Below, piece after piece: positions 1 through 64,000 of a DNA stretch of 64,000 bases; the stretch's first letter is position 1, and the number at the start of each line of letters is the position of its first letter. The notes beneath the pieces were generated by a model, which saw only the letters and a program-made list of their open reading frames with translations, ran no database searches and was not told where the DNA came from. Origin of the DNA: Brachypterus glaber. Its lineage: Eukaryota > Arthropoda > Insecta > Coleoptera > Kateretidae. Made by a program: the position numbers and the translations under genes. Location: positions 82,072,895 to 82,136,894 of the forward strand of contig OY294044.1 in assembly GCA_958510825.1 (NCBI GenBank). The letters run 5' to 3'.

Positions 1-180
1 CCTATTTTAAACCCAAAAAAAAATAAAAAATAAAAAATATACAGTTAAATGGAGAATTTTATAAGCTTTAAAATGATGTATCACACGACCCACCTTTCCA
101 TTTAAAAAAATGTCGCCCCATGCCCCCTGCCCACATTTTAAGAGCTAAAACTATCAAATATATGCTTAAAGATAGTTTAA
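1..180. mobile_element. Truncated TATA/CAG inverted-repeat element (right half)
   Basis: The block around 70-120 (ATGATGTATCACACGACC, then a pyrimidine-rich stretch, then CCCACATTTTAAGAGC) is nearly identical to the right arm of the complete element at 26411-27107 (26890-27020). The left part lies outside the window and the outer end is missing. It is non-autonomous and has no coding capacity. Confidence 0.6.
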
Positions 181-1300
181 GTTGTATTATTAAATTAAAA
201 AAAAAAATCGGAGACTATGAGCAAACCGACTGGTCATTTTTGGCTGGACTGAACCATGACGCCATTTTTATAAAAACAAAAGAAAATCAGTTTCAAATAA
301 ACAGTAGACTCTTAGCCTATTACTAAAAGATTTGAAATGTCAAGTTTCAGAAATATTCCAATATGGACGTCATAGGACCGCCATGTTTTTTTTATGAAAA
401 ACGGCTCTTGTGGCGCCATCTTTAACGCAAATATCTATTTGGGATATCAATGAAAAGAGAATTTAAAGGCGAATCCAAAAATGTAAACAAATATAAATAT
501 ATTGACTCCCGGTATATATCTATATTGTTTGACACACGAATACGTGGCTATGGAAAATATGTGAGGAATGTGTGTGCCTCTCACTTGCACGCACGCACGC
601 CTTATGACGCTTATGACGTTAAGAAGAGAGCGCGATTTCCGTTCCGTGATACCTCTCCCTTTCGTCGGAGCTTTTTTACCGTGTGAAAGACTATAATATT
701 AATTGAAAAAAGGCAATGAACCTTTCAATTGTCATTTTTTGGACGTCCCTGACCATGTTTGTTTTAAATGATAAAGCTTGTAAAATTATAATAATCCTGT
801 GTGGTTATTATAAAACCATTATTGTCATTTTTATCATTATCCTACAGTTTGCAGTCTCGAATTTCAATTTTATTCGACACAAAGAAGAAAATATCTAAAA
901 GATAAATAGAATGTTCCTTTGTGATCCAAAACATAAAATTCAGTTTTATTCACTTGTAAACTTTATAGCTTAATCGGTTTCGCATCATTTTCGAATCCCA
1001 CACGGTGATATTAAATTTGCATACCTATTAGACTTCTTTTTTATTTCAACCAGATTTGGATAATACCCCATAAATATTTTTCGGACGGCCGATCATCGGC
1101 AAAAACGATCATGTTGGCAAAGAGATCATTTGCGCCCACTTTCGATTAACGTTAACAATTGATGATCAATTTATCATCATAACAACGATGGCAAAATGAA
1201 AAAAAAAATCATGGTGATCACCTTGGTTATGCATCCTCGCTCACTTTCGCACAAGCAGTCTGCACACCGTTGCAATGGTCACTCGCAGTGATTTTGGAAT
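181..1300. other. Unassigned AT-rich sequence with one GC-richer patch
   Basis: No gene is supported. A patch at about 540-680 is less AT-rich and carries a short open frame (450-686, 78 codons) with a small ACGC run, but it shows no splice sites, domain or codon signal. Another mixed patch at 1081-1290 has several GATCATC-like words. Either could be a promoter or exon remnant; I cannot tell. Confidence 0.3.
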
Positions 1301-1449
1301 GTTTTGACAGCTCATCATCAGCCTCATAAATGGACATCGGACATTTTATTAAAAAATTTTAAGGTCTACAGACACACAGGCAGTTTTTTTAACACCCAGT
1401 TTTTTCACATTTTCTCGAAGTTTCAAGACATTCTAAACCCAAAAATGCA

Positions 1450-1456
1450 AAAAAAG
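1450..1456 (-). terminator. Pol III T-run after tRNA-Val
   Basis: Seven consecutive T residues on the minus strand two bases past the discriminator of the tRNA-Val gene, as expected for RNA polymerase III termination. Confidence 0.8.
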
Positions 1457-1458
1457 TG

Positions 1459-1531
1459 TGGTTCCGCCCGGGATCGAACCGGGGACCTTCTGCGTGTAAA
1501 GCAGACGTGATAACCGCTACACTACGGAACC
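1459..1531 (-). tRNA. tRNA-Val (anticodon TAC)
   Basis: Read on the minus strand this is a complete 73-nt cloverleaf. The acceptor GGTTCCG pairs with CGGAACC, the discriminator is A, and no CCA is encoded. The D arm is normal and the anticodon stem TCTGC/GCAGA encloses the loop TTTACAC (anticodon TAC, reads GTA). The T arm carries the canonical GGTTCGATCC B box. Directly downstream (1450-1456 on the plus strand) is a T7 run, a good RNA polymerase III terminator. There is no intron. It is probably functional. Confidence 0.95.
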
Positions 1532-1671
1532 GCGTATATTTGTGTTCAACAGATTTTACAGTATGTAAAATGAACAATATTTATTTTTTTATTTTGTCTA
1601 CGAAGCATACAGATAAATTAATTTGGTATTTTACCAATAGAAAATAGTATGCCGTAAAATCCAATGCATCG

Positions 1672-1684
1672 AAAAAAAAAAAAA
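1672..1684 (-). terminator. Pol III T-run after tRNA-Met
   Basis: A run of about 13 T residues on the minus strand shortly after the tRNA-Met 3' end. Confidence 0.75.
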
Positions 1685-1687
1685 TTA

Positions 1688-1760
1688 TGCCCCGGGTGAG
1701 GCTCGAACTCACGACCTTAAGATTATGAGACTTACGCGCTGCCTACTGCGCCACCGAGGC
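1688..1760 (-). tRNA. tRNA-Met, elongator type (anticodon CAT)
   Basis: Minus-strand 73-nt cloverleaf. The acceptor GCCTCGG pairs with CCGGGGC (one G-U) and the discriminator is A. The A box is TGGCGCAGTAGG, the anticodon loop CTCATAA contains CAT, and the B box is GTTCGAGCC. The acceptor start, GCCTCG, is that of elongator rather than initiator tRNA-Met. A long T run on the minus strand (1672-1684) follows as a Pol III terminator. It lies 156 bp upstream of the tRNA-Val gene on the same strand, each with its own terminator. Confidence 0.95.
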
Positions 1761-2640
1761 AGTTGTTCTAAGAGATATTTAAAGCGTTAGTTATATTAAA
1801 AATTCATCAATGAATTTATATTTATAGAATGAATTAAAGTAAAGGTAAAAACTACCCACACGTTTAACAGAGAAACGCAGAAACATGTTAGACAAAGCAG
1901 AATTTTATTTAACACACCGCCTACCTTTATCTTTAAATCTGGGTTCCTAGGTTTTCTCTTTTGTCTTTCTGGCACCACGATTTCTTCCATTATATTTTAT
2001 TTTAAAATATAAACAATTTTTATCACTAGCTCTTTTATTTATAATTTAATATTATATAAACATAAACAATACATTCAAAAATAGCACTTTTAATTATAAA
2101 ATTATTTTTAACTCAAGGCGAAACGATATCTGTCCCCGTATATAAAAGCGAAAAACTTTGTTTAGGTCCGTAAATTATCAACTTTTTAAGTTTATGTATA
2201 AATTATTTCACATTTTATATCCGGATATATTTGTAAAAGTTTCTTGAGGTCATTTATTTACAAACTTCAGGGAGCGCACTAAAGTTCAAGACTATTTTTA
2301 ATTTGGTAGCATGTGCTGACATCTGTTGGCACTTACTGTGGGTTTCAAGCTTGCGAAATCACGGAGGGGTATATTTTTGAGCTTTTTCTGTTTTAAAAGT
2401 TGCCTATACTCTGGTGCTTACTGGATATCACGCAAAAATTACAGCCAATTATTAAAGGAGCGATTATTTCACACTATATATTCCAAGCTATGCGCATGCC
2501 TGAGAAATATCTGTTGTATATTTTTAACGATTCACTCACCGCAGTAATGAGAGGAGTTTTTTTTTTTAATGTGAGGCGTTGGTTTACGTTAATAATAAAT
2601 GTTTCCAATATAATAGCCTTACATCTTTCTTTCAGGCGCG
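1761..2640. other. AT-rich sequence, nothing recognised
   Basis: No gene, RNA or repeat could be supported between the tRNA-Met gene and the G-rich patch at 2645. The short frames here are uninformative. Confidence 0.3.
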
Positions 2641-2726
2641 TAGATATGGGGGGTGGGGTAGAGGGGGTATATGCCCCCAACAATCTTTATTTGGGTAGGG
2701 CATTCAGGTGGAGTACCTCAATGAGG

Positions 2727-2910
2727 TAGGGGCGCCAAGGTGGGCGCCAATTCACGGACAGAAGACAAAGCTTTTTTGCCTAGGGTGTTTTTGTTTGTTT
2801 TGGTTTGGTAGGGTAGGGGCGCCAATGGGGCGCTAATTTTTGTAGAAACGCTCAGGGACAAAGCTTTTTTTTCGCATGGTGTTTTTTTTTCTTTTGGTAG
2901 GGGCGCCAAA
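2727..2910. repeat. Tandem repeat, about 86 bp unit, two and a bit copies
   Basis: The word TAGGGGCGCCAA occurs at 2727, 2814 and 2898, each followed by similar text (ACAAAGCTTTTTT and a T-rich stretch with GGTAGG). Spacing is 87 and 84 bp. The same GGCGCCCCTA core recurs at 8735, 20123, 27921 and 29150, so it belongs to a dispersed repeat. Confidence 0.65.
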
Positions 2911-2929
2911 TTTAATAAAAATTCTACAT

Positions 2930-3140
2930 ACATTTCTTATCAAAGTTCTAGGTTATTATTGTTTTGATAAAAATCGGGGTGGGTTAAGGGGTAAAAACTA
3001 TTTTTTTCAAAAAAAACATTTTTTTCATTTTTGTTTTATTTTTTGAAAAAAGAAAATTAAAAAAAATAATTTTCTTTCTCAGACCTAGGAAACGGTATTA
3101 CGTAACGCTATTAGGAGGGAGTGGGGGTCATTTTGGAGTG
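2930..3140. repeat. Fragments of dispersed repeats
   Basis: TCAAAGTTCTAGG followed by a TTGTTTTGATAAAAATCGGG-like stretch resembles 32050-32110. The segment TTACGTAACGCTATT with a G-rich tail at 3095-3130 resembles 17805-17915 and 38308-38360. All are fragments without coding content. Confidence 0.4.
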
Positions 3141-3219
3141 TTGGTTAATTGGTTAAATTAATTTTGAATTTTTTTTATTAAATTATTTGATATTCATATT
3201 TTGGATGTGCATCGAAGAG

Positions 3220-3431
3220 TAGGGGAAGTCGGGGTTAACTGGTCCGCTATTTTCATATCGAGTTTTTGAAAAAACTGTAAACAATTTTCAAATATTTTCT
3301 ATAGCAAAAGGTAGATTAATACTATAGTTAGAACATATAATTACTTCAGTCAAATATTATTTATATAAAAAAAGTTATTAAATCCAGGTGGACCAGTTAA
3401 CTTGTGGCCCAGTTAACCCTGACTTCCCCTA
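3220..3431. mobile_element. Short inverted-repeat element (MITE-like)
   Basis: The ends are inverted copies: TAGGGGAAGTCGGGGTTAAC at 3220 and its imperfect complement ending GACTTCCCCTA at 3431. The 'ACTGGTCC / GGACCAGT' stretches extend the arms to about 40 bp. At 212 bp with no open frame it fits a non-autonomous DNA transposon. Confidence 0.7.
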
Positions 3432-3477
3432 TACTATGAAATGCGAAGCATCATATCTTCTCCGCTATTTTTTTATT

Positions 3478-3790
3478 TTTACTTTCTCATAAAAGAAAGT
3501 ATTGTGATGAAAATTTTTTGTTTTTTGCTATATCATCTTACTTTTTCCTAAAACGTCTGTCGGTCGGTCTGTCTGTCTGTCTGTCTGTAACCACGATAGC
3601 CTAAGAACGCTTTGAGCTAGCCACTTGAAATTTGATATACAGAGGTATTTATCAAGTATTTATCAAGTTCGTATGTGAGCAAAATCGGTTGAGGGAAGGG
3701 GGCTAAAAAAAGGGTTAAATTTTTCTTTTGGTCGTATTTTTTTATTATTTACTATAGAAGAAAAAATAAAAACCTCATAAAAGGTAAAAT
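3478..3790 (+). repeat. CTGT-microsatellite repeat family, copy 1
   Basis: It opens with ACTTTCTCATAAAAGAAAG and continues through (CTGT)n at 3563-3590 to CCACGATAGCCTAAGAACG and the phrase CACTTGAAATTTGATATAC. The same order is seen at 27264-27640. This is a dispersed family, possibly a degenerate retroelement; no protein is recognisable. Confidence 0.6.
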
Positions 3791-4179
3791 AAAATTATAC
3801 AAAAAATCGTATTACCATTTTTTTTTCAGCGCACCCCCTCTCCCCCAAAATGTATAAAGTTGTTTCTAGACATAACACAATAGATGAAAAATTTAAAAAC
3901 CACATAAAAGGTAAAATAAAATATCACAAAAAATGTATTCATTATTTTTTCCACCCCCCCCCCCTACTCTTCCCCAACATATAAAAACAAATGTTTCTGG
4001 ACATAACTTTTTATATTTCACAACGAAAGAAAAATTTGTAAACCACATTAAATGTTAAATAAAACTACACAAAATCTGTTACTGTCATTTGTTTTTTTAT
4101 TTAATAACATATGTTATTAAATAAATACATATTAAATACATATAATACTCTATGCACTTTTTCCACCTGCAGATAAATA

Positions 4180-5960
4180 ACACTAGGCAACAAATGGCAA
4201 CTTTTTTTTGCCCCGATCGGAAAGTAAATTTTTCTTACTAATTCGAGGGCGTAGAATCCGAATCTGACCTTAGAAAAATTCCAGCACCTAAAATTTTTGA
4301 GATATAAGTTCAGGTAATAATGACGTTTTTTTTTCAAAATCTTTAAAAAAAAGAGTAGAATTTTGAAAATTTTAGTGTATATTAAAAAAAATACGAGGAA
4401 TTCAAAAATCTATATCGTCTTGTAAATTTCAGGACGTCTTATCTCAATTTTTTTCGATTTTGAGATTTTGGACGCTTTATATTATCAATTTACATCTAAA
4501 AAATAAGTTTCACCCGCTATTTTTTTAAAATAACAAAAATGTAAGGAAAATAGTAACGTCGTATCCTTAGATGATTATAAATTAATAAATTTTTAAACCT
4601 CGTATCTCTTAATTCTAGTTAACTGACTATTTTGGAACGCACTTTTTGCATTTGGCGACGCTTTTTTGACATCTTATGCGCATGTTATAAAACTTTTTGA
4701 AGTTTAAATGTTTCAATAATTAATAATATTATTATAATAGTTAATTATATTTTGTTAAATATAATTAAGTTTCAAAGCTCGTATCTTAAAAAAATTTATT
4801 AATTTTGAGCATCAAAATGTCGTATCTATAAACATTAGGTTTTTATTTGTATTTATTTATTTTATACACAATAAAATGATTTAAGGTAAGTCAATGATTA
4901 AAAATATATTGAGTTTATATTAAAAAAGTACATTTTCAACCTATGAATAATGCGAGAAAGAATTATTTCTCATTCCTGTAAAGTTGTCTTTTTTGAGATT
5001 TTGAGATACGACGTTCTGAAATTTACAAGACGATATGTCAAGAACCTACTGTCAGAGTAAGTACGCAAAAAAAAAAAAAGGTTAAAATGAAAGTGCAGAG
5101 TTTACTTAATTGCTCATTTGTGGCAAAACTATCAAATTTTTTTAAAAACTTTATAGAACTTAATTTGTAGATTATAAAATTCTCTACAAAAATATTTATA
5201 CAAATATTTTTTTATTTTGCTTAGTTTGTTCCTAAAAAGTAAATAAATGAAAAATATATAAAATTAAAGTACACAGTGTAAACTTTTTTCCCGAGCCCAA
5301 AAAATATATTTTTCTTATCAATTTAAAGGCGCAGAATCCAAATTTGACCTTAAAAAAAATCAGCACTTATTTTTTAAATTTTAGTACATGCAATTATGCC
5401 AATTTAAAAATAATTTATAAAAAAAAATATTGTGTATTTTTGTTTGTTTTTTTAATGGTTCTACATCATAAAAATGTTACTTTATTACATAAGAACCATA
5501 ATACGTAACATTTTTTTAGTTCATTTTTGACCCCCTAGTAATAGTTTTTGACAATTTTTAGCATGAGTACGTGGCGATAAGCTTGTCCCCTTATGCATCC
5601 TTCTTCTTACCCTCCACCCCTACTTAGTTTTGTCACATTATCCATTTTTTTTTAATATTTTTTTTTCATAATATCCCTATTTATTCTACCTATGAATTTA
5701 AAGTTTCTATGTTTTAAGTTGGGTATTTTTTAACTAATATTGAGTCGCCGAATCCAAATTTGTCCTTGGAATATTTTTGTCTCCCATGATTTTAGAACAA
5801 AAGAGGGATAAAATAATGATTTTTTAACATTTTTATCTTATTTTTCTCAGAAATCTTAGGTAACAGAAATATTCTGAGGCCAGATTCGGTTTCAGCGACC
5901 CAAAATAAGTTAAAAAACATATGACTCCAACCGGGGCAAGAAACCGTGTTGCCTAGTGTA
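4180..5960. mobile_element. Long inverted-repeat element, about 1.8 kb
   Basis: The outer ends are complementary: ACACTAGGCAACA at 4180 and TGTTGCCTAGTGT ending at 5960. Further matches lie inside the arms (TTTGCCCCGATCGG against CCAACCGGGGCAAG; AATCCGAATCTGACC against GGCCAGATTCGG). A segment near 4195-4300 is repeated directly at 5285-5390 and partly at 5735-5790. A second inverted repeat, 4408-5044, lies inside. No transposase frame is present. Confidence 0.65.
4408..5044. mobile_element. Inner inverted repeat nested in the 4180-5960 element
   Basis: TATCGTCTTGTAAATTTCAG at 4413 pairs with CTGAAATTTACAAGACGATA ending near 5035, and neighbouring sequence (GACGTCTTATCTCAA / TTGAGATACGACGTT) extends the arms. 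A related fragment lies at 15712-15760. It is probably an independent element inserted in the larger one. Confidence 0.6.
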
Positions 5961-6264
5961 ATTAATGTAATTAGTTCTTGAAGATTATTCAAAGTAACAG
6001 TGAATTAATTAATATTAATGATGATAACAATAATTATTACAAAACTATAATGCTTTATTCAAGCCGTGCATTAAAAAAAATTAATAATCCGACTACTCTG
6101 ATGAAGAGACAAAAGACCAAAACGCAAACGCAATTGTCCTATCATCATCAAGTTTAATGGAAATTGCTTTTTCGCAACGTTTAATTTGATGCCCCACACA
6201 AAGGATACCCAAAATATGGAACCTCGCCTCGTCCATTTTATTTATTTTTTGATATATTAAATCT

Positions 6265-6480
6265 AGGGGTAAACCACAGAGGAGTTCAGGTGTACAAATT
6301 GGAAGTAATCTGGAGGAAATTTTTGAAGGGTTAGAAGTAATCTGAAGGAAATCTTTAAAGATTTCCTCCTTTTCGGAGGAAATCTAAGAAACTCGAGGTA
6401 ATCTTTAAAGGCAATCCAGAGGAAATCTTTGAAGATTTCCTTCTAAAGGTGTACAAAATTTTGTCAGCGGTTTACCCCTC
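6265..6480. mobile_element. Inverted-repeat element with internal hairpin repeats
   Basis: AGGGGTAAACC at 6265 pairs with GGTTTACCCCT ending at 6479, and GGTGTACAAA occurs in both arms. The interior holds several copies of GGAAATCTTTGAAGATTTCC-like palindromes (6355-6370, 6423-6442), so the element would fold into a branched hairpin. Confidence 0.65.
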
Positions 6481-6898
6481 GTATTAAATAGACAGTAATA
6501 TTTACGTAATCAAAATTAATTTTTTACCTGTCATACAAATCAAATTGGCCGTTTACAAAACAAAAGTTGTATATTTTGTGGATTCAAAATACAAAAGTTA
6601 CATATTTCACAAAAAAAGTTGCATATTGCAGGGATTCAAAATAAAAAAGTTGTATATTTCACGAAAAGGTGAGGACCTTTTTTTATTTTTTTTTTAGTTA
6701 TCAAAATGTTGGTTAGGGGTAAAAATTAGTCATAATGATTTTGGTTTGGGGTATTTTTTTTACTTGTACAAACTTTTTTGGAGGTGAGGACCTTCTTTTT
6801 AGTCATTCAGTTTTTGTGGCTAAAAAAATATTGTAATTTTTTACTTTCTCCCCCCCACAAAATTTTCTTCGCTACGGCCCTGCACACTACACATGTGT

Positions 6899-8560
6899 AT
6901 ACAGGAATATTCTTTTAAATGGTATAGTGCCTCTAACTTTCGAACGGCGTAAGATATCGACTTGAAATTTGGAACCGGCATACAACATAAAATAAAGCAT
7001 CTTTGGCTATAAACTAAATAGTTTTAATTTTTTTTCTATTTTGCGACTCATATATAAGCTCATAATCACACGCATTTTGCGTGTTCTTATAGGCCCATAA
7101 GAGGTCTGTACTTTTTGTTCTTTTGGGTTGGCAACAGACCTGGCCTATCGCTTGACGTTTTCCGTGCTATTGTAAATGTCGCTTTAAAGTTGAATTTTCT
7201 AAAAAAAAAATGTGTCTAGGTAATTTTTACCATGTTAAAATTGTGGCTTGGTTAATTGCAGTAAAAAAGAGAAGAGATGACTATAAAATATATCAAAATA
7301 TCATTTGTTCTTAGAATTTTAAACATGGTGTAAACTGTAATGCCAATCCAAAACAAAAATCCCTAAATCAGTCATCAATTTAAATGTAAGTTTTTTAAAA
7401 TTTTCGAGCAAAATAGAAAAAATTGTATTAATCACTCGTTTCATAACACGTTTTTAGCGCACGTGTACAAGTGCTATGAAAGTTTCATAATGGAACTAGT
7501 ACTTTAATATACTATGAAATAACACTAGGGGTGCGCTGGGGGCAAAATCCTAAATGGAAAGGGGGGTCGAGTGATACATCATTTAAAAGGTAATTAAATT
7601 GTCTATTCAAAGGTGTATTTATTTTTTGATTTTCGTTTAAATTGGATATATATTGAGCTTTTAAATTTTGGAAAGGCATCAATATATTACATTCCAATGT
7701 TATCGTCCAGGACGATTCGTCCTTTCTTAATATCTCCGAAACCAAGTAAATATTGAAATTCTACAAAAAAAGTAAATTTAATTTATCATTAGAGCAACTT
7801 ACATCTGTATATTTAAACATTATAAATTTTACCCCCATATCCCCAACTACCCCAACTCCAAAATCTTGAATAGCAACCCTCTAACTGTTATGTCATGTAT
7901 ATTAAGGGGTATCAAAAATGCTTTATGTTTGTACTAAAAAAAATTAATTGCTTTACCCCTTCTTACCCCGAGTTAATTTTAATAAAATTTTAATCTGCTC
8001 CCCAAGTAAGGGGTTGCTCAATAATATTTAATTTAATTTGATAATAAAGAACTGTATTTTCCCTTTAATTTAAGTGCATAAAAAGTGTATAAAAAGAGGG
8101 GGTTACTATCTAAGATTTTTATGTTGGGGTATGGCGTTAAAATTTATAACCTTAACTTATGCAGATTTGGATTGCCCTAATAATAAGTTAAATTGACCTA
8201 TTTTTTAGATTTTTAATATTAGACTTCATTCAGGAGTTATTAAGGGAGGATTGTCACATTCCATTAATGATTTATTAAAAATTTAAAACTAATTATAACC
8301 CTTCAGTATAACTTAAAATCAAAACATAAATACACTGTTGGATAGACAATTGTAAAACCTTTAAAATGATATGCCACACGACCACCCTTCTATTTAAAAT
8401 TTTGCCCTCCATCGCTCCCCTAGTGTTATTTTAAAATATAAAAATGTATAATTTACGTAAAAACATAGTTTGTATTATGCAATATACGACTTCAAAGTTT
8501 TAATTCAGTATCTTACGCCGTTTAAAAGTTAGAGGCACTGTTTAAAAGAATATTTCGTAT
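6899..8560. mobile_element. Inverted-repeat element, about 1.66 kb, interrupted by another element
   Basis: The left end TTCTTTTAAATGGTATAGTG, followed by CCTCTAACTTTCGAACGGCG, is mirrored at 8500-8558. Inner arms (7530-7600 and 8345-8410) match the GTCGTGTGATACATCATTTTAAA core seen in the CAG-ended elements. The stretch 7029-7425 belongs to a different repeat family and was probably inserted later. No coding region is present. Confidence 0.65.
7029..7520. mobile_element. TTTCTATTTTGC-ended element, copy 1
   Basis: It starts TTTCTATTTTGCGACTC and its main body ends GAGCAAAATAGAAAAAA (about 7425), so the ends are inverted. An accessory block follows (CACTCGTTTCATAACACG to CTTTAATATACTAT). The same body plus block, in the same order, is seen at 15070-15595 and 47397-47775. 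The body contains ATAAGCTCATAATCACACGC and AAATCCCTAAATC. It is non-coding. Confidence 0.65.
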
Positions 8561-8659
8561 TACAAACACAGACTGTGTTACACAGTGTGTATATTACATA
8601 TACATTGTGAATATCACACACATAGGGTGTGTATTACACACACGTTAAAAAAATAACTC

Positions 8660-8842
8660 GTGGAGAACTTTTTTCGCATTACCGGGGTCGCCGGAAGAGC
8701 CGGGCGTACCGAACGACCGCCCGAATGCGGACAGCAAGGGGCGCCAAATAGGTACTTTTTTGGTGTTGGTTGTTTTATTAGTCATCAGCTTTTTTACCAG
8801 GTTAACAATTTTGTCTTTCGGCAGATCTGCGCTTCACTGTAG
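8660..8842. other. GC-richer patch, unassigned
   Basis: Between 8680 and 8740 the composition is strikingly G+C-rich for this window. A 60-codon frame spans it but has no recognisable domain, and no convincing splice-site pair brackets it. It could be an exon, a CpG-rich relic or part of a repeat carrying GGGGCGCC. Confidence 0.3.
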
Positions 8843-8888
8843 TCGGGTAAAAATCAATTATAATAATAGGTAAATTAATTGATAGATA

Positions 8889-9313
8889 CACGGAAAAAAA
8901 AAATTATAGCTAGGAGCGCTATAACACAGATACCAAGCAAATTATAATCGCTTATTATATAAATACAAGGCTTTCTCTTACAATTATGGCAGTCAGTGTA
9001 AAAATTTATATGAAATACTTTAATTGTTTAGTGAATAATAAAATATAACAAATAGTATGGCATTTATAGCTTAAATAGATTTAATTATTGTCCGTGCTAA
9101 TAATTTTTATAATATAATAAAATTTCTGTAAATTTATAATAGTGCCTGTAATAAATATAATCGTGTCTGTAATATATATAATCGTTTCCAATTTATTTTT
9201 AACATTATTAGTTATAGTGTCCCTTATAATCTATAGCTTAAATCACTATAATTTGCCACTGTTACCAAATATCTTATAATGTATAGCGCAGAGCCCACTA
9301 ATTTCTTTCCGTG
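8889..9313. mobile_element. TA-flanked MITE, 425 bp
   Basis: CACGGAAAAAAAAAATTATA at 8889 is mirrored by TTTCTTTCCGTG ending at 9313. GGAGCGCTATAA pairs with TATAGCGCAGAG. TA dinucleotides lie directly outside both ends (8887-8888, 9314-9315), as expected of Tc1/mariner-type target duplication. The interior is AT-rich with short repeats (AATATAATCGTGTCTG-like). No frame is present. Confidence 0.75.
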
Positions 9314-9592
9314 TAGGAATACGGTATACTCATTATTTAATTAAATGAATATAATTATCTGAGATATTTCTAATTAAAATATTTTATTTTTGAAATGGGA
9401 CAAGGATAGACGAGCAAATAACTATTAATTTTTTTTTGTACATGTCTACAGATATTTATAACTTTTATTTTATTATAGGTACGTAAATTTATTTTATTAT
9501 AATATAAATATAATATTATGTCAATTTCAAAACATGTATCTGCAAAAAATTTATTTTCGGTGCTTTGCACTAATTACCTCTATACATGCATG

Positions 9593-9729
9593 TAGTTTGG
9601 AGTTTGTTTATATTACCAGTCATCATATTGACTGGTAACATACAAACTCCAATTAACTACTCCATTTAGTTTATAAGTTACACTATATTCGAGTAATAAA
9701 TTGGAGTTTGTATAAGTTACCAGTCAACA
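9593..9729. repeat. Hairpin plus a third direct copy of its arm
   Basis: GGAGTTTGTTTATATTACCA at 9599 pairs with TGGTAACATACAAACTCC ending near 9650, giving a stem of about 28 bp with a short loop. A third copy of the arm (TTGGAGTTTGTATAAGTTAC) lies at 9701-9724. The last copy ends directly before TACAGTTGGATCCG. Confidence 0.65.
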
Positions 9730-9731
9730 TG

Positions 9732-9760
9732 TACAGTTGGATCCGAAAAAAAAAACAAGA
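9732..9760 (+). repeat. Possible left terminus of a Tc1-like element
   Basis: TACAGTTGGATCCGAAAAAA has the form of a Tc1-family terminal repeat (TA target, then CAGT and a GNTCCGAAA-like run). A Tc1-like transposase start lies downstream at 14301, beyond the retrotransposon chimera. No matching right terminus was found, so this is tentative. Confidence 0.3.
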
Positions 9761-9917
9761 TAGAAAATCTAGTTGTGTAAATTGAGTAACTGTTTACAAA
9801 CAATGCAGTTGTCAATGTTGACAATATTTGTCAAAATTATTTATAATAATTATAAAGTACATAATCAATAAAGGATTTTATTTAATTAAGTACATAATTA
9901 GAAATGCATCAATTAAT

Positions 9918-9945
9918 TGACGTCAACGTCAACGTCAACGTCAGC
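9918..9945 (+). promoter_or_regulatory. Tandem ACGTCA array containing a CRE-type octamer
   Basis: Four head-to-tail ACGTCA/ACGTCAG units begin with TGACGTCA at 9918-9925, the palindromic cAMP-response-element octamer bound by CREB/ATF factors. The array lies about 90 bp upstream of the first ATG of the retrotransposon chimera. A promoter role is an inference; it could also be a simple hexanucleotide repeat. Confidence 0.35.
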
Positions 9946-10033
9946 TTATTTTTTTTAAACTTTCTGAACATTTTACTCATTTTTACCAGTTTTTATTTTA
10001 TTTATTATTATTTGAAGATTTACATATACTTTT

Positions 10034-10600
10034 ATGGATGGTGGAGAATTCAGTGTTATTAAAAACAGCTTCAACGAAAACTCCAACTCGAAAACCTGTG
10101 ATAAATGTTCGTGTAACTTTTCATGCAACTGTAATCGGAAAACGAAGAAGTCGAGGAACAATAAATGGATTAATTGCCAGTCTTGCAAAAAATGGTTTCA
10201 TTTTATATGTGTGGGTATAACCAAAAAACCTAAAAAGTTCATCTGCGAAGAATGTTCAAAAGTGAATTCCGTTGAAGACCCTAACTGTAGTAACATTTTA
10301 GAACTTCTTTTAAAATTAAAAAGCAGAGGCAAAATTTTATCAAAAATTCCAAAAGGATCACGAGTTCTAGCTGCAGAAATTTACCTATATTGTATCAATG
10401 AAGTATTAGAAGACAATACAATTTTAGCTTGGAAAAAATTATTTTGTTTCGCTCATTTATGTTTAAAGATACCGTATAGAAGCAAAAAATATGATACCAC
10501 CTTAGCAAGTAAAGTCAACAACTTATTAAAAGATTTTCTGAACAATGATTTTCTTAATATTGAATTTGATAAAGAATGTTTCTCCAAAAAAGTAAAATAA
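10034..10600 (+). CDS. PHD-finger N-terminal segment of the retrotransposon chimera
   Basis: 188 codons ending at a TAA that is in frame with the next segment. Residues 22-74 form a PHD-type C4HC3 zinc finger: C22, C25, C48, C51, H56 (in WFHFIC), C59, C71, C74. Three extra Cys (27, 31, 33) lie in the first loop, and the aromatic WF before the His is typical. PHD fingers usually read histone H3 tails. In a retroelement this could guide integration or packaging, which is inference. The rest (75-188) is a lysine-rich helical region without a recognised domain. The region after the stop (10601-10663) continues in the same frame with plausible coding sequence, so the TAA looks like a single nonsense change rather than a natural end. 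Confidence 0.75.
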   Translation: MDGGEFSVIKNSFNENSNSKTCDKCSCNFSCNCNRKTKKSRNNKWINCQSCKKWFHFICVGITKKPKKFICEECSKVNSVEDPNCSNILELLLKLKSRGKILSKIPKGSRVLAAEIYLYCINEVLEDNTILAWKKLFCFAHLCLKIPYRSKKYDTTLASKVNNLLKDFLNNDFLNIEFDKECFSKKVK

Positions 10601-11794
10601 GGTAATTTATCTGACAGTGAAGATATTATTAAAGTTAATAAAGAAGATCTTAAAATAGCAAAATTGGTTTCAATGAAGCTTTCCGAATGTGATTTAAGTG
10701 GAGCTATAAAAATAGCTTGCACAGATGATAACCTTGCTACACCAAGTGAAGAAAATTTAGCTATTATGAGAGATAAACATCCCAGAAGAAGTGAAACCCT
10801 AATTTTACCAACAAATATAAACACCTGTAAGCCGTTACAAGTTAATGAAGAAAATGTTTTGTCTGCCATTAAAAGTTTTTCAAAAGGATCTAGTGCTGGT
10901 ATCGATGGAATTCGTCCACAACATTTAATTGATTTGGTTGACTCAAGAAACGGGGATATTGCCCAAAAATTGCTGCGCGGTTTAACTAAATTCGTAAACA
11001 AAATTCTAAAAGGAGATATACCTGGTTTCATTAAACCAATATTTTTTGGTGCTAATCTTTGTTCCTTAAAAAAGAAGGATGGAGGTTTAAGACCTATTGC
11101 TGTAGGAATAACAGTTCGTAGACTAGTCTCAAAATGTGCCATTGGGGGATCAATTAGATCACGTGCCGTTGACATTTTAAGTCCAACTCAAGTCGGTTTT
11201 GGCATATCAGGAGGAGCAGAAGCAGCTGTACATTCTTTGAGATCTATTATCAACTCCATAAAATCTAATAAGAGAGAAGTTATTCTAAAGGTAGATTTTA
11301 AAAACGCTTTTAATTTAATCAAGAGAGATGTCATATTAGATACTATAAATGAAACGTTTCCAGAATTATCCGAATATGTTTCTGCAAGTTACGGAGAAAT
11401 TTCAAATTTAATCTATGGCGATTCGATAATATTTTCAGAAGAAGGCATACAACAGGGTGACCCTATGGGGTCTTTTTTATTTTGTATGACATCCAAAAGT
11501 CTTTTTTTAAATTTAAAATACGATTTTAATGTATGGTTCCTAGATGACGGAACTCTAGTGGGAAGTCTGGATTCTGTAGCTGAGGACCTCTCTTTTTTAG
11601 AAAAAGAAGGTCCAAAATATGGTCTATACCTGAATAGAAGTAAATGTGAAATTTATAACCTCAACACTGAGCAAGAAAATATTTTCAGCCTCTTTAATGA
11701 TTTGAAACTTGTCTCCGAGGGAAATTTGGATTTACTAGGCGCCCCTATTGGCCCTTATTCGGAAAACATTATTTTACAAAAGAAAATCAATTAA
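10601..11794 (+). CDS. Reverse transcriptase segment of the retrotransposon chimera
   Basis: The open frame continues directly from the TAA at 10598 to the TAA at 11792; the first ATG is at 10664 (numbering from there, 376 aa). Reverse transcriptase motifs are in order: GLRPIAVG followed by RR (motif 2), LKVDFKNAFN with catalytic D211 (motif A), GIQQGDPMGS (motif B), FLDDG with D294 and D295 (motif C), GLYLNRSKCEIY (motif D) and LLGAPIG (motif E). All catalytic aspartates are intact. The RT acts on the element RNA, normally at the nicked target site. A 240-codon frame on the other strand (10453-11175) is a shadow. Confidence 0.85.
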   Translation, partial: GNLSDSEDIIKVNKEDLKIAKLVSMKLSECDLSGAIKIACTDDNLATPSEENLAIMRDKHPRRSETLILPTNINTCKPLQVNEENVLSAIKSFSKGSSAGIDGIRPQHLIDLVDSRNGDIAQKLLRGLTKFVNKILKGDIPGFIKPIFFGANLCSLKKKDGGLRPIAVGITVRRLVSKCAIGGSIRSRAVDILSPTQVGFGISGGAEAAVHSLRSIINSIKSNKREVILKVDFKNAFNLIKRDVILDTINETFPELSEYVSASYGEISNLIYGDSIIFSEEGIQQGDPMGSFLFCMTSKSLFLNLKYDFNVWFLDDGTLVGSLDSVAEDLSFLEKEGPKYGLYLNRSKCEIYNLNTEQENIFSLFNDLKLVSEGNLDLLGAPIGPYSENIILQKKIN

Positions 11795-11803
11795 TTAGAA
11801 TCT

Positions 11804-14149
11804 ATGAGTAAAAGACTACTTTTGTTAGAGCCCCACCAAGCATTTTTTCTTTTAAAAAATTGTATTTCAATTCCAAGACTTCAGTACCTTCTAAGATCAT
11901 CCCCTATCTATAATCACTCTCTTTTAATGCAATTTGATAATACTCTTCGCAAAAATCTTTCTGAAATTACCAATGTTAACTTTTCTGATATTCAGTGGTC
12001 TCAAGCCTCACTTCCCTGTCGACTTGGTGGCCTTGGTCTTCGCCTTTCAAGTGACCTAGCTCTACCAAGCTATATTTCCTCATTTAATTCTTGTCTGAAT
12101 CTCATAAATTCTCAATTAAGAAAATTTAATGACCTCAATTTAAATCTCGTGGATGACGCAATAAATATCTGGAAAATAAAAACCAACGCTGATATTCCTA
12201 CTACATCAAACCAATCTGCTTGGGACACTCCTCTTTTAGAAATAGCATCAAAACAAATAATTGAGTCCGCTTGTACTGAAAAGGATAAATCCCGAATGCA
12301 CGCAGTATGTCAAAAGGAAGCAAGCTACTGGTTGAATACTTTACCATCATCAAATCTGGGTTTACTTTTAAATAGAAACTTACTTAGAATAGCTATTAAT
12401 TTGAGAATGGGATCTACCAAAACTGTTGTCCACCATTTGTGTATTTGTGGTGAAAATGTTGATACATCTGGAACACATGGCCTCTCTTGTAGATATAGCA
12501 AAGGCAGATTATCTAGACACAAAGAAGTAAACAACCTAATAAAGAGAGCCTTAGCTATTATTGATCTACAACCTGTTTTAGAACCTCCAGGTTTAATGGC
12601 ACGAATCGATGGCAAAAGACCAGACGGAATGACTTTGGTTCCATTTAAAAGAGGGAAATGCTTGGTGTGGGACTTTACCTGTGTGGATACTGTGGCTCCC
12701 TCTTATCTTCATATTAACTCTGAAAAGGCTGGCTCTGCTGCAGAACGAGCAGAAAACATTAAGATCAAGAGATACAAATTTTTATCAACAGACTATGAAT
12801 TTGTTCCCATAGCTATTGAAACTTATGGTTCATATGGTCCAATCGCTAAGGCCTTTCTTAAAGACATTTGTAGACGCTTGGTAGATTCCACCGGCAACCC
12901 TTTGGAAGGTCTTTACTTTCTACAACGCATAAGTATGGCAATCCAAAGAGGTAATGCTATAAGTGCCTTGGGAACATTTGATAATGATTCTGAAATGAAC
13001 GATGATAAATTATACAACACCAACAACAGTTTAAATTACAGTGATATTGAGGATAACAGCGAGAAAAACTATATCACAAACAATAAGCCAGAGGTCGGAA
13101 GTCCAGTCAAAACTCTGGGTCTTAAAGGGTTAAAAAATATCGGAAATACCTGTTTCATGAACTCGGTCATTACATGCCTTTCGAACACGAAACTTTTGTT
13201 GGAATACTTAAAGAAGGACAGCTATATGCAGGACATCAACACCAATATATCAGGTATGCATGGAGCTTTAATTAAGACATTTGCCGATGTGATAAAACAG
13301 TTGTGGTCAGAAGATTTATCTGAACGGGTAGTAAACACGGTCTCTTTCAAGAGCCAAATCCAGATTTTCGTCCCCCAATTTACAGACTACAAACAACAGG
13401 ACGCACAAGAATTTCTGCGGTACCTTTTAGAGGGACTTCACGAGGACGTTAACAGGGTAACGGAAAAACCTAAACCTATTTTTACCAAAATAGATGAAAA
13501 ATTAACTGATAATGAAAAATCTGCCGAATCATGGTCCAGATACCTCCGGATGGACGACTCTCGCATTTTGGACCTCTTCGTCGGACAACTGAAATCCACC
13601 CTCAAATGCACCTATTGCAGACATGGTTCCGTCACATTCGAACCATTCTGGGACCTTTCTCTCTCTCTTCCACAACACATCGATCAATTAAGTTTATCAC
13701 ATTGTTTGGAATCCTTCACACGGGAAGAATCGTTGGACGGTGATGAAAAACCTACATGTTCTAAATGCAAAAAGCGCAGAAAATGCACAAAATTCTTTAG
13801 AATTCAAAAATTCCCAAAAATATTAGTAATTCACCTTAAACGCTTCTCCCCGATGACACAGTTTCAAAGTAAGCTCAAAGTCACCGTAGACTTCCCCCTA
13901 GAAGAATTAGATATGAGCAATTATGCAGCAGAGTCCGTTGCACCCTCCAAATACAACTTATACGTCATTTCAAATCACAGTGGTACCACGTATAGCGGAC
14001 ACTACACCGCCTATTGTAAACATCCCTATAATCATACGTGGCACGAATACAACGACTCTAGGGTATCTTCAATTTCACCAACATCCATCGTATCAGGGAA
14101 TGCTTACATATTATTGTACGAACAAGAAAGTCAAAAATCATATACTTGA
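11804..14149 (+). CDS. Endonuclease-USP fusion segment, 781 aa uninterrupted
   Basis: This is in the same frame as the RT segment, separated only by TAA 11792. Residues 1-210 are the RT thumb and linker (an AFFLLKNC...PRL region). Residues 213-229 give a CCHC knuckle (C213, C215, H225, C229), followed by RPDG (D274) and VWDFTCVD (D290), the signature of the restriction-like endonuclease that nicks target DNA. An acidic, Asn-rich linker (about 394-430) joins this to a USP domain at 437-775. USP residues: catalytic C450 in GNTCFMNS, QQDAQEF at 531, zinc-binding C602/C605 and C652/C655, catalytic H733 in SGHYTAYC and N750 in YNDSRV. The His-Asn spacing is as in USP2. The USP should cleave ubiquitin from substrates. 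It is intronless and uninterrupted, unlike the upstream part. Confidence 0.85.
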   Translation: MSKRLLLLEPHQAFFLLKNCISIPRLQYLLRSSPIYNHSLLMQFDNTLRKNLSEITNVNFSDIQWSQASLPCRLGGLGLRLSSDLALPSYISSFNSCLNLINSQLRKFNDLNLNLVDDAINIWKIKTNADIPTTSNQSAWDTPLLEIASKQIIESACTEKDKSRMHAVCQKEASYWLNTLPSSNLGLLLNRNLLRIAINLRMGSTKTVVHHLCICGENVDTSGTHGLSCRYSKGRLSRHKEVNNLIKRALAIIDLQPVLEPPGLMARIDGKRPDGMTLVPFKRGKCLVWDFTCVDTVAPSYLHINSEKAGSAAERAENIKIKRYKFLSTDYEFVPIAIETYGSYGPIAKAFLKDICRRLVDSTGNPLEGLYFLQRISMAIQRGNAISALGTFDNDSEMNDDKLYNTNNSLNYSDIEDNSEKNYITNNKPEVGSPVKTLGLKGLKNIGNTCFMNSVITCLSNTKLLLEYLKKDSYMQDINTNISGMHGALIKTFADVIKQLWSEDLSERVVNTVSFKSQIQIFVPQFTDYKQQDAQEFLRYLLEGLHEDVNRVTEKPKPIFTKIDEKLTDNEKSAESWSRYLRMDDSRILDLFVGQLKSTLKCTYCRHGSVTFEPFWDLSLSLPQHIDQLSLSHCLESFTREESLDGDEKPTCSKCKKRRKCTKFFRIQKFPKILVIHLKRFSPMTQFQSKLKVTVDFPLEELDMSNYAAESVAPSKYNLYVISNHSGTTYSGHYTAYCKHPYNHTWHEYNDSRVSSISPTSIVSGNAYILLYEQESQKSYT
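13117..14149 (+). other. USP2-like catalytic domain (captured host gene)
   Basis: About 340 residues spanning a whole USP fold. Blocks typical of the USP2/USP21 group are seen: GALIKTF, the long QQDAQEFLRYLLEGLHEDVN block, ESWSRYLRMDDS, DLFVGQLKS and FPKILVIHLKRFSPM. Length and order match a complete catalytic core, and the N-terminal regulatory region of a cellular USP2 is absent. The lack of introns, with the AATAAA/A12 end, points to capture of a spliced mRNA. The junction at about 12980-13110 shows no polypyrimidine tract that would mark a spliced exon start. Confidence 0.8.
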
Positions 14150-14302
14150 ATAGTTTATTTATTTCTTTTTTTTTTTTACTTATTTGTTACTATTATTTAA
14201 CTTGATTGTTAATTATTTTTTTTTAATTAATATGTATATTTATATTAATTTTATTGTAAAAAATAGTACTAATAAAACTTTCTTCACTAGAAAAAAAAAA
14301 AA
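14150..14302 (+). other. 3' UTR, poly(A) signal and poly(A) tract of the chimera
   Basis: 141 bp of T-rich sequence follow the stop. AATAAA lies at 14271-14276 and an uninterrupted A12 at 14291-14302, a spacing of 14 nt. A signal at this distance before an encoded A tract is the usual mark of a retrotransposed polyadenylated RNA. Confidence 0.65.
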
Positions 14303-14608
14303 TGATGTTAAGAAAGCTCAAGCTATTGGGTTATTGGAAGCAGGATGTGAGCAAGTAGACTTGGCAAAGTTTAATGATTCGGAGAGTTTTTTTAAGATTG
14401 AAGAAAAAATGGATACAGGAGGAAACGGTTAAAAGGCGTGCAGGCTCGGGAAGAAGGAAGTGAAAATTTACTTAATTATTTAAGAGAACACCTTTTACGA
14501 GACGCGGTAGCCTGCATAAAGGATAAAAATTTTGCTGGATCGAAAACCACCGCCCGCCGCCGCATCGATAATTCCAAGATTCGAAAATTTTATGCATCAA
14601 AAAAAAAC
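14301..14608 (+). pseudogene. Tc1-like transposase, DNA-binding domain remnant
   Basis: From 14301 the frame reads KKAQAIGLLEAG and continues to KMDTGG, a first helix-turn-helix of the Tc1/mariner (IS630) kind. After a +1 shift at about 14410 a second frame gives ENLLNYLREH, RDAV and GSKTTARRRI, the second helix-turn-helix region of Tc1-like transposases of insects. It stops near 14608; the catalytic DDE part is absent. At least one frameshift and the missing C-terminus make it dead. Its start touches the poly(A) of the upstream chimera, so the chimera may have inserted into this element near its transposase start. Confidence 0.75.
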
Positions 14609-15069
14609 CTTTTTTAAACGAAAATCATAATTTTCATCAATTATATATTAAGGAATTCAAAGTTCAAAGTTTTATTTTCCATAAGATTTACTAAATATTG
14701 TGTTTAAATGTTTTATATGATTAAATATTCTAAATGTTTTTTCAGTTTATTATTTATTATATTTGGACCCGGAGTAAACGAAACCATGTCACAAAAACGT
14801 AATTTTTCAGGAAAGCATGTTTTTGATTCTTTTTTAACATTAAATGCATGTTCTAGGGGCTCTCCATTCATTTTACAAAGAAGAAGGAATAATAACATAA
14901 AAATAACCATCTTGCTTCTGCAGATCTGGAACCTCTATATTTGCTAGTTTTCTATTTCTTCCAGCTTCATATACCAGGAGTTACTGTTATACTAATAAAC
15001 TTAAAGAAAAACTGCCAATATGTCAAATTATTCTCTTTCTTAAAATCTTACTTAAACTATAAAATAATT
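14609..15069. other. AT-rich sequence, nothing recognised
   Basis: No gene supported. GGGGCTCTCCATTC at 14857-14870 resembles 45727-45740, suggesting a small shared repeat. Confidence 0.3.
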
Positions 15070-15595
15070 TTTCTATTTTGCGACTCTTATAATCTCATAA
15101 TCACACGCATTTTGCGAGTTCTTATAGGCCCATAAGAGGTCTCTACTTTTTTTTCTTTTGGTTTGGCAACAGACAAAAGTCTATCTCTTGACGTTTGCCG
15201 TGCAATTGTGAATGTCGTTAAAGTTTAATTTTCTACAAAATTTTGTGTTTAGGTTATGTTTACCGTGTTAAAATTGTGACTTGGTTACTTACAGTGGAAA
15301 AGAGAAGAAATGACTATAAAATATATGAAAATAATATTCGTTCTTAGAATTTTAAACATGGCGAAAACTGTAATGCCAATTCGAAACAAAAATCCCTAAA
15401 TCAATCATCAATTTAAATGTAAGTTTTTTAAAATTTTAGAGCAAAATAGAAAAAATTGTATAAAGCACTCGTTTCATAACACGTTTTTAGCGCACTAGTA
15501 CTTTAAAAAACTCACCGCAAGCGGCTCGTTTTCTAAACTTGTACTCGTGCGCTAAAAACGTATGTTATGAAACTAGTACTTTAATATACTATAAT
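15070..15595. mobile_element. TTTCTATTTTGC-ended element, copy 2
   Basis: Same body and accessory block as at 7029-7520 with modest divergence. Here the accessory block carries an extra palindrome: GTTTCATAACACGTTTTTAG at 15471 pairs with CTAAAAACGTATGTTATGAAAC ending near 15572. Confidence 0.7.
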
Positions 15596-15836
15596 AAAAT
15601 TGACATTTTGGCATTTTTAAAACTTGCATTTTTTGTGGGTCCATGTGGGTCCATTTTGTGGGTACATAGTTGATTAGTACAAACAAGAAACCGAAAATAT
15701 TTTTTTTGCACATACGATGTTTCGAAATTTACAGGGCGATATGTGTTTTAGAAATTATCATAAATCAGTTGCCGATGACGTTCACTTTCAGACTAAAGTA
15801 ATTATTTTTTTTTTATTATTATGTATTAAGGGGTAT

Positions 15837-15966
15837 AGTGCCATACAACGCTAGAAAGCCGTAACTCAATTGTCGCAAAGCAGCGTTTTCAAAATATTAC
15901 GAGTTGACGTCAAAACGTCGCTAGGTGACAAATGGAGTTACTGCTTTCTAGCGTAGTAGGGCACAA
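15837..15966. mobile_element. Short foldback element sharing a core with 45516-45643
   Basis: CGCTAGAAAGCCGTAACTC at 15850 pairs with GAGTTACTGCTTTCTAGCG ending near 15954. Its centre, AGCAGCGTTTTCAAAATATT, is identical to the centre of the hairpin at 45516-45643, although the outer arms differ. Confidence 0.65.
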
Positions 15967-17795
15967 AGTGTCACATCGAGACTGACCTCCCCCCCCCCCA
16001 TGTTACATCAGTTTTGTATTTTACATATTTTTGTTACATTTTAGATTAACGTTTGCTTAAAGAAGTACATAAAATAAGGCTTGGCCGCTTTTATTTGTTT
16101 GTTACACATTCTTTTTCTGGGAGGAAGTAAAACAAGTGATGAAGATATGTAATGCTTTGCATTCACTTATATACTATTCACAATGGATAGGAAATTACAT
16201 TTTACCAAATACTTTTTTTATGCAGGTTAAAATGAATGAACTAAAACGCAAAATAAATGGGGACCTGGGACCTTTCGCGTGGCAGCCATTTAAACTGACC
16301 TCTACACCACGAGTAGACTGTTAAAATTTGTTTATAAGGTTTTTAAATATGTATATGTATTTTGGGATGCTGTCATGAAAAAGGCACTTCATGGGCTCAT
16401 TTTTTTTCTACACTGAAATTAATTACTATCATTCAAAGTCTCCAGACTAGCAGAGGTATGAGTAGTTGTCTACATCTAGACAATAGATGGCACACAAGTC
16501 TACATCAATCTAATGACTATACTCCTGGCCTGGATGCTCGTTAAGGTCCCAGCGCCAGGTGTCCCGGTACCGGAAGTGCTGACTCTATAGTAACTTTTCA
16601 TCACTAAAATGTAACTAATCTGAAAATATTAGCCTTCAGAAAACTCTTGCACATTTTCGACGTCAGCTCTCCGACTATTAAATATGCTGTTCTAGCGCTT
16701 ATGCGCTATAAATAGTAAATACCCTATACAGGATGCGACCGCTAGTAAAAAATCAATTTTAATTTTTAAAATACATGAAATTACACATTAACTGTGGGTG
16801 GTTAGACGCCTAGACATATTTTAACAGACACGCGTTTTAGCAATTAATTTATTTCGACCACAATGTGGCGTAGGACCTATAATTTAGATGGATTAATGTT
16901 TATCACACAATTTGGTGGTCTTTTTTGGCAGGAAATATCACATTAAATAAATCTAAAAATTTAACACTTAAACGTTTCGTTGTCGGTTTAAAAACCTCTC
17001 TCCAGTTGAGGCAGTAGTATACAGACACCTCCAGGCAACGCTGTACAAGAAGAATAAGGTGTTAAAATTAGTACAGTTAGTTTAATATTTACAAAAAATC
17101 ATATTTAGAACTCGATAAAAATGTATTTGATATTTAAACAATTGTATCCGTACCCCTTAGTGGGGTAGAACCACCCCTTTTTATAAAAAAATTGACTCCC
17201 CCCCCTATGTAACAAACAGTCACACCCAACACCCCCTCCGGAGGGGGGAGGCCTCCCCATTGTGTAACGCGTAATAATATAAAAATTTTGTTTCGCAATA
17301 AATTTAACTGTATTCTCACTATTGATTCGTTTTACTCGACAAAACAAACATGTACCTAAAATATAGTATAACAAAACCTTAAAAAAAATTTACACGAAAA
17401 AATCACTCAAACTTTAAAAAAATATTCATAATCAATATCACACAGGGAAAAAATACTAGGTACCTCTTTTCACACTGAGTGTCACATATAACACGTATAT
17501 TGTTTATGCACAGGTACACAAAATAGTACACACAATGGTGTTCTGTAAGTACACATTCCGCGCGAAAATGTATCATCGCCGATGATTCATCGGCAAGATC
17601 ACGCAAGAACAGGGCCGTAAGATATTTTTTTAATATCAATGTCAACAGTTTTTTTACTGATTACAATATTATTTTAATATGCATAGTTTCGTCAATTTTT
17701 GTGTGAAAAAGGGAATTATGGGCCACTAAATAGTAATTTATGTTGAAATAAAAATACATCTGCCAAACTTAGGAAAAAAACATTAAATTTATTAA
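15967..17795. other. Unassigned sequence with a repeat half and a C-rich patch
   Basis: 16130-16210 (GAAGATATGTAATGCTTTGC onward) resembles the left end of the element at 49786-50103. 17195-17260 is rich in C and G runs. 16240-16580 is less AT-rich and carries short frames, but no splice sites or domains could be supported. Confidence 0.3.
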
Positions 17796-17925
17796 ATTCC
17801 GTTACGTAACGTTTACCTAGACCCCCCCCCTCCCCCCTGTCACAAACTGTAACAATTTCTCTGACACCTCCAAAAAGTCCAAACCTAGGCGCGTTACGTA
17901 ATATATGGACAGCCCCTTACGTACT
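17796..17925. repeat. GTTACGTAAC-type repeat with C run
   Basis: CCGTTACGTAACG, a C/T run, GTCACAAACTGTAAC and CGCGTTACGTAATATATGG make a small inverted arrangement. Related pieces lie at 3095-3130 and 38308-38360. Confidence 0.45.
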
Positions 17926-20900
17926 TATTTTTTCAATTAAAGTGATAGAACCACACATATTTACATTTTTTTATTAACATGATAAGTTATTAATGTTATC
18001 AGTGATAGATAACATTTGGTACATTGGGGTTTTGCAAGTCGCTTAAGACAAATTCAATCTATGTGCCTCGCGCAATGAATTTCACTTAACGCAATTTCAT
18101 CCGCGAGTTTCTTGTATACCGTTGCCTGGACCTGCCTGTTGTAACGACATAAATCGTCACTTTGTAATATAGCAAGGGTTAATTAAACTATTCGTTTACT
18201 TACGTTATAATTTATGTTTATTTTGTATATAAATAGTTACGTACGTACAGAACTATTTTGTATCTGGGACTATTTTGTAGCAGGAACTGAATTCTAACCA
18301 TATAAGTCTCTATTCCATAGTTCTACCTGAAAATAACATAAAGAAAACATAATTAGAATATGATTTTTAATAATAAAGAATCATATGACTTATTTTTCTA
18401 TAGTGCATTTGTCTATGGACTTACCTGGTTTTTATATGTTTCAGAGTCTATTGAGGGTTGGATTTCACTGGCTTTCATCTGTAGCTTGTTTCTCCTGGAA
18501 AGTTTCATATGCTAATTGCTTCGGGATAATCCAGAATTTGTTGAAAATAGTTTGCTGGAACTGCTCACTTAGATTCAGTATTTTGTTTATACTTAGTTCA
18601 CAGGACACTTAGTATTCTGTTCGTATTTTTATTAGTTTTGCTGATAAACAATAAGTATTGTTTATATTTGTTTCTTAGAGTAATATTTTGAGGTTAGATA
18701 TCACTAATACGGATTTATTAGGAAACATTCTTTTAATTAGTTATTATTTTTGATGTCGTTTCAGTTACCTTTATTAGGAATCCTATACGGTAAAACTGTA
18801 GTTGATAATGACTTGCATAGATGTCGCTAATAGTTCAGAAATAGGATTTTATTTACCTAAAGGGTTCATACCGGTTGATAAGGTCGATTTTCGCTCTTTC
18901 TTGATGAACTCTGTACAATGGTGGTGTCATTTTGACGAGTGTTTATTTTCTGTAATCATCGAAGTAATCCTTCATGTATTTTTATTTAAAGTTAGTGAAA
19001 ATGAATATTTAAACAATGCGGAAGATATTATAACTGTTATTTTATACAATTACGCATTTATAACGTTTCGATGGACATCGAAGACTTAGAATGACACGTA
19101 AGTTGAGTTTTTCTGTTTCTTAGAATATTTCTGAGATATAATTATTGTTTTAGCACCATTAATTAAGCACAATCACTAGACCATTAATTAATTACCATTT
19201 CTATACCATTAATATGGAATTACATTAATTTAAGTTGAAGTTTATTTTGGTATATTTGATATACAAGTTCTCCGCATGGAGTGATGTTCTGTTGGAACAT
19301 GGTTCTGTATTTTTCGGCATAGATAAATTCTATATGACCGTCTAGCAGACAATTTTATATTGGACATAATTTTCAAAAGCATATTTAATCCCGGACAACA
19401 TTTTCAATCGTACATTTTATCCTGGAAGATAATTTTTCCAAAGTAGATGGGACAGCCTATATTTTTTTTTCTTTCATTTGAGAAATGAATTCATCAGCAT
19501 AGGGGAGACTTGCACAGATGAAGACGATGGAATTCATACCTCATGGATTTTGCAGAAACCAGCTAAGTACTCATTCTGAAAACTTTGGAAAGCAATATTT
19601 CATATTTTTAAATTCTTTTATTTCAATATTTTTATAACTGTAAACTTTATCAGATCTGATATAGTATTGATTAATACTATATGCCCTTCTGGCTTTTGTT
19701 CATTTTTAGGTACTTATTTTTTTTAAAACATTTAATCTCATTTATTAATTATTAAATATCATACTTTTGATTAAATGATTTCTAATTTAAGCATGACTTT
19801 TATACACTGCAAGAAATGATTGTTGTTTACATACATTTCTTGGTGCTTGCTGAACTTCATGTTTTCTTTATACATTTAAGTCGAATGATTTCTGAATTTA
19901 GTAATTTTTATTAAGATTTCTTTAATTATATCTTAATATAATTACACATATTTTTTATATATATTAATACATTACTTGATGTGCTTTCATTAAGTTTATT
20001 TATAATAAATTTCTCAAATGAATTATCTTATTTTATTTAGGGGTTATATTTTCTCAAACTGAAAAGCTTAAGTATTTACACTAGGTTGTTACTTACCTAA
20101 AGGAGTAAAAGCTAAAGGAACTGGCGCCCCTAACAACATTAATCAATTCTTTCTATTTTTCCCTTGCCCATACCCATTGCTCCGCTGTCAAAACTAGCCG
20201 TTGGCAGTGAACGTATTAATTACGGTACACTAATATTGGCGCCCAAGAACGTGGTATTTGGATAGATAGAACACTTGTTTTTTTAATTTTACTCCATTTT
20301 TCTCAGTGTATTTTTTATAAAAATCTAAAGCTTATTTTTTTCAGTGTAACTTAAAGTTCATTTTGAGAAAAACTACATATAACTGTTGAATAAAATAATT
20401 TTTGTTGAAAATTAAGTCAAACTAGAGTTAATCTGATAAGATATATCAGATATGTGTTTTTTATGTTTTTTCTGAATTTTATGGAATAACATGGAATAGA
20501 GAAATTTTGGCGTGGGTTCAGTTTTTCTAGAAATTATCTTTTATTCAATAGAAATAAATGGATAATAGGGTATTTATTTATGCGAAGGATATGAATAAAT
20601 ATTAGCTAATTTTGTAGTTTTGGAGACTATTTATAATTATTAATTTGTCCAATTGAGATAAATAATAATTTAGTATTTTTTTTTGACATATTTGGGAAAT
20701 TTTCCAAAGTATGCAAAAACTTTGTTGAGCAGTGTACACAAAAATAGATATTTTCCTACAACCATCTATCAAAACGAAAAATTTCACACGATTTAGAGAG
20801 TAAGAAATAATATCATACATGTGCATGTGTGGAAATGCATAGTTGTCATTTTTTTTTTTTTAATATTTACCATTTTATTAGACTTTGTCCATTACATTTT

Positions 20901-21027
20901 TATGTATCTGGATACAGATTTTTTTTAACTTTTTAACTTTTCTGAATTATAAACCGTTTTAATTTTGATGAGAAAAGATTTAATGAACAAACGAAAAAGA
21001 CCAAGGAAACATGAATTGATTTATTAA
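17926..21027. other. 3.1 kb with no supported gene
   Basis: This is one of the longest stretches in the window without obvious inverted repeats. It holds a TATA-like GTATATAAATAG at 18225 and GGCGCCC words at 20123 and 20236. Frames at 18385-18612 and 18802-19089 have no recognisable domain and ordinary AT-rich codon content. It may be intronic or intergenic host sequence. Confidence 0.3.
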
Positions 21028-21158
21028 CCCTGTTAAAAATGACGGGTCTGCGCGGGTATAAATGGTGCACAAACCGGACTTGAGCGCATGAAATTCACCC
21101 GCTTAAGTCCGGTTTGTGCACCATTTATACCCGCCTAAACCCGTCATTTTCAATAGGG
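21028..21158. repeat. Long-stem hairpin with 59 bp arms
   Basis: The left arm contains GGGTATAAATGGTGCACAAA and the right arm TTTGTGCACCATTTATACCC; the match extends outward to CCCTGTTAAAAATGACGGG and its complement. The loop is about 11 nt. The arms are GC-richer than the surroundings. It could form a miRNA-like or siRNA-producing hairpin, or be a tiny MITE. Confidence 0.75.
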
Positions 21159-21539
21159 AAGGTTAACGCATACAAATTCGGGAATTTTAGCAAAACTTCA
21201 GCTAAATTATTCATTTTTCTGTAAAGTACTGGTGTTTTTTTAATAATAACTTTATTTTAATAAATCTAATAATTTTAAATAATAATATTTTTATTTATTT
21301 TTATTTACAGAAAATACTCGTAATATTTATTTTAAATATCTAATTTTATTTTTGTAGTGGTTGTAGGAAAAAAGTGTACGTAACTCGTCGGAAAGTATCT
21401 TTCTTCTCGTGCTAAACATTGGCTCATGCAAAATAAGTCACTTTCCGCACACGTTAAGTAATACCCTATTAAAAGTTAGATATAGGTTTTTGCATTATAA
21501 AGTTAATCATTTTTCAAAAATTGATTTTTTTTAAGAAAT

Positions 21540-21745
21540 TTTAACGAAAATACCAATTTTTAACCCTATTTTAAACCCCCAAAAAAAGTCTAAAAAATAA
21601 AAAATATATGGTCATATAGAGAATTTTATAAGGTTTTAAATAATGTATTACACGATCCCATTTCCATTAAAAAATATCTACCATTCCCCCTGTCCACATT
21701 TTAAAGGCTTATTTATGTGTTCCAAATTTGCAGTCGATATGTCAA
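21540..21745. mobile_element. Truncated TATA/CAG family element
   Basis: ACCCTATTTTAAACC, GGTCATATAGAGAATTTTAT, AATGTATTACACGATCCC and GTCCACATTTTAAAGG follow in the order seen in the right half of 26411-27107. The terminal CAG end is missing. Confidence 0.55.
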
Positions 21746-21917
21746 CTCATTCAAAAGTTGGTTTTTAAAAATAAAAATTATAAATCTTTCGTGACACGAA
21801 TAATAAAAAATCTTAATGAATTAAAAAAATATATAAAAAAAATAAGTGACGTTTACTCGAGCGTTTACTGGTACAGTTGAAAACGGAATTTCGAAATTAA
21901 TTCAGAATATTAATTAA

Positions 21918-23243
21918 CACGGGTCGAATCGAAGTAGCCATTACCGGGGGCATGCAAAAATTAGAATTTAAAAAAACTCTTTTTTCAAGTAAATAGAGAC
22001 TTTAAACTATTGTTCACCAAGCGGAATATCATGTCGACGCTGTTGATACTCAGTGTCATGGTCCATGACTCATGGAGAAAGACTTAATTCTTTTTTTGAA
22101 AATTGTTTCTCTTTTCAAAAAACGAATAGAGGAAAGTCGCCTAACTTCGGATACCATTTACAATGTATTCAATATTTAATACTCGGTATTACTTTTTGAT
22201 ATTTTTTTTATATAACCAGATACAACTTATTATAGCGAACCATGATTTATTATAAAAGCAATTTTATTACAGTTTATTTTTTCCAAAAAACACGGTTAAA
22301 AAAAATCAGCGCATTTTTGTGCATTTGAAAAAGGGCTCCTAATTTCGGACATATCCGAAAAATTTTTTCAAGAGTAGATCTGGATCCCATTGCTTATGTT
22401 TCTTGTTATTCCTTCACATTTAAGACGTAAATTAATCATTAAGCGATTTTCTACGAAATACTATAGGAACTATAATTTTAGATTCCCAATTTCGAATATC
22501 TTAGTATCTTAGGTAATTTTCGTTTTTTCAAAATTGTTTATCTTAGTTTGTTGTATGATTATAAAAATAATAATTAATGGTTGGTTATCCTGAATAATAA
22601 TTACCTTGCGGATATCCGAAATTGGGAATCAAATGCACAAAAATGGTGTATCCGAAATTAGGCAACTTTCTGCTTTTTAGATTAGAAATTTGTAGAATGT
22701 TTACGTTTTCAAATTGCTTAATTATGAATAGTGGATCAACTTAACTAACATCATAACTTACAAAAGACAGAATCACGAACTTTTATAACGATTATTTATA
22801 AAATGAACAAGCATAATAATGCAACTGAGCACAAAACTGCCATTTGCAATATAAACGATTTGTGCTGCCATTTAAAGGGGAGAAGCTCTACCGTTATCAT
22901 ATTAGAGGACGGATTTAGTTTGACTTTTGGCTTCACATAAAAGTAGGTTTCTGTTTACCTTTGCAGACAGTATCTTAAATACACTACTATCCGAAATTTG
23001 GAAACCATCCGAAATTAGGCGCATTTCCTCTAGTGAATACAAAAATCATTTTCAAACAAAAAAAAATAAAGTCTTTATCTATGAGTCATGGAGCATGAAC
23101 AAGTGACTGAGTATTAACAGCGTCGAAATGACATTCCGCTTGGTGAACAATAGTTTAAAGTGTCTATTTACTTGCAAAAGGATTTTTTTTTTAATTCTAA
23201 TTTTTGAATGCCCCCGGTAATGGCTACTTCGATCCGATCCGTG
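21918..23243. mobile_element. TTAA-flanked inverted-repeat element
   Basis: CACGGGTCGAATCGAAGTAG at 21918 is mirrored at 23215-23243 (arms about 190 bp, including ATTACCGGGGGCAT and AGTTTAAAGTGTCTATTTAC-type text). TTAA lies immediately outside both ends (21914-21917, 23244-23247), the target used by piggyBac and Kolobok transposases. A smaller relative with the same start and TTAA flanks lies at 53628-53955. A different element (22127-23032) sits in its loop. No transposase is present. Confidence 0.75.
22127..23032. mobile_element. Element nested inside the TTAA element
   Basis: The ends TAGAGGAAAGTCGCCTAAC and its imperfect complement ending GCGCATTTCCTCTA define an independent 906 bp inverted-repeat unit. 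It also contains repeated CCGAAATT words (CTAATTTCGGACATATCCG, ATCCGAAATTGGGAATC) arranged in both orientations. It lies exactly within the loop of the 21918-23243 element, so it inserted later. Confidence 0.65.
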
Positions 23244-23272
23244 TTAATTAAGCTTGAGTATTGTGAATCATC

Positions 23273-24356
23273 GTAACACGGTGGTTTTCTGCAAATTTTA
23301 ACTTTTTGTTTCCGACCCCTAATTTTTTTTTTCATAAATTGTTTAAACATACCATAAGAAGTAATTTAGGCAAACATAAAAAAATCGTAGAGGCCAATCG
23401 TTTTATTTACGTTTTTTTTTATTATAATATGTACATATTACGTACTTTAACTTTAGTATATATTTTAGATATAATTATAAAATCATTATTTATAATCACT
23501 ACATAACAAAAATGCTTATCTCCAACGCCAAAGGACGTATATTTTTTTTCTAGCGCGTAAAATGCCATGAAACATCGAGAAAATGTGTGTGTCTCTAAAC
23601 CTTATAACTTCCAAACGAAAGGTCCAATTTAAAAAAATCTTTCACTATATGATTTAGGACCTTCGTAGTTTATCTGACGTAAAATATAGTTAACATTGGG
23701 AACAGGCAAAAGGGACAAAGGGGGCAAATACTAATATTTTTTGCGATAACTTATTGATCATAGAATCATTTCTTATGTAGATAAAAAGTTTTATTTTCTA
23801 GTAAAATTTAAATTATTTTTGTTGTAGGATAAGAATTGTTATCTTCCGATCAATAACAAGCCAATTATCGCAAAAAATATTAGTATTTGCCCCCTTTGTT
23901 CCCCTTGCTGCTCTCCAATGTTAACCATATTTGACGTTAGGTGAGCTACGATGATCCTAAATCGTACAGTGAAAGAATTTTTTAAATCGGACCTTTCGTT
24001 TAGAAGTTATAAGACAGACAGATCGATATTTTTTCAACACCCACTTTTTCACATTTTCTCGACGTTTTATCGCATTTTAAGTCCGAATATGCATTTTTTT
24101 TTTAATTTTTCGGTTCACTTCGCCCATAAAACAATAACGCGCTAGAAAAAAAAGATACGCCCTTTGGCGTTGGAGATAATCATTTTTGTAATGTAGTGAT
24201 TATCAATAATGATTTTATAATTATATCGATCGGCCTCTAAATTTTTTTTATATTTGCCTAAATTACTTCTTATGGTATGCTTAAACAATTTATGAAAAAA
24301 AAAATCAGGGGACGGAAACAAAAAGTTAAAATTTTCAAAAAACCACCGTGCGTAAC
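23273..24356. mobile_element. Large palindromic element, about 1.08 kb
   Basis: The arms match over most of their length: CATACCATAAGAAGTAATTT against AAATTACTTCTTATGGTATG, ATCTCCAACGCCAAAGGACG against its complement near 24160, and TAACATTGGGAACAGG-type against its complement near 23920. A small single-stranded loop lies around 23750-23850. It starts only 30 bp from the TTAA element. Part of the arm resembles 1383-1446 next to the tRNA-Val gene. Confidence 0.75.
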
Positions 24357-24612
24357 TACCAAAATAAAATTAAAATAGAAACAAAAAATATTCGAATCTA
24401 TTAATAACAGATAAGTTAGTTATGCTTGAAGCTTGAAGTGTTTTTATTTTAGAATTAGAGCAATATTTCTATTAGTAAATTAACATGACTTAATAACACA
24501 GCCCTGCAAATTTAATTTTTTTTCTGCTTCATGGATGAGGATTATTTTTTTTTTGCTAAGTTCTGGGGTTTTTGTGATAGTTACTTAATTTAAAACAATC
24601 TAATTATTTTAA

Positions 24613-25919
24613 ATCTGTGGCTTGGTTCTAATAGGGCCAATGTCAAAAATTTTGAACGGATACACTAAGTCAAACATTAACCGTTTTAGCAGTTTAACAG
24701 AAAACACACGATGCGTCGGCCCTTGTCGCTTAAAGTCTACATTTATCTCACAAGCATTGACATTGGCTGTTTTAGGTTATTTATTTATTTTATTTTTATT
24801 TATTTATTTATACTCATTTTTGGGACCTTTGAAAATAGTTATTTATGGTACTAGTGGGTAAAGTAAGATATTGCCCATGAGAAAATTAACCTTAGCTTAG
24901 CTTAGGAATTCATATTTTTATTAAAAACATTTACAGAAAATAATTAAACAAGTGACAGTTGAGTGGGTAAAATAAATAATTATCCACTCAATAAAGTAAA
25001 AGCCACGCGGGGGTTATTATTGAGTTTATCTATTTAAAATAAAGCTGATAATTGTCTTATTACCTGTATGTATTGGATAAAGGTAGTTTATACCACAGAG
25101 TGTTTTACAATACTATAATAATTTAAAATTTAATTTGGTTCATTGTTTTTCTATACAGGGTTATTCTCGTAACTTTTGAACGGGATAAGATATAAACTTT
25201 AAATTTGGAATATTTATATCACACAATAAAAAGTATCATTTGTCATATTTTTTAATTTTTTATTCGGTAAGGCGGCGCCAGGGGGGCAGTGCGGACAGTA
25301 TTTTAAATGTCACCCTAGGTCTTGTGATAAGTCATTTGAAAGAGCCTAAACTTCTCTGTTTAACCATGTAACTATTTATTTTTTTTATTTTTTTTTCCTT
25401 CAAAATTAATATAAGTTTTTAATATTTTAAAAAAATTAATTTTAGGTATTTTATACAAAAAGGTCAAAATAGTTACTACATGTATTATCGTGTTAAGACT
25501 AATTATTTATCACTTGCATGTAAAATTTTCAATATTTACGCACAACATATTAAAAATTTTAATAATTTTGAAGAAAAATAAAATATTAAAAAATAAATAG
25601 TAACACAGTTAAATATAGAATTTTAAGCTCTTTAAAATGACGTATCACAAGACCTAGGGTTCCATTTAAAATATTGTCCCTCATTGGCCCCCTGGCGCCG
25701 CCTTACCGAGTAAAAAATTAAAAAATATGGCAAAAGATGATTTTTATTATATAATATAAATATTCTAAATTTAAAGTTTTTATCCCATTTTGTTCAAAAG
25801 TTACGGGAGGTGTACCATTTAAAAGAATAACCCTGCATAGATCTGAAAATAATTAGTTCGGCGGTATAACCCAAAATACAGAAAAAGCGACATTGGCCCT
25901 TTTAGGACCAAGCCACAGA
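24613..25919. mobile_element. CTGTGGCTTGG-ended element split by an insertion
   Basis: The left end ATCTGTGGCTTGGTTCTAAT (24613) and right end TAGGACCAAGCCACAGA (to 25918) are inverted copies. Its inner sequences (AAATTTTGAACGGATACAC; TAGTTCGGCGGTATA) match the compact relative at 45021-45220. The extra length is largely the inserted element 25156-25835. Confidence 0.65.
25156..25835. mobile_element. CAGGGTTATT-ended element nested in the previous one
   Basis: CAGGGTTATTCTCGTAAC and its mirror ending AATAACCCTG (25835) begin arms of about 300 bp that include GGTAAGGCGGCGCCAGGGGG / CCCTGGCGCCGCCTTACC. The inner arms carry the ACGTATCACAAGACC core, placing it near the TATA/CAG family. ATA precedes the left end and CATA follows the right end. 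Confidence 0.7.
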
Positions 25920-25935
25920 AATAATGATAATTTTA

Positions 25936-26400
25936 TTTATCTTTATTTACAATAAATATGTATTTTTGTTGTGGTCGTACGAAAAATAGTTTACCGCTGG
26001 ACGGCTCGTGCTAAACATTCGCTGATGCGAAATAGGTCACTTTCTGTACAAGTTATGTATTATACTATTATTTTATCTGAAACAAAATTTGATGCAGTTA
26101 TTTCGGGCGATGCGTTAATAAGTTATAATTATTTACCGTTTGTTTTTGTAATAGTAAATCATACAGAGGTGTAGAAATTAATGTAATTATTACTACAGCT
26201 ATAAATAATATTATAATATAAATAAAAAAAGTTAATAATTATTCATTGATTTTCTATGGTATGATGTTTGTCTCAAGGCATTTTTAAGGTACGGATCCCA
26301 TCAACTAATGTGGTATATGATGTAATATTTGTGTCTTATTCCAAGACAATCCCGCTGCCGGAATCCGACAGCCGGATTCCTTAATACGATTTTTTACAAA
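25936..26400. other. AT-rich sequence with a small GGAATCCG hairpin
   Basis: A GGAATCCGACAGCCGGATTCC hairpin lies at 26360-26381. Nothing else is supported; the frame 25971-26174 has no domain. Confidence 0.3.
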
Positions 26401-26410
26401 ACAGAATATA

Positions 26411-27107
26411 CAGAGCGGTCCAAAAGTCCCCCCCCCCTCTTAACTTTTGAACGAGTTTAGATATCGACTTCAAATTTAGAACTCTTAAATAAGACAACTT
26501 AAACTATCTTTAAGCATATATTTGATACTTTTAGCTCTTCAAATGTGGGCAGGGGGGCATGGGGCGACATTTTTTTAAATGGAAAGGTGGGTCGTGTGAT
26601 ACATCATTTTAAATCTTATAAAATTTCTTATTTTACTGTTTATTTTTTTTTTTTAACATTTTTTTTTGGGTTTAAAATAGGGTTGAAAATGGGTATTTTT
26701 GTCAAAATCCAAACAATTTTTTAAAAATGCCTAATTTCATAATGAAAAAAAGTAAATTATACTTTTCAACTAATTTTAGTTGACATAAATAAAAATTAAC
26801 AAAAAAATTTATTTTTTTAGCACAAAAAACTGAAAAATCAAAACCTTAAAAAACATGTTTATAAATTTTAAAAATGTATGGTTATATCGAGAATTTTAAA
26901 GGCTTTAAAATGATGTATCACACGACCCCCCTTTCCATTTAAAAAAATTTCCCCCCATGCCCCCCTGCTCACATTTTAAGAGATAAAAGTATCAAATATA
27001 CGTTTAAAGATAGTTTAAGTTATCTTATTTAAGAGTTCTAAATTTGAAATCGATATCTCAACTCGTTCAAAAGTTAAGAGGGGCGGGGTGACTTTTGGAC
27101 CGCACTG
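26411..27107. mobile_element. Complete TATA-flanked CAG element, about 700 bp
   Basis: The ends CAGAGCGGTCCAAAAGTC and GACTTTTGGACCGCACTG are flanked on both sides by TATA (26407-26410, 27108-27111). Both arms (about 230 bp) carry TAACTTTTGAACGAG, a TTTAGATATCGACTT-like block, GTGGGCAGGGGGGCATGG and GTCGTGTGATACATCATTTT in mirrored order. This is the best reference copy for the fragments at 1-180, 6899-8560, 21540-21745, 27137-27240, 29825-30074, 38951-39318 and 58255-58789. Confidence 0.8.
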
Positions 27108-27136
27108 TATAATTCGTCGTATTTTAAAAATATTTA

Positions 27137-27240
27137 CAGTGCGGTTCAAAAGTCACCCCGCCCCTCTTAACTTTTGAACGAGTTGAGATATCGACTTAAA
27201 ATTTGCAACACTCATATGTCGCTTATATAACTATCTTTTT
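27137..27240. mobile_element. Solo arm of the CAG element
   Basis: CAGTGCGGTTCAAAAGTCAC followed by the same inner text as at 26411, starting 30 bp after the complete element and then lost where another repeat begins. This is a truncated neighbouring copy. Confidence 0.7.
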
Positions 27241-27263
27241 GAATATTTTTTATATTTTTCTTT

Positions 27264-27370
27264 TTTACTTTCTCATAAAAGAAAGTATTGTGAAAAAAAA
27301 TATTTTTTTGTGTGATCTTATTTTTTCCTGAAACGTCGAGAAAAATCAAAATAAGCAACAAAAAAAATGA

Positions 27371-27425
<55 letters not shown>

Positions 27426-27640
27426 ATCCACGATAACTTAAGAACGATTGGAGCTAGCGACTTGAAATTTGGTATGCATATGTATTTTTATATTATCTTG
27501 GACAAGTTCGTATTTCAGCAACATCGGTTTTGGGAAAGGGGGGTAAAAGGGGGGTTAAATTTCTGTTTTGGTCTTATTTTTTTATTATTTACAAAAAAAG
27601 AAAAATTTAGAAGCTACCTGAAAGTAAAATAAAATTACAC
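27264..27640 (+). repeat. CTGT-microsatellite repeat family, copy 2
   Basis: Opens with ACTTTCTCATAAAAGAAAGT. A pure (TGTC) array of about 13 units runs 27371-27424, followed by ATCCACGATAACTTAAGAAC and CGACTTGAAATTTGGTATGC. The order is the same as at 3478-3790. A 106-codon frame through the array is a simple-sequence artefact (repeating CLSV). Confidence 0.7.
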
Positions 27641-27992
27641 AAAAAAAAAATATTGTTATTTTTTTAGCATATTTTAACTATGTAATTAAAATGGCCAATT
27701 ATATTACGAATTTGAAAGCCTATAGACCATATATGGTCCACGAAAAAGGGCTGCATATTTGCTTGTTTTGGCGCCCTTATCGTTCTAAGGAGGTATAGTT
27801 TTTTTTAGATTTTTTTATAGGATTTTAGGATTTCGGGGATGGTCGGCTGACAATACAATTTTATATACATGTAAGGATTACTATGTATTGAATAATACAC
27901 AGGGCCGTCCTTTTCATTTTGGCGCCCTTCTGGTTCGGCGCCCCTATTTGAAAAAAAGTTTGTATCCTACAAAATTTTGACGACTAAAAAAA
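27641..27992. other. AT-rich stretch with GGCGCCC words
   Basis: TTGGCGCCCTTATCG at 27770 and TTGGCGCCCTTCTGG with CGGCGCCCCTATTTG at 27921-27955 belong to the dispersed GGCGCCCC repeat. There is no gene. Confidence 0.35.
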
Positions 27993-27993
27993 G

Positions 27994-28207
27994 AAAAATA
28001 AATTAATAGTAAAAAACATTTTTAAGAACAAACACTAAAAAGAAAAAAATAAACTTGCAAGTAAATCAAATCCATCATTATGCATATAAAATTGTACAAT
28101 GTAATAAAATAATGGGTTTGATTTACTTGAAAATTAATTTTCTTCTTTTAGTGCACTTAAATAAAAGCTTGTTCTTAAAAATGTTTTTTTACTATTAATT
28201 TATTTTA
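27994..28207. mobile_element. Short inverted-repeat element
   Basis: AAATTAATAGTAAAAAACAT near 28000 is mirrored by ATGTTTTTTTACTATTAATT ending at 28202, and AAGTAAATCAAATCC pairs with GGGTTTGATTTACTT. It is 214 bp and non-coding. Confidence 0.65.
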
Positions 28208-28690
28208 ATTATTACAAGATTAAACATTTTGAAAAAAAACGACGATTATTTAATCGATTTTTTTAGGGTATGATCTACTTGATTTTTCTATATTTTAACT
28301 AATTTCGAAATGAACATAAGGTTGGTTTTATCTTTATACGCATGGTGGGGTTTTGTTTTTGATCATTTATGGTGCTTTCCAGGGCATGACGAATATTAGG
28401 TATGTAGTTTTATTAATTCTACTAAAAAAAAGAAAAAAACTGTGCGTTTTCGGCATTTTATGTGCAAAAAGGTGATTTCCACAGCATACGTTTTTTCGAT
28501 AGTTCGCTTAGAATTAATTTAAAATATTTTCTTTTCCTTCCTAATTTTAAAATTAAGTTAGGGTATAATAGGTCTTTTTTATGCTTCTCACAGCTGCACA
28601 GCAGATATATTTACTTTGGACCCCGAAAAAATAATTTTTTCCAAAATAAAAAAAATGTACCTGCAATAATAATTATTCTAACCAACTTCT
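28208..28690. other. AT-rich sequence, nothing recognised
   Basis: The frame 28462-28692 has no domain. No inverted repeat was seen. Confidence 0.3.
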
Positions 28691-28696
28691 AAAAAT

Positions 28697-29150
28697 ATAT
28701 ATACGTCCGTCTGTCCGTATGTCACTTTTTATTATCCGCACAGTCACTCAAGAAAGAATAAGCCGATCGACTTAAAATTTTCGGGAAAAATTAATCTTGG
28801 TCAAGAATTAAAATTAAAAATGATTCCCCCAAAAGATAATAAAATTACCGGAGGTTAATTAAAAATAAGAAAGAAATAGGGGGCTAAACTTTTTAAAAGA
28901 ATTAAAAAATAAAAAGAAAAATTCGCAAAACGTAATTTTTTCAGGAAAAATTACTTTTATTACAAGGATCACTAATAGGAAATAAAAAAAAATACCCTCA
29001 AAAACAAAAAAGTTATAGGGGGCTAAACATTTAAAAAATCAAAAAAATGAAACGTGCTATCAACGTAATTTTTTCAGAAAAAATTGCCTTTATTAAAAGA
29101 GTCAATCATACGAAAGAAAAAAAAAATATTTAAAAACAAAATAATTAAAG
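28697..29150 (+). repeat. Degenerate tandem repeat, about 139 bp unit
   Basis: AGGGGGCTAAAC occurs at 28878 and 29017 and ACGTAATTTTTTCAG at 28930 and 29062, each with similar A-rich text between. It begins after GTCCGTCTGTCCGTATGTC. Related phrases recur singly at 33765 and 37960. Confidence 0.55.
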
Positions 29151-29307
29151 GAGGCGCCCCTAAAAAATTTAAAATATCCCAATACAATTAATTTTTCTCC
29201 AAACTTTACTAAGAAAAGGCTATCTTCAAGGCTTATTTGACTTATTTATTCAATATTGGTGAAAAATAGTTTTTCTCGCTGATAATTATAATTATAATCA
29301 ATCATGT

Positions 29308-29625
29308 TAAATCAAATCAAATCAAATCATTTATTTCGTTCGTAGAAACAAGTTTTTGAACATGTCAAAGAGAATTACATAAAAATGTTTTAAAATCATT
29401 TACTTTATAGAAACATTCTTTTAATAGAGTTTTCTTTACTGTTTTTCTAAACAGGTGTACGTTTTTAATGTTTTTTATGTCACAGGGTAACAAATTGAAT
29501 AGTTTTAAGCCAACATGTATGGGAGATTTGTCATAAGTTTTATATAATCTTCGATAATGCATTTCTAGTGAAATAATCATGAACTTGGTTGTTTGTGACA
29601 TAAGTAGTTTTATTTTTATAGGCAT
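29308..29625 (-). pseudogene. LINE 3' end with pentanucleotide tail
   Basis: On the minus strand an 86-codon frame (29625 to 29365) has the pattern of the far C-terminus of LINE reverse transcriptase proteins: a PIHVGLKLFNLLPCDIKNIK block followed by FRKTVKKTLL and CFYKVNDF. After the stop come AATAAA and then a (TGATT)n tail (29309-29337), a usual 3' end for CR1/L2/Jockey-like elements. Only the terminus is present, as expected from 5' truncation. I cannot name the clade. Confidence 0.6.
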
Positions 29626-29820
29626 TTGTTTTTATTTTTGTTTTTATTTTAGATTTTTTATTTTAGAACGGAGGTTTCTTATGGAACCGTACGTGTATAA
29701 TTTTATTCAAAATTATAATTACCTAAGTTTAAAATGTTATTGTTTAAAACACAGTGTGCTTATCAAATTTTACTAACAACAAACATAATTTTTAACTACT
29801 GTAAGGTTCGGCAAAATTTG
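29626..29820. other. AT-rich sequence, nothing recognised
   Basis: A short unassigned gap. It may include more of the decayed LINE upstream of its open part. Confidence 0.3.
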
Positions 29821-29824
29821 TATA

Positions 29825-30074
29825 CAGTACGTATCTAAAGTCCGCCTCCCTATTTAACTTTTAAACTGCTTAAGATAGCTTGAAATTTGGAACACTTAAT
29901 AACATAACAAAATTGTTTTTTGGTATATATTTGGGTGACAAGGGGGACACTTTTTTAAATGTAATACATCAACTTATTAAATTCAACATTGTACCCCTAA
30001 ATATATCAAATACATATTTGGAGATATCTCAAGTCATTCAGAAGTTAAAGGGGGCAGACTCTTGACACGCACCG
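29825..30074. mobile_element. Short TATA-flanked CAG-family element
   Basis: CAGTACGTATCTAAAGTCCG and a mirrored end GCAGACTCTTGACACGCACCG are flanked by TATA on each side. The inner TAACTTTTAAACTGC and GAAGTTAAAGGGGG are inverted. At 250 bp it is a shortened, diverged relative of 26411-27107. Confidence 0.6.
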
Positions 30075-30077
30075 TAT

Positions 30078-31160
30078 ACATTTATTTGTACATAAATATA
30101 CGATTTTTGTGTTTGTACTTATACACAATAAAAAGTTATTTCTATTTCTTTACTCAGTCTTTTATAAAATTATATGGGTATAATTTTGAAATTTTATTTT
30201 TTGTTTATATCATAATGTATGTATATTATTATTAAATTTAATTTTTAAGGATACACATTTTGACTTACCGATATTTGTTTTTTGTATTTAGGCGCTGCAA
30301 AACATTGGTGAACGTTACCCATCACAATTTTCGGAAAACATCACAACAGTAAAACACTCGTTAAAAATCACAATTTGCAACTAGTAATATTTTATTACTA
30401 TAAAACACTGTGCAAAATAAAATATAAACTCGCAAGTAGGCCACGAACAAATTAAAATTAAATTGTAAGCAAGTAATCGTTTTCTCTTTACAGAAATTTT
30501 TTAAAATAACATTTTCAAAATTTCGATATTTTTTGAAAATTTTCGGTCGAGTTTCGTTTTCGAAATGTTTGCAGAATCGCGCGTGGTTATTTTTTGTCAA
30601 AGCAATCTCGAATGCGCGAGTTTGGTGCGCGATTATTTATATACGAGGTTTTATCCATATTTTATCCCATTAAAAAAACCGCTGCCAACAATATAATAGA
30701 TAATAATAATATTTTTATCCTAAGTTCATTAAAACAAAAAATCAGTTTTTTATCCACAAACTTTTTGTTCAAAAATCGTGAAAATAATAAAAATAAAAAA
30801 AGTCAAGGAATCTAATTTTAAAATCCTAGCTCAAAGCGTTCTTGAGTTATCGTGGTCAGAAATTTTCCGGGCAGACCGATAGACAGACAGATAGATGTTT
30901 TTGACGGAAATCATAGTTTTATATATTATATAAATGTGGCCTTGCCACCAGTTTTATAACTGGAATAAATTTTGTAAATAAAAAAATAAAAAATAAATAA
31001 AAAAACGCCGAGAAACGTAAAAAAGCATGAAAAAAGCAATAAAAATGTTTTCAAAATTTTGCTCGGGGTAGGTAAAAATCAAAAACTAAGGACCAAAGTC
31101 CAAAAAGAAATTTCTTTTTTCGAAAAGCAAAAAATTTTTGAAATAGAATTCTTTTAATAA
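30078..31160. other. Unassigned, includes a minus-strand CTGT-family fragment
   Basis: 30815-30900 carries the CTGT family in reverse (CTCAAAGCGTTCTTGAGTTA, TCGTGG, AGACAGACAGATAGA). A small GC-richer patch at 30575-30640 has no supported gene. Confidence 0.4.
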
Positions 31161-31681
31161 CACAGGACCAAATTTTTTTTGTCGGTTGACGTGGATCAGA
31201 GGTGTATGTGTATGTTTGGTCGCTAAACACGAATCCGTCGTCCGTTTTGGCCCATCACGTCAGGTTTTTTTTTTAACGAAAAACCATTTTTTTTTTAAAT
31301 TTTATTTCGCTCATATTTTCCAAAATATTAAGCTAAAGGTATCATATGCCTATATTTTTGGAATCGGCGCGTGGAGATCTATCGACACGATTAAAAGAAA
31401 AATTCGAGTTATGCTCAAATCAAATGTCGGTTATCGTCTGGATTTTTTAGATCTCGACGCGGTGATTTCAAAAATATAGGCATATAATACCTTCAGATTA
31501 ATATGTTTGAAAATATGAGCGAAATAAAATTTTCGAAAGAAACAAATAAGATTTTCTTATTTAAAAAGAAATATCCTGACGTGACGGGCCAAAACGGACG
31601 ACGAATTCATGTTCAGCGACCAAAAATACACCTAGAAATTCTGATCCACGTCAACAGACAGAAAAAATTGGTGGTTCTGTG
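31161..31681. mobile_element. Palindromic element, 521 bp
   Basis: CACAGGACCAAATTTTTTTT pairs with the end ATTGGTGGTTCTGTG. The arms (about 230 bp) include TGACGTGGATCAGA / CTGATCCACGTCA, CGTCGTCCGTTTTGGCCC / GGGCCAAAACGGACGACG and ATATGCCTATATTTTTG / CAAAAATATAGGCATAT. The frames on it are simply the two arms. Confidence 0.75.
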
Positions 31682-32180
31682 TAATACTAATAAATTTAAA
31701 TGTATTTGAAAAAATTGTTTTCGCCCTTTTTCACGCCCTTACCCTCAACGCGATTTTTACTAAAACAATCTCAGTCGAGAATTTTGGACTTTAAAAAACC
31801 TATTTTCCCTATTTTTTTCGTGGAAATATTTTTTTGCACATAAAGTTGAGTTGAGAAATGTAAAAAAATAATTTCCCCAAGAAAATCATGCGTTGGTATA
31901 AAAAATTTTGATTTTTTTTTATTTCGACGTTATATCCAAAAAAAAAGATGTCGGTCTTTGTCTGTCTGTATATCCGGGAAATTTGTAATCACGATAATTC
32001 GAGAACGCTTAGAGCCAAATACTTCTAATTTGGACCATAGATTGCTTATTCAAAGTTCTAGGCTGGGACTGTTTTTGGCAAGAATCGGGATGGGATAAAA
32101 TGGGGTAAAAACCATTTTCCAAAAAAAGAAATTAAAAAAAATTATTATAATAATTTTAGAATAAATTCTTTTTATTTTTT
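31682..32180 (+). repeat. CTGT-family fragment and flanks
   Basis: 31950-32115 reads GTCTTTGTCTGTCTGTATAT, ATCACGATAATTCGAGAACG and CAAAGTTCTAGGCTGGGAC, the CTGT-family order, in diverged form. The rest is AT-rich. Confidence 0.5.
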
Positions 32181-32199
32181 TTTTTATTATAAGATTCAC

Positions 32200-32560
32200 T
32201 TTTAGCTACCTTAAATACCCTTTTATACACATTTTCAAGAAAATTACCCCCCCTCAGGGGGTGAAGTTGGAATTGTTTTATTATGAGATTTACTTTAAGC
32301 AACGTCAAAACCCCCTATTTACCAACTTTCACAAAAACTACCCACACCCCTTAGGGGGTGGAATTGGAAAAATATTATTAAATTCATTTTCGTTGTCCCC
32401 AAAAACCCCTTTATACCAATTTTGACGAAAATATTGAAAATATTTAAAAATATTTACCCCCTCACCCCCGTGGGGGTGGTTAGAAAATTTTGATTATCAT
32501 ATTCGATTTCAGCAACCTCAAAAACCCCTATATATCAATTTTTGTGAAAAATTATTGTAT
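32200..32560 (+). repeat. Degenerate tandem repeat built on CCCC-GGGG hairpins
   Basis: Palindromic cores CCCCTCAGGGGG (32250), CCCCTTAGGGGG (32347) and CACCCCCGTGGGGGTGG (32463) recur at 97 and about 117 bp. Each is preceded by a CAACNTCAAAAACCCC...ACCAATTTT-like phrase and followed by GGAATTGG-like text. It directly abuts a minus-strand CTGT-family copy. Confidence 0.6.
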
Positions 32561-32579
32561 TTACCCTTTTTTTGCCCCC

Positions 32580-32740
32580 TTTACCCCCACCCCAATGTTT
32601 ACCAAAAACAATCCCGAGCGAGAACTTTTGTTAACATACCTGTATGCCAAATTTCAAGTCTATAGCTTAAAGTGTTCATAAGTTATCGTGGATACAAGAT
32701 TTCCCGGACAGAACGATCGACTGACCGATCGACCACAATT
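32580..32740 (-). repeat. CTGT-microsatellite repeat family, minus-strand copy
   Basis: Read on the minus strand it gives GTCGGTCAGTCG-like repeats, TATCCACGATAACTTATGAA, AGACTTGAAATTTGGCATAC and a G-rich tail, as in the plus copies at 3478 and 27264. Confidence 0.6.
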
Positions 32741-33459
32741 TTTTTTTTTTTGCTTGAAATTGTTTTATATCGACATAAAAGGTCACAAAACGCCAAAATA
32801 CGCTTTCCGAAATTTTGAAAATTTTCAAAATGGGAAAGAAAAATGTTTTTTTTTTGTTTTAATCAACCTAACGGAGGACTTTCATTGGGAAATGTAAAAT
32901 CATAGTTTATTTTTACCTCCTAAACACTTGTATATTTTCGTATTTGCCTTCGTATAAAAACGATCTTTTAAAGTCATATAACCGGTTAATAAAACAAATT
33001 TATATGGAAAACGAAATGTATATATTCGTCTTACACTCTTTACAACCTGACAGTTCTAGAAAAGTATCATTACTCTTTAATTAAAAAAAATCAATTTTTT
33101 TTTATTTTAACCCCTTCTCGCATACTGTGCCATATATGGCACGCACGGTTTTTTTAGTGTATCTCTGCTTCCATATCTTAAACAAACTTTTACTTATATG
33201 CAAATGAATAAAGAAGTCTATTACAGACAAATGTAAATAATTTAGTCACCTTAATTTATTTTAATCTACTTTTATAAACGTTTATATCATGGCTGCGGTA
33301 TGTCATATATAAAGTACCACGTATATACGTTATGGGAAATGGATCCGGGTTAAGATTTGAATATGTTTTAGTTCTCAAGTGACTGATTAAAAGTCTCCAT
33401 AGGCACCAAGCTCTATGTTTAATAATTGTTGTGCTATACTGGAATTCAATGAAACTCAG

Positions 33460-33660
33460 TCCGCCATATTGGATCCGCCATCTTGAACTTTTAAAATCTA
33501 ATAATAGATTCGTAATCAGCGACCCCAAAAACCCATATATACAAATTTCTATTACAATCAGGGTTAATTTTACGAAATCGGTCCACCATATTGGATCCGA
33601 AATTTTGAATTTTGAAAATCTGATAACAGATTCGTGATCAGCGACCCCAAAAACTTACAG
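33460..33660 (+). repeat. 121 bp direct repeat, two units
   Basis: CCATATTGGATCCG occurs at 33464 and 33586 and CAGCGACCCCAAAAAC at 33518 and 33639, both 121-122 bp apart, with similar text between. The short frames across it are by-products. Confidence 0.65.
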
Positions 33661-34657
33661 TACAGCTATTTTTATAGAAATACAGTCATTAGAAAAATGC
33701 GTGATTCAAAGAGTTAAATGGATTGTAGGAAATTTGACAAAAGCACCCAAAAAACAAAAAATATATGAGGCTAAACTTTTTCGACAATCGACAAAAATAA
33801 AAGGAAGAGTGCTGTCAACGTTTAGACTTGAAAATAAAAAGTTATAGAGCGTGGCACAAGAAAAAAAATAAAATTAGGAATGTTCCAATTAAGTAAAATC
33901 TACAATTTAACCAGGAATGACTTGAACATGAACGTAGAGAATAAGGACTGGTAAGTTATAGTTCGATCTGGTTACGTATTGACCAAAAAGCGCTGGTATC
34001 TACGAGCGAGATTGAAAGCCTTCTAGATCGTAATTTTAATTTTTTAATGGTGCTTAGTAGGTGGCTGCTTGATAGCGTCATGCGTAAACAGTGACATTAT
34101 AAACATATAATCACAGTGACGTTTATTTTTAGTGTGTGTTTTTATGAAAACATCTTCTTTGGTTATTCTAAGGTAAGTTATAGATACCTGGTATATAATT
34201 TTAGAAATAACAATCAAATCTCTAAATCTTGTGGCACATCAAAAACTGTAAGCCATGATTCTGGTGAATTAATTTTGAATTTTTAAGTACTATATTTTCT
34301 TGTTTCGACATTTTAGTAGTTAGTTATTAAAACCATTTTTATCACAAAATACTAAAAGTAATCACATAATACCGATAAAAGTATTATAGTTTAGTAGCAA
34401 CTTATAAAATATTTTGACGTTTATTTCTAACATAAACAAAATTTGAGATTGTTTGTCATAGAATTTTATAAAATCATAAATCTAGAGTGCTCCATATCGC
34501 GCTCGTAGACTATTTCGCCATCTGGTGGATTCCAGTCATTACGTAACACGAAAAAGCTAGTTAAAACTTCGGAGTGTCACAGGGTTGGACTTTTTTAAAT
34601 TTTAAAGGGCTTATCTTGAGTTTTTTTTTAAATTTAGTTTTTTGTTCTTTTTTCATG
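33661..34657. other. AT-rich sequence, no supported gene
   Basis: The only recognisable piece is a single ATGAGGCTAAACTTTTTCG phrase at 33766 related to 28878. The rest shows no structure to my reading. Confidence 0.3.
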
Positions 34658-35884
34658 TAGGGTAGGATCACCGGTTTTAGCCACTGCACCGGTTTTAGCC
34701 AGTAAGAGTAGTTTTTTGGGTATAGCTAAGAAATAGGAGACTTTAGATCAAAATTATCGTTTAAATCCGATTTGAATGATAAAAGTTGGGACAACAAATA
34801 TGTTAAATAAGTTTTAACTGTAGCGAAACGAATACAGCGCCTATTTAAAATTTTGATTTTGAAAAAAATGTAATTTCTTATGACTTTTTTTAAGCAACCG
34901 CCAGAAAAATAATTTTAAATATCTAATTCAGGTAAAATTACATTCGTAAAACATTTATATCAAGTTAAAGGTAAGTCATTAAACAGTTACTTTATTAATA
35001 TTTTAATACATATTTTGCAGAATTTATTCTTAAATTTGCATGGCGATAACTGGGACACTATTATGCTTCTCTTTCTAGCTATAGCCACAGAATTGGCTAA
35101 AACTGGAACCTAAGTAGTACCAGTTATAGGCAATGTCAAAAAATATCAATATGTCAAAATTACTGTACAAATAATAAAGATTTTAGCGAAAACCACCTTT
35201 AAATATTAGCCAATAATACATTTAAATTAAAAAAGGAGGAGTATTATACAAAATATATACGAGAACGGGCCATCAAAATGACTCAAATGATTCAAGACTG
35301 AAGCTGAAAACTAAAAATGTCACAATGTGAAATTGTAACATACATGTAAATTTTTTGTAAAACTTATAGTGTCGAATATGGTATAAACTACCAGCTGGTT
35401 CAGATCCCAAAAAGACTCTAAACAAATAAATAAAAAATAAATAAAATTAATAAATATTTGTAATTATCGGATAATTGTCCAAGAAAAGATGTATGTAAGA
35501 AAAAATGTAATAAAAAACGAATACATTTTAAATATTGATTAAGAAGTATATATTTTTAAAAAACTATAAATTTTATGTTCTAAATCTGTTACAAAAATAT
35601 AAATAATTTATTTTTAACATCTTAAACTTAACATGGTGAATTTTTATGGCTAAAACCGGTTCTTGGGTGGCTAAAACTAGAGAATTAGTATTATTTTGTT
35701 TGTTTTTTATTTTTTAACATATCAGCTGAAGTTATATTGTTTAAACATTTATTTTATAGTAGAGATATATTGTAAGTTTCAGAAAAACCAAAACTTGCAA
35801 CCTTAACATTATAATAAAACATAATAAAAAGAAATAAAAACAGAATTTTTCTTAAGGTGGCTATAACTGGGGTATCTACCCTAC
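34658..35884. mobile_element. GTAGGGTAG-ended inverted-repeat element, 1.23 kb
   Basis: The left end GTAGGGTAGGATCACCGG and right end GGGGTATCTACCCTAC are inverted. CCGGTTTTAGCCA-like words recur many times in both orientations (34672, 34691, 35085, 35650, 35675), suggesting the termini are internally repeated. No transposase frame is present. Confidence 0.65.
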
Positions 35885-37020
35885 TCATATAGACCGATAT
35901 TCTATGAGGCACAACGGCTCATATCCTTTCATCATAGTGGTGAAAGTCACGTGGCTTTCTAAATTAAATGTCGAAAAGTTCTCATCTCAATGTCTTAAAA
36001 ATGAACCTCCAAAAGTTAAGACAATATATTGTCTACATACCGGGGAATTTTAAAAACTTCTATTAAGGAATTCTGCAGTGGTCGACAGAAGCGGCATCAC
36101 AGCTGGACATCGAAGAAGACTTTTAATAAAAACATTATTTTTGTATTTTTTTTTTTTGTATTTTTAACATTATTTTTGTTATTTTCAATAATATGCGTTG
36201 TTTACTAATGCCGTTTTACTACTAAAACCACCCAAATCCTCAGGTGAAGTTCGAAAAGGACTCTCGGGAAACTGTAACGATCATTTTCTCCATAAAATTT
36301 ACCTTCAGTAATACTATTTTGCTTGTCATAACGTACACAGCGGTCGGTAATTTTAGAAAAAAGAAAACTGCTGAAACAAGTCAAATGGTTTCACAGAAAT
36401 TCAGTTTTTTGTGTCTCCTGAAAAATTTTAATTTTCGGAGATGAGCCCTTTTCGAAATTACAATTCAACTTTTTTCTGACGTTAAAGGCGGCTAGGGTAG
36501 TATACTATAGAATGCGGAGCATTATATATCTTCACGGCTTGTTTTATTTCCTTTATTCAGTTCATTTTGGAATTACAACTACTTGCGTAATTTATTTTAA
36601 AACGATCACATCGCTTATTGGATTCAACTTTTTTTAACCACATTAAAATATATTTATAGATTTTGTTGTATAGCCGCGAAACAGCGAAATGTTGAAATAT
36701 CAGTTAACATGTATTAGGTATCTACTCTTTGATTTTATAAGCGACAAGTACCTATTAACACTAATTAGTATGCTTACAAATTAATACGTTTCGCACGTAT
36801 TAAAAAGTAATGTCAATGTATCGGTTGATTTTTAATTATTCCCAAATAAAAACCAGCTGAACAGTTGCAAGCACTAGGCACTAATTTGAACGTTATATTC
36901 TAGCAAAAACTGTATAAAACATTTTTTTTTAATCGGTTTATAAATGCTAAAAAAACATTTTACTGCTTTAATCGCTAATATCTCGAAAACAGTGTATTTT
37001 AGGAAATAATTGTTTATAAC
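35885..37020. other. AT-rich sequence with a repeat half
   Basis: 36500-36560 (TATACTATAGAATGCGGAGC, then TATCTTCACGGC) resembles 3428-3460 and the flank at 50095-50130. Nothing else is supported. Confidence 0.35.
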
Positions 37021-37128
37021 ATATAAAGAACTTTCACTTTCGGGTTTAGACCGTGTTAATGGATTAGGTTAGTGGAAAGTGAAAATCCATTAACACGGTC
37101 TAAACCCGAAAATGAAAGTTCTTTATAT
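37021..37128. repeat. Hairpin with about 44 bp arms
   Basis: CGGGTTTAGACCGTGTTAAT at 37041 pairs with ATTAACACGGTCTAAACCCG at 37089-37108, extended by AAGAACTTTCACTTT / AAATGAAAGTTCTT. The loop is about 18 nt. Confidence 0.7.
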
Positions 37129-37361
37129 CTTAATGGCCGTGAAAGCTTAAAATCTAAAATTGTTTATAACATTTTTTGAGCAATTTAAAAAAGTCTCATA
37201 TAAATGCTAAATTAATAAAATACGAAAACAACCAAAAAACTCTAAAAATAGGAGTTTTACCCCATTCTTACCCCCAATCGTTTACCTCCAAAATCTAATC
37301 AGCTCTTCGAAATATGATAAGAAAACATATGCAAAAAAACCGCTTGTCGATATCTTTTTTT

Positions 37362-37500
37362 AGAAATGGAGTTATCGAGTTTACAGACGGAAGGAAAACA
37401 ATTTTTCACTGATTTCGACTCAGAAAGGTCTAAAACGTCAAGAAATATGAAAAAAACATTGTAATAGGTTTGGACTTTTCGGCGAGGATTTTAATACATC
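37362..37500 (+). repeat. Dispersed repeat shared with 50138-50240
   Basis: ATCGAGTTTACAGACGGAAG, CTGATTTCGACTCAGAAAGG and AAAACGTC recur in the same order at 50148-50215. It is non-coding, and the frame at 50101-50343 derives from it. Confidence 0.55.
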
Positions 37501-37582
37501 GGCACTCTTCGTAGTACCTATCAACTGCCGATAAAAAAAAACGCTTTACATTTGACCGATATCTTCATCTTTTTGATTGATT

Positions 37583-37751
37583 TGCACTCGAAGTGCAAAA
37601 GGTCGCATCTTAAAATTTTACTTTGTTGTTCTATTGTAGGAACCCTAAATGAAATTTAAACTTTACGCATTGTAAAGTTTAAATAAACTTTACAAATACA
37701 ATACAAAAACAAAGTAAAATTCTGACATACACCTTTTGCACTTTGAGTGAC
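37583..37751. repeat. Inverted repeat of about 170 bp
   Basis: GCACTCGAAGTGCAAAAGGT pairs with ACCTTTTGCACTTTGAGTG and AATTTTACTTTGTT with AACAAAGTAAAATT. A smaller AAACTTTAC/GTAAAGTTT hairpin lies in the middle. Confidence 0.65.
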
Positions 37752-38950
37752 CTTGCGCTTTACAACAGAGGAGTATATACATTAACTTAGGACCCCGAAA
37801 AAAGAAAAAAAAATTAAGTGCGTTATATTCAATTTTAAACAACTTTTAAATGTCACGTTTCCTTTTAGATACATCTTAAGAAAGAATACGCCGATTGACT
37901 TGGTAAGTACATGAAGACACCTGAAATTAAAAAGAATCCCTCCAAAAATAAGAAAGCATGGGGGCTAAATATTAAAAAAAATATATATATAAAATATTTT
38001 AAACCTAAAAATTTTTTTTGGTGAAATTATTTTCATTATTTAAGTAAATTCCTGACTTTTTTATTCACAAAAAAAGTTAGAAATTTTACAAAGAAGTTTC
38101 ATGTAAAAACTAAAAATACAAAAACGTATTATTTTTTGAGAGCTGCAATAGGTACCCAACTTTTTTAATCCAAAAAAATGGTAAATAGGAATTAAAAATC
38201 AAAAAAAAAATGGTATAAAAATTATATTGGTAAGTAAAATATTTAAATTGTTATATGGGATTTAAAATTTACAAATTTTACTTTTTTAAGTTAGGGAGCG
38301 TTTAAGTATTACGTAACGCAAATTTTGATCATTTTGGACCCCCACTCCCCCTCTGTAACGCTATTTTCCTATACCATTAACATGGGCGTAACACTCCAAA
38401 ATTAATTAGGAGAATATAAAAGTTATTTCATTTTTTTCAATTTTGAAAATCCCAACTTTTATATGTGTAACCCATGAAATTTGCAACTGTTTTGATTTCA
38501 AGATGAGTAGGGGCTTCCTAATTTCGAGTTTTAGAAATAGAAAATTAAATTATAAATAAATAAAACTTCGGGTGATATTTAGTTTGTGTTGTTTATTTTT
38601 TATATCAGAGTATACTAAGTAAACATAGACTGACCATTTAGAATTAGTTGAAAAAACAAAAAAAAAATGAATTACATTTAATATTTACATGCATTTATTG
38701 AGATCTCTGGAAACAGTATGGAATATAATTACAAATCTTACTATTGGACCTTTGTTATGTAAAAAAATGTAATATTTATATGTTCTCGATATTTTTTTAC
38801 ATTTTTTTATATTTTTTTTGTATGTTACACATTTTACAGCATAAAACATATAATTATTACATAGAATTTTGATCTCAAATTTAGTTTTTTTATTATGGTT
38901 TAGCAGAAAAACATAATAGAATCAACTAATACTTAAATATGAGTATTATG
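37752..38950. other. AT-rich sequence with repeat fragments
   Basis: GCATGGGGGCTAAAT at 37958 belongs to the family at 28878. 38300-38380 holds the GTATTACGTAACGC repeat with its C-rich partner. No gene is seen. Confidence 0.35.
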
Positions 38951-39318
38951 CAGGGTGATCCATTTATGATGATAATCCTTAATATTTTAATAACTGCTGG
39001 ATATGTCGAAAAGTTTTTAACAATAGTTATAAAAGATTAATAGAAGCACAAAATTGTATATATTTGATAAGTTTAGGGGGTTTGAAAAAAATAAAAAATA
39101 TATGGTCAAATAGAGAATTTTACGCGCTTTGAAATATTGTATTACACGACCCCCATTTCATTTTAAAAATGTTTTTTCTTGTACTCCTGCCTAAACATAT
39201 CAAATATAAACCATTTTGTGCTCTCATTAAGCTCTTATAACTTTTGTTTAAAACCTTTTTTGATATATTTAGCAGTTATTAAAATATTAAGGATTACCGT
39301 GATAAATAAACCACCCTG
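38951..39318. mobile_element. CAGGGTG-ended element, 368 bp
   Basis: CAGGGTGATCCATTTATGAT, AATCCTTAATATTTTAATAA and ACTGCT are mirrored at 39268-39318, which ends CCACCCTG followed by TATA. The core TGTATTACACGACCCCC is that of the CAG family. A truncated relative lies at 58255-58789. Confidence 0.75.
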
Positions 39319-39509
39319 TATAATAAAAAGTATGTACAAATCATTACCAATGGTAAAAAATAAATCATAGTCAAAAATCGCAAATAATCAAATATTGGTC
39401 GTTTATTTGCAAAATAAAGACACAGTCGTTGATAATAAAGTATCCTATTGAGGTAATTACCTAAAATTATCTAAAATAGGTAAAGTATAAATAAAATTAC
39501 ACAAACCTT

Positions 39510-39806
39510 AGTAAAGAATAAGGGATTAACTAATGGGAAAATAACTGATATTTGTCAAGCATATAGTAAAAAAATACGAGAAATTTTCATTACAACAGTG
39601 TCTCAAACTCTAAATTTGTTGCTCTCTTAGCCAAAATTGACGTCGACCATCTGCTGATGTTTATATTTAGCGGATTTTTTAAGTATCTCACAGTGCATTA
39701 AATTTAAAGAGTGAGACACCACTTTAAAGGAAAAATTTTCGTATTTTTTACTGTGTGCAACAAAAATTACAAGGTTCCCATTATTTAAAAAATTCCCTTT
39801 ACTATT
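39510..39806. mobile_element. Inverted-repeat element, about 300 bp
   Basis: AATAAGGGATTAACTAATGG, AGTAAAAAAATACGAGAAAT and GTGTCTCAAACTCT on the left are complemented by AGAGTGAGACACC, TTTTCGTATTTTTTACTG and CCCATTATTTAAAAAATTCC on the right. Confidence 0.65.
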
Positions 39807-40422
39807 AAAAAATTATATTCACTAAATTACACAAAATACTATGTACAATCCAATACAAAAATTAAAAGATTAGAGTGGTCGTAAATTGCGGAATTGAAAA
39901 TATTACCTAATTTTAAGGCATGTTTGTTTTTTCAACATTTTTTGAAAAAATACCAAAAACTCTTAATAAAATTTAAAATTTTTACAACAAACATATTCAT
40001 ACATATGTCGTTTATTTTGAGGCCTGAATTTACGAAAATCCTTAGAGAGTTTTAAGGTATAAGTATATTTTCAAATCTGCTATTTATAACTGCTAATACC
40101 AGGATCCTTATTATTAAATACACTCAGAACAATTTTTTATTTCTATATATAGATTTTAAAAATAGGATCCCTAAAATTATCTAAAAAAAGTTAAATCTAA
40201 AAATGTTTTTACCATATACATCAAAAGAAAAAAATAAAAATCTAAAAAAAAAACCAAAGCTGTTTTTAATATACTCAAATATAAATTTGTTTTTAATTTT
40301 TTTAATATACAGTCTCTATATCTCATTGCACACAATTAATATCCACACAGATTACACTAACAGATACTACTAGATTTTATTTATATAGTTGGCAAATGTG
40401 ACAAACTTCACTAATTGAAGGT
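39807..40422. other. AT-rich sequence, nothing recognised
   Basis: No gene or convincing repeat beyond short TATCTAAAA words. Confidence 0.3.
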
Positions 40423-40890
40423 TTGGGTGACATCCATACTCTCAAGTTCCCTACTCCCTAACATCCCTACTTCACAACAACCTAGTCCGTAACATCCCTG
40501 CTCCCCCCAATTAGGGTTAAACCTACTCCACACTATATGCACTTAATTAGCCACAGTGAGTGGTCCACAAAACAATATATCTAGTAATTATTTTATTTTT
40601 TTTCTTGCGAGTGCTCCTTTTTACGTAAAAATCTAGAATAACCACAATTATGCTATTCTAGTAACCTCGTTGTCTGGGTACTCAAAGTGTACTAATAAAT
40701 AATTTATAAATTAAATACATATTTGACAATGACTATCATGAAAAATATTTTTTTTTATATCAAGGCTAATCGAGTACATAAAGTGCGGGGTAGGTTTATT
40801 GGAAAGTAGGGATGTTATGGAGTAGGGATGTTATAAAGTTGGGATGTCAGGGAGTAGGGAAAATGAGAGTAGGGATGTGTGTCACCCAAA
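40423..40890. mobile_element. Element whose arms are a minisatellite
   Basis: The left arm is a series of (A)CATCCCTACTC(CCTA)-like words and the right arm is the complement, a series of AGTAGGGATGTTATGG-like words. The outer ends are TTGGGTGACATCC and ATGTGTGTCACCCAA. TAAACCTACTCCACACTATA pairs with a GTGCGGGGTAGGTTTA region. It is 468 bp with no frame. Confidence 0.7.
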
Positions 40891-42539
40891 GGTTTTTTTT
40901 TCTTTATAGAGCTGCATATAAGAATTTTTATTCTATCTTAAAATATCATTTTCTAGTTTAGTAGGAACTAAAATATAAATAATTACATAATAAATTTGAT
41001 TCTTCTGAAACTTGTCAAAATAAAAAAATTAAATCCAGTCATACTTTTAAAAATATAAGACTATACCAATAATCAAAAAAATTAACAAACTCATCACTTA
41101 GGAATGAAACTTAAAAAGTTTAGGATCAAATTTTTGCGAAAAGGGTTACGATATTTTGCAAAAACCTTCAATATAACCACTTAAGTGGTTAAAAATAAAT
41201 ATATTTTACGGGTTACGGGTTAAAAAATTATTACTTTAAAATGATATTTAGTCTATTTTCAATCATAAATGAAGAAAAAAGACATTTTTTACACAGTCCA
41301 AAAACTACGGTAGTGCAATAAAACCTTAAAAACATGCTTTTTCTGAACATGCCCAATTTTGTGGACCCAGATATCAAATGCATGTTTTAATTCCATGAAA
41401 ACTGAGAATAAAACCGTGGTGCACATGAGGTCAGACCTCGGTATACCACCGGTGGTACATTTCAACCGCAACGTGTTATAAATATAAAATAGGTTTTAGT
41501 CAATTTTCAGGAACTCTAAAATATATTCAAAAACATATATAAAATTATATTTATGATAGTTTCATAATTTTTTAGATTTTTGATACTTTGTATTAAAAAA
41601 ATTTGATATTTTAAGATAATTTTGAAGTCGTACATATATTTTTGCAGTCTTTTGCACATTAAAAGTCTTAAAAAATCATTACCAGGTATTTTTAGGAAAA
41701 AACAACCAAGGTATTGTGATCGGCAGTTTACCAATGTCGTTAGGTAGGTAGGTAATTTATTATACTTAGTTACATTTAAAAATAAATTACTACTTTTAAC
41801 TATACTATAATTTGACCATCTACACATTTTTTTGTCCATTCGTGCTAATTTAGTCAATAGAGTTTTTAAACATTGATTTCTATCAAATAGGCCCATAATT
41901 TACATACATTTACTTTTCTACACCTAAATTTTATTTATTTTTTATAATTACTAATTAAATGTGTCGAATAAAAACTATTTATTTTTTTTATAAAGGATAT
42001 AAGCATACAAATATTGTTACTTGGTAATCTGTAAATTTTATTTTAAGATGTTATAAGGAAATAAATTTATATAAATTATAATTATAATAATTATAATTAT
42101 GTACCTAATTTAAGGCTCTGCAAGAAAATTGTTTAATTACAGCACTTAAACTACTTTATTAAAAGTACATAAGATGTAAATATAATAAATTAGAAAAAAC
42201 GTAAAAAAACGGCCTGATTTTTTTTTTATTTACCCCAATTACTTCTTATGGTGTGTTTAAAAAAAAGTAAGTAAAAAAAACGGGTCAGAAACAAAAAATA
42301 AAAATTTGCAGCAAACCACTGTCATCGAGTGGTTTTCTTGCAAGGCTTGAAACTTCTGGATACTTATATATGCTTAATGACATATTAAAATTTGAAGAAA
42401 ATCCACAGGTCACAAAATTACAGATTTTGTGTGAAATATTCTTTAAAACACTAAAAACTAAATCTATTTCACCAATTATTTATATCACGTATTATATTGG
42501 TTTTAAAGCAAACTATATACAAATTTAAAATTATCTTTA
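40891..42539. other. AT-rich sequence, no supported gene
   Basis: A 126-codon frame on the minus strand (41516-41896) is AT-rich and shows no domain. TTACTTCTTATGGTGTGTTT at 42240 resembles a piece of the 23273-24356 arm. Otherwise unassigned. Confidence 0.3.
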
Positions 42540-42840
42540 CACAGCTCAAAAAAAAAATAATAACGTTTCAAACAGGGTTATGATATATCGATTTCTATAG
42601 ATTTTGGGCTTCTGAATCCGAATTTGAATGCAGCATTTCTCCATGGCGCCTCTATTTGAATCTAGCAGCAAAACAATGTCAAATTCACGAAAAGTTGGCA
42701 ATGTTGAGATTATTTAGGTTATTTTTCTTGAAACCCTGACGTGATGGAGAACTTCTGCTATCATATTCGGATTCACCAGCCCAATTAATAGAAAGCAGTA
42801 TATCACGATCGAATCGAATTTATTTTTTGTTGAGCTGTTT
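42540..42840. mobile_element. Inverted-repeat element, 301 bp
   Basis: ACAGCTCAAAAAAAAA pairs with TTTTTTGTTGAGCTGT. Inner arms TGATATATCGATTTCTATAG and TTTGGGCTTCTGAATCCGAA are mirrored at 42745-42812. The AATCCGAATTTGA phrase also recurs at 4255 and 5336. Confidence 0.65.
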
Positions 42841-43719
42841 TATTTTTCGTTATACACATTTTAATTAATATTTATATTCTAGTAAAAATTCGATATTAAC
42901 TAAATTATTAGCTGTTTGAATTAAATTGTTTTTTTAGGGATAATTTCGTTTATTTCGTTACTCGAAACATCCGTCAAAAAAATCAGTGTATTAACTACTA
43001 AAAATCGATGCAAAATAAAATATTACAATCAGTATTTTGAATTATCACAGCACAAAAAGGTCATTTATTTTTGACCATATATAGACAATTAAAGGGATAA
43101 TGTTTAATCAAAAACGGAATCACCGTTTTTTTTTTATTTTTTCGGATCTTTGGGAGTCCAACTATTAAACTTTATTATATTTTGGACACCCTGTAGATTT
43201 CAAACAGCTGAATGGACCTAATTTTGACTTGATGAACTGCCTTAACTTCCGAACGGTGATGCCAGTCTCATAAAAACTAAAAAATACTAATGTATATCTA
43301 ACAAGGCAGTGATACAATGTACAATATTTTTTTGTTTTTTTTTACACAATTGGCAGATCTACTTTTTTGTTTTTTTTAATATTTAATTAGGGTATAATAA
43401 TCACACTGTAGAGCGACTAAAATATACACAAAAAGGCAGTTCAACATCTCTACTCTAAATTTTTCTACTTTGTGGCATTTCCACTCTTCTACATCTCTAC
43501 TCTGTAATATCTCTCTATATCTTTCCTCTTTTACAGCTCAGACATCTTTACTCTGTGATAACCCTTTTACATTTCTCCCAGTTTTAAGCCTATTCTACAC
43601 TGTATGTTTATTACGGACTCAATAATAAAAGTGCTTTGCTAATCAATCTAAGCTTTTTATTTATGTTTGACACTGTTACAGTGATGTACAGCCAGGCGAT
43701 CATAGCATTACGCACTATA

Positions 43720-44765
43720 CAGGGTGTTCCAGAATTCGCGTAGAAGTATTTTAGAGGTGATTCTACTTAAAAAAATATGAAAAAAAAATCTTATAAAGGT
43801 TGATCCGGAAACGAGCCCTAAGGGAGCTACGGCCCTTCTAAGAGTGCCCCTAAAAAAGAGTTTTGCATTTATAAAGGCTATTATTTTATGTAATTTTTAT
43901 TTGGTAATTTTAATGGGGGGCTTTGTCACTTTTTTGCCCCAAAGTTTTTTATCTGTATTTTTTTTGACATTTTCTCAATAAAACATGATTTTTTAGTTAA
44001 AAATACATAAATAAAGGTACTCTTAGTATAACACCGTAGAACTAACCGTTTTCGAGAAAATTGTAGTGAAAGATATTTTTTCACGTTTTGAGCATGAAAA
44101 ATAGGAACTAAAAATCGCGCCAATAAAAATTTTAATAATGCAAAGCAATTCTACATTAAAAACCATAAAAAGAAATTCGCATACACAAATGATCACAAAT
44201 GGATTTTAAGGGAGCTAAGCCCACTTAGGAAGGGTTACTTTTTAAGACCCGGTAGTACTCCTAAAACTGCATTTCGAATCTAGGTGTATAGGAACTTTTT
44301 TTTATAGTTTTTAATGTTAAATCGCCCTATTCAAAATTTTATTGCCGCAATTTTTAGTTCCTATTTTTGATGCTCAGGACGTGAAAAAATCTCTTTTTAA
44401 CTCCAATTTTCTCGAAAACGGTTGGTTTTATGGTGTTACACTAGGTGTACCTTTTTATGTATTTTTAACTAAAGAATTATATTTTATTGAGAAAATTTAA
44501 AAAAATACAGATAAAAAGTTTGGGGCAAAAATGTGACGTCCCTGCTTAAAATTACCAAATAAAAATTACATAAAATGACAGCCTTTATCAATGCTAAGGC
44601 ATGTGCAAAAAAAAGTTACTGTGGTTAATAGGGTAAAAGACATTAAATAAAAACTCTTTTAGGGGCACTCTTAGAAGGGCCGTACGGCTCGTTTCCGGAC
44701 TAACCTTTATAAGAACTTTTTTTCATATTTTTCTATGTAGAATCACTTCTAAAATTTCTCTATAA
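43720..44765. mobile_element. CAGGGTG-ended foldback element with arms of about 430 bp
   Basis: CAGGGTGTTCCAGAATTCGC begins the left arm. Matching pairs include TCCGGAAACGAGCCCTAAG / CGTACGGCTCGTTTCCGGA, TAGAAGGGCCGTA in reverse orientation, GCCCCAAAGTTTTTTATCTG / CAGATAAAAAGTTTGGGGC and ACCGTTTTCGAGAAAATTG / CAATTTTCTCGAAAACGGT. The middle (44110-44330) is unpaired. No transposase is present. Confidence 0.75.
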
Positions 44766-45020
44766 ACTATATAAACAGTTGGTATTTCTGTTCTGTAAGT
44801 CTAGAGTGAAAGAAAGCACTGATTGCAAAAGGGAGATGCAAGCTTTCGATCAATTAGAAAACTATTCACAAATCTACATGAGATGTCAAAAATTTTCACT
44901 TTGTGACAACTTTTACAAAAATGGGGAAATGGGAAATACGCAGTTACAACCGGGTTTTTTAACGAAAATTTCGATAAACTGAGCCAAGAATGATCACTCA
45001 AAATTTTTGAAAAATTATAT

Positions 45021-45220
45021 ATCTGTGGCTTGGTTCTAAATTTATAAAAGGGCCAATGTCAAAAATTTTGAACGGATACACTGTCAAACATTGGATGTTT
45101 TAGGAGTTTAACAGTCTATATTTTTTTTAGATTATATAGATCTGAAAAAAAATAGTTAGGCGGTATATATCAAAAATCGTAAAAAGTGACATTAGCCCTT
45201 TTAGAACCAAGCTACAGATA
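45021..45220. mobile_element. CTGTGGCTTGG-ended MITE, 200 bp
   Basis: ATCTGTGGCTTGGTTCTAAA and TTTAGAACCAAGCTACAGAT are inverted, with GGGCCAATGTCA / TGACATTAGCCC inside. It matches both halves of the longer copy at 24613-25919. Confidence 0.75.
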
Positions 45221-45515
45221 TTAAAAATTACTTTTGATCATATTTATGGTCTATACTTTGTTCCCAGTCACATTTCCAAAATTTTGATGTGGCACGGGTC
45301 TAAAACCGCTATGGTTTTAAACGATTAAACGCAATTTTCCTACGAAACTTTTTGACATCTAGGAGTCACATTATGACACCATAAAGGTGTTTGCCAGTAA
45401 TACCAACCGTACTTTTCTAGTCCGTAATGCTACAAGAATATTGGTGGATGCCAAACTGACAAACTAAATTAACTCTTGTTCAAAGCAATTTTATTATTAA
45501 GTCCATAATCGAGTA

Positions 45516-45643
45516 CATGGCTTGGTTCTCAAAGGACGGATGTCACTTTGTCAATAGCAGCGTTTTCAAAATATTACATCAGAGTTGGCGTAAAAACGCT
45601 GCTATTGACAAAGTGACATCCGCCCTTTGAGAACCAAGCCACA
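45516..45643. mobile_element. Near-perfect hairpin, CTTGGTTCTC-ended
   Basis: GGCTTGGTTCTCAAAGGACG and ATGTCACTTTGTCAATAGCA are complemented by TGCTATTGACAAAGTGACAT and CCGCCCTTTGAGAACCAAGC. The stem is about 50 bp. The loop carries GCGTTTTCAAAATATTAC, shared with 15837-15966. Confidence 0.75.
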
Positions 45644-45691
45644 GATATTTATTTTATTTATTTATTTATTTGAAATAGATACACAGAATCA

Positions 45692-45738
45692 TGGAGAGCC
45701 CCAAATAAGTTACAAAACTTGTGCTAGGGGCTCTCCAC
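45692..45738. repeat. Small TGGAGAGCCCC hairpin
   Basis: TGGAGAGCCCC and GGGGCTCTCCA are separated by 25 bp, preceded by (TTTA)n. A single half recurs at 14857. Confidence 0.5.
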
Positions 45739-46030
45739 TAATTTTGAGGAAAAAAATATTTACAAAGTTGACCACCAAACGTAACAAATAATTTCAATCT
45801 TCCATCTTTGACTTTCCTCCATTTTTATAGGTTCCTCGTTACTCAAATACCATTCCTACAATCTCCTTTCCAAATTTTTAGCAGTATTTACAGATAATTT
45901 TGAATAATTTGATATAGTGCAGAATAGACTTGTAAACCGGGAGATATGTAAAAGAGAAGAGTTATTATAGAGTAGAGATACCCTAGAGATGCTCAGTGTA
46001 GAGAAATAAAGATTAGTGATGTTTTACTGG

Positions 46031-47396
46031 CCACAAAACACACATTTTTATTTAAAAAAAATTGCAGCGCAGATTGTCTTTTTTTTAATATACTTTTTTG
46101 CATTGCATAAGTTCCCTGAATGATTATATTTGGTGTAAACGTTGCTTAAAATCTAGACACTGAATTACGAGGCCAAATTTTGTTCTTCATTTATTTTTTA
46201 TTCGATTGTTTACAAAAAAATAGAATATAAGTAAATTGTTTTTTGTAATTATATTTAGAAATTCAGATTTTTTTTCTACTAAAATAGTAAAAAATATGAA
46301 ATATAACTGTTTCTAAAGATCATTTAATATTTTTTTAGAATTTATAAAATCCTTTTATTTCACACAATCGAATAAAAATAGTTTGTATGACAAAGAACAA
46401 AAATATTGTTAATTTTTGTCCGTATATCATAAAAAAACTAAGTTTATATATGTTGCACATAAAACTTTTTTTTAATTTAGAATTTAACTTTGGGTAAGGC
46501 AGGAATATTGTTTAAAAATCTATTAAATAATAAAAAAGTTACTTTTTTGTCCATATCTGTTTAAAATTAAAAATTATTATGTAATTACATTAAAAAAAAT
46601 TCAATAGTAAAGGACTTGTTTTTATGAACTCAATCCTAGAAAGGATCCTATAAAAATTATGAAGTTTAAAATGAATTTAATCAAAAGAATCCAGTGTTAA
46701 TTTTTAAAGTATTTACTTAAAAACGGGGTAAATTCGACTTAACTATTATTTCTTTGTAGATGTAGATTTTTTTAACACAATTGTGTTGACAAGAATGAAT
46801 GTCAAGAAATTCCTACTAACGCCTTAAATTATTATAGTAATAATTTGTTACCAATACGTTTTTGAGCATCACATAAAAACTATTTTTTTACCTAGAGATC
46901 CTAAATTTCAGTACGACAAAACTGACCAAGGATCTATATTTTTACCTAATTTTTATTTGGCCGTCGTAATTTTGATCACTTTTTTTGTTACAAAAAACAT
47001 TCTTGTAAACTTAGGAGAGAAAGAGCAGTGAAGAACATGTACAAAAGTGGTGGGGGTGAATGATGGGGTTATCTGTGAATTACACGCCACTGTCAATCCC
47101 ATTGGTGGGGCGAAGGGGGTAATTCTGAGGGGTGAGCAACGGTCGAACTGGAACAATTAGAAAATTTCTTCGTTAATTAAAATGATCAATGTCTTTTCTA
47201 AAATATAAAAAATATCATATTCACCTGACAAGCTTTTACTTTACATTTTTAAAAACCAATTTTGTTTTTTTTTATGTATGTATGCAATTAAACAAACTTA
47301 AAACATACGAATCGATACTCATTGTGTTAAAGCTTTTTTTTTAAAAGGGCAGAAATTAGTTGCAAACAATTTTTTTAAGCCAATTACATATTTTTC
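46031..47396. other. AT-rich sequence, no supported gene
   Basis: A G-rich patch at 47045-47130 carries a minus-strand frame of 67 codons without a recognised domain. The rest is very AT-rich. Confidence 0.3.
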
Positions 47397-47775
47397 TTTT
47401 TCTATTTTGCGACTCTTATAAGCTCATAATCACACGCATTTTGCGTGTTCTTATAGGCCTATAAGAGGTTTGTAGTTTGTGTTAAAATTGTGGTTTGGTT
47501 ACTTGCAGTGAAAAAGAGAAGAGCTGACTATAAAAAATATCAAAATATCGTTTTTTCTATGAATTTCAAATATGAGAAAATTGTAATGCCAACTCAAAAC
47601 TAAAATCCCTAAATCGGTCATCAATTTAAATGTAAGTTTTTTTAAATTTTAGAGCAAAATAGAAAAAATAATATAAAGCACTCGTTTCATAACACTCGTT
47701 TTTAGCGCACGAGTACAAGTTTCGAAAACGAGCCGCTCGCGGCGAGTTTTCTAAAGTACTAGTACTTTAATATAC
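47397..47775. mobile_element. TTTCTATTTTGC-ended element, copy 3 (internally deleted)
   Basis: Same ends and order as 7029-7520 and 15070-15595, but about 110 bp of the body after ATAAGAGGTTTGTAG are missing. The accessory block with CGTTTTTAGCGCACGAGTAC is retained. Confidence 0.7.
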
Positions 47776-48348
47776 TATTAATCCATCGTCACAACTTGAC
47801 GCTAACTGTCAAATTAAGGCAGATGTCAAAACTTTAAAAAGAAATTTTTTCCATTAAAGTCCTATCAATGGTGCAGGTTTTTAATGGAGGGGCCTTGGTT
47901 TACGTTAACGTTGGTTTGGCGCCGTTTAGCACGTCGCGGCATATTGAGCTCTAAAATAGTTCGTACACAACGTTTGCAACACGTTTAGACTCGACTAAAG
48001 CCTCACTGAAAAGTTTTCATTCTCGTACACTAAAACTTATGTCTATGTCTAAGTATAATATATTAGTATAAGGGTGTTTCCAGTTTAAATATAGACAATA
48101 AAAGTGTGTCAGGTGAATAGTGGTAAAATGATAAAATATTTAAAAATAAGCTAAATAAAACAGGATTCTTTCACAACAGCATAGCAAAAAGGTTTAATTG
48201 AAACTTTAACTTACAGGTAACTTACCGATCATTTACGTTACGTTACGTGTAACTACTACGTAAATTTTAACCGATTTCTTAGCTGTTAGGTATATTTGGA
48301 CAGTATTTTTCAATATAATGGAAAAATAGACTGATTTAATTAATATTT
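47776..48348. other. Mixed-composition sequence, no supported gene
   Basis: 47870-48010 is less AT-rich (GGCGCCGTTTAGCACGTCGC) but has no splice sites or frame I can support. Confidence 0.3.
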
Positions 48349-48811
48349 TATATAAAATATTTTACTATTCCTTAAAACGACTTTTGTTTGATTAACGCAG
48401 TCGTCCCTCCGAAGTGACTGATCGATTTCGTGCTTTTTAGCACTCTTCAGAGCCACATATCGGTAGTAGGGACAACTACGAAAATCAAATCCTTTCCTAT
48501 ATCTCTATATGGAGTTTAAAAATCGTTGTAAGGAATAGCAAAAACAGCTAGCGACATCTACTGCTAAAAGACTGGATAAACCTATCGACAGTCCAAAAAA
48601 GGATGTCGCTAGCTGTTTTTGCTATTCCTTTCAACGATTTTTAAACTCCATATAGAGATATAGGAAAGGATTTGATTTTCGTAGCTGTACCTACTACCGA
48701 TATGTGGCTCTAAAGAGTGCTAAAAAGCACGAAATCGATCTTTCACTTCGGAGGGACGACTGCGTTAATCAAACAAAAGTCGTTTTAAGGAATAGTAAAA
48801 TATTTTATATA
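48349..48811. mobile_element. Nearly perfect 463 bp palindrome
   Basis: The arms (48349-48558, 48602-48811) are equal in length with no net insertion or deletion about the centre 48580, and only scattered mismatches are visible. Examples: TACTATTCCTTAAAACGACT, GTTTGATTAACGCAGTCGTC, ATATCGGTAGTAGG and AGCTAGCGACATC against exact or near-exact complements. The loop is about 43 nt. This is the least diverged inverted repeat in the window, hence probably the youngest. A transcript would fold into a hairpin of about 210 bp. Confidence 0.85.
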
Positions 48812-48959
48812 GATTTTTTAAATTTGTAAATATCAAACAATTTTATTTTGTTTAATATTTTATAATTTTGATTTGGTTTGGATGGTTTGACTAAAAAAAT
48901 TCCTTTATTATCTATTCAGTCATTAACACTAAGATTTTGACCAATGAAAAGTCAGAATT

Positions 48960-49193
48960 ATTTGACACATCATTTCATTGGTTCTTAAGTCCAGTGTGGG
49001 CTAGTAGTAGAGGGAACCACCGGCTTATACTGACTGTCGAACCAGTTTATAGGGAGTGTCCGTTTCACTTATCGCCTTCGCCAAATTTCAATTATTAATT
49101 AACTGAAAAAGGCAAATCGGCGCCAGTGAGAATCGAACTTACGCTAGTAGGCTTGCTACGTGCACGCGCTACTCACTACACTATGCCTCCCAT
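48960..49193 (-). mobile_element. Candidate tRNA-derived SINE
   Basis: On the minus strand 49193-49119 folds partly like a tRNA. The acceptor GGAGGCA pairs with TGGCGCC at 5 of 7 positions, the A-box-like sequence is TAGTGTAGTGAGTAG, and the B box is AGTTCGATTCT. The anticodon stem is broken (loop GTAGCAA would give AGC, Ala). It is followed by a T5 and then about 140 bp of unrelated sequence, the layout of a SINE with tRNA head and body. It could instead be an isolated tRNA pseudogene; a second copy would decide. Confidence 0.5.
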
Positions 49194-49199
49194 TGAAAA

Positions 49200-49785
49200 C
49201 CAAATGAACCTTTATATTAGCTTATTTTTAATGTCTTAAAACTAGATATATTTAATGCAGGTTTTGATTTAAAATTATTTTGTGTTTAATTACAAAAAAT
49301 AAAAATATCGGTATTGTATAACAAAAATTGTTACTGAATCTAATGTTATGCAAGAAGCTCGAATTTTATAACAAGTTAAACTGCATACTCTGTAAAATTG
49401 GCAAAATTAACACGTACTAAAGTAATTATAAATTAAATATACACATTTTGTTTGACTAAAAATTAGAACATCTATGTATTATTAGGAAAACATGTGTATA
49501 TTTTTTAGTATAAATAGAGGAATGTTATTAAATAAAAGTAAAAAAAGGAATTTAAGAAACAACAACGAAATTACATATCGATGGCTAAATTTTAATAGTT
49601 CATATTTCACGTTTGTCATGTTGACATTATTAGTTTTTAAATCAACTTTTTTCGTTAGATGCGTTGATTAAATCTTTTCCACGGTGTGTCGCTGGTTTGG
49701 TCGCTGGATAGTTAAACCGACAGTTACGCCGATTTTTTTGTTCATACAAAACTAAACAACCGTGATGATATGTAATGCTTCGCAT
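49200..49785. other. AT-rich sequence, nothing recognised
   Basis: No gene or repeat supported. Confidence 0.3.
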
Positions 49786-50103
49786 TCCAATATATATTAT
49801 TTACAGTAAATGGTATATTGCATTTTCCCAAAAATAAAAAAAATTGAAAATAAATCGTTTTTTGAAAAACGAATAAAAAAATTAAAAAAAAATTAAAAAA
49901 AAGAAAAATTCGATTTTCTCAAAAAGAAAGTTTAATAAAAAAATTTGAAAAATTAAAAAAAATCATGCTTTTTTGAAACTTTTTTTTTTTAATTTTTTTT
50001 AAATAATTTTTCGTTTTTCAAAAAAGATCTTTTCAAAAAAAATGTATTTGTTTTAAGTATTTGGGAAATTCAATATACTATTTACTGTGAATAATATATA
50101 ATG
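49786..50103. mobile_element. AT-rich inverted-repeat element
   Basis: CCAATATATATTATTTACAG and TAAATGGTATATTGCATTTT on the left pair with GAAATTCAATATACTATTTA and CTGTGAATAATATATAATGG on the right. The interior is poly-A then poly-T with CGTTTTTTGAAAAACG-like words. Left-half relatives occur at 16130. Confidence 0.6.
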
Positions 50104-51186
50104 GAATATATACATATCTTCACGGCTTTTTTAGAAATGAAGTTATCGAGTTTACAGACAGACGGACGAAAAAATTTTTTTACTGATTTCGACTCAGAAA
50201 GGCCTAAAACGTCGAGAAATGTGAAAAAAACATGGTCAGGATTTCAATACATCGCACGCTCAGTAGCACTAAGTGCCGCTGTAAAACTCAAAAAGTGTAC
50301 ATTAAAATCCAGATGGAGGCGCGAGCACACATTTAATTGTTAGGGACTTTTAGAATGTTTATCAGGAAGTTAACTTAACTTAACTATATTTCTACCAATT
50401 TTCCAAACTTTTGGACTTTTTTGAGGCAAATTGTGATTTTTGTAGTTCGCTGAGGGGACTAAATAAAAAATAATCATATTTAATTAACGCATCTAATTTA
50501 AACCAAAAAGTTAATTTGAAAATGACAGATGTCAAGATGACAAATATGATATACGTTCTATCAGAACCCAGCCAACAATAAATATTTTTATATTTTTTTT
50601 GTAAATACCTGCACCTAAACTGCAAATTTTAATTTTTAAGCTTCTCATCGTTTCCTTTTCCTAAAACTTAAAAAAAAGTACAATTGATTTAAAATTTTAT
50701 AAAAATGAAAATAAAGTAATATACAAATTATTACAACGTTCATATTATTGTTATTCTTGTTTTTGTTAGAACATTCATGGGTATGCAGAATTTTATTAAA
50801 TCAAACCTAAGATTTTTTTAAATTTTTTATAAAAAATCTGGTACCGGTTAATTTTGCCAAATTTGTAGAACTTATTTACAAAAAGCATAAATGGTGGTAA
50901 ATATGTACAAAGTAAATTATATGGATAAAAATATATAATGCCTTTTATTATTATTATTATTTATAAACAATTAATATTTGTAACTTAACCCAAGAATATC
51001 ATCTCGTTTGGACTTTTTCAACCTCGTATCTTAAAAAAAAAACGTTTTTCGGCTCCTTGCGCTAATCAACTCTGTACATGATGACTGATAACAGACACAA
51101 ACCCTAGGTTTGGATAGTACAACTAACGAGTGATTAGACGTAGAATTAATAATTTTAAAAAAAAATTATAAAAATATTAATTTAGT
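50104..51186. other. Repeat fragment then AT-rich sequence
   Basis: 50138-50240 is the repeat shared with 37362-37500. The frames at 50101-50343 and 50392-50625 (minus) have no domain. No gene is supported. Confidence 0.35.
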
Positions 51187-51298
51187 ATTCCATCAATCTA
51201 TTTTCTAATCATCGTACAGAGTGATATTCGTAGACTGACAGTTTCGGGCTGCTGGCCCTCTTCAGAACCAAGATGATTAGAAAATAGATTGATGGAAT
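51187..51298. repeat. Hairpin element, 112 bp
   Basis: TTCCATCAATCTATTTTCTA pairs with TAGAAAATAGATTGATGGAA. The loop contains GACAGTTTCGGGCTGCTGG and CCCTCTTCAGAACC, resembling TTTCGTGCTTTTTAGCACTC, then TTCAGAGCC, in the arm of 48349-48811. Confidence 0.7.
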
Positions 51299-51984
51299 AA
51301 TAAATTTAATATTTTAAAATTTTGTTTAAAATTAAAAATTTCTGTCCTTAATAAACTAAACTATTCCAATTAGTTTATACGTTACGTTGCATTCAAGCAA
51401 TAAATACACAATTGATTAGCAAAAGAAACCGAAGATCAATTATTTGGAGATACGAGGTTAATGCTAAAAAGTTAATAGAAGCTTGAAATTTCCTTGAAGA
51501 TTTTTAAGCTTTAATTTAAGCATTCAATAAAATACTAATGTACCTATTGTTCACGATTTATCACAAAGCTTTGCCTAGGCATTATATAATTTTAAGTAAA
51601 ATCGATTTATATAACATTCTCATTTTATCTTTCTCCTTTATTTAAATATATATTTAAAAATTTCAAATCGCTGGTTAAAAGTTAAAAAAGTTACTATATT
51701 TTATTTTAATTTGTATGCAAAATATAAACAAATAAATATGGATTCTAGGAGCATTGGGGACTAAATAATTATATTCTTTACATTTAAATAGAATTTAATT
51801 TAATATTTAGAGCGTTTAGTTTTGGCCATATCATTTAAAAATTCATATCTTTGGGCGACTTTTAAAGCTACTCTTAGATTGTGCTATTTTGGCTTAGGCG
51901 AAGTTTTTAGCAAGATGAAATTAACCACTGACTTTTATTTTGAACGCATTTCATTGGTTCTTTTTGTCTTGCTACAAAACTTGC
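51299..51984. other. AT-rich sequence, nothing recognised
   Basis: No gene or repeat supported. Confidence 0.3.
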
Positions 51985-52535
51985 AGAAGGGGACGTCCTA
52001 AAGTATGTCATGCCTATGGGGAGGGGGGTCCAGGGGTTTCTGACACTTTGTGACAGCGAGAAAAAAAATGTGATATATTGGACTTGTAATATCACTAGTG
52101 TATCTTTTTTATTATTTTTTACTATTTATATATTTACTATCCGTTAAACTTGTTTTTCACCATAGTCTACTTCGCCAATTTTTGAAATATTTTTATTTTT
52201 TTTTGTCCCACAGGCCCTTCTAAAAAAATTTGGGGTTTCAGCCTTTTCTCGTCAGCGGACCAAGGTTCTCAGGTATTTAGAAAGTATGAATAAAACTTAT
52301 GGAAGGACAGACAGACCGACAGACAGACACATCAATATTATTGTATAGATACTTCAAGGACCTGATGTTTCATATGTAATAAAAATATGTTAAGTACAAA
52401 ATTGTTTTTTTTTATAAAAATTTAATATGACGTGACATCGGGGGAGGGGGGTCAATGCCGGTGTGACACTTTATGACAAGGGGAAGATGGGTCAACAATT
52501 TTGAAAAAGCGCGACATACTTTATGGACGTCTTCT
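51985..52535. mobile_element. Inverted-repeat element with (GACA)n inside
   Basis: AGAAGGGGACGTCCTAAAGT is mirrored by ACTTTATGGACGTCTTCT. Each arm also carries a GGGGAGGGGGGTC block followed by TGACACTTTGTGACA / TGACACTTTATGACA in direct rather than inverted order. AGGACAGACAGACCGACAGACA at 52303 is a microsatellite-like core. Confidence 0.55.
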
Positions 52536-52669
52536 AATGTAATTATAATTTAAAAATTCAAAAATAAATGAGAAGGAAGATCAATTATTATTATTTTTAA
52601 TTATTAAAAACGCGAGAAAATTATAAAGCTTTAGTTATATAGCAGTATTAGTAGGGTGCAAAAAGTTGA

Positions 52670-53386
52670 ATTGTGTTATGAAATAATGTTAACCGACATT
52701 GTGATATAACAGTAAGTTGTTGACTTTTCCTTAATATTTTTTAAACGTTTTGACTTAAATTTACGACTTTAATATACGACTTTGACGGTGGCCATATTTA
52801 AATACCGGCAGGCGTACTCTATGAATTATACAAATCTATTATTTGCCGCAATTGCACATATGAGTGCGCGTTAAAATTATAGCTGTAGGGTCATAGCCTT
52901 TCAACAGGTTATGGGCCCAGAGCACCATTTCACAAATAAAACTGGTAAATCTTGTTGTTGGAAGCGTGAAAACGCGAAAGCGTCAGTTTATTGTCGGGTA
53001 GCCGCCATATTGAAAAATAATTTTAATCAGTGTTTTAAAAAAGGACTAAGTCATGTGCCGGCTCTAAAGTTGAGTAACGATAATTGGGTTATCTGGAAGT
53101 TTCAGACCAATGTTGAAGGGCAGAGGCCTGTATGAGATTGTAACCGGTGAGCGCGTAAAACCAAGCTCTGCTACCAACAGGTGCGATTGATAGAATTCTA
53201 TAGTGTACGAAATCCGCCTGCCAGCATTGAATGAACTTTTGAATATGGCAGCCATTAAAGTCGGCATGAATCATAACATGTACAAAATTTGTAATTTTTA
53301 AATCAAATCGTTTAAAATGTATTAAAATGTTTAACATCCTACTGTGATTTTACAATGTGGGATAACATTTTAATGCAAAACACAGT
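52670..53386. mobile_element. ACCCACATTGT-family element, copy 1
   Basis: TGTGTTATGAAATAATGTTA, ACCGACATTGTGATATAACA and GTAAG are mirrored by CCTACTGTGATTTTACAATG, TGGGATAACATTTTAATGCA and AAACACA. Similar arms define 58990-59676 and 62654-62904. This copy contains the copia gag scrap. Confidence 0.6.
53066..53174 (+). pseudogene. Copia-type gag fragment, frameshifted
   Basis: Frame 2 reads KLSNDNWVIWKFQTNV and, after a shift near 53118, frame 1 reads RGLYEIVTGERVKPSSATN. The NW...WKFQ...GLYEIVTGE...P arrangement is that of the N-terminal region of Ty1/copia Gag in insects. The upstream frame from 52911 and the downstream sequence are not recognisable. A short remnant with at least one frameshift; no pol, LTR or primer-binding site is nearby. 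Confidence 0.5.
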
Positions 53387-53627
53387 CCAATTATAAATTA
53401 TAGTGAAATGTGAACCAAAACCAAATAAAAAAGCTTTTTATGGATGAACAGGTGATATGTAATTTTTTAGGTTGGTAGGCTTTATAAAAATTTTCTTGAG
53501 AAAAACAAAACGAGTAAAGCTACAAAAACCGAATAATAATTAAAAAAAAAAATAAGCAAAATGACATAGCAGACAAACATTGTTATTTTGTGATGTAGAG
53601 TTTTTTCAAAAAGTTTAATGTTATTAA
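53387..53627. other. AT-rich spacer
   Basis: Short gap between two elements; nothing recognised. Confidence 0.3.
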
Positions 53628-53955
53628 CACTGGTCGGGTCAAAGTATTTCTTTACCGGGAACTGGCAAAAGTTATAATTTAATATTTCACTAACCAGTGT
53701 GACAAGTCAACGCTGTTATTGCAAAACGAGTCGCTTAGAAAGTTTTCAATTGATTTATTTACAAAAAAAAATCCCTTTTTGAAAAAAACTTTTTTTTATG
53801 ATTTTTTTTATGTTCCAAGTGGCTCAATAACAGCGTCGACATGACCGTGGAGTTAGTAAAATATAGTTTAAAGTATCTATTTACTTCAAAAACTAGTTTT
53901 TTTAATTAAAATTTTAGCGAGCCCTAATTAAATAAAAATTTTGACCCTACCAGTG
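53628..53955. mobile_element. TTAA-flanked inverted-repeat element, short copy
   Basis: CACTGGTCGGGTCAAAGTAT and its mirror ending ACCCTACCAGTG are bordered by TTAA (53624-53627, 53956-53959). AACGCTGTTATTG pairs with CAATAACAGCGT. The TTAACAC-GGTCG start, the GTTTAAAGTATCTATTTACT phrase and the TTAA target are shared with 21918-23243. Confidence 0.7.
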
Positions 53956-54041
53956 TTAATAAGATTAAAGTTTAAAGAAAATCAACAGGTCACCAAACAA
54001 CAAGTTTTTGTGCCATGTCCTTCATAGCATTTAAAAAAAAA

Positions 54042-54390
54042 TGTACTAAGAGTGCCAAAAACTACATAACTTGTAAATAATTTAATATAAAAAAAATCTT
54101 TTGAAACAATTAGATAATACAATAAGGTACTTTCATTCCAAATTTGAAGTGATTATCTTTATTTGTTAACAAGTTATAGCAAATAAACATGGACACATAA
54201 AACTAGTACTGCCCTTTACTTTATATGGGTACTGGGTCCACGTTTATTTGATATAACTTTTTAACAAATAAAGATTATCACTTCAAGTTTAGAATGAAAG
54301 TACCTTATTATATTAGTAATTCGCAAAAGAAAGTTTTTTTTATTCTAAATAATTTACAAGTTATGTAGTTTTTGGCGCTTCGACGTATTT
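54042..54390. mobile_element. Inverted-repeat element, 349 bp
   Basis: GCCAAAAACTACATAACTTG pairs with CAAGTTATGTAGTTTTTGGC and AAGGTACTTTCATTCCAAAT with its complement at 54287-54307. TTATCTTTATTTGTTAACAA pairs with TTTTTAACAAATAAAGATTA. Arms are about 150 bp. Confidence 0.7.
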
Positions 54391-54725
54391 TAAAAATAAA
54401 AAATTAACTAAACTCACACTAACCTAAAAAGTGTCACGCAGCGCATAGAAAGATGACGGGTGATAACAGAATCTCAAGGGTCTTCTTGAAAGGGGCGCAT
54501 TGTACTTTTTCTTTCCTGAATAACAACCATCATCTTACTCGAGCCGTTTTTTTTTTTAATTATAAGAATTGGCAAGCGGTTATGTGATCGTTAAAAACAG
54601 GCATTTCAATATGATTTAAAATACTCGAACTTAAAGTTTCTTAAAACATTTCTTACAACCACTTTTTGCCTGGTACATAAAACCGGTTAATATTAATATT
54701 TTTTACATGGTGGCCACAGATTTTT

Positions 54726-56335
54726 CACGGTGGATTTTTAGGGTCATTTTTTTGGATCATCTGGCAACTACGATTTTCTTTTATTAATTGATTATATGAG
54801 TCTTGTGGACAGTTTCTTCAAAAAATTTAAAAAAATATATCTGTGGCTTCGTTTTTTATAGAGAAAAATGTTAATTTAATTGGCATAATCACAGTTCGTC
54901 TGAAAAAAAATTTCATTTCCAAAAAAGATTCGTATAAATTTACATTTAGTGATCAATTTTAAGTAAAAGTAACCAAAAAAATAATCGTGGAAAAGAATTT
55001 TGAGAAAATTGATTTTCTTTTGTTTGTTGACGTAAGGAAGCAAATTGTAATTAACAAAGATTTTCCATTTTAAATAAGTTTTCATTTGGTTTTCGAATCA
55101 TTTAAATCGATTTTTAAGTAAAAAAGTTATATTTATTTAAATTTGAAAATTATATTTTTTTACAGTTTTCCCTGTTTTAGGGTAGGTATTTAGAGGGGGT
55201 TAATCCACCAATAACCCCATTTTCATCCACCACTGCTTATAGGTGTTAAAGAATGTAAAAAGGGTATTTTATAATGCCTAAGAATAATTAAACTGCACCG
55301 TAAAACACCCTCTCCAATTTTCCCGGACGTCTTTTTGGGAGTAATTCTTATGAATTTAACGCACTATAACGTTTTTATTTACCAACCGATTTGGATGATT
55401 GATAAAACCGTTGAAAGCTAATTCAAACAATAGTAGAGAAAAAGATGCAAGTCGCTTGCAAAACAACTTACACTACGATATTTCGAAAAATCTTTGACAT
55501 AGAGACTTTAAATTTTGAAACAAATTTTGTTTACTACTAAGAAAATCTTTGTTCCAAAGTCACTGGGTCAAAGCGTTTTTGAAATATCGTAGTGTAAACT
55601 TGTTTTACAAGCGACTTGCAACTTTCTCTCTTCTATACAATATTTTTGTATTTAATGTTTTTTTTTTTGAGAGGCCAGTATAATATAAAATCCAATTTGT
55701 TGTTTCAAAATAAACAAAATAAAAAAATACTTTCAAATTTAAAGTCATATATCTTTTTATTATTTATAAATTAATTTAAATGATTCGAAAAACAGTTAAA
55801 AGCTTTTATTAAAAAGAGCAACTTTTGTTAAAAAAACTTAAAAAAAAAGTAAAATATCTATGATGGAATTTAAAAAAACAACAAATATTTGTTTACGAAA
55901 AACCAAAGAAAAATATAAATTTTCAAACTTAAATAATTATAACTTTTTATTTAAAAAGCCATTTAAGTAATTCAAAAACCAAATAAAAGCGTGTTTAAAA
56001 TGGAACATATTTGTTAATTACACTTTTTTTCTAACAATGCTTCCTAATAAAATAAATACTTGTTCAAGAAAAACAAAAGAAAATCGATTTTCTCAAAATT
56101 CTCCCCCACGATTATTATTTTTTGGTTAGTTTTACTCAAAATTGATCACTAAATGTAAATTTATACGAATCTTTTTTGGAAATGACATTTTTAGTCAACT
56201 TTTTTAGACAAGCTGCGATTGTGATGATTTTTTATTTTTTTGCAGAAATTGTCTAAAAGACTCATATAATCAATTAATAAAAGAAAATCGTAGTTGCCAG
56301 ATGATCCCAAAAAATTACCCTAAAAATCCACCGTG
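54726..56335. mobile_element. Large inverted-repeat element, 1.61 kb
   Basis: CACGGTGGATTTTTAGGGTC and TCATCTGGCAACTACGATTT are mirrored by AAATCGTAGTTGCCAGATGA and ACCCTAAAAATCCACCGTG. Arms of about 350 bp also share AAAAGATTCGTATAAATTTA and ATCGTGG-type text. A separate inverted repeat lies in the middle (55432-55636). There is no transposase. Confidence 0.75.
55432..55636. mobile_element. Inverted repeat nested in the centre of the 1.61 kb element
   Basis: ATGCAAGTCGCTTGCAAAAC and ACTACGATATTTCGAAAAA pair with TTTTTGAAATATCGTAGTG and GTTTTACAAGCGACTTGCA. AGTAGAGAAAAAG and CTTTCTCTCTTCT extend the ends. Confidence 0.65.
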
Positions 56336-57497
56336 TTTTTTCTTTTAAATTTCCCTGATTTTTCCTGGTATTTCAAATATTTCCAGTACTTTGTGTATTT
56401 TTTAATATTTACTTTATAGTAAATCAGAATTTTGCTTCTTCTTTTTATTTATTCTTTTTAAGTTGAGTTTTTCTTTCCAAGGTATTGGATTATTTTCCTT
56501 AGATATTTCAAAAATTTCCAAAATTATCGACTTTTTTTTAAACCTAGACTTGTGGCACCACCACTAAACGAACTAGACTTTAATGGTCCAGTGTGCTTGA
56601 TTAAACCGATTGTGTCACTTCTGATCTGATTCCCAGATTTTTCCCTGATGTATTAAATTCCCTAATATTTCTCTGATTGAAAGCCGGTCTTTTGTTCATG
56701 AAATACAACTTCGTAAAAAAGGATCACGTTACCTCCGTAACTTTTTAATAAATAGGTTAAATTAAACAAATAATACATTTACTAGTTCATAAAGGACTTT
56801 TTAATCTAAACATACAGCAAATTAAAAAAATATATACTTTAATTTTTTTGAAAATTTACTTTCGTTTTTTAATTTTTAATTAAAAAGTAAGAGAATGTAA
56901 CTTTTGTTAAAACTGACCTATTTATTCAAAAGTTATGGAGGTCACGCGACGCTTTTTGTGATTAAAAAACCTTTTGCTCGATGGATTATTTTATGTTTGG
57001 TTTTAAATCTTTATTTACATAAAAGTAAACAAATTATAGAAGAAAACTGAGTGTTTTCCAAAATCGAACCAAAAGTAAACATCCGCAAACCGTGCAATTG
57101 CTTGATAAAATTAAATAAATTAACTGTGTACTTTTTGGCACAAATCTTCAAATTGAAATGCATGTTAAAATTTAAAATATTCGATTGCTGAGGTCAAATT
57201 TAAGAATTTCATAGTTTTAAATAATTAAAATTAAGAAATTTTAAAATAAAAGGAAAATATTATATACATCCAAGCAATCGATTTAATTTAAATATTAATT
57301 CCACCACCATTTTTGTGTAAAAAGCTTTCGGAAAATAATTTTGTACATATTTGTAGTTAAAAAAGATGATATAGGTAGTAAAGTTTGTTTTGTTATTATT
57401 CATATATTTTATGCGTTAAATAAAAAAAAAAATAAACAAAAAAACTAATTGGAAAAAAAATTATTTAACTACGATATTTTTTGATTATTTACAATAC
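56336..57497. other. AT-rich sequence, no supported gene
   Basis: Nothing recognised; composition is uniform AT-rich. Confidence 0.3.
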
Positions 57498-57908
57498 ATG
57501 GTGATTTATTAGCTTTTTGCCTAGATAGAGACCCAATTTACTATGGACCGCAAAAATGTATTTAAAAAAAAAAGTCTCGTTATAAGTAGATTTAAAAAGT
57601 TCCATTTTACTTTCTACTTCAGGTAAAGACCCAAAAATCTCATTCTAAGTCACAGTTTATTTTTAGAGGGTTTTCAAAAAACAAAATATATATTTCATGT
57701 AAGCCAGGAAAATAGACTTGACAGCTGATTTACATTAAAAAATGAGAAATAAAGTTTATGTGAAATTCTGTGCTAAACAGAAGGATCTCGTCACATATAT
57801 AAATTGATTTTTGTAAACTCGCTATAAATTAACTGTACATTTAAGACAACTTTTTTTTATAATTGCTTTTAACTTCTAAAACTTAACGGCAAGCTAGAAA
57901 ATCACCAT
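57498..57908. mobile_element. Possible inverted-repeat element, 411 bp
   Basis: ATGGTGATTTATTAGCTTTTTGCC and GGCAAGCTAGAAAATCACCAT are inverted ends of about 21-24 bp with some mismatches. Interior pairing is weak, so this may be a chance or very old element. Confidence 0.4.
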
Positions 57909-58254
57909 TTATATTGACTTCCATGCATTTTTAAAATAATATTTTAGATCACATAACATAATAAAAAAAAAAAAACGTCTCAAGATAAATGCAAAAAAAG
58001 TATATTAAACAGGGGAAGTGCAGGAGTTCCACATAATATAAAGTAAAATTAAATTTAGTAACACTGTTATAAACCACTATGCTTAAAGTATTACTTTTAA
58101 AGTCCAAACGAAAAACCAATGTTTTCTTGCAAATTAATGAAAGCCCCTGGACGTTTTCCCGAAAGTGTAACTGGGTTTTTCAAAAGTAATTTGGTTTACA
58201 CTGAGAAAAGTGTTTCAGCAACCATTAACGAAAAAAACTAGCAGTTAAGTGGCA

Positions 58255-58789
58255 TGAGTTTTTGGTATTAATTCCTAAATATATAGAAACAAGGGGACAA
58301 GGGGGAACATTTTTTTAAATGGAAAGGGGGTCGTGATACAACATTTTAAAGCTTACTAAATTCTCTTTATGACCATATAATTTTTAATTAAAAAAACATG
58401 TATGTGCTGATATTTGCAATTTTCCTAGATTTTCTTTTAAAATTAGTTTGGAAGTACATATAATTTATGTTTTTGTATCATAAAATTAATCATTAAGCTA
58501 AAATTGTTTGATGTTTTTAAGAAATTTTTACAAAAATTACCATTTTCAACACTTTTTTAATCCCTCAAAAAAAAAAATAATATATAGTCAAATTGGAAAT
58601 TTACGAGCTTTAAAAAAAATTATCACGATACTCCTTTCCATTAAAAAAATGTTGTCCCCTGCCTCCATTGTGTCTCTAAACATATCAAATATACACCATT
58701 TTGTGCTCCCATAAAGCTCTTATAACTTTTTTGATATATCTATCAGTAATTAAAATATTAATGATTCTCATGATAGATGGAACACCCTG
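58255..58789. mobile_element. CAGGGTG-family element, left end lost
   Basis: The right end ATTAAAATATTAATGATTCT with AACACCCTG and TATA matches the right end of 38951-39318. The inner AAATGGAAAGGGGGTCGTGA, GATACAACATTTTAAAGC and AAACATATCAAATATACACC are the same family core in mirrored order. A matching left CAGGGTG was not found. Confidence 0.6.
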
Positions 58790-58989
58790 TATAGTAAAAT
58801 TAAACTGTTTAGTAATAATTGCTATGCAGTTTTTTAAATTTTAAATTCACTTTTCTGTGTGTAAATTAAAGAAATTAAATATTTAAAATTTTGAAAATAA
58901 AAAACACAAAGTCTTAAACATTCTCCGTCTTTCTTCTAGAAATAATTTTAAAATTAAATTATGTGGTACCCTGTATGAAGGAATATTAG

Positions 58990-59676
58990 AACTGTGTTTT
59001 GGAATAACATATTAACCCACATTGCAAAATGACAGTAGTTTTTTTACTTAATATCTTTTAAACGAATGCTTAAAGGTCTTTTCAAATAAAAAAAAACTCT
59101 ACAAAGTTTTTCTTGTGAAATGATGAAATGATGGCAAAAAAAAAGAAAATATGTATGTGTGAGTTATACCCTATTTAGATTGGTTAAAATGCAATTTTTG
59201 GCATTTGTAAGGCTTTTTCCGAGGCGAAAATACTCGATTACTAATAAAGATCGATATGGGGTTTTCACCATTGTTTAATTAAAGACTTAATTTAGTGCCT
59301 AACGTCGCCCTTTCTTCGACTATTTGTTTTAAATATAATATGTTTTACTTTAAAAATGAGTAAATTTTACGTAATTTCATTTCATAAAAAGTCAAGTCCT
59401 TAAAGCAAAAAATTAAAAAAAAAAGGACGGCGTTAGGCAGTTAACTGTACAATAAAAAACTATCTTAATATCTTTAATATTAATTAACCGAGAATCTTCG
59501 GATTTGGAATTTGGTATGCAAGAGCGAAAATATGTGACTCATATTTATTTATTTTTTATTCAAAAGGATCTCTAATTTAAAGTGTTTTAGTCAAAACTTT
59601 TAAAAGATGTTAAGGAAAAAGCTCAACAACCTACTGTCACCTCAGAATGGGGGTTAATATATTATTGCATAACATA
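58990..59676. mobile_element. ACCCACATTGT-family element, copy 2
   Basis: ACTGTGTTTTGGAATAACAT, ATTAACCCACATTGC and ATGACAGTAG are mirrored at 59625-59676 (CTACTGTCACCTCAGAATGG, GGGTTAATATATTATTGCAT). The interior differs from copy 1. Confidence 0.6.
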
Positions 59677-62562
59677 ATCCATTAAAATGATACAAAAATG
59701 TTATAAGATCTTAAAATATTGCGAAAAAAGCCAAAAGACTAATGTTATCGACTACTTGAAGAAGAGGAAAGGAAAAACTAACTACAGAAGAAAATAAATT
59801 GAAAAACGCACGCGCCCAGCATGGAAAGTCATATTTTGTTTAAAAAAATTTAAATGTTTTTTTAAATGGACATTTAGTTTTTAATGTTAATGATTAATGA
59901 AATAAAAAAAAATAAAAAAAAATATTGAAAAAAAATATCACTGAAATCACTTGGTGTACATTATTTGTGAAAGATTACAGCCTACAACATGATGAATATG
60001 TAAAGGTAACGAGTATAATTTTTTGGGATTTTTAACAATGTATGTATTTGTCATTTCCAAGTGACATTATTCAATAAAAAAATATACCATCATATTTTGC
60101 TAATAATGTAACAAGTTACACTGAAATAAAATGAATTATAGTTAAAAACAGTGTAACTGCTTCAAATATTGAGAATGATCTAAAACGACTCTACAAGGTG
60201 CAAACATGTGTATAAATAAGATTGTGTAAGGTATACAAGTCTTTAAAATGCTATAACTATTTTCTTACGTGCAAAAATCAATTATCTAGCTGATAGATTA
60301 CTTTATTTTATACAGCGTGTGTCATTAAAATTGAAAAAATCCCTATAAAAAGTATCTGAATCTAAACTTCGCGCAGAATCTATCTGATGATGCTCATTTT
60401 TTTCTTGTTTTTTTGGTTGGCAGAATAAACTTAATTGCCTATGTAAGGTTGACTATTTAGTGTCACTGTCAATCAAAAAAATATTTTGACATTAAAAAAA
60501 AATCAAGTAATTATTTAAAAATTCCTAAAAAAGGAATCAAACATTAACTACAATAATATTATATATATTGTATTCAATAAGTTTCATAGTAAACGATGCA
60601 GCAAGTTGAAATAATACTGGTCCATAATTTTACTTAAAAAATATAATTTTAGGTAACACCAGCTCAGGTTATGTAATTTTTTTTTTAATAGCACATTAAA
60701 AATAAGAAAACTTACTTTTATTATAATTTTAACCCGCTAAGGCACCATGTACACAACCTAATTTAACAAATTAAAGTATGTTTGTTATAACATGTTGTTT
60801 TAGTATAGTCTCTTAAATATAATATTGTTTTAACCACTAAAGCTCCTGCGCAAAACGAAAGCAAATTTTAATTTGTTTCCTAAGAGCTGTTTAGAGTTTT
60901 GTGCAACAGGTGGTGATGCTTTGATGTTGATGATAACTTTAGTACGTAATAAGGCGAATATTTCAAGGTAAATTTTTTTTAAATGTAAATAACTTAGTTA
61001 ATAAACAATTATTGCGTATGATGTACATATTTATTTCAGATGTATTAAGGCCTAACGATATATTATGGCCTAATGCTGCCAAATGGCCACAACCACAAAT
61101 CACTTTTTTTTTTGAAAAAATGTAAAATTTAATCATTTCGACTTAGGTGATCATATATGATTATGCCTAATTAATCATATAGCCTAATTCGGTAATTATA
61201 GTCCTTATAAAAGTACCAGTGAACCTTACAGGGTTAAACAAATTTTCAATTTTTAAAAACATTTTCTTATAATTATTTGTAAGGCGTAAAATGACAGCCA
61301 ATTTAACGTAAATGCTAAAAATTATCAATATCACTAATGGCTATTAAAAATATCACTAAATGGTATTGATCAAATTTTTTATTCAGATTTTACGCCGAGT
61401 TCTAATACACTTTTTATATGGATGTTTTCAATTTAAATGAAGAACACTGTATATTCTAAGGATCATTTTTACAAAATAGGGATATAAATTTATCATTCAT
61501 CTATCGTAATTTTGCTGAATTAATGTAAGTACTTCTAGAGAGCAGTATCTTTCTACCGAGAGTTATTAATCAAAATTTCTCCATCTTTATTCAACAAAAC
61601 AATAAGTAGCTTGATGGATAGGTTTCTAGATATAGACGTCTATTAAATGAACTTGGATTAAAGTTTTTTACAAAAAAAATATTGTAAAAAGACATGCCTC
61701 TCGCTTATGGTTCGTTTTTTTACCCTTAATGGAAATTTTTTATGCTTGTTGTTATTTTTCTGTTATAGAAGAATCTAGTAAACTTATTTTAGTGAAATTA
61801 TAAATTACGCCAAAAAAAGTTCACTATACATTATTTAAGATAATAACAAATTGCATGGTATAATAAATTGTTTAATAAAACTCAGAGTTTATAGAAAATG
61901 GCGAAATATTCCAAAGGAAAATAGGTAAGGCCAATATTGAGTGTATAATAGCACAGCAAAAAAAACGCAGGTTAAATAAAGAAGGAATTGATTCTATTTT
62001 TCTAGATCTATTCAAACAACACGCAATACCGACATTCAAAAAAAGAAAGGGTACTAAATGAATAAAAAAAAATAATAAAATGTAGATGAAAAAAAAATAT
62101 CGATAAAAAAAATTATTAAAAATTTCAATTAATAAGTGAGTTTAGCTGCGTGTCTAACGTACACCATAAAGTGTTTTCAGTGTATGTAGTGGAGTCATTA
62201 CCGAAAAATTTTCATGAAAAATCTGGGAAAAGTCCAATTTTTTTATATATTTTAGCCATCAGTAGTTTATATCCAAAAACTTTTCTTCCAGCGTTAACCA
62301 GGATTTTAGAATATTTGGTTTTTTATTTTTTCAGATGCAATTTACCTTTTTTTTGGTCACAAAAACTTTCTGACAGCTTTTTTTAAGTGGCAAGGTCCAT
62401 TTTTAACATGAAACTGCCTTGGAAGTAATCGAAAAAAAAACTTAGAAGTACTTGAAAGGCATTGAAAAAAATTGGAAGTACTTCCGAAAATTGGAAGTGA
62501 ATTGGTGTTGTAAAAATAAATAAAAATAAAGTTACGCTTTTCTGAATACTTTGTCGGTGTTA
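59677..62562. other. 2.9 kb AT-rich sequence, no supported gene
   Basis: Only small features: AGTTACACTGAAATAAAATG at 60114 with a mirrored CAGTGTAACT at 60150-60159, and a series of GGAAGTACTT-like words at 62420-62500. No frame with a domain was seen. Confidence 0.3.
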
Positions 62563-62642
62563 TGTAGGGACACTAAATCTATGTCTTAAGTTAGCAAGGC
62601 GACATACGCCTTGATAACTTAAGACCTAGGTCTAGTGTCCCT
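62563..62642. repeat. Hairpin of 80 bp
   Basis: TAGGGACACTAAATCTATGT, CTTAAGTTAGCAAGGCG and the complement CGCCTTGATAACTTAAG, ACCTAGGTCTAGTGTCCCTA give a stem of about 37 bp with a very short loop. It resembles a miRNA-precursor-sized fold. Confidence 0.65.
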
Positions 62643-62653
62643 AGTATTATACA

Positions 62654-62904
62654 ATAAGCTTCTAACCCACATTGTTAGATGACAGTAAACTGTTGTACTT
62701 TTTCCCTAATAACTTTTAAACCGTTTTAAACGTTTTGACTAAAAAACTAAAAAATAAGCATTTGTTTCACTTGTTAATGTTTGTTTACATGTCTACAAAA
62801 TATATCATCTTTAATTCAATTCCTTTAATATATTGGGTAAAATGTTCTGTAACCTACTGTTATTTCACAATGTGGGTTATACGGTTATTGCATAACAAGC
62901 TTCT
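62654..62904. mobile_element. ACCCACATTGT-family element, copy 3 (short)
   Basis: AAGCTTCTAACCCACATTGT and GATGACAGTAAACTGTT are mirrored by AACCTACTGTTATTTCACAATG and TGGGTTATACGG...ACAAGCTT. It is 251 bp and internally deleted compared with the other two copies. Confidence 0.65.
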
Positions 62905-63142
62905 AAAAAATTGCAGAAAAAAAAACCCAAATTGCATTTTCGTAAAAAAAATAGTTCGCCTCGAATAGGTAACATTTATCTTACAAAATCCAAATAAATT
63001 AAGGTTCCGGACAACGCCATATGGAAAAAAATAGCTACAGAATCTCTCAAAACACATTTAAAAAAAAATGAGCTAATCCCAGTTTTTTCCCAATTCATGA
63101 AAAATTTCCGCTAGATGGCTCCACAATTGTGTATCTGTTTCG

Positions 63143-63162
63143 AAGAGAAAGAGAGAGAGAGA
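63143..63162 (+). repeat. (GA)n microsatellite
   Basis: Imperfect GA repeat of about 20 bp, in the putative intron downstream of the exon at 63234-63327. Confidence 0.7.
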
Positions 63163-63233
63163 TTCGTCACCTATGCAATGGGGCGCTGCGCTGTTGCTTT
63201 TTCTGCGGCTCGAGGGGCGAACGGCCGTCTTAC

Positions 63234-63327
63234 CTGGCGAAACTCTTGAACGCCGCCGACTGGGGGTTGATGCACAACGGAACCCGACTCGTGTTTAGTT
63301 GCTCCGCTATGAACTTATGCATCTCCT
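63234..63327 (-). CDS. Single internal exon of an unidentified host gene
   Basis: On the minus strand, TTTTTTGTGTGTTTCAG ends at 63328, followed by a 94 nt segment and then GTAAGAC, so a strong acceptor and donor bracket it. Of the three frames only one is open: it reads 30 complete codons beginning EMHKFIAEQL and including SRVPLCINPQSAAFKSFA, with two extra bases at each end. The other two frames contain stops. The composition is much GC-richer than the surroundings. The peptide looks like part of a conserved globular or helical domain, but I do not recognise the family. Other exons should lie beyond 64000 (upstream) or, less likely, unseen at lower coordinates. Confidence 0.6.
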
Positions 63328-64000
63328 CTGAAACACACAAAAAATAACAAATTAAACACACTTCTGAGTCTAAAGCCACTTTTATAAAAAATAATCTAAA
63401 ACGGATACCCTTTTGGATGTTTAGGTGTTAGGTCGTAGGAAAAATAGTATATGCACCTTGACTCAAACGTATTTCACTTAAAGTGCTTCTTTTTACTCGG
63501 CTCCGTAAAAAATAAGCACTCTCGTGCACTGATAACAAGGTTCCCGTACTCGGTGCGTAATATACTATTTATTATTCACAGAAAAACGTCCTTCATATGC
63601 ATTTTAAAAAGTTGCAAAATCTATCAGTTTTGTTTATTTCTTTAAAAGTTAAAAAGCTTTTCATTTTTCACCAAGGTTAGAAATGAATTCATATCTAACC
63701 TGTTTTTTAACTTTTGGCTATACCTCATAGATGGCGGAACTATCGCCTTGTCTGTAATAAGTTTGCTAATAAAAAAAACTAAATTTTTTGTTTATTTCTA
63801 CGAAAAACAATAAGAAATAATATTTATTTATATATTATATGGTTCATACCGAGACTGATAATATGAAGTAACGACGAACCACTTATTATATTATTAAGGC
63901 GCCTGCGCTAGAATAATATTATACGGTAGTTTCGAATTCCCCAAAATCGCCAAAAAACGTCCTAGACAAAAAATTCTTGGATACAAATGTGTTTCATGAA
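63328..64000. other. Upstream intron or flank of the exon; nothing further recognised
   Basis: AT-rich sequence with short frames (63451-63645) that have no domain. No second exon with matching splice sites could be supported. Confidence 0.3.

Follow-up and report, generated by a model that had tools for sequence, protein, structure and literature searches.

An R2-like retrotransposon family in the beetle Brachypterus glaber with a predicted deubiquitinase domain of host Usp2 origin behind its endonuclease

We analyzed a 64,000-nucleotide stretch of the genome of the beetle Brachypterus glaber (GenBank assembly GCA_958510825.1, contig OY294044.1, positions 82,072,895 to 82,136,894 of the forward strand; hereafter the window) and found that it very probably (about 0.9) holds a copy of an R2-like non-LTR retrotransposon family of the restriction-like endonuclease (RLE) type, in which a single PHD-RT-RLE protein carries the catalytic domain of host Usp2 at its C-terminus. 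This estimate covers what can be read from the sequences: a multicopy fused family, an intronless USP of host origin, purifying selection, further families of this genome that share the module, and related elements in which USPs of other subfamilies take that place. The domain order in the window is PHD finger, reverse transcriptase (RT), RLE and USP, and the copy is made up of the following parts:

9920..9943, + strand: tandem ACGTCA repeats at the 5' end, where the matches of fetched copies begin
10034..10597, + strand: N-terminal part with the PHD finger (PF00628, 27.2 bits)
10598..10600, + strand: in-frame stop TAA, absent from copy L010
10601..11791, + strand: reverse transcriptase (PF00078, RVT_1, 53.8 bits), with FLDD at 11537-11548
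11792..11794, + strand: second in-frame stop TAA, absent from copy L010
11795..12994, + strand: C-terminal part of the RT, CCHC knuckle and RLE, recognized by motifs, with RPDG at 12617-12628
13018..13114, + strand: stretch of host Usp2 origin ahead of the catalytic domain, from its match to host Usp2 exons
13115..14149, + strand: complete USP2-type deubiquitinase domain and stop codon (PF00443, UCH, 222.9 bits)
14150..14290, + strand: AT-rich 3' UTR, with AATAAA at 14271
14291..14302, + strand: A12 tail, the 3' end of the window copy in the sequence

The original prediction had described these parts as one frame at 10034..14149, and Pfam profiles and motif alignment recovered every part it named (PHD, RT, RLE motifs and USP). 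The order and the fusion held, whereas the continuity did not in the window, where the two stops interrupt a frame that is fully open in copy L010. Furthermore, the extent had been drawn too small, the element spanning about 9920 to 14302, from the ACGTCA repeats to the A12 tail. The match to the window begins at 9912-9934 in 7 of the 17 fetched copies of this family (family 1), and in copy L011 it begins at 9920, 3 bases past an 8-bp target site duplication; the other 10 copies begin further in, which we take as 5' truncation.

The RT and endonuclease parts have the features of R2-like elements. In a 56-row alignment the Asp-Asp columns of the RT were kept in 56/56 and the Asp columns of the RLE in 54/54 cases, and the RLE of the window retains RPDG, WD and CxC...H..C. 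An AlphaFold model of the RLE module (pLDDT 92.1) gave R2 chains as all of its top seven structure matches (E<=5.2e-8), the next match standing at 0.44; one relative is labelled SLACS by its source. The PHD finger of the window clears the PF00628 cut-off of 24 bits, and Pfam searches of the N-terminal piece gave matches to PHD families only and no N-terminal Ulp1-like protease. The finger is weaker in copy L010 (19.3 bits), and a Pfam profile search found no PHD match in family 2, a related family of the same genome.

The window USP is a complete peptidase C19 domain and, from its sequence, a predicted deubiquitinase. The UCH profile is covered over 2-254 of its 254 positions, and the catalytic residues Cys450 (GNTCF), His733 (SGHY) and Asn750 (EYND) are kept, as are both CxxC zinc pairs. 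Its best PDB match is USP2 (380 bits), and the predicted fold superimposes on the USP2-ubiquitin structure with a TM score of 0.95 (by target length); the model also resembles USP21 in complex with an H2AK119ub nucleosome (entry 9ny4). The RLE has a GC3 of 0.27, the linker one of 0.475 and the USP one of 0.436.

The host Usp2 gene lies on contig C18 and has six catalytic exons, with five introns in the catalytic domain, all of which introns are missing from the element. Upstream of this domain, the element stretch 13018..13114 matches a host Usp2 exon (L038 1263-1346) with 78.6% identity over 28 aa and is followed by GSPVKT, a sequence shared with the following host exon (L038 3893), so that the captured piece spans one more host exon junction. 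Since host introns are missing and an upstream exon junction is crossed, the domain is of host mRNA origin, in agreement with the original prediction. The proposed phylogeny of the USP against host Usp2 came out the same way, host Usp2 and the USPs of families 1-3 forming one clade (97). We place the capture junction at about 13018, where the DNA match of family 2 to the window also begins, and the window matches of two beetle Usp2 proteins are confined to 13031-14143. A host Usp2 exon that merely adjoins an element was rejected, since that gene sits on contig C18 and the window on C1.

In the same genome, 41 matches of at least 90% identity lie at 39 places, 36 of which span the RLE-USP junction within one match, and at a further 19 places a USP of 73-77% identity adjoins an RLE match (places tallied by hand from the table of genome search matches). 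All 17 fetched family-1 copies are 98.2-99.2% identical to the window in DNA; one fetched copy is open for 1377 codons, another open frame has 1495 codons, and the copy on contig C593 reads 1023 + 416 codons with stops between. Copy L010 is a 4338-bp insertion in a dispersed repeat, of which empty copies are present within the window. Three copies were worked through for target sites: L011 has the 8-bp duplication, 4 bp are missing at L010 and the window copy shows none above chance; no fixed target site was evident in the fetched copies. The original prediction had offered a new element lineage as one reading, and this proved right because many copies have the same junction.

USPs also occur in related elements. 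They are present in 29 of 237 public RT-RLE proteins collected from the best-120 lists of three queries, which is no unbiased rate since two of the three queries held a USP; Pfam found no UCH in the 120 matches, out of 770, that are nearest to the window's RLE, and USP fusion is therefore rare among the closest relatives. By best PDB match of representatives these USPs are of several types: USP8 for P0123 (307 bits), USP30 for P0132 (167) and USP35 for P0127 (168) and P0125 (165). The best matches of two further classes point to no one type, being USP8 over USP15 (234 vs 221 bits) for class C (P0217, P0174, P0128) and USP28 at 58 bits for class E (P0211, P0138, P0144, P0173). The Cys box is found in 27 of the 29 fused proteins (25 by pattern, 2 by eye), and two Phaedon gene models have no Cys region. 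Scans of viral contigs with P0121 and of genome contigs with the window ORF gave nothing useful.

A single origin was rejected both for 20 fused RT-RLE rows (AU 5.8e-8) and for 10 USP2-class USPs (AU 2.9e-8). Separate Usp2 captures in this beetle and in barnacle-type elements have support from the trees, although a clade that unites the crustacean-type USP2 modules to the exclusion of the Amphibalanus gene was not rejected (p 0.074; this gene, P0185, is counted as host Usp2 because it is so named and gave no RT match). For the Phaedon elements the trees weakly suggest a separate capture: a clade joining the window USP to those of two Phaedon elements had an AU p of 0.243 without the beetle's own host gene and of 0.047 with this gene and families 2-3 included, and in an RLE-only tree the same elements as one clade were not rejected (p 0.064). 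Gain and loss changes on the RT trees number 10 or 14 by tree, unsafe figures that give no exact count because some 'unfused' relatives may be cut at contig ends. The original prediction foresaw neither USPs of other subfamilies in relatives nor the movement of modules between backbones described below.

Other families in the B. glaber genome bear the same USP module on divergent backbones, and since USP dS among them is ~0.5 (0.46-0.50) while RT-RLE dS is ~2, the module has probably moved between element backbones. That families 1, 2 and 3 instead each captured Usp2 independently would fit the different lengths of Usp2 taken up upstream of the domain (~126 aa in family 2, ~32 aa in family 1), but the family-1 stretch falls inside that of family 2, dS from the families to the host (0.76-0.97) exceeds that among the families, and in a tree that includes their own host Usp2 the element USPs group with one another (support 94); we regard independent captures as unlikely compared with one capture followed by module movement. 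Omega of the USP between families was 0.265, 0.239 and 0.222 (upper 95% bounds 0.38, 0.37 and 0.33), and the element-borne USP is, by this codon measure, under purifying selection. This selection, the open frames of 1377 and 1495 codons and the junction at 36 of 39 places all speak against a one-off chimeric retrogene or pseudogene, in which a dying element was joined to a Usp2 retrocopy in a single event and has decayed since; the two stops of the window copy and its intronless USP with AATAAA and A12 tail are what such a retrogene would show, but this alternative, also raised in the original prediction, was not borne out and seems to us extremely improbable. We give just as little credence to an assembly error or gene-model artefact: some relatives are indeed known as gene models (Phaedon, Amphibalanus), but many contigs of one genome show the junction in the genomic DNA itself, and it lies inside continuous open frames and belongs in one case to an insertion with empty sites. 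A single assembly mis-join was likewise rejected, the junction being within one match at those 36 places.

The capture may have come about through template switching, in which reverse transcription would start on a polyadenylated Usp2 mRNA and the template would then switch to element RNA immediately past the endonuclease; the fused protein would move by target-primed reverse transcription. A USP at the 3' end is what such a switch involving a host mRNA would produce, and the 208 unfused RT-RLE proteins end a median of 13 aa past the RLE (some perhaps cut at contig ends), so one may ask if the USP is a chance acquisition that the element carries as passive cargo and does not use. This we consider very improbable: omega is 0.22-0.27 between families at a USP dS of ~0.5, relatives hold the same enzyme class from different subfamilies, and 26 of the 29 RT-RLE proteins with tails of at least 250 aa hold a USP, the other 3 showing no recognized enzyme in Pfam (Pfam on non-USP tails, nine proteins and four tails, gave nothing informative). 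A chromatin role, with the PHD finger reading histone H3 and the USP removing histone ubiquitin at the insertion site, would agree with the finger of the window copy (weaker in L010) and with the resemblance to nucleosome-bound USP21. We hold it to be doubtful, as family 2 has no PHD match and yet keeps its USP under selection, and as relatives contain USP30- and USP35-type modules, which are not known as histone enzymes. Our first choice, at about even odds, is that the USP strips ubiquitin off the protein or RNP of the element itself. The elements carry hardly anything beyond the catalytic domain, and USPs of several subfamilies will do; this favours generic deubiquitination over action on a single host substrate. 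The presence of other deubiquitinases at the same position in relatives suggests that ubiquitin removal helps such elements survive.

Our literature search found no report of a USP in a non-LTR retrotransposon. R2-group RLE non-LTR retrotransposons comprise the clades CRE, R2, R4, NeSL and HERO, as listed in PMC4640811. Like R2-group elements, the beetle element encodes a single protein in which RT, CCHC and RLE follow an N-terminal finger, and its RLE model matches R2 chains; unlike them, it has a C-terminal USP and no evident fixed target in the fetched copies. The nematode elements NeSL and Utopia also combine an RLE retrotransposon with a ubiquitin/SUMO-type cysteine protease, but theirs is Ulp1-like and N-terminal rather than a C-terminal USP, and repeated host capture is not described in the passages on them drawn on here (PMC4640811). 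Ginger1 DNA transposons have a C-terminal OTU or Ulp1, and a T. vaginalis transposase has a Peptidase C19 domain, a deubiquitinase of the USP class itself on a transposition enzyme; these are, however, DNA transposases with no RT or RLE, and that USP is the single example in the sections concerned (PMC2836005). Helentrons are likewise mobile elements with a deubiquitinase-class gene, homologous to OTU proteases, but are rolling-circle DNA elements with the protease in an additional ORF, according to the excerpt used (PMC4067079). Host Usp2, the source of the element domain and in one clade with it, differs in having introns and N-terminal exons, both of which the element lacks.

We think it rather likely that elements of this group use the C-terminus past the RLE as an exchangeable slot, repeatedly filled by USP2, USP8, USP30, USP35/38-type and other host USP domains that are swapped between backbones, or by the short modules 'DPELARYL' and 'PWGQLFGAR'. 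If true, this would speak of a standing conflict in which arthropod hosts tag retrotransposon proteins with ubiquitin and the elements take the tag off. Several unrelated transposons are known to carry ubiquitin or SUMO proteases, and the reason why these are present is the question at stake. Since close backbones carry different modules, and a single genome contains a young family together with the source gene of its USP and empty insertion sites, it can be tested here whether ubiquitin restricts arthropod retrotransposons and whether a captured deubiquitinase lifts that restriction. The beetle family is also a clear example of a non-LTR retrotransposon that has recruited an enzyme domain from its host and retained it under selection.

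The window copy of this R2-like non-LTR retrotransposon carries a single frame that extends from reverse transcriptase (RT) and restriction-like endonuclease (RLE) parts into a ubiquitin protease. When its USP was compared with solved structures, USP2 was the best match at 380 bits, ahead of USP15 (297) and USP21 (286). The domain retains its three catalytic residues (Cys, His and Asn) and the two CxxC pairs. An AlphaFold model of the 781 residues at the open end of the frame had a mean pLDDT of 88.5 and a pTM of 0.60, with the linker (397-437) below 50, and it aligned to USP2-ubiquitin complexes with a target TM of 0.95. The RLE part modeled alone (pLDDT 92.1) had as its best matches seven chains from R2 retrotransposons (all E<=5.2e-8), with the next match at 0.44. 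The two predicted structures support the RLE and USP parts of the frame. GC3 rose from 0.27 in the RLE to 0.475 in the linker and was 0.436 across the USP.

Features of the window
10034-14149, + strand: frame with PHD finger, reverse transcriptase, RLE-like C-terminus and complete UCH (USP) domain; two in-frame TAA codons
11804-14146, + strand: open end of this frame, its last 781 codons
14303-14600, 3' of the A12 tail: broken frames resembling the beginning of a transposase, presumably Tc1-type
1458-1531, - strand: tRNA-Val gene
1687-1761, - strand: tRNA-Met gene

Because of the transposase-like flank, the element copy may sit within an older DNA transposon.

The beetle's own Usp2 was located on contig C18 through its N-terminal exons. 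Its catalytic domain is divided into six exons by five introns, and the joined exons give a clean 344-codon domain; the element USP has none of these five introns. The captured piece in family 1, comprising the window copy and its near-identical fused copies, begins at about position 13018, within a host exon that precedes the catalytic exons, and spans an exon junction. The USPs of the three element families (1-3) fell into one clade with host Usp2 (97), separate from other beetles. We infer capture by a template jump, in which reverse transcription would begin on polyadenylated Usp2 mRNA and then switch to element RNA, which would yield the order seen, with element sequence 5' and host sequence 3'.

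A six-frame scan of the 648-Mb assembly to which the window belongs, using the 781-aa open frame, gave at least 79 matches, all counts being lower bounds. At least 41 of these had >=90% identity, at no fewer than 39 places including the window (three neighboring matches on contig C5 being counted separately), and at 36 of the 39 a single match spanned the RLE-USP junction. At least 19 further places had a USP 73-77% identical, each adjoining an RLE match of 50-62%. The three C5 matches (G000:C5:307570-313290) are adjacent, the last two lying 1761 bp apart and both spanning residues 47-525, which suggests local tandem duplication.

A further 17 family-1 copies were fetched, and their DNA was 98.2-99.2% identical to that of the window copy. 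Seven of the 17 started at 9912-9934 and the other ten further in, which we read as 5' truncation; the 3' limits of their matches ranged from 14245 to 14286, and tandem ACGTCA repeats were found at the 5' end of the element. In one copy (L010) the frame was open for 1377 codons, with UCH and RVT_1 over the Pfam cut-off and PHD under it (19.3 of 24 bits). This copy is a 4338-bp insertion in a dispersed repeat, with four bases absent at the insertion point, and three empty copies of its target lie in the window (15344-15540, 7311-7468 and 47561-47729). Window copies of the repeat (7031-7468, 15068-15501, 47479-47755) are 84-89% identical to one another. An 8-bp duplication, CCTAATGA, lies on either side of another family-1 copy (L011), and a fixed target site was not evident among the fetched copies. 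Copy similarity, truncations and insertion sites are signatures of a fused unit that has retrotransposed recently.

Two other backbones in this genome carry a Usp2-derived module. Family 2 (L026, L027, L035) is open for 1495 codons in each copy, and in family 3 (L028) the USP is open, with stops between it and the RT-RLE frame. The N-terminus varies between families too: by eye L026 has a C2H2-like finger, and family 2 gave no PHD match, in contrast to the PHD finger of family 1 (10034-10597). Pfam listings of some other relatives include PF02037 or PF02257, which we take to be SAP and RFX, respectively. The Usp2 stretch upstream of the catalytic domain is ~126 aa in family 2 and ~32 aa in family 1. 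Between families, USP dS (NG86) was 0.49 (1-2), 0.46 (1-3) and 0.50 (2-3), and host Usp2 differed from the family USPs by 0.76, 0.77 and 0.97, so that the three modules are closer to one another than any is to host Usp2. RT-RLE dS, rough because of saturation, was 2.07 (1-2), 2.25 (2-3) and undefined (1-3); since the USP values lie below these, the captured module is younger than the backbone split. The simplest account is one Usp2 capture followed by movement of the module between backbones, although each family may possibly have acquired its module independently, from a Usp2 copy not seen here. A further RLE-USP piece (L033, G000:C15:39386179-39389493), found through its Usp2 upstream region, was 64.8% identical to the window DNA over the RLE and 80-82% over USP parts, and possibly represents another family.

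Inter-family USP omega (bootstrap 95%) was 0.265 (0.19-0.38), 0.239 (0.15-0.37) and 0.222 (0.16-0.33); inside family 1 it was 0.26-0.46, from very few changes. Compared with the nearest other beetle Usp2 protein, the window USP differed at 22 of the 197 columns invariant among beetles, as against 46 of the 138 that vary (Fisher 9.7e-7). The window USP contains no stops; in a simple simulation, 344 codons changed at random to 20% protein divergence acquired ~4 stops, and 1% of runs stayed free of them.

Among the 352 proteins listed as matches in three protein searches, 237 matched the RT-RLE profile and 29 of these the USP profile too. We grouped the 29 by mutual similarity and best solved relative, with direct PDB comparison for P0217, P0211, P0132, P0127, P0123, P0125 and the window and assignment by similarity for the rest. 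Two hosts are named among them, Amphibalanus amphitrite (a barnacle) and Phaedon cochleariae (a beetle); "crustacean-type" and "barnacle-type" are labels coined here.

Fused proteins by USP class
USP2: P0001, P0008, P0044, P0064, P0073, P0121, P0126, P0158, P0168 and Phaedon models P0003, P0055
USP8: P0123 (USP8 307 bits, USP15 257, USP2 212), P0146, P0164
USP35: P0125 (165 bits) and P0127 (168 bits), with USP2 <=64 for both; P0130, P0131, P0165
USP30: P0132 (167 bits; next other family 58), P0133
C, a similarity group without a USP-type name: P0217, P0174, P0128
E, likewise without a USP-type name: P0211, P0138, P0144, P0173
Outside the named classes: P0171

P0145, from a different Amphibalanus contig, has the P0001 linker and USP again (399 aa, 99.2% identical) and would be either a second copy or a haplotype.

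Fused elements were scattered in a 56-row RT-RLE tree, and a single clade for all 20 fused rows was rejected (AU 5.8e-8). Within a tree of those 20 rows, a single clade was likewise rejected for each of three groups: the five rows of class USP2 (p 9e-10), those of class USP35 (p 2e-65) and those of class E (p 1.4e-4). Closely related backbones bear different C-terminal tails: P0155, with a DPELARYL tail, was 86% identical to P0123 (USP8) over 610 aa and 85% to P0211 (class E) over 519 aa, and P0164 (USP8) 84% to P0137 (DPELARYL) over 561 aa. This motif occurs in ten USP-less RT-RLE proteins (P0134, P0136, P0137, P0154, P0155, P0169, P0170, P0175, P0178, P0181), where the tail occupies the position of the USP in close relatives; the five of ten tails tried (P0136, P0137, P0175, P0178, P0134) had no Pfam match. 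A second motif, approximately PWGQLFGAR, ends the USP-less relatives P0135, P0139, P0140, P0153, P0177 and P0228.

By sequence, USP2-class modules group with their hosts' Usp2: four barnacle-type modules joined Amphibalanus Usp2 (100), Phaedon modules joined Phaedon's own (95 in one tree, 94 in another), and the window USP grouped with that of its own beetle (97). One clade for ten USP2-class fused USPs was rejected (AU 2.9e-8). The separation of our families from Phaedon is weakly supported, since joining them gave an AU p of 0.047, and joining the window and Phaedon USPs with the own host gene left out gave 0.243.

Constant among the fused elements is a C-terminal USP catalytic domain, and its source gene differs. 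We favor a role in deubiquitination, in which the USP would clear the element's own protein or RNP of ubiquitin. The main rival is that it would act on chromatin; family 2 retains the USP though it lacks a PHD match.

Mobile elements with ubiquitin-type proteases are a known kind. Nematode NeSL and one Utopia element have an N-terminal Ulp1-like protease (PMC4640811), unlike the C-terminal USP of the beetle element; Ginger1 transposases have OTU or Ulp1 at the C-terminus, the paper on them also mentions a Peptidase C19 domain in a T. vaginalis transposase (PMC2836005), and Helentrons carry ORFs homologous to OTU proteases (PMC4067079). Among the matches listed for open PMC full text, up to 20 per search where some searches gave hundreds or thousands, none was a report of a non-LTR retrotransposon with a USP. 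The comparison places the element within this known kind with new traits: within the literature searched, its element class, its protease class and the apparently repeated capture are new relative to known protease-bearing elements.
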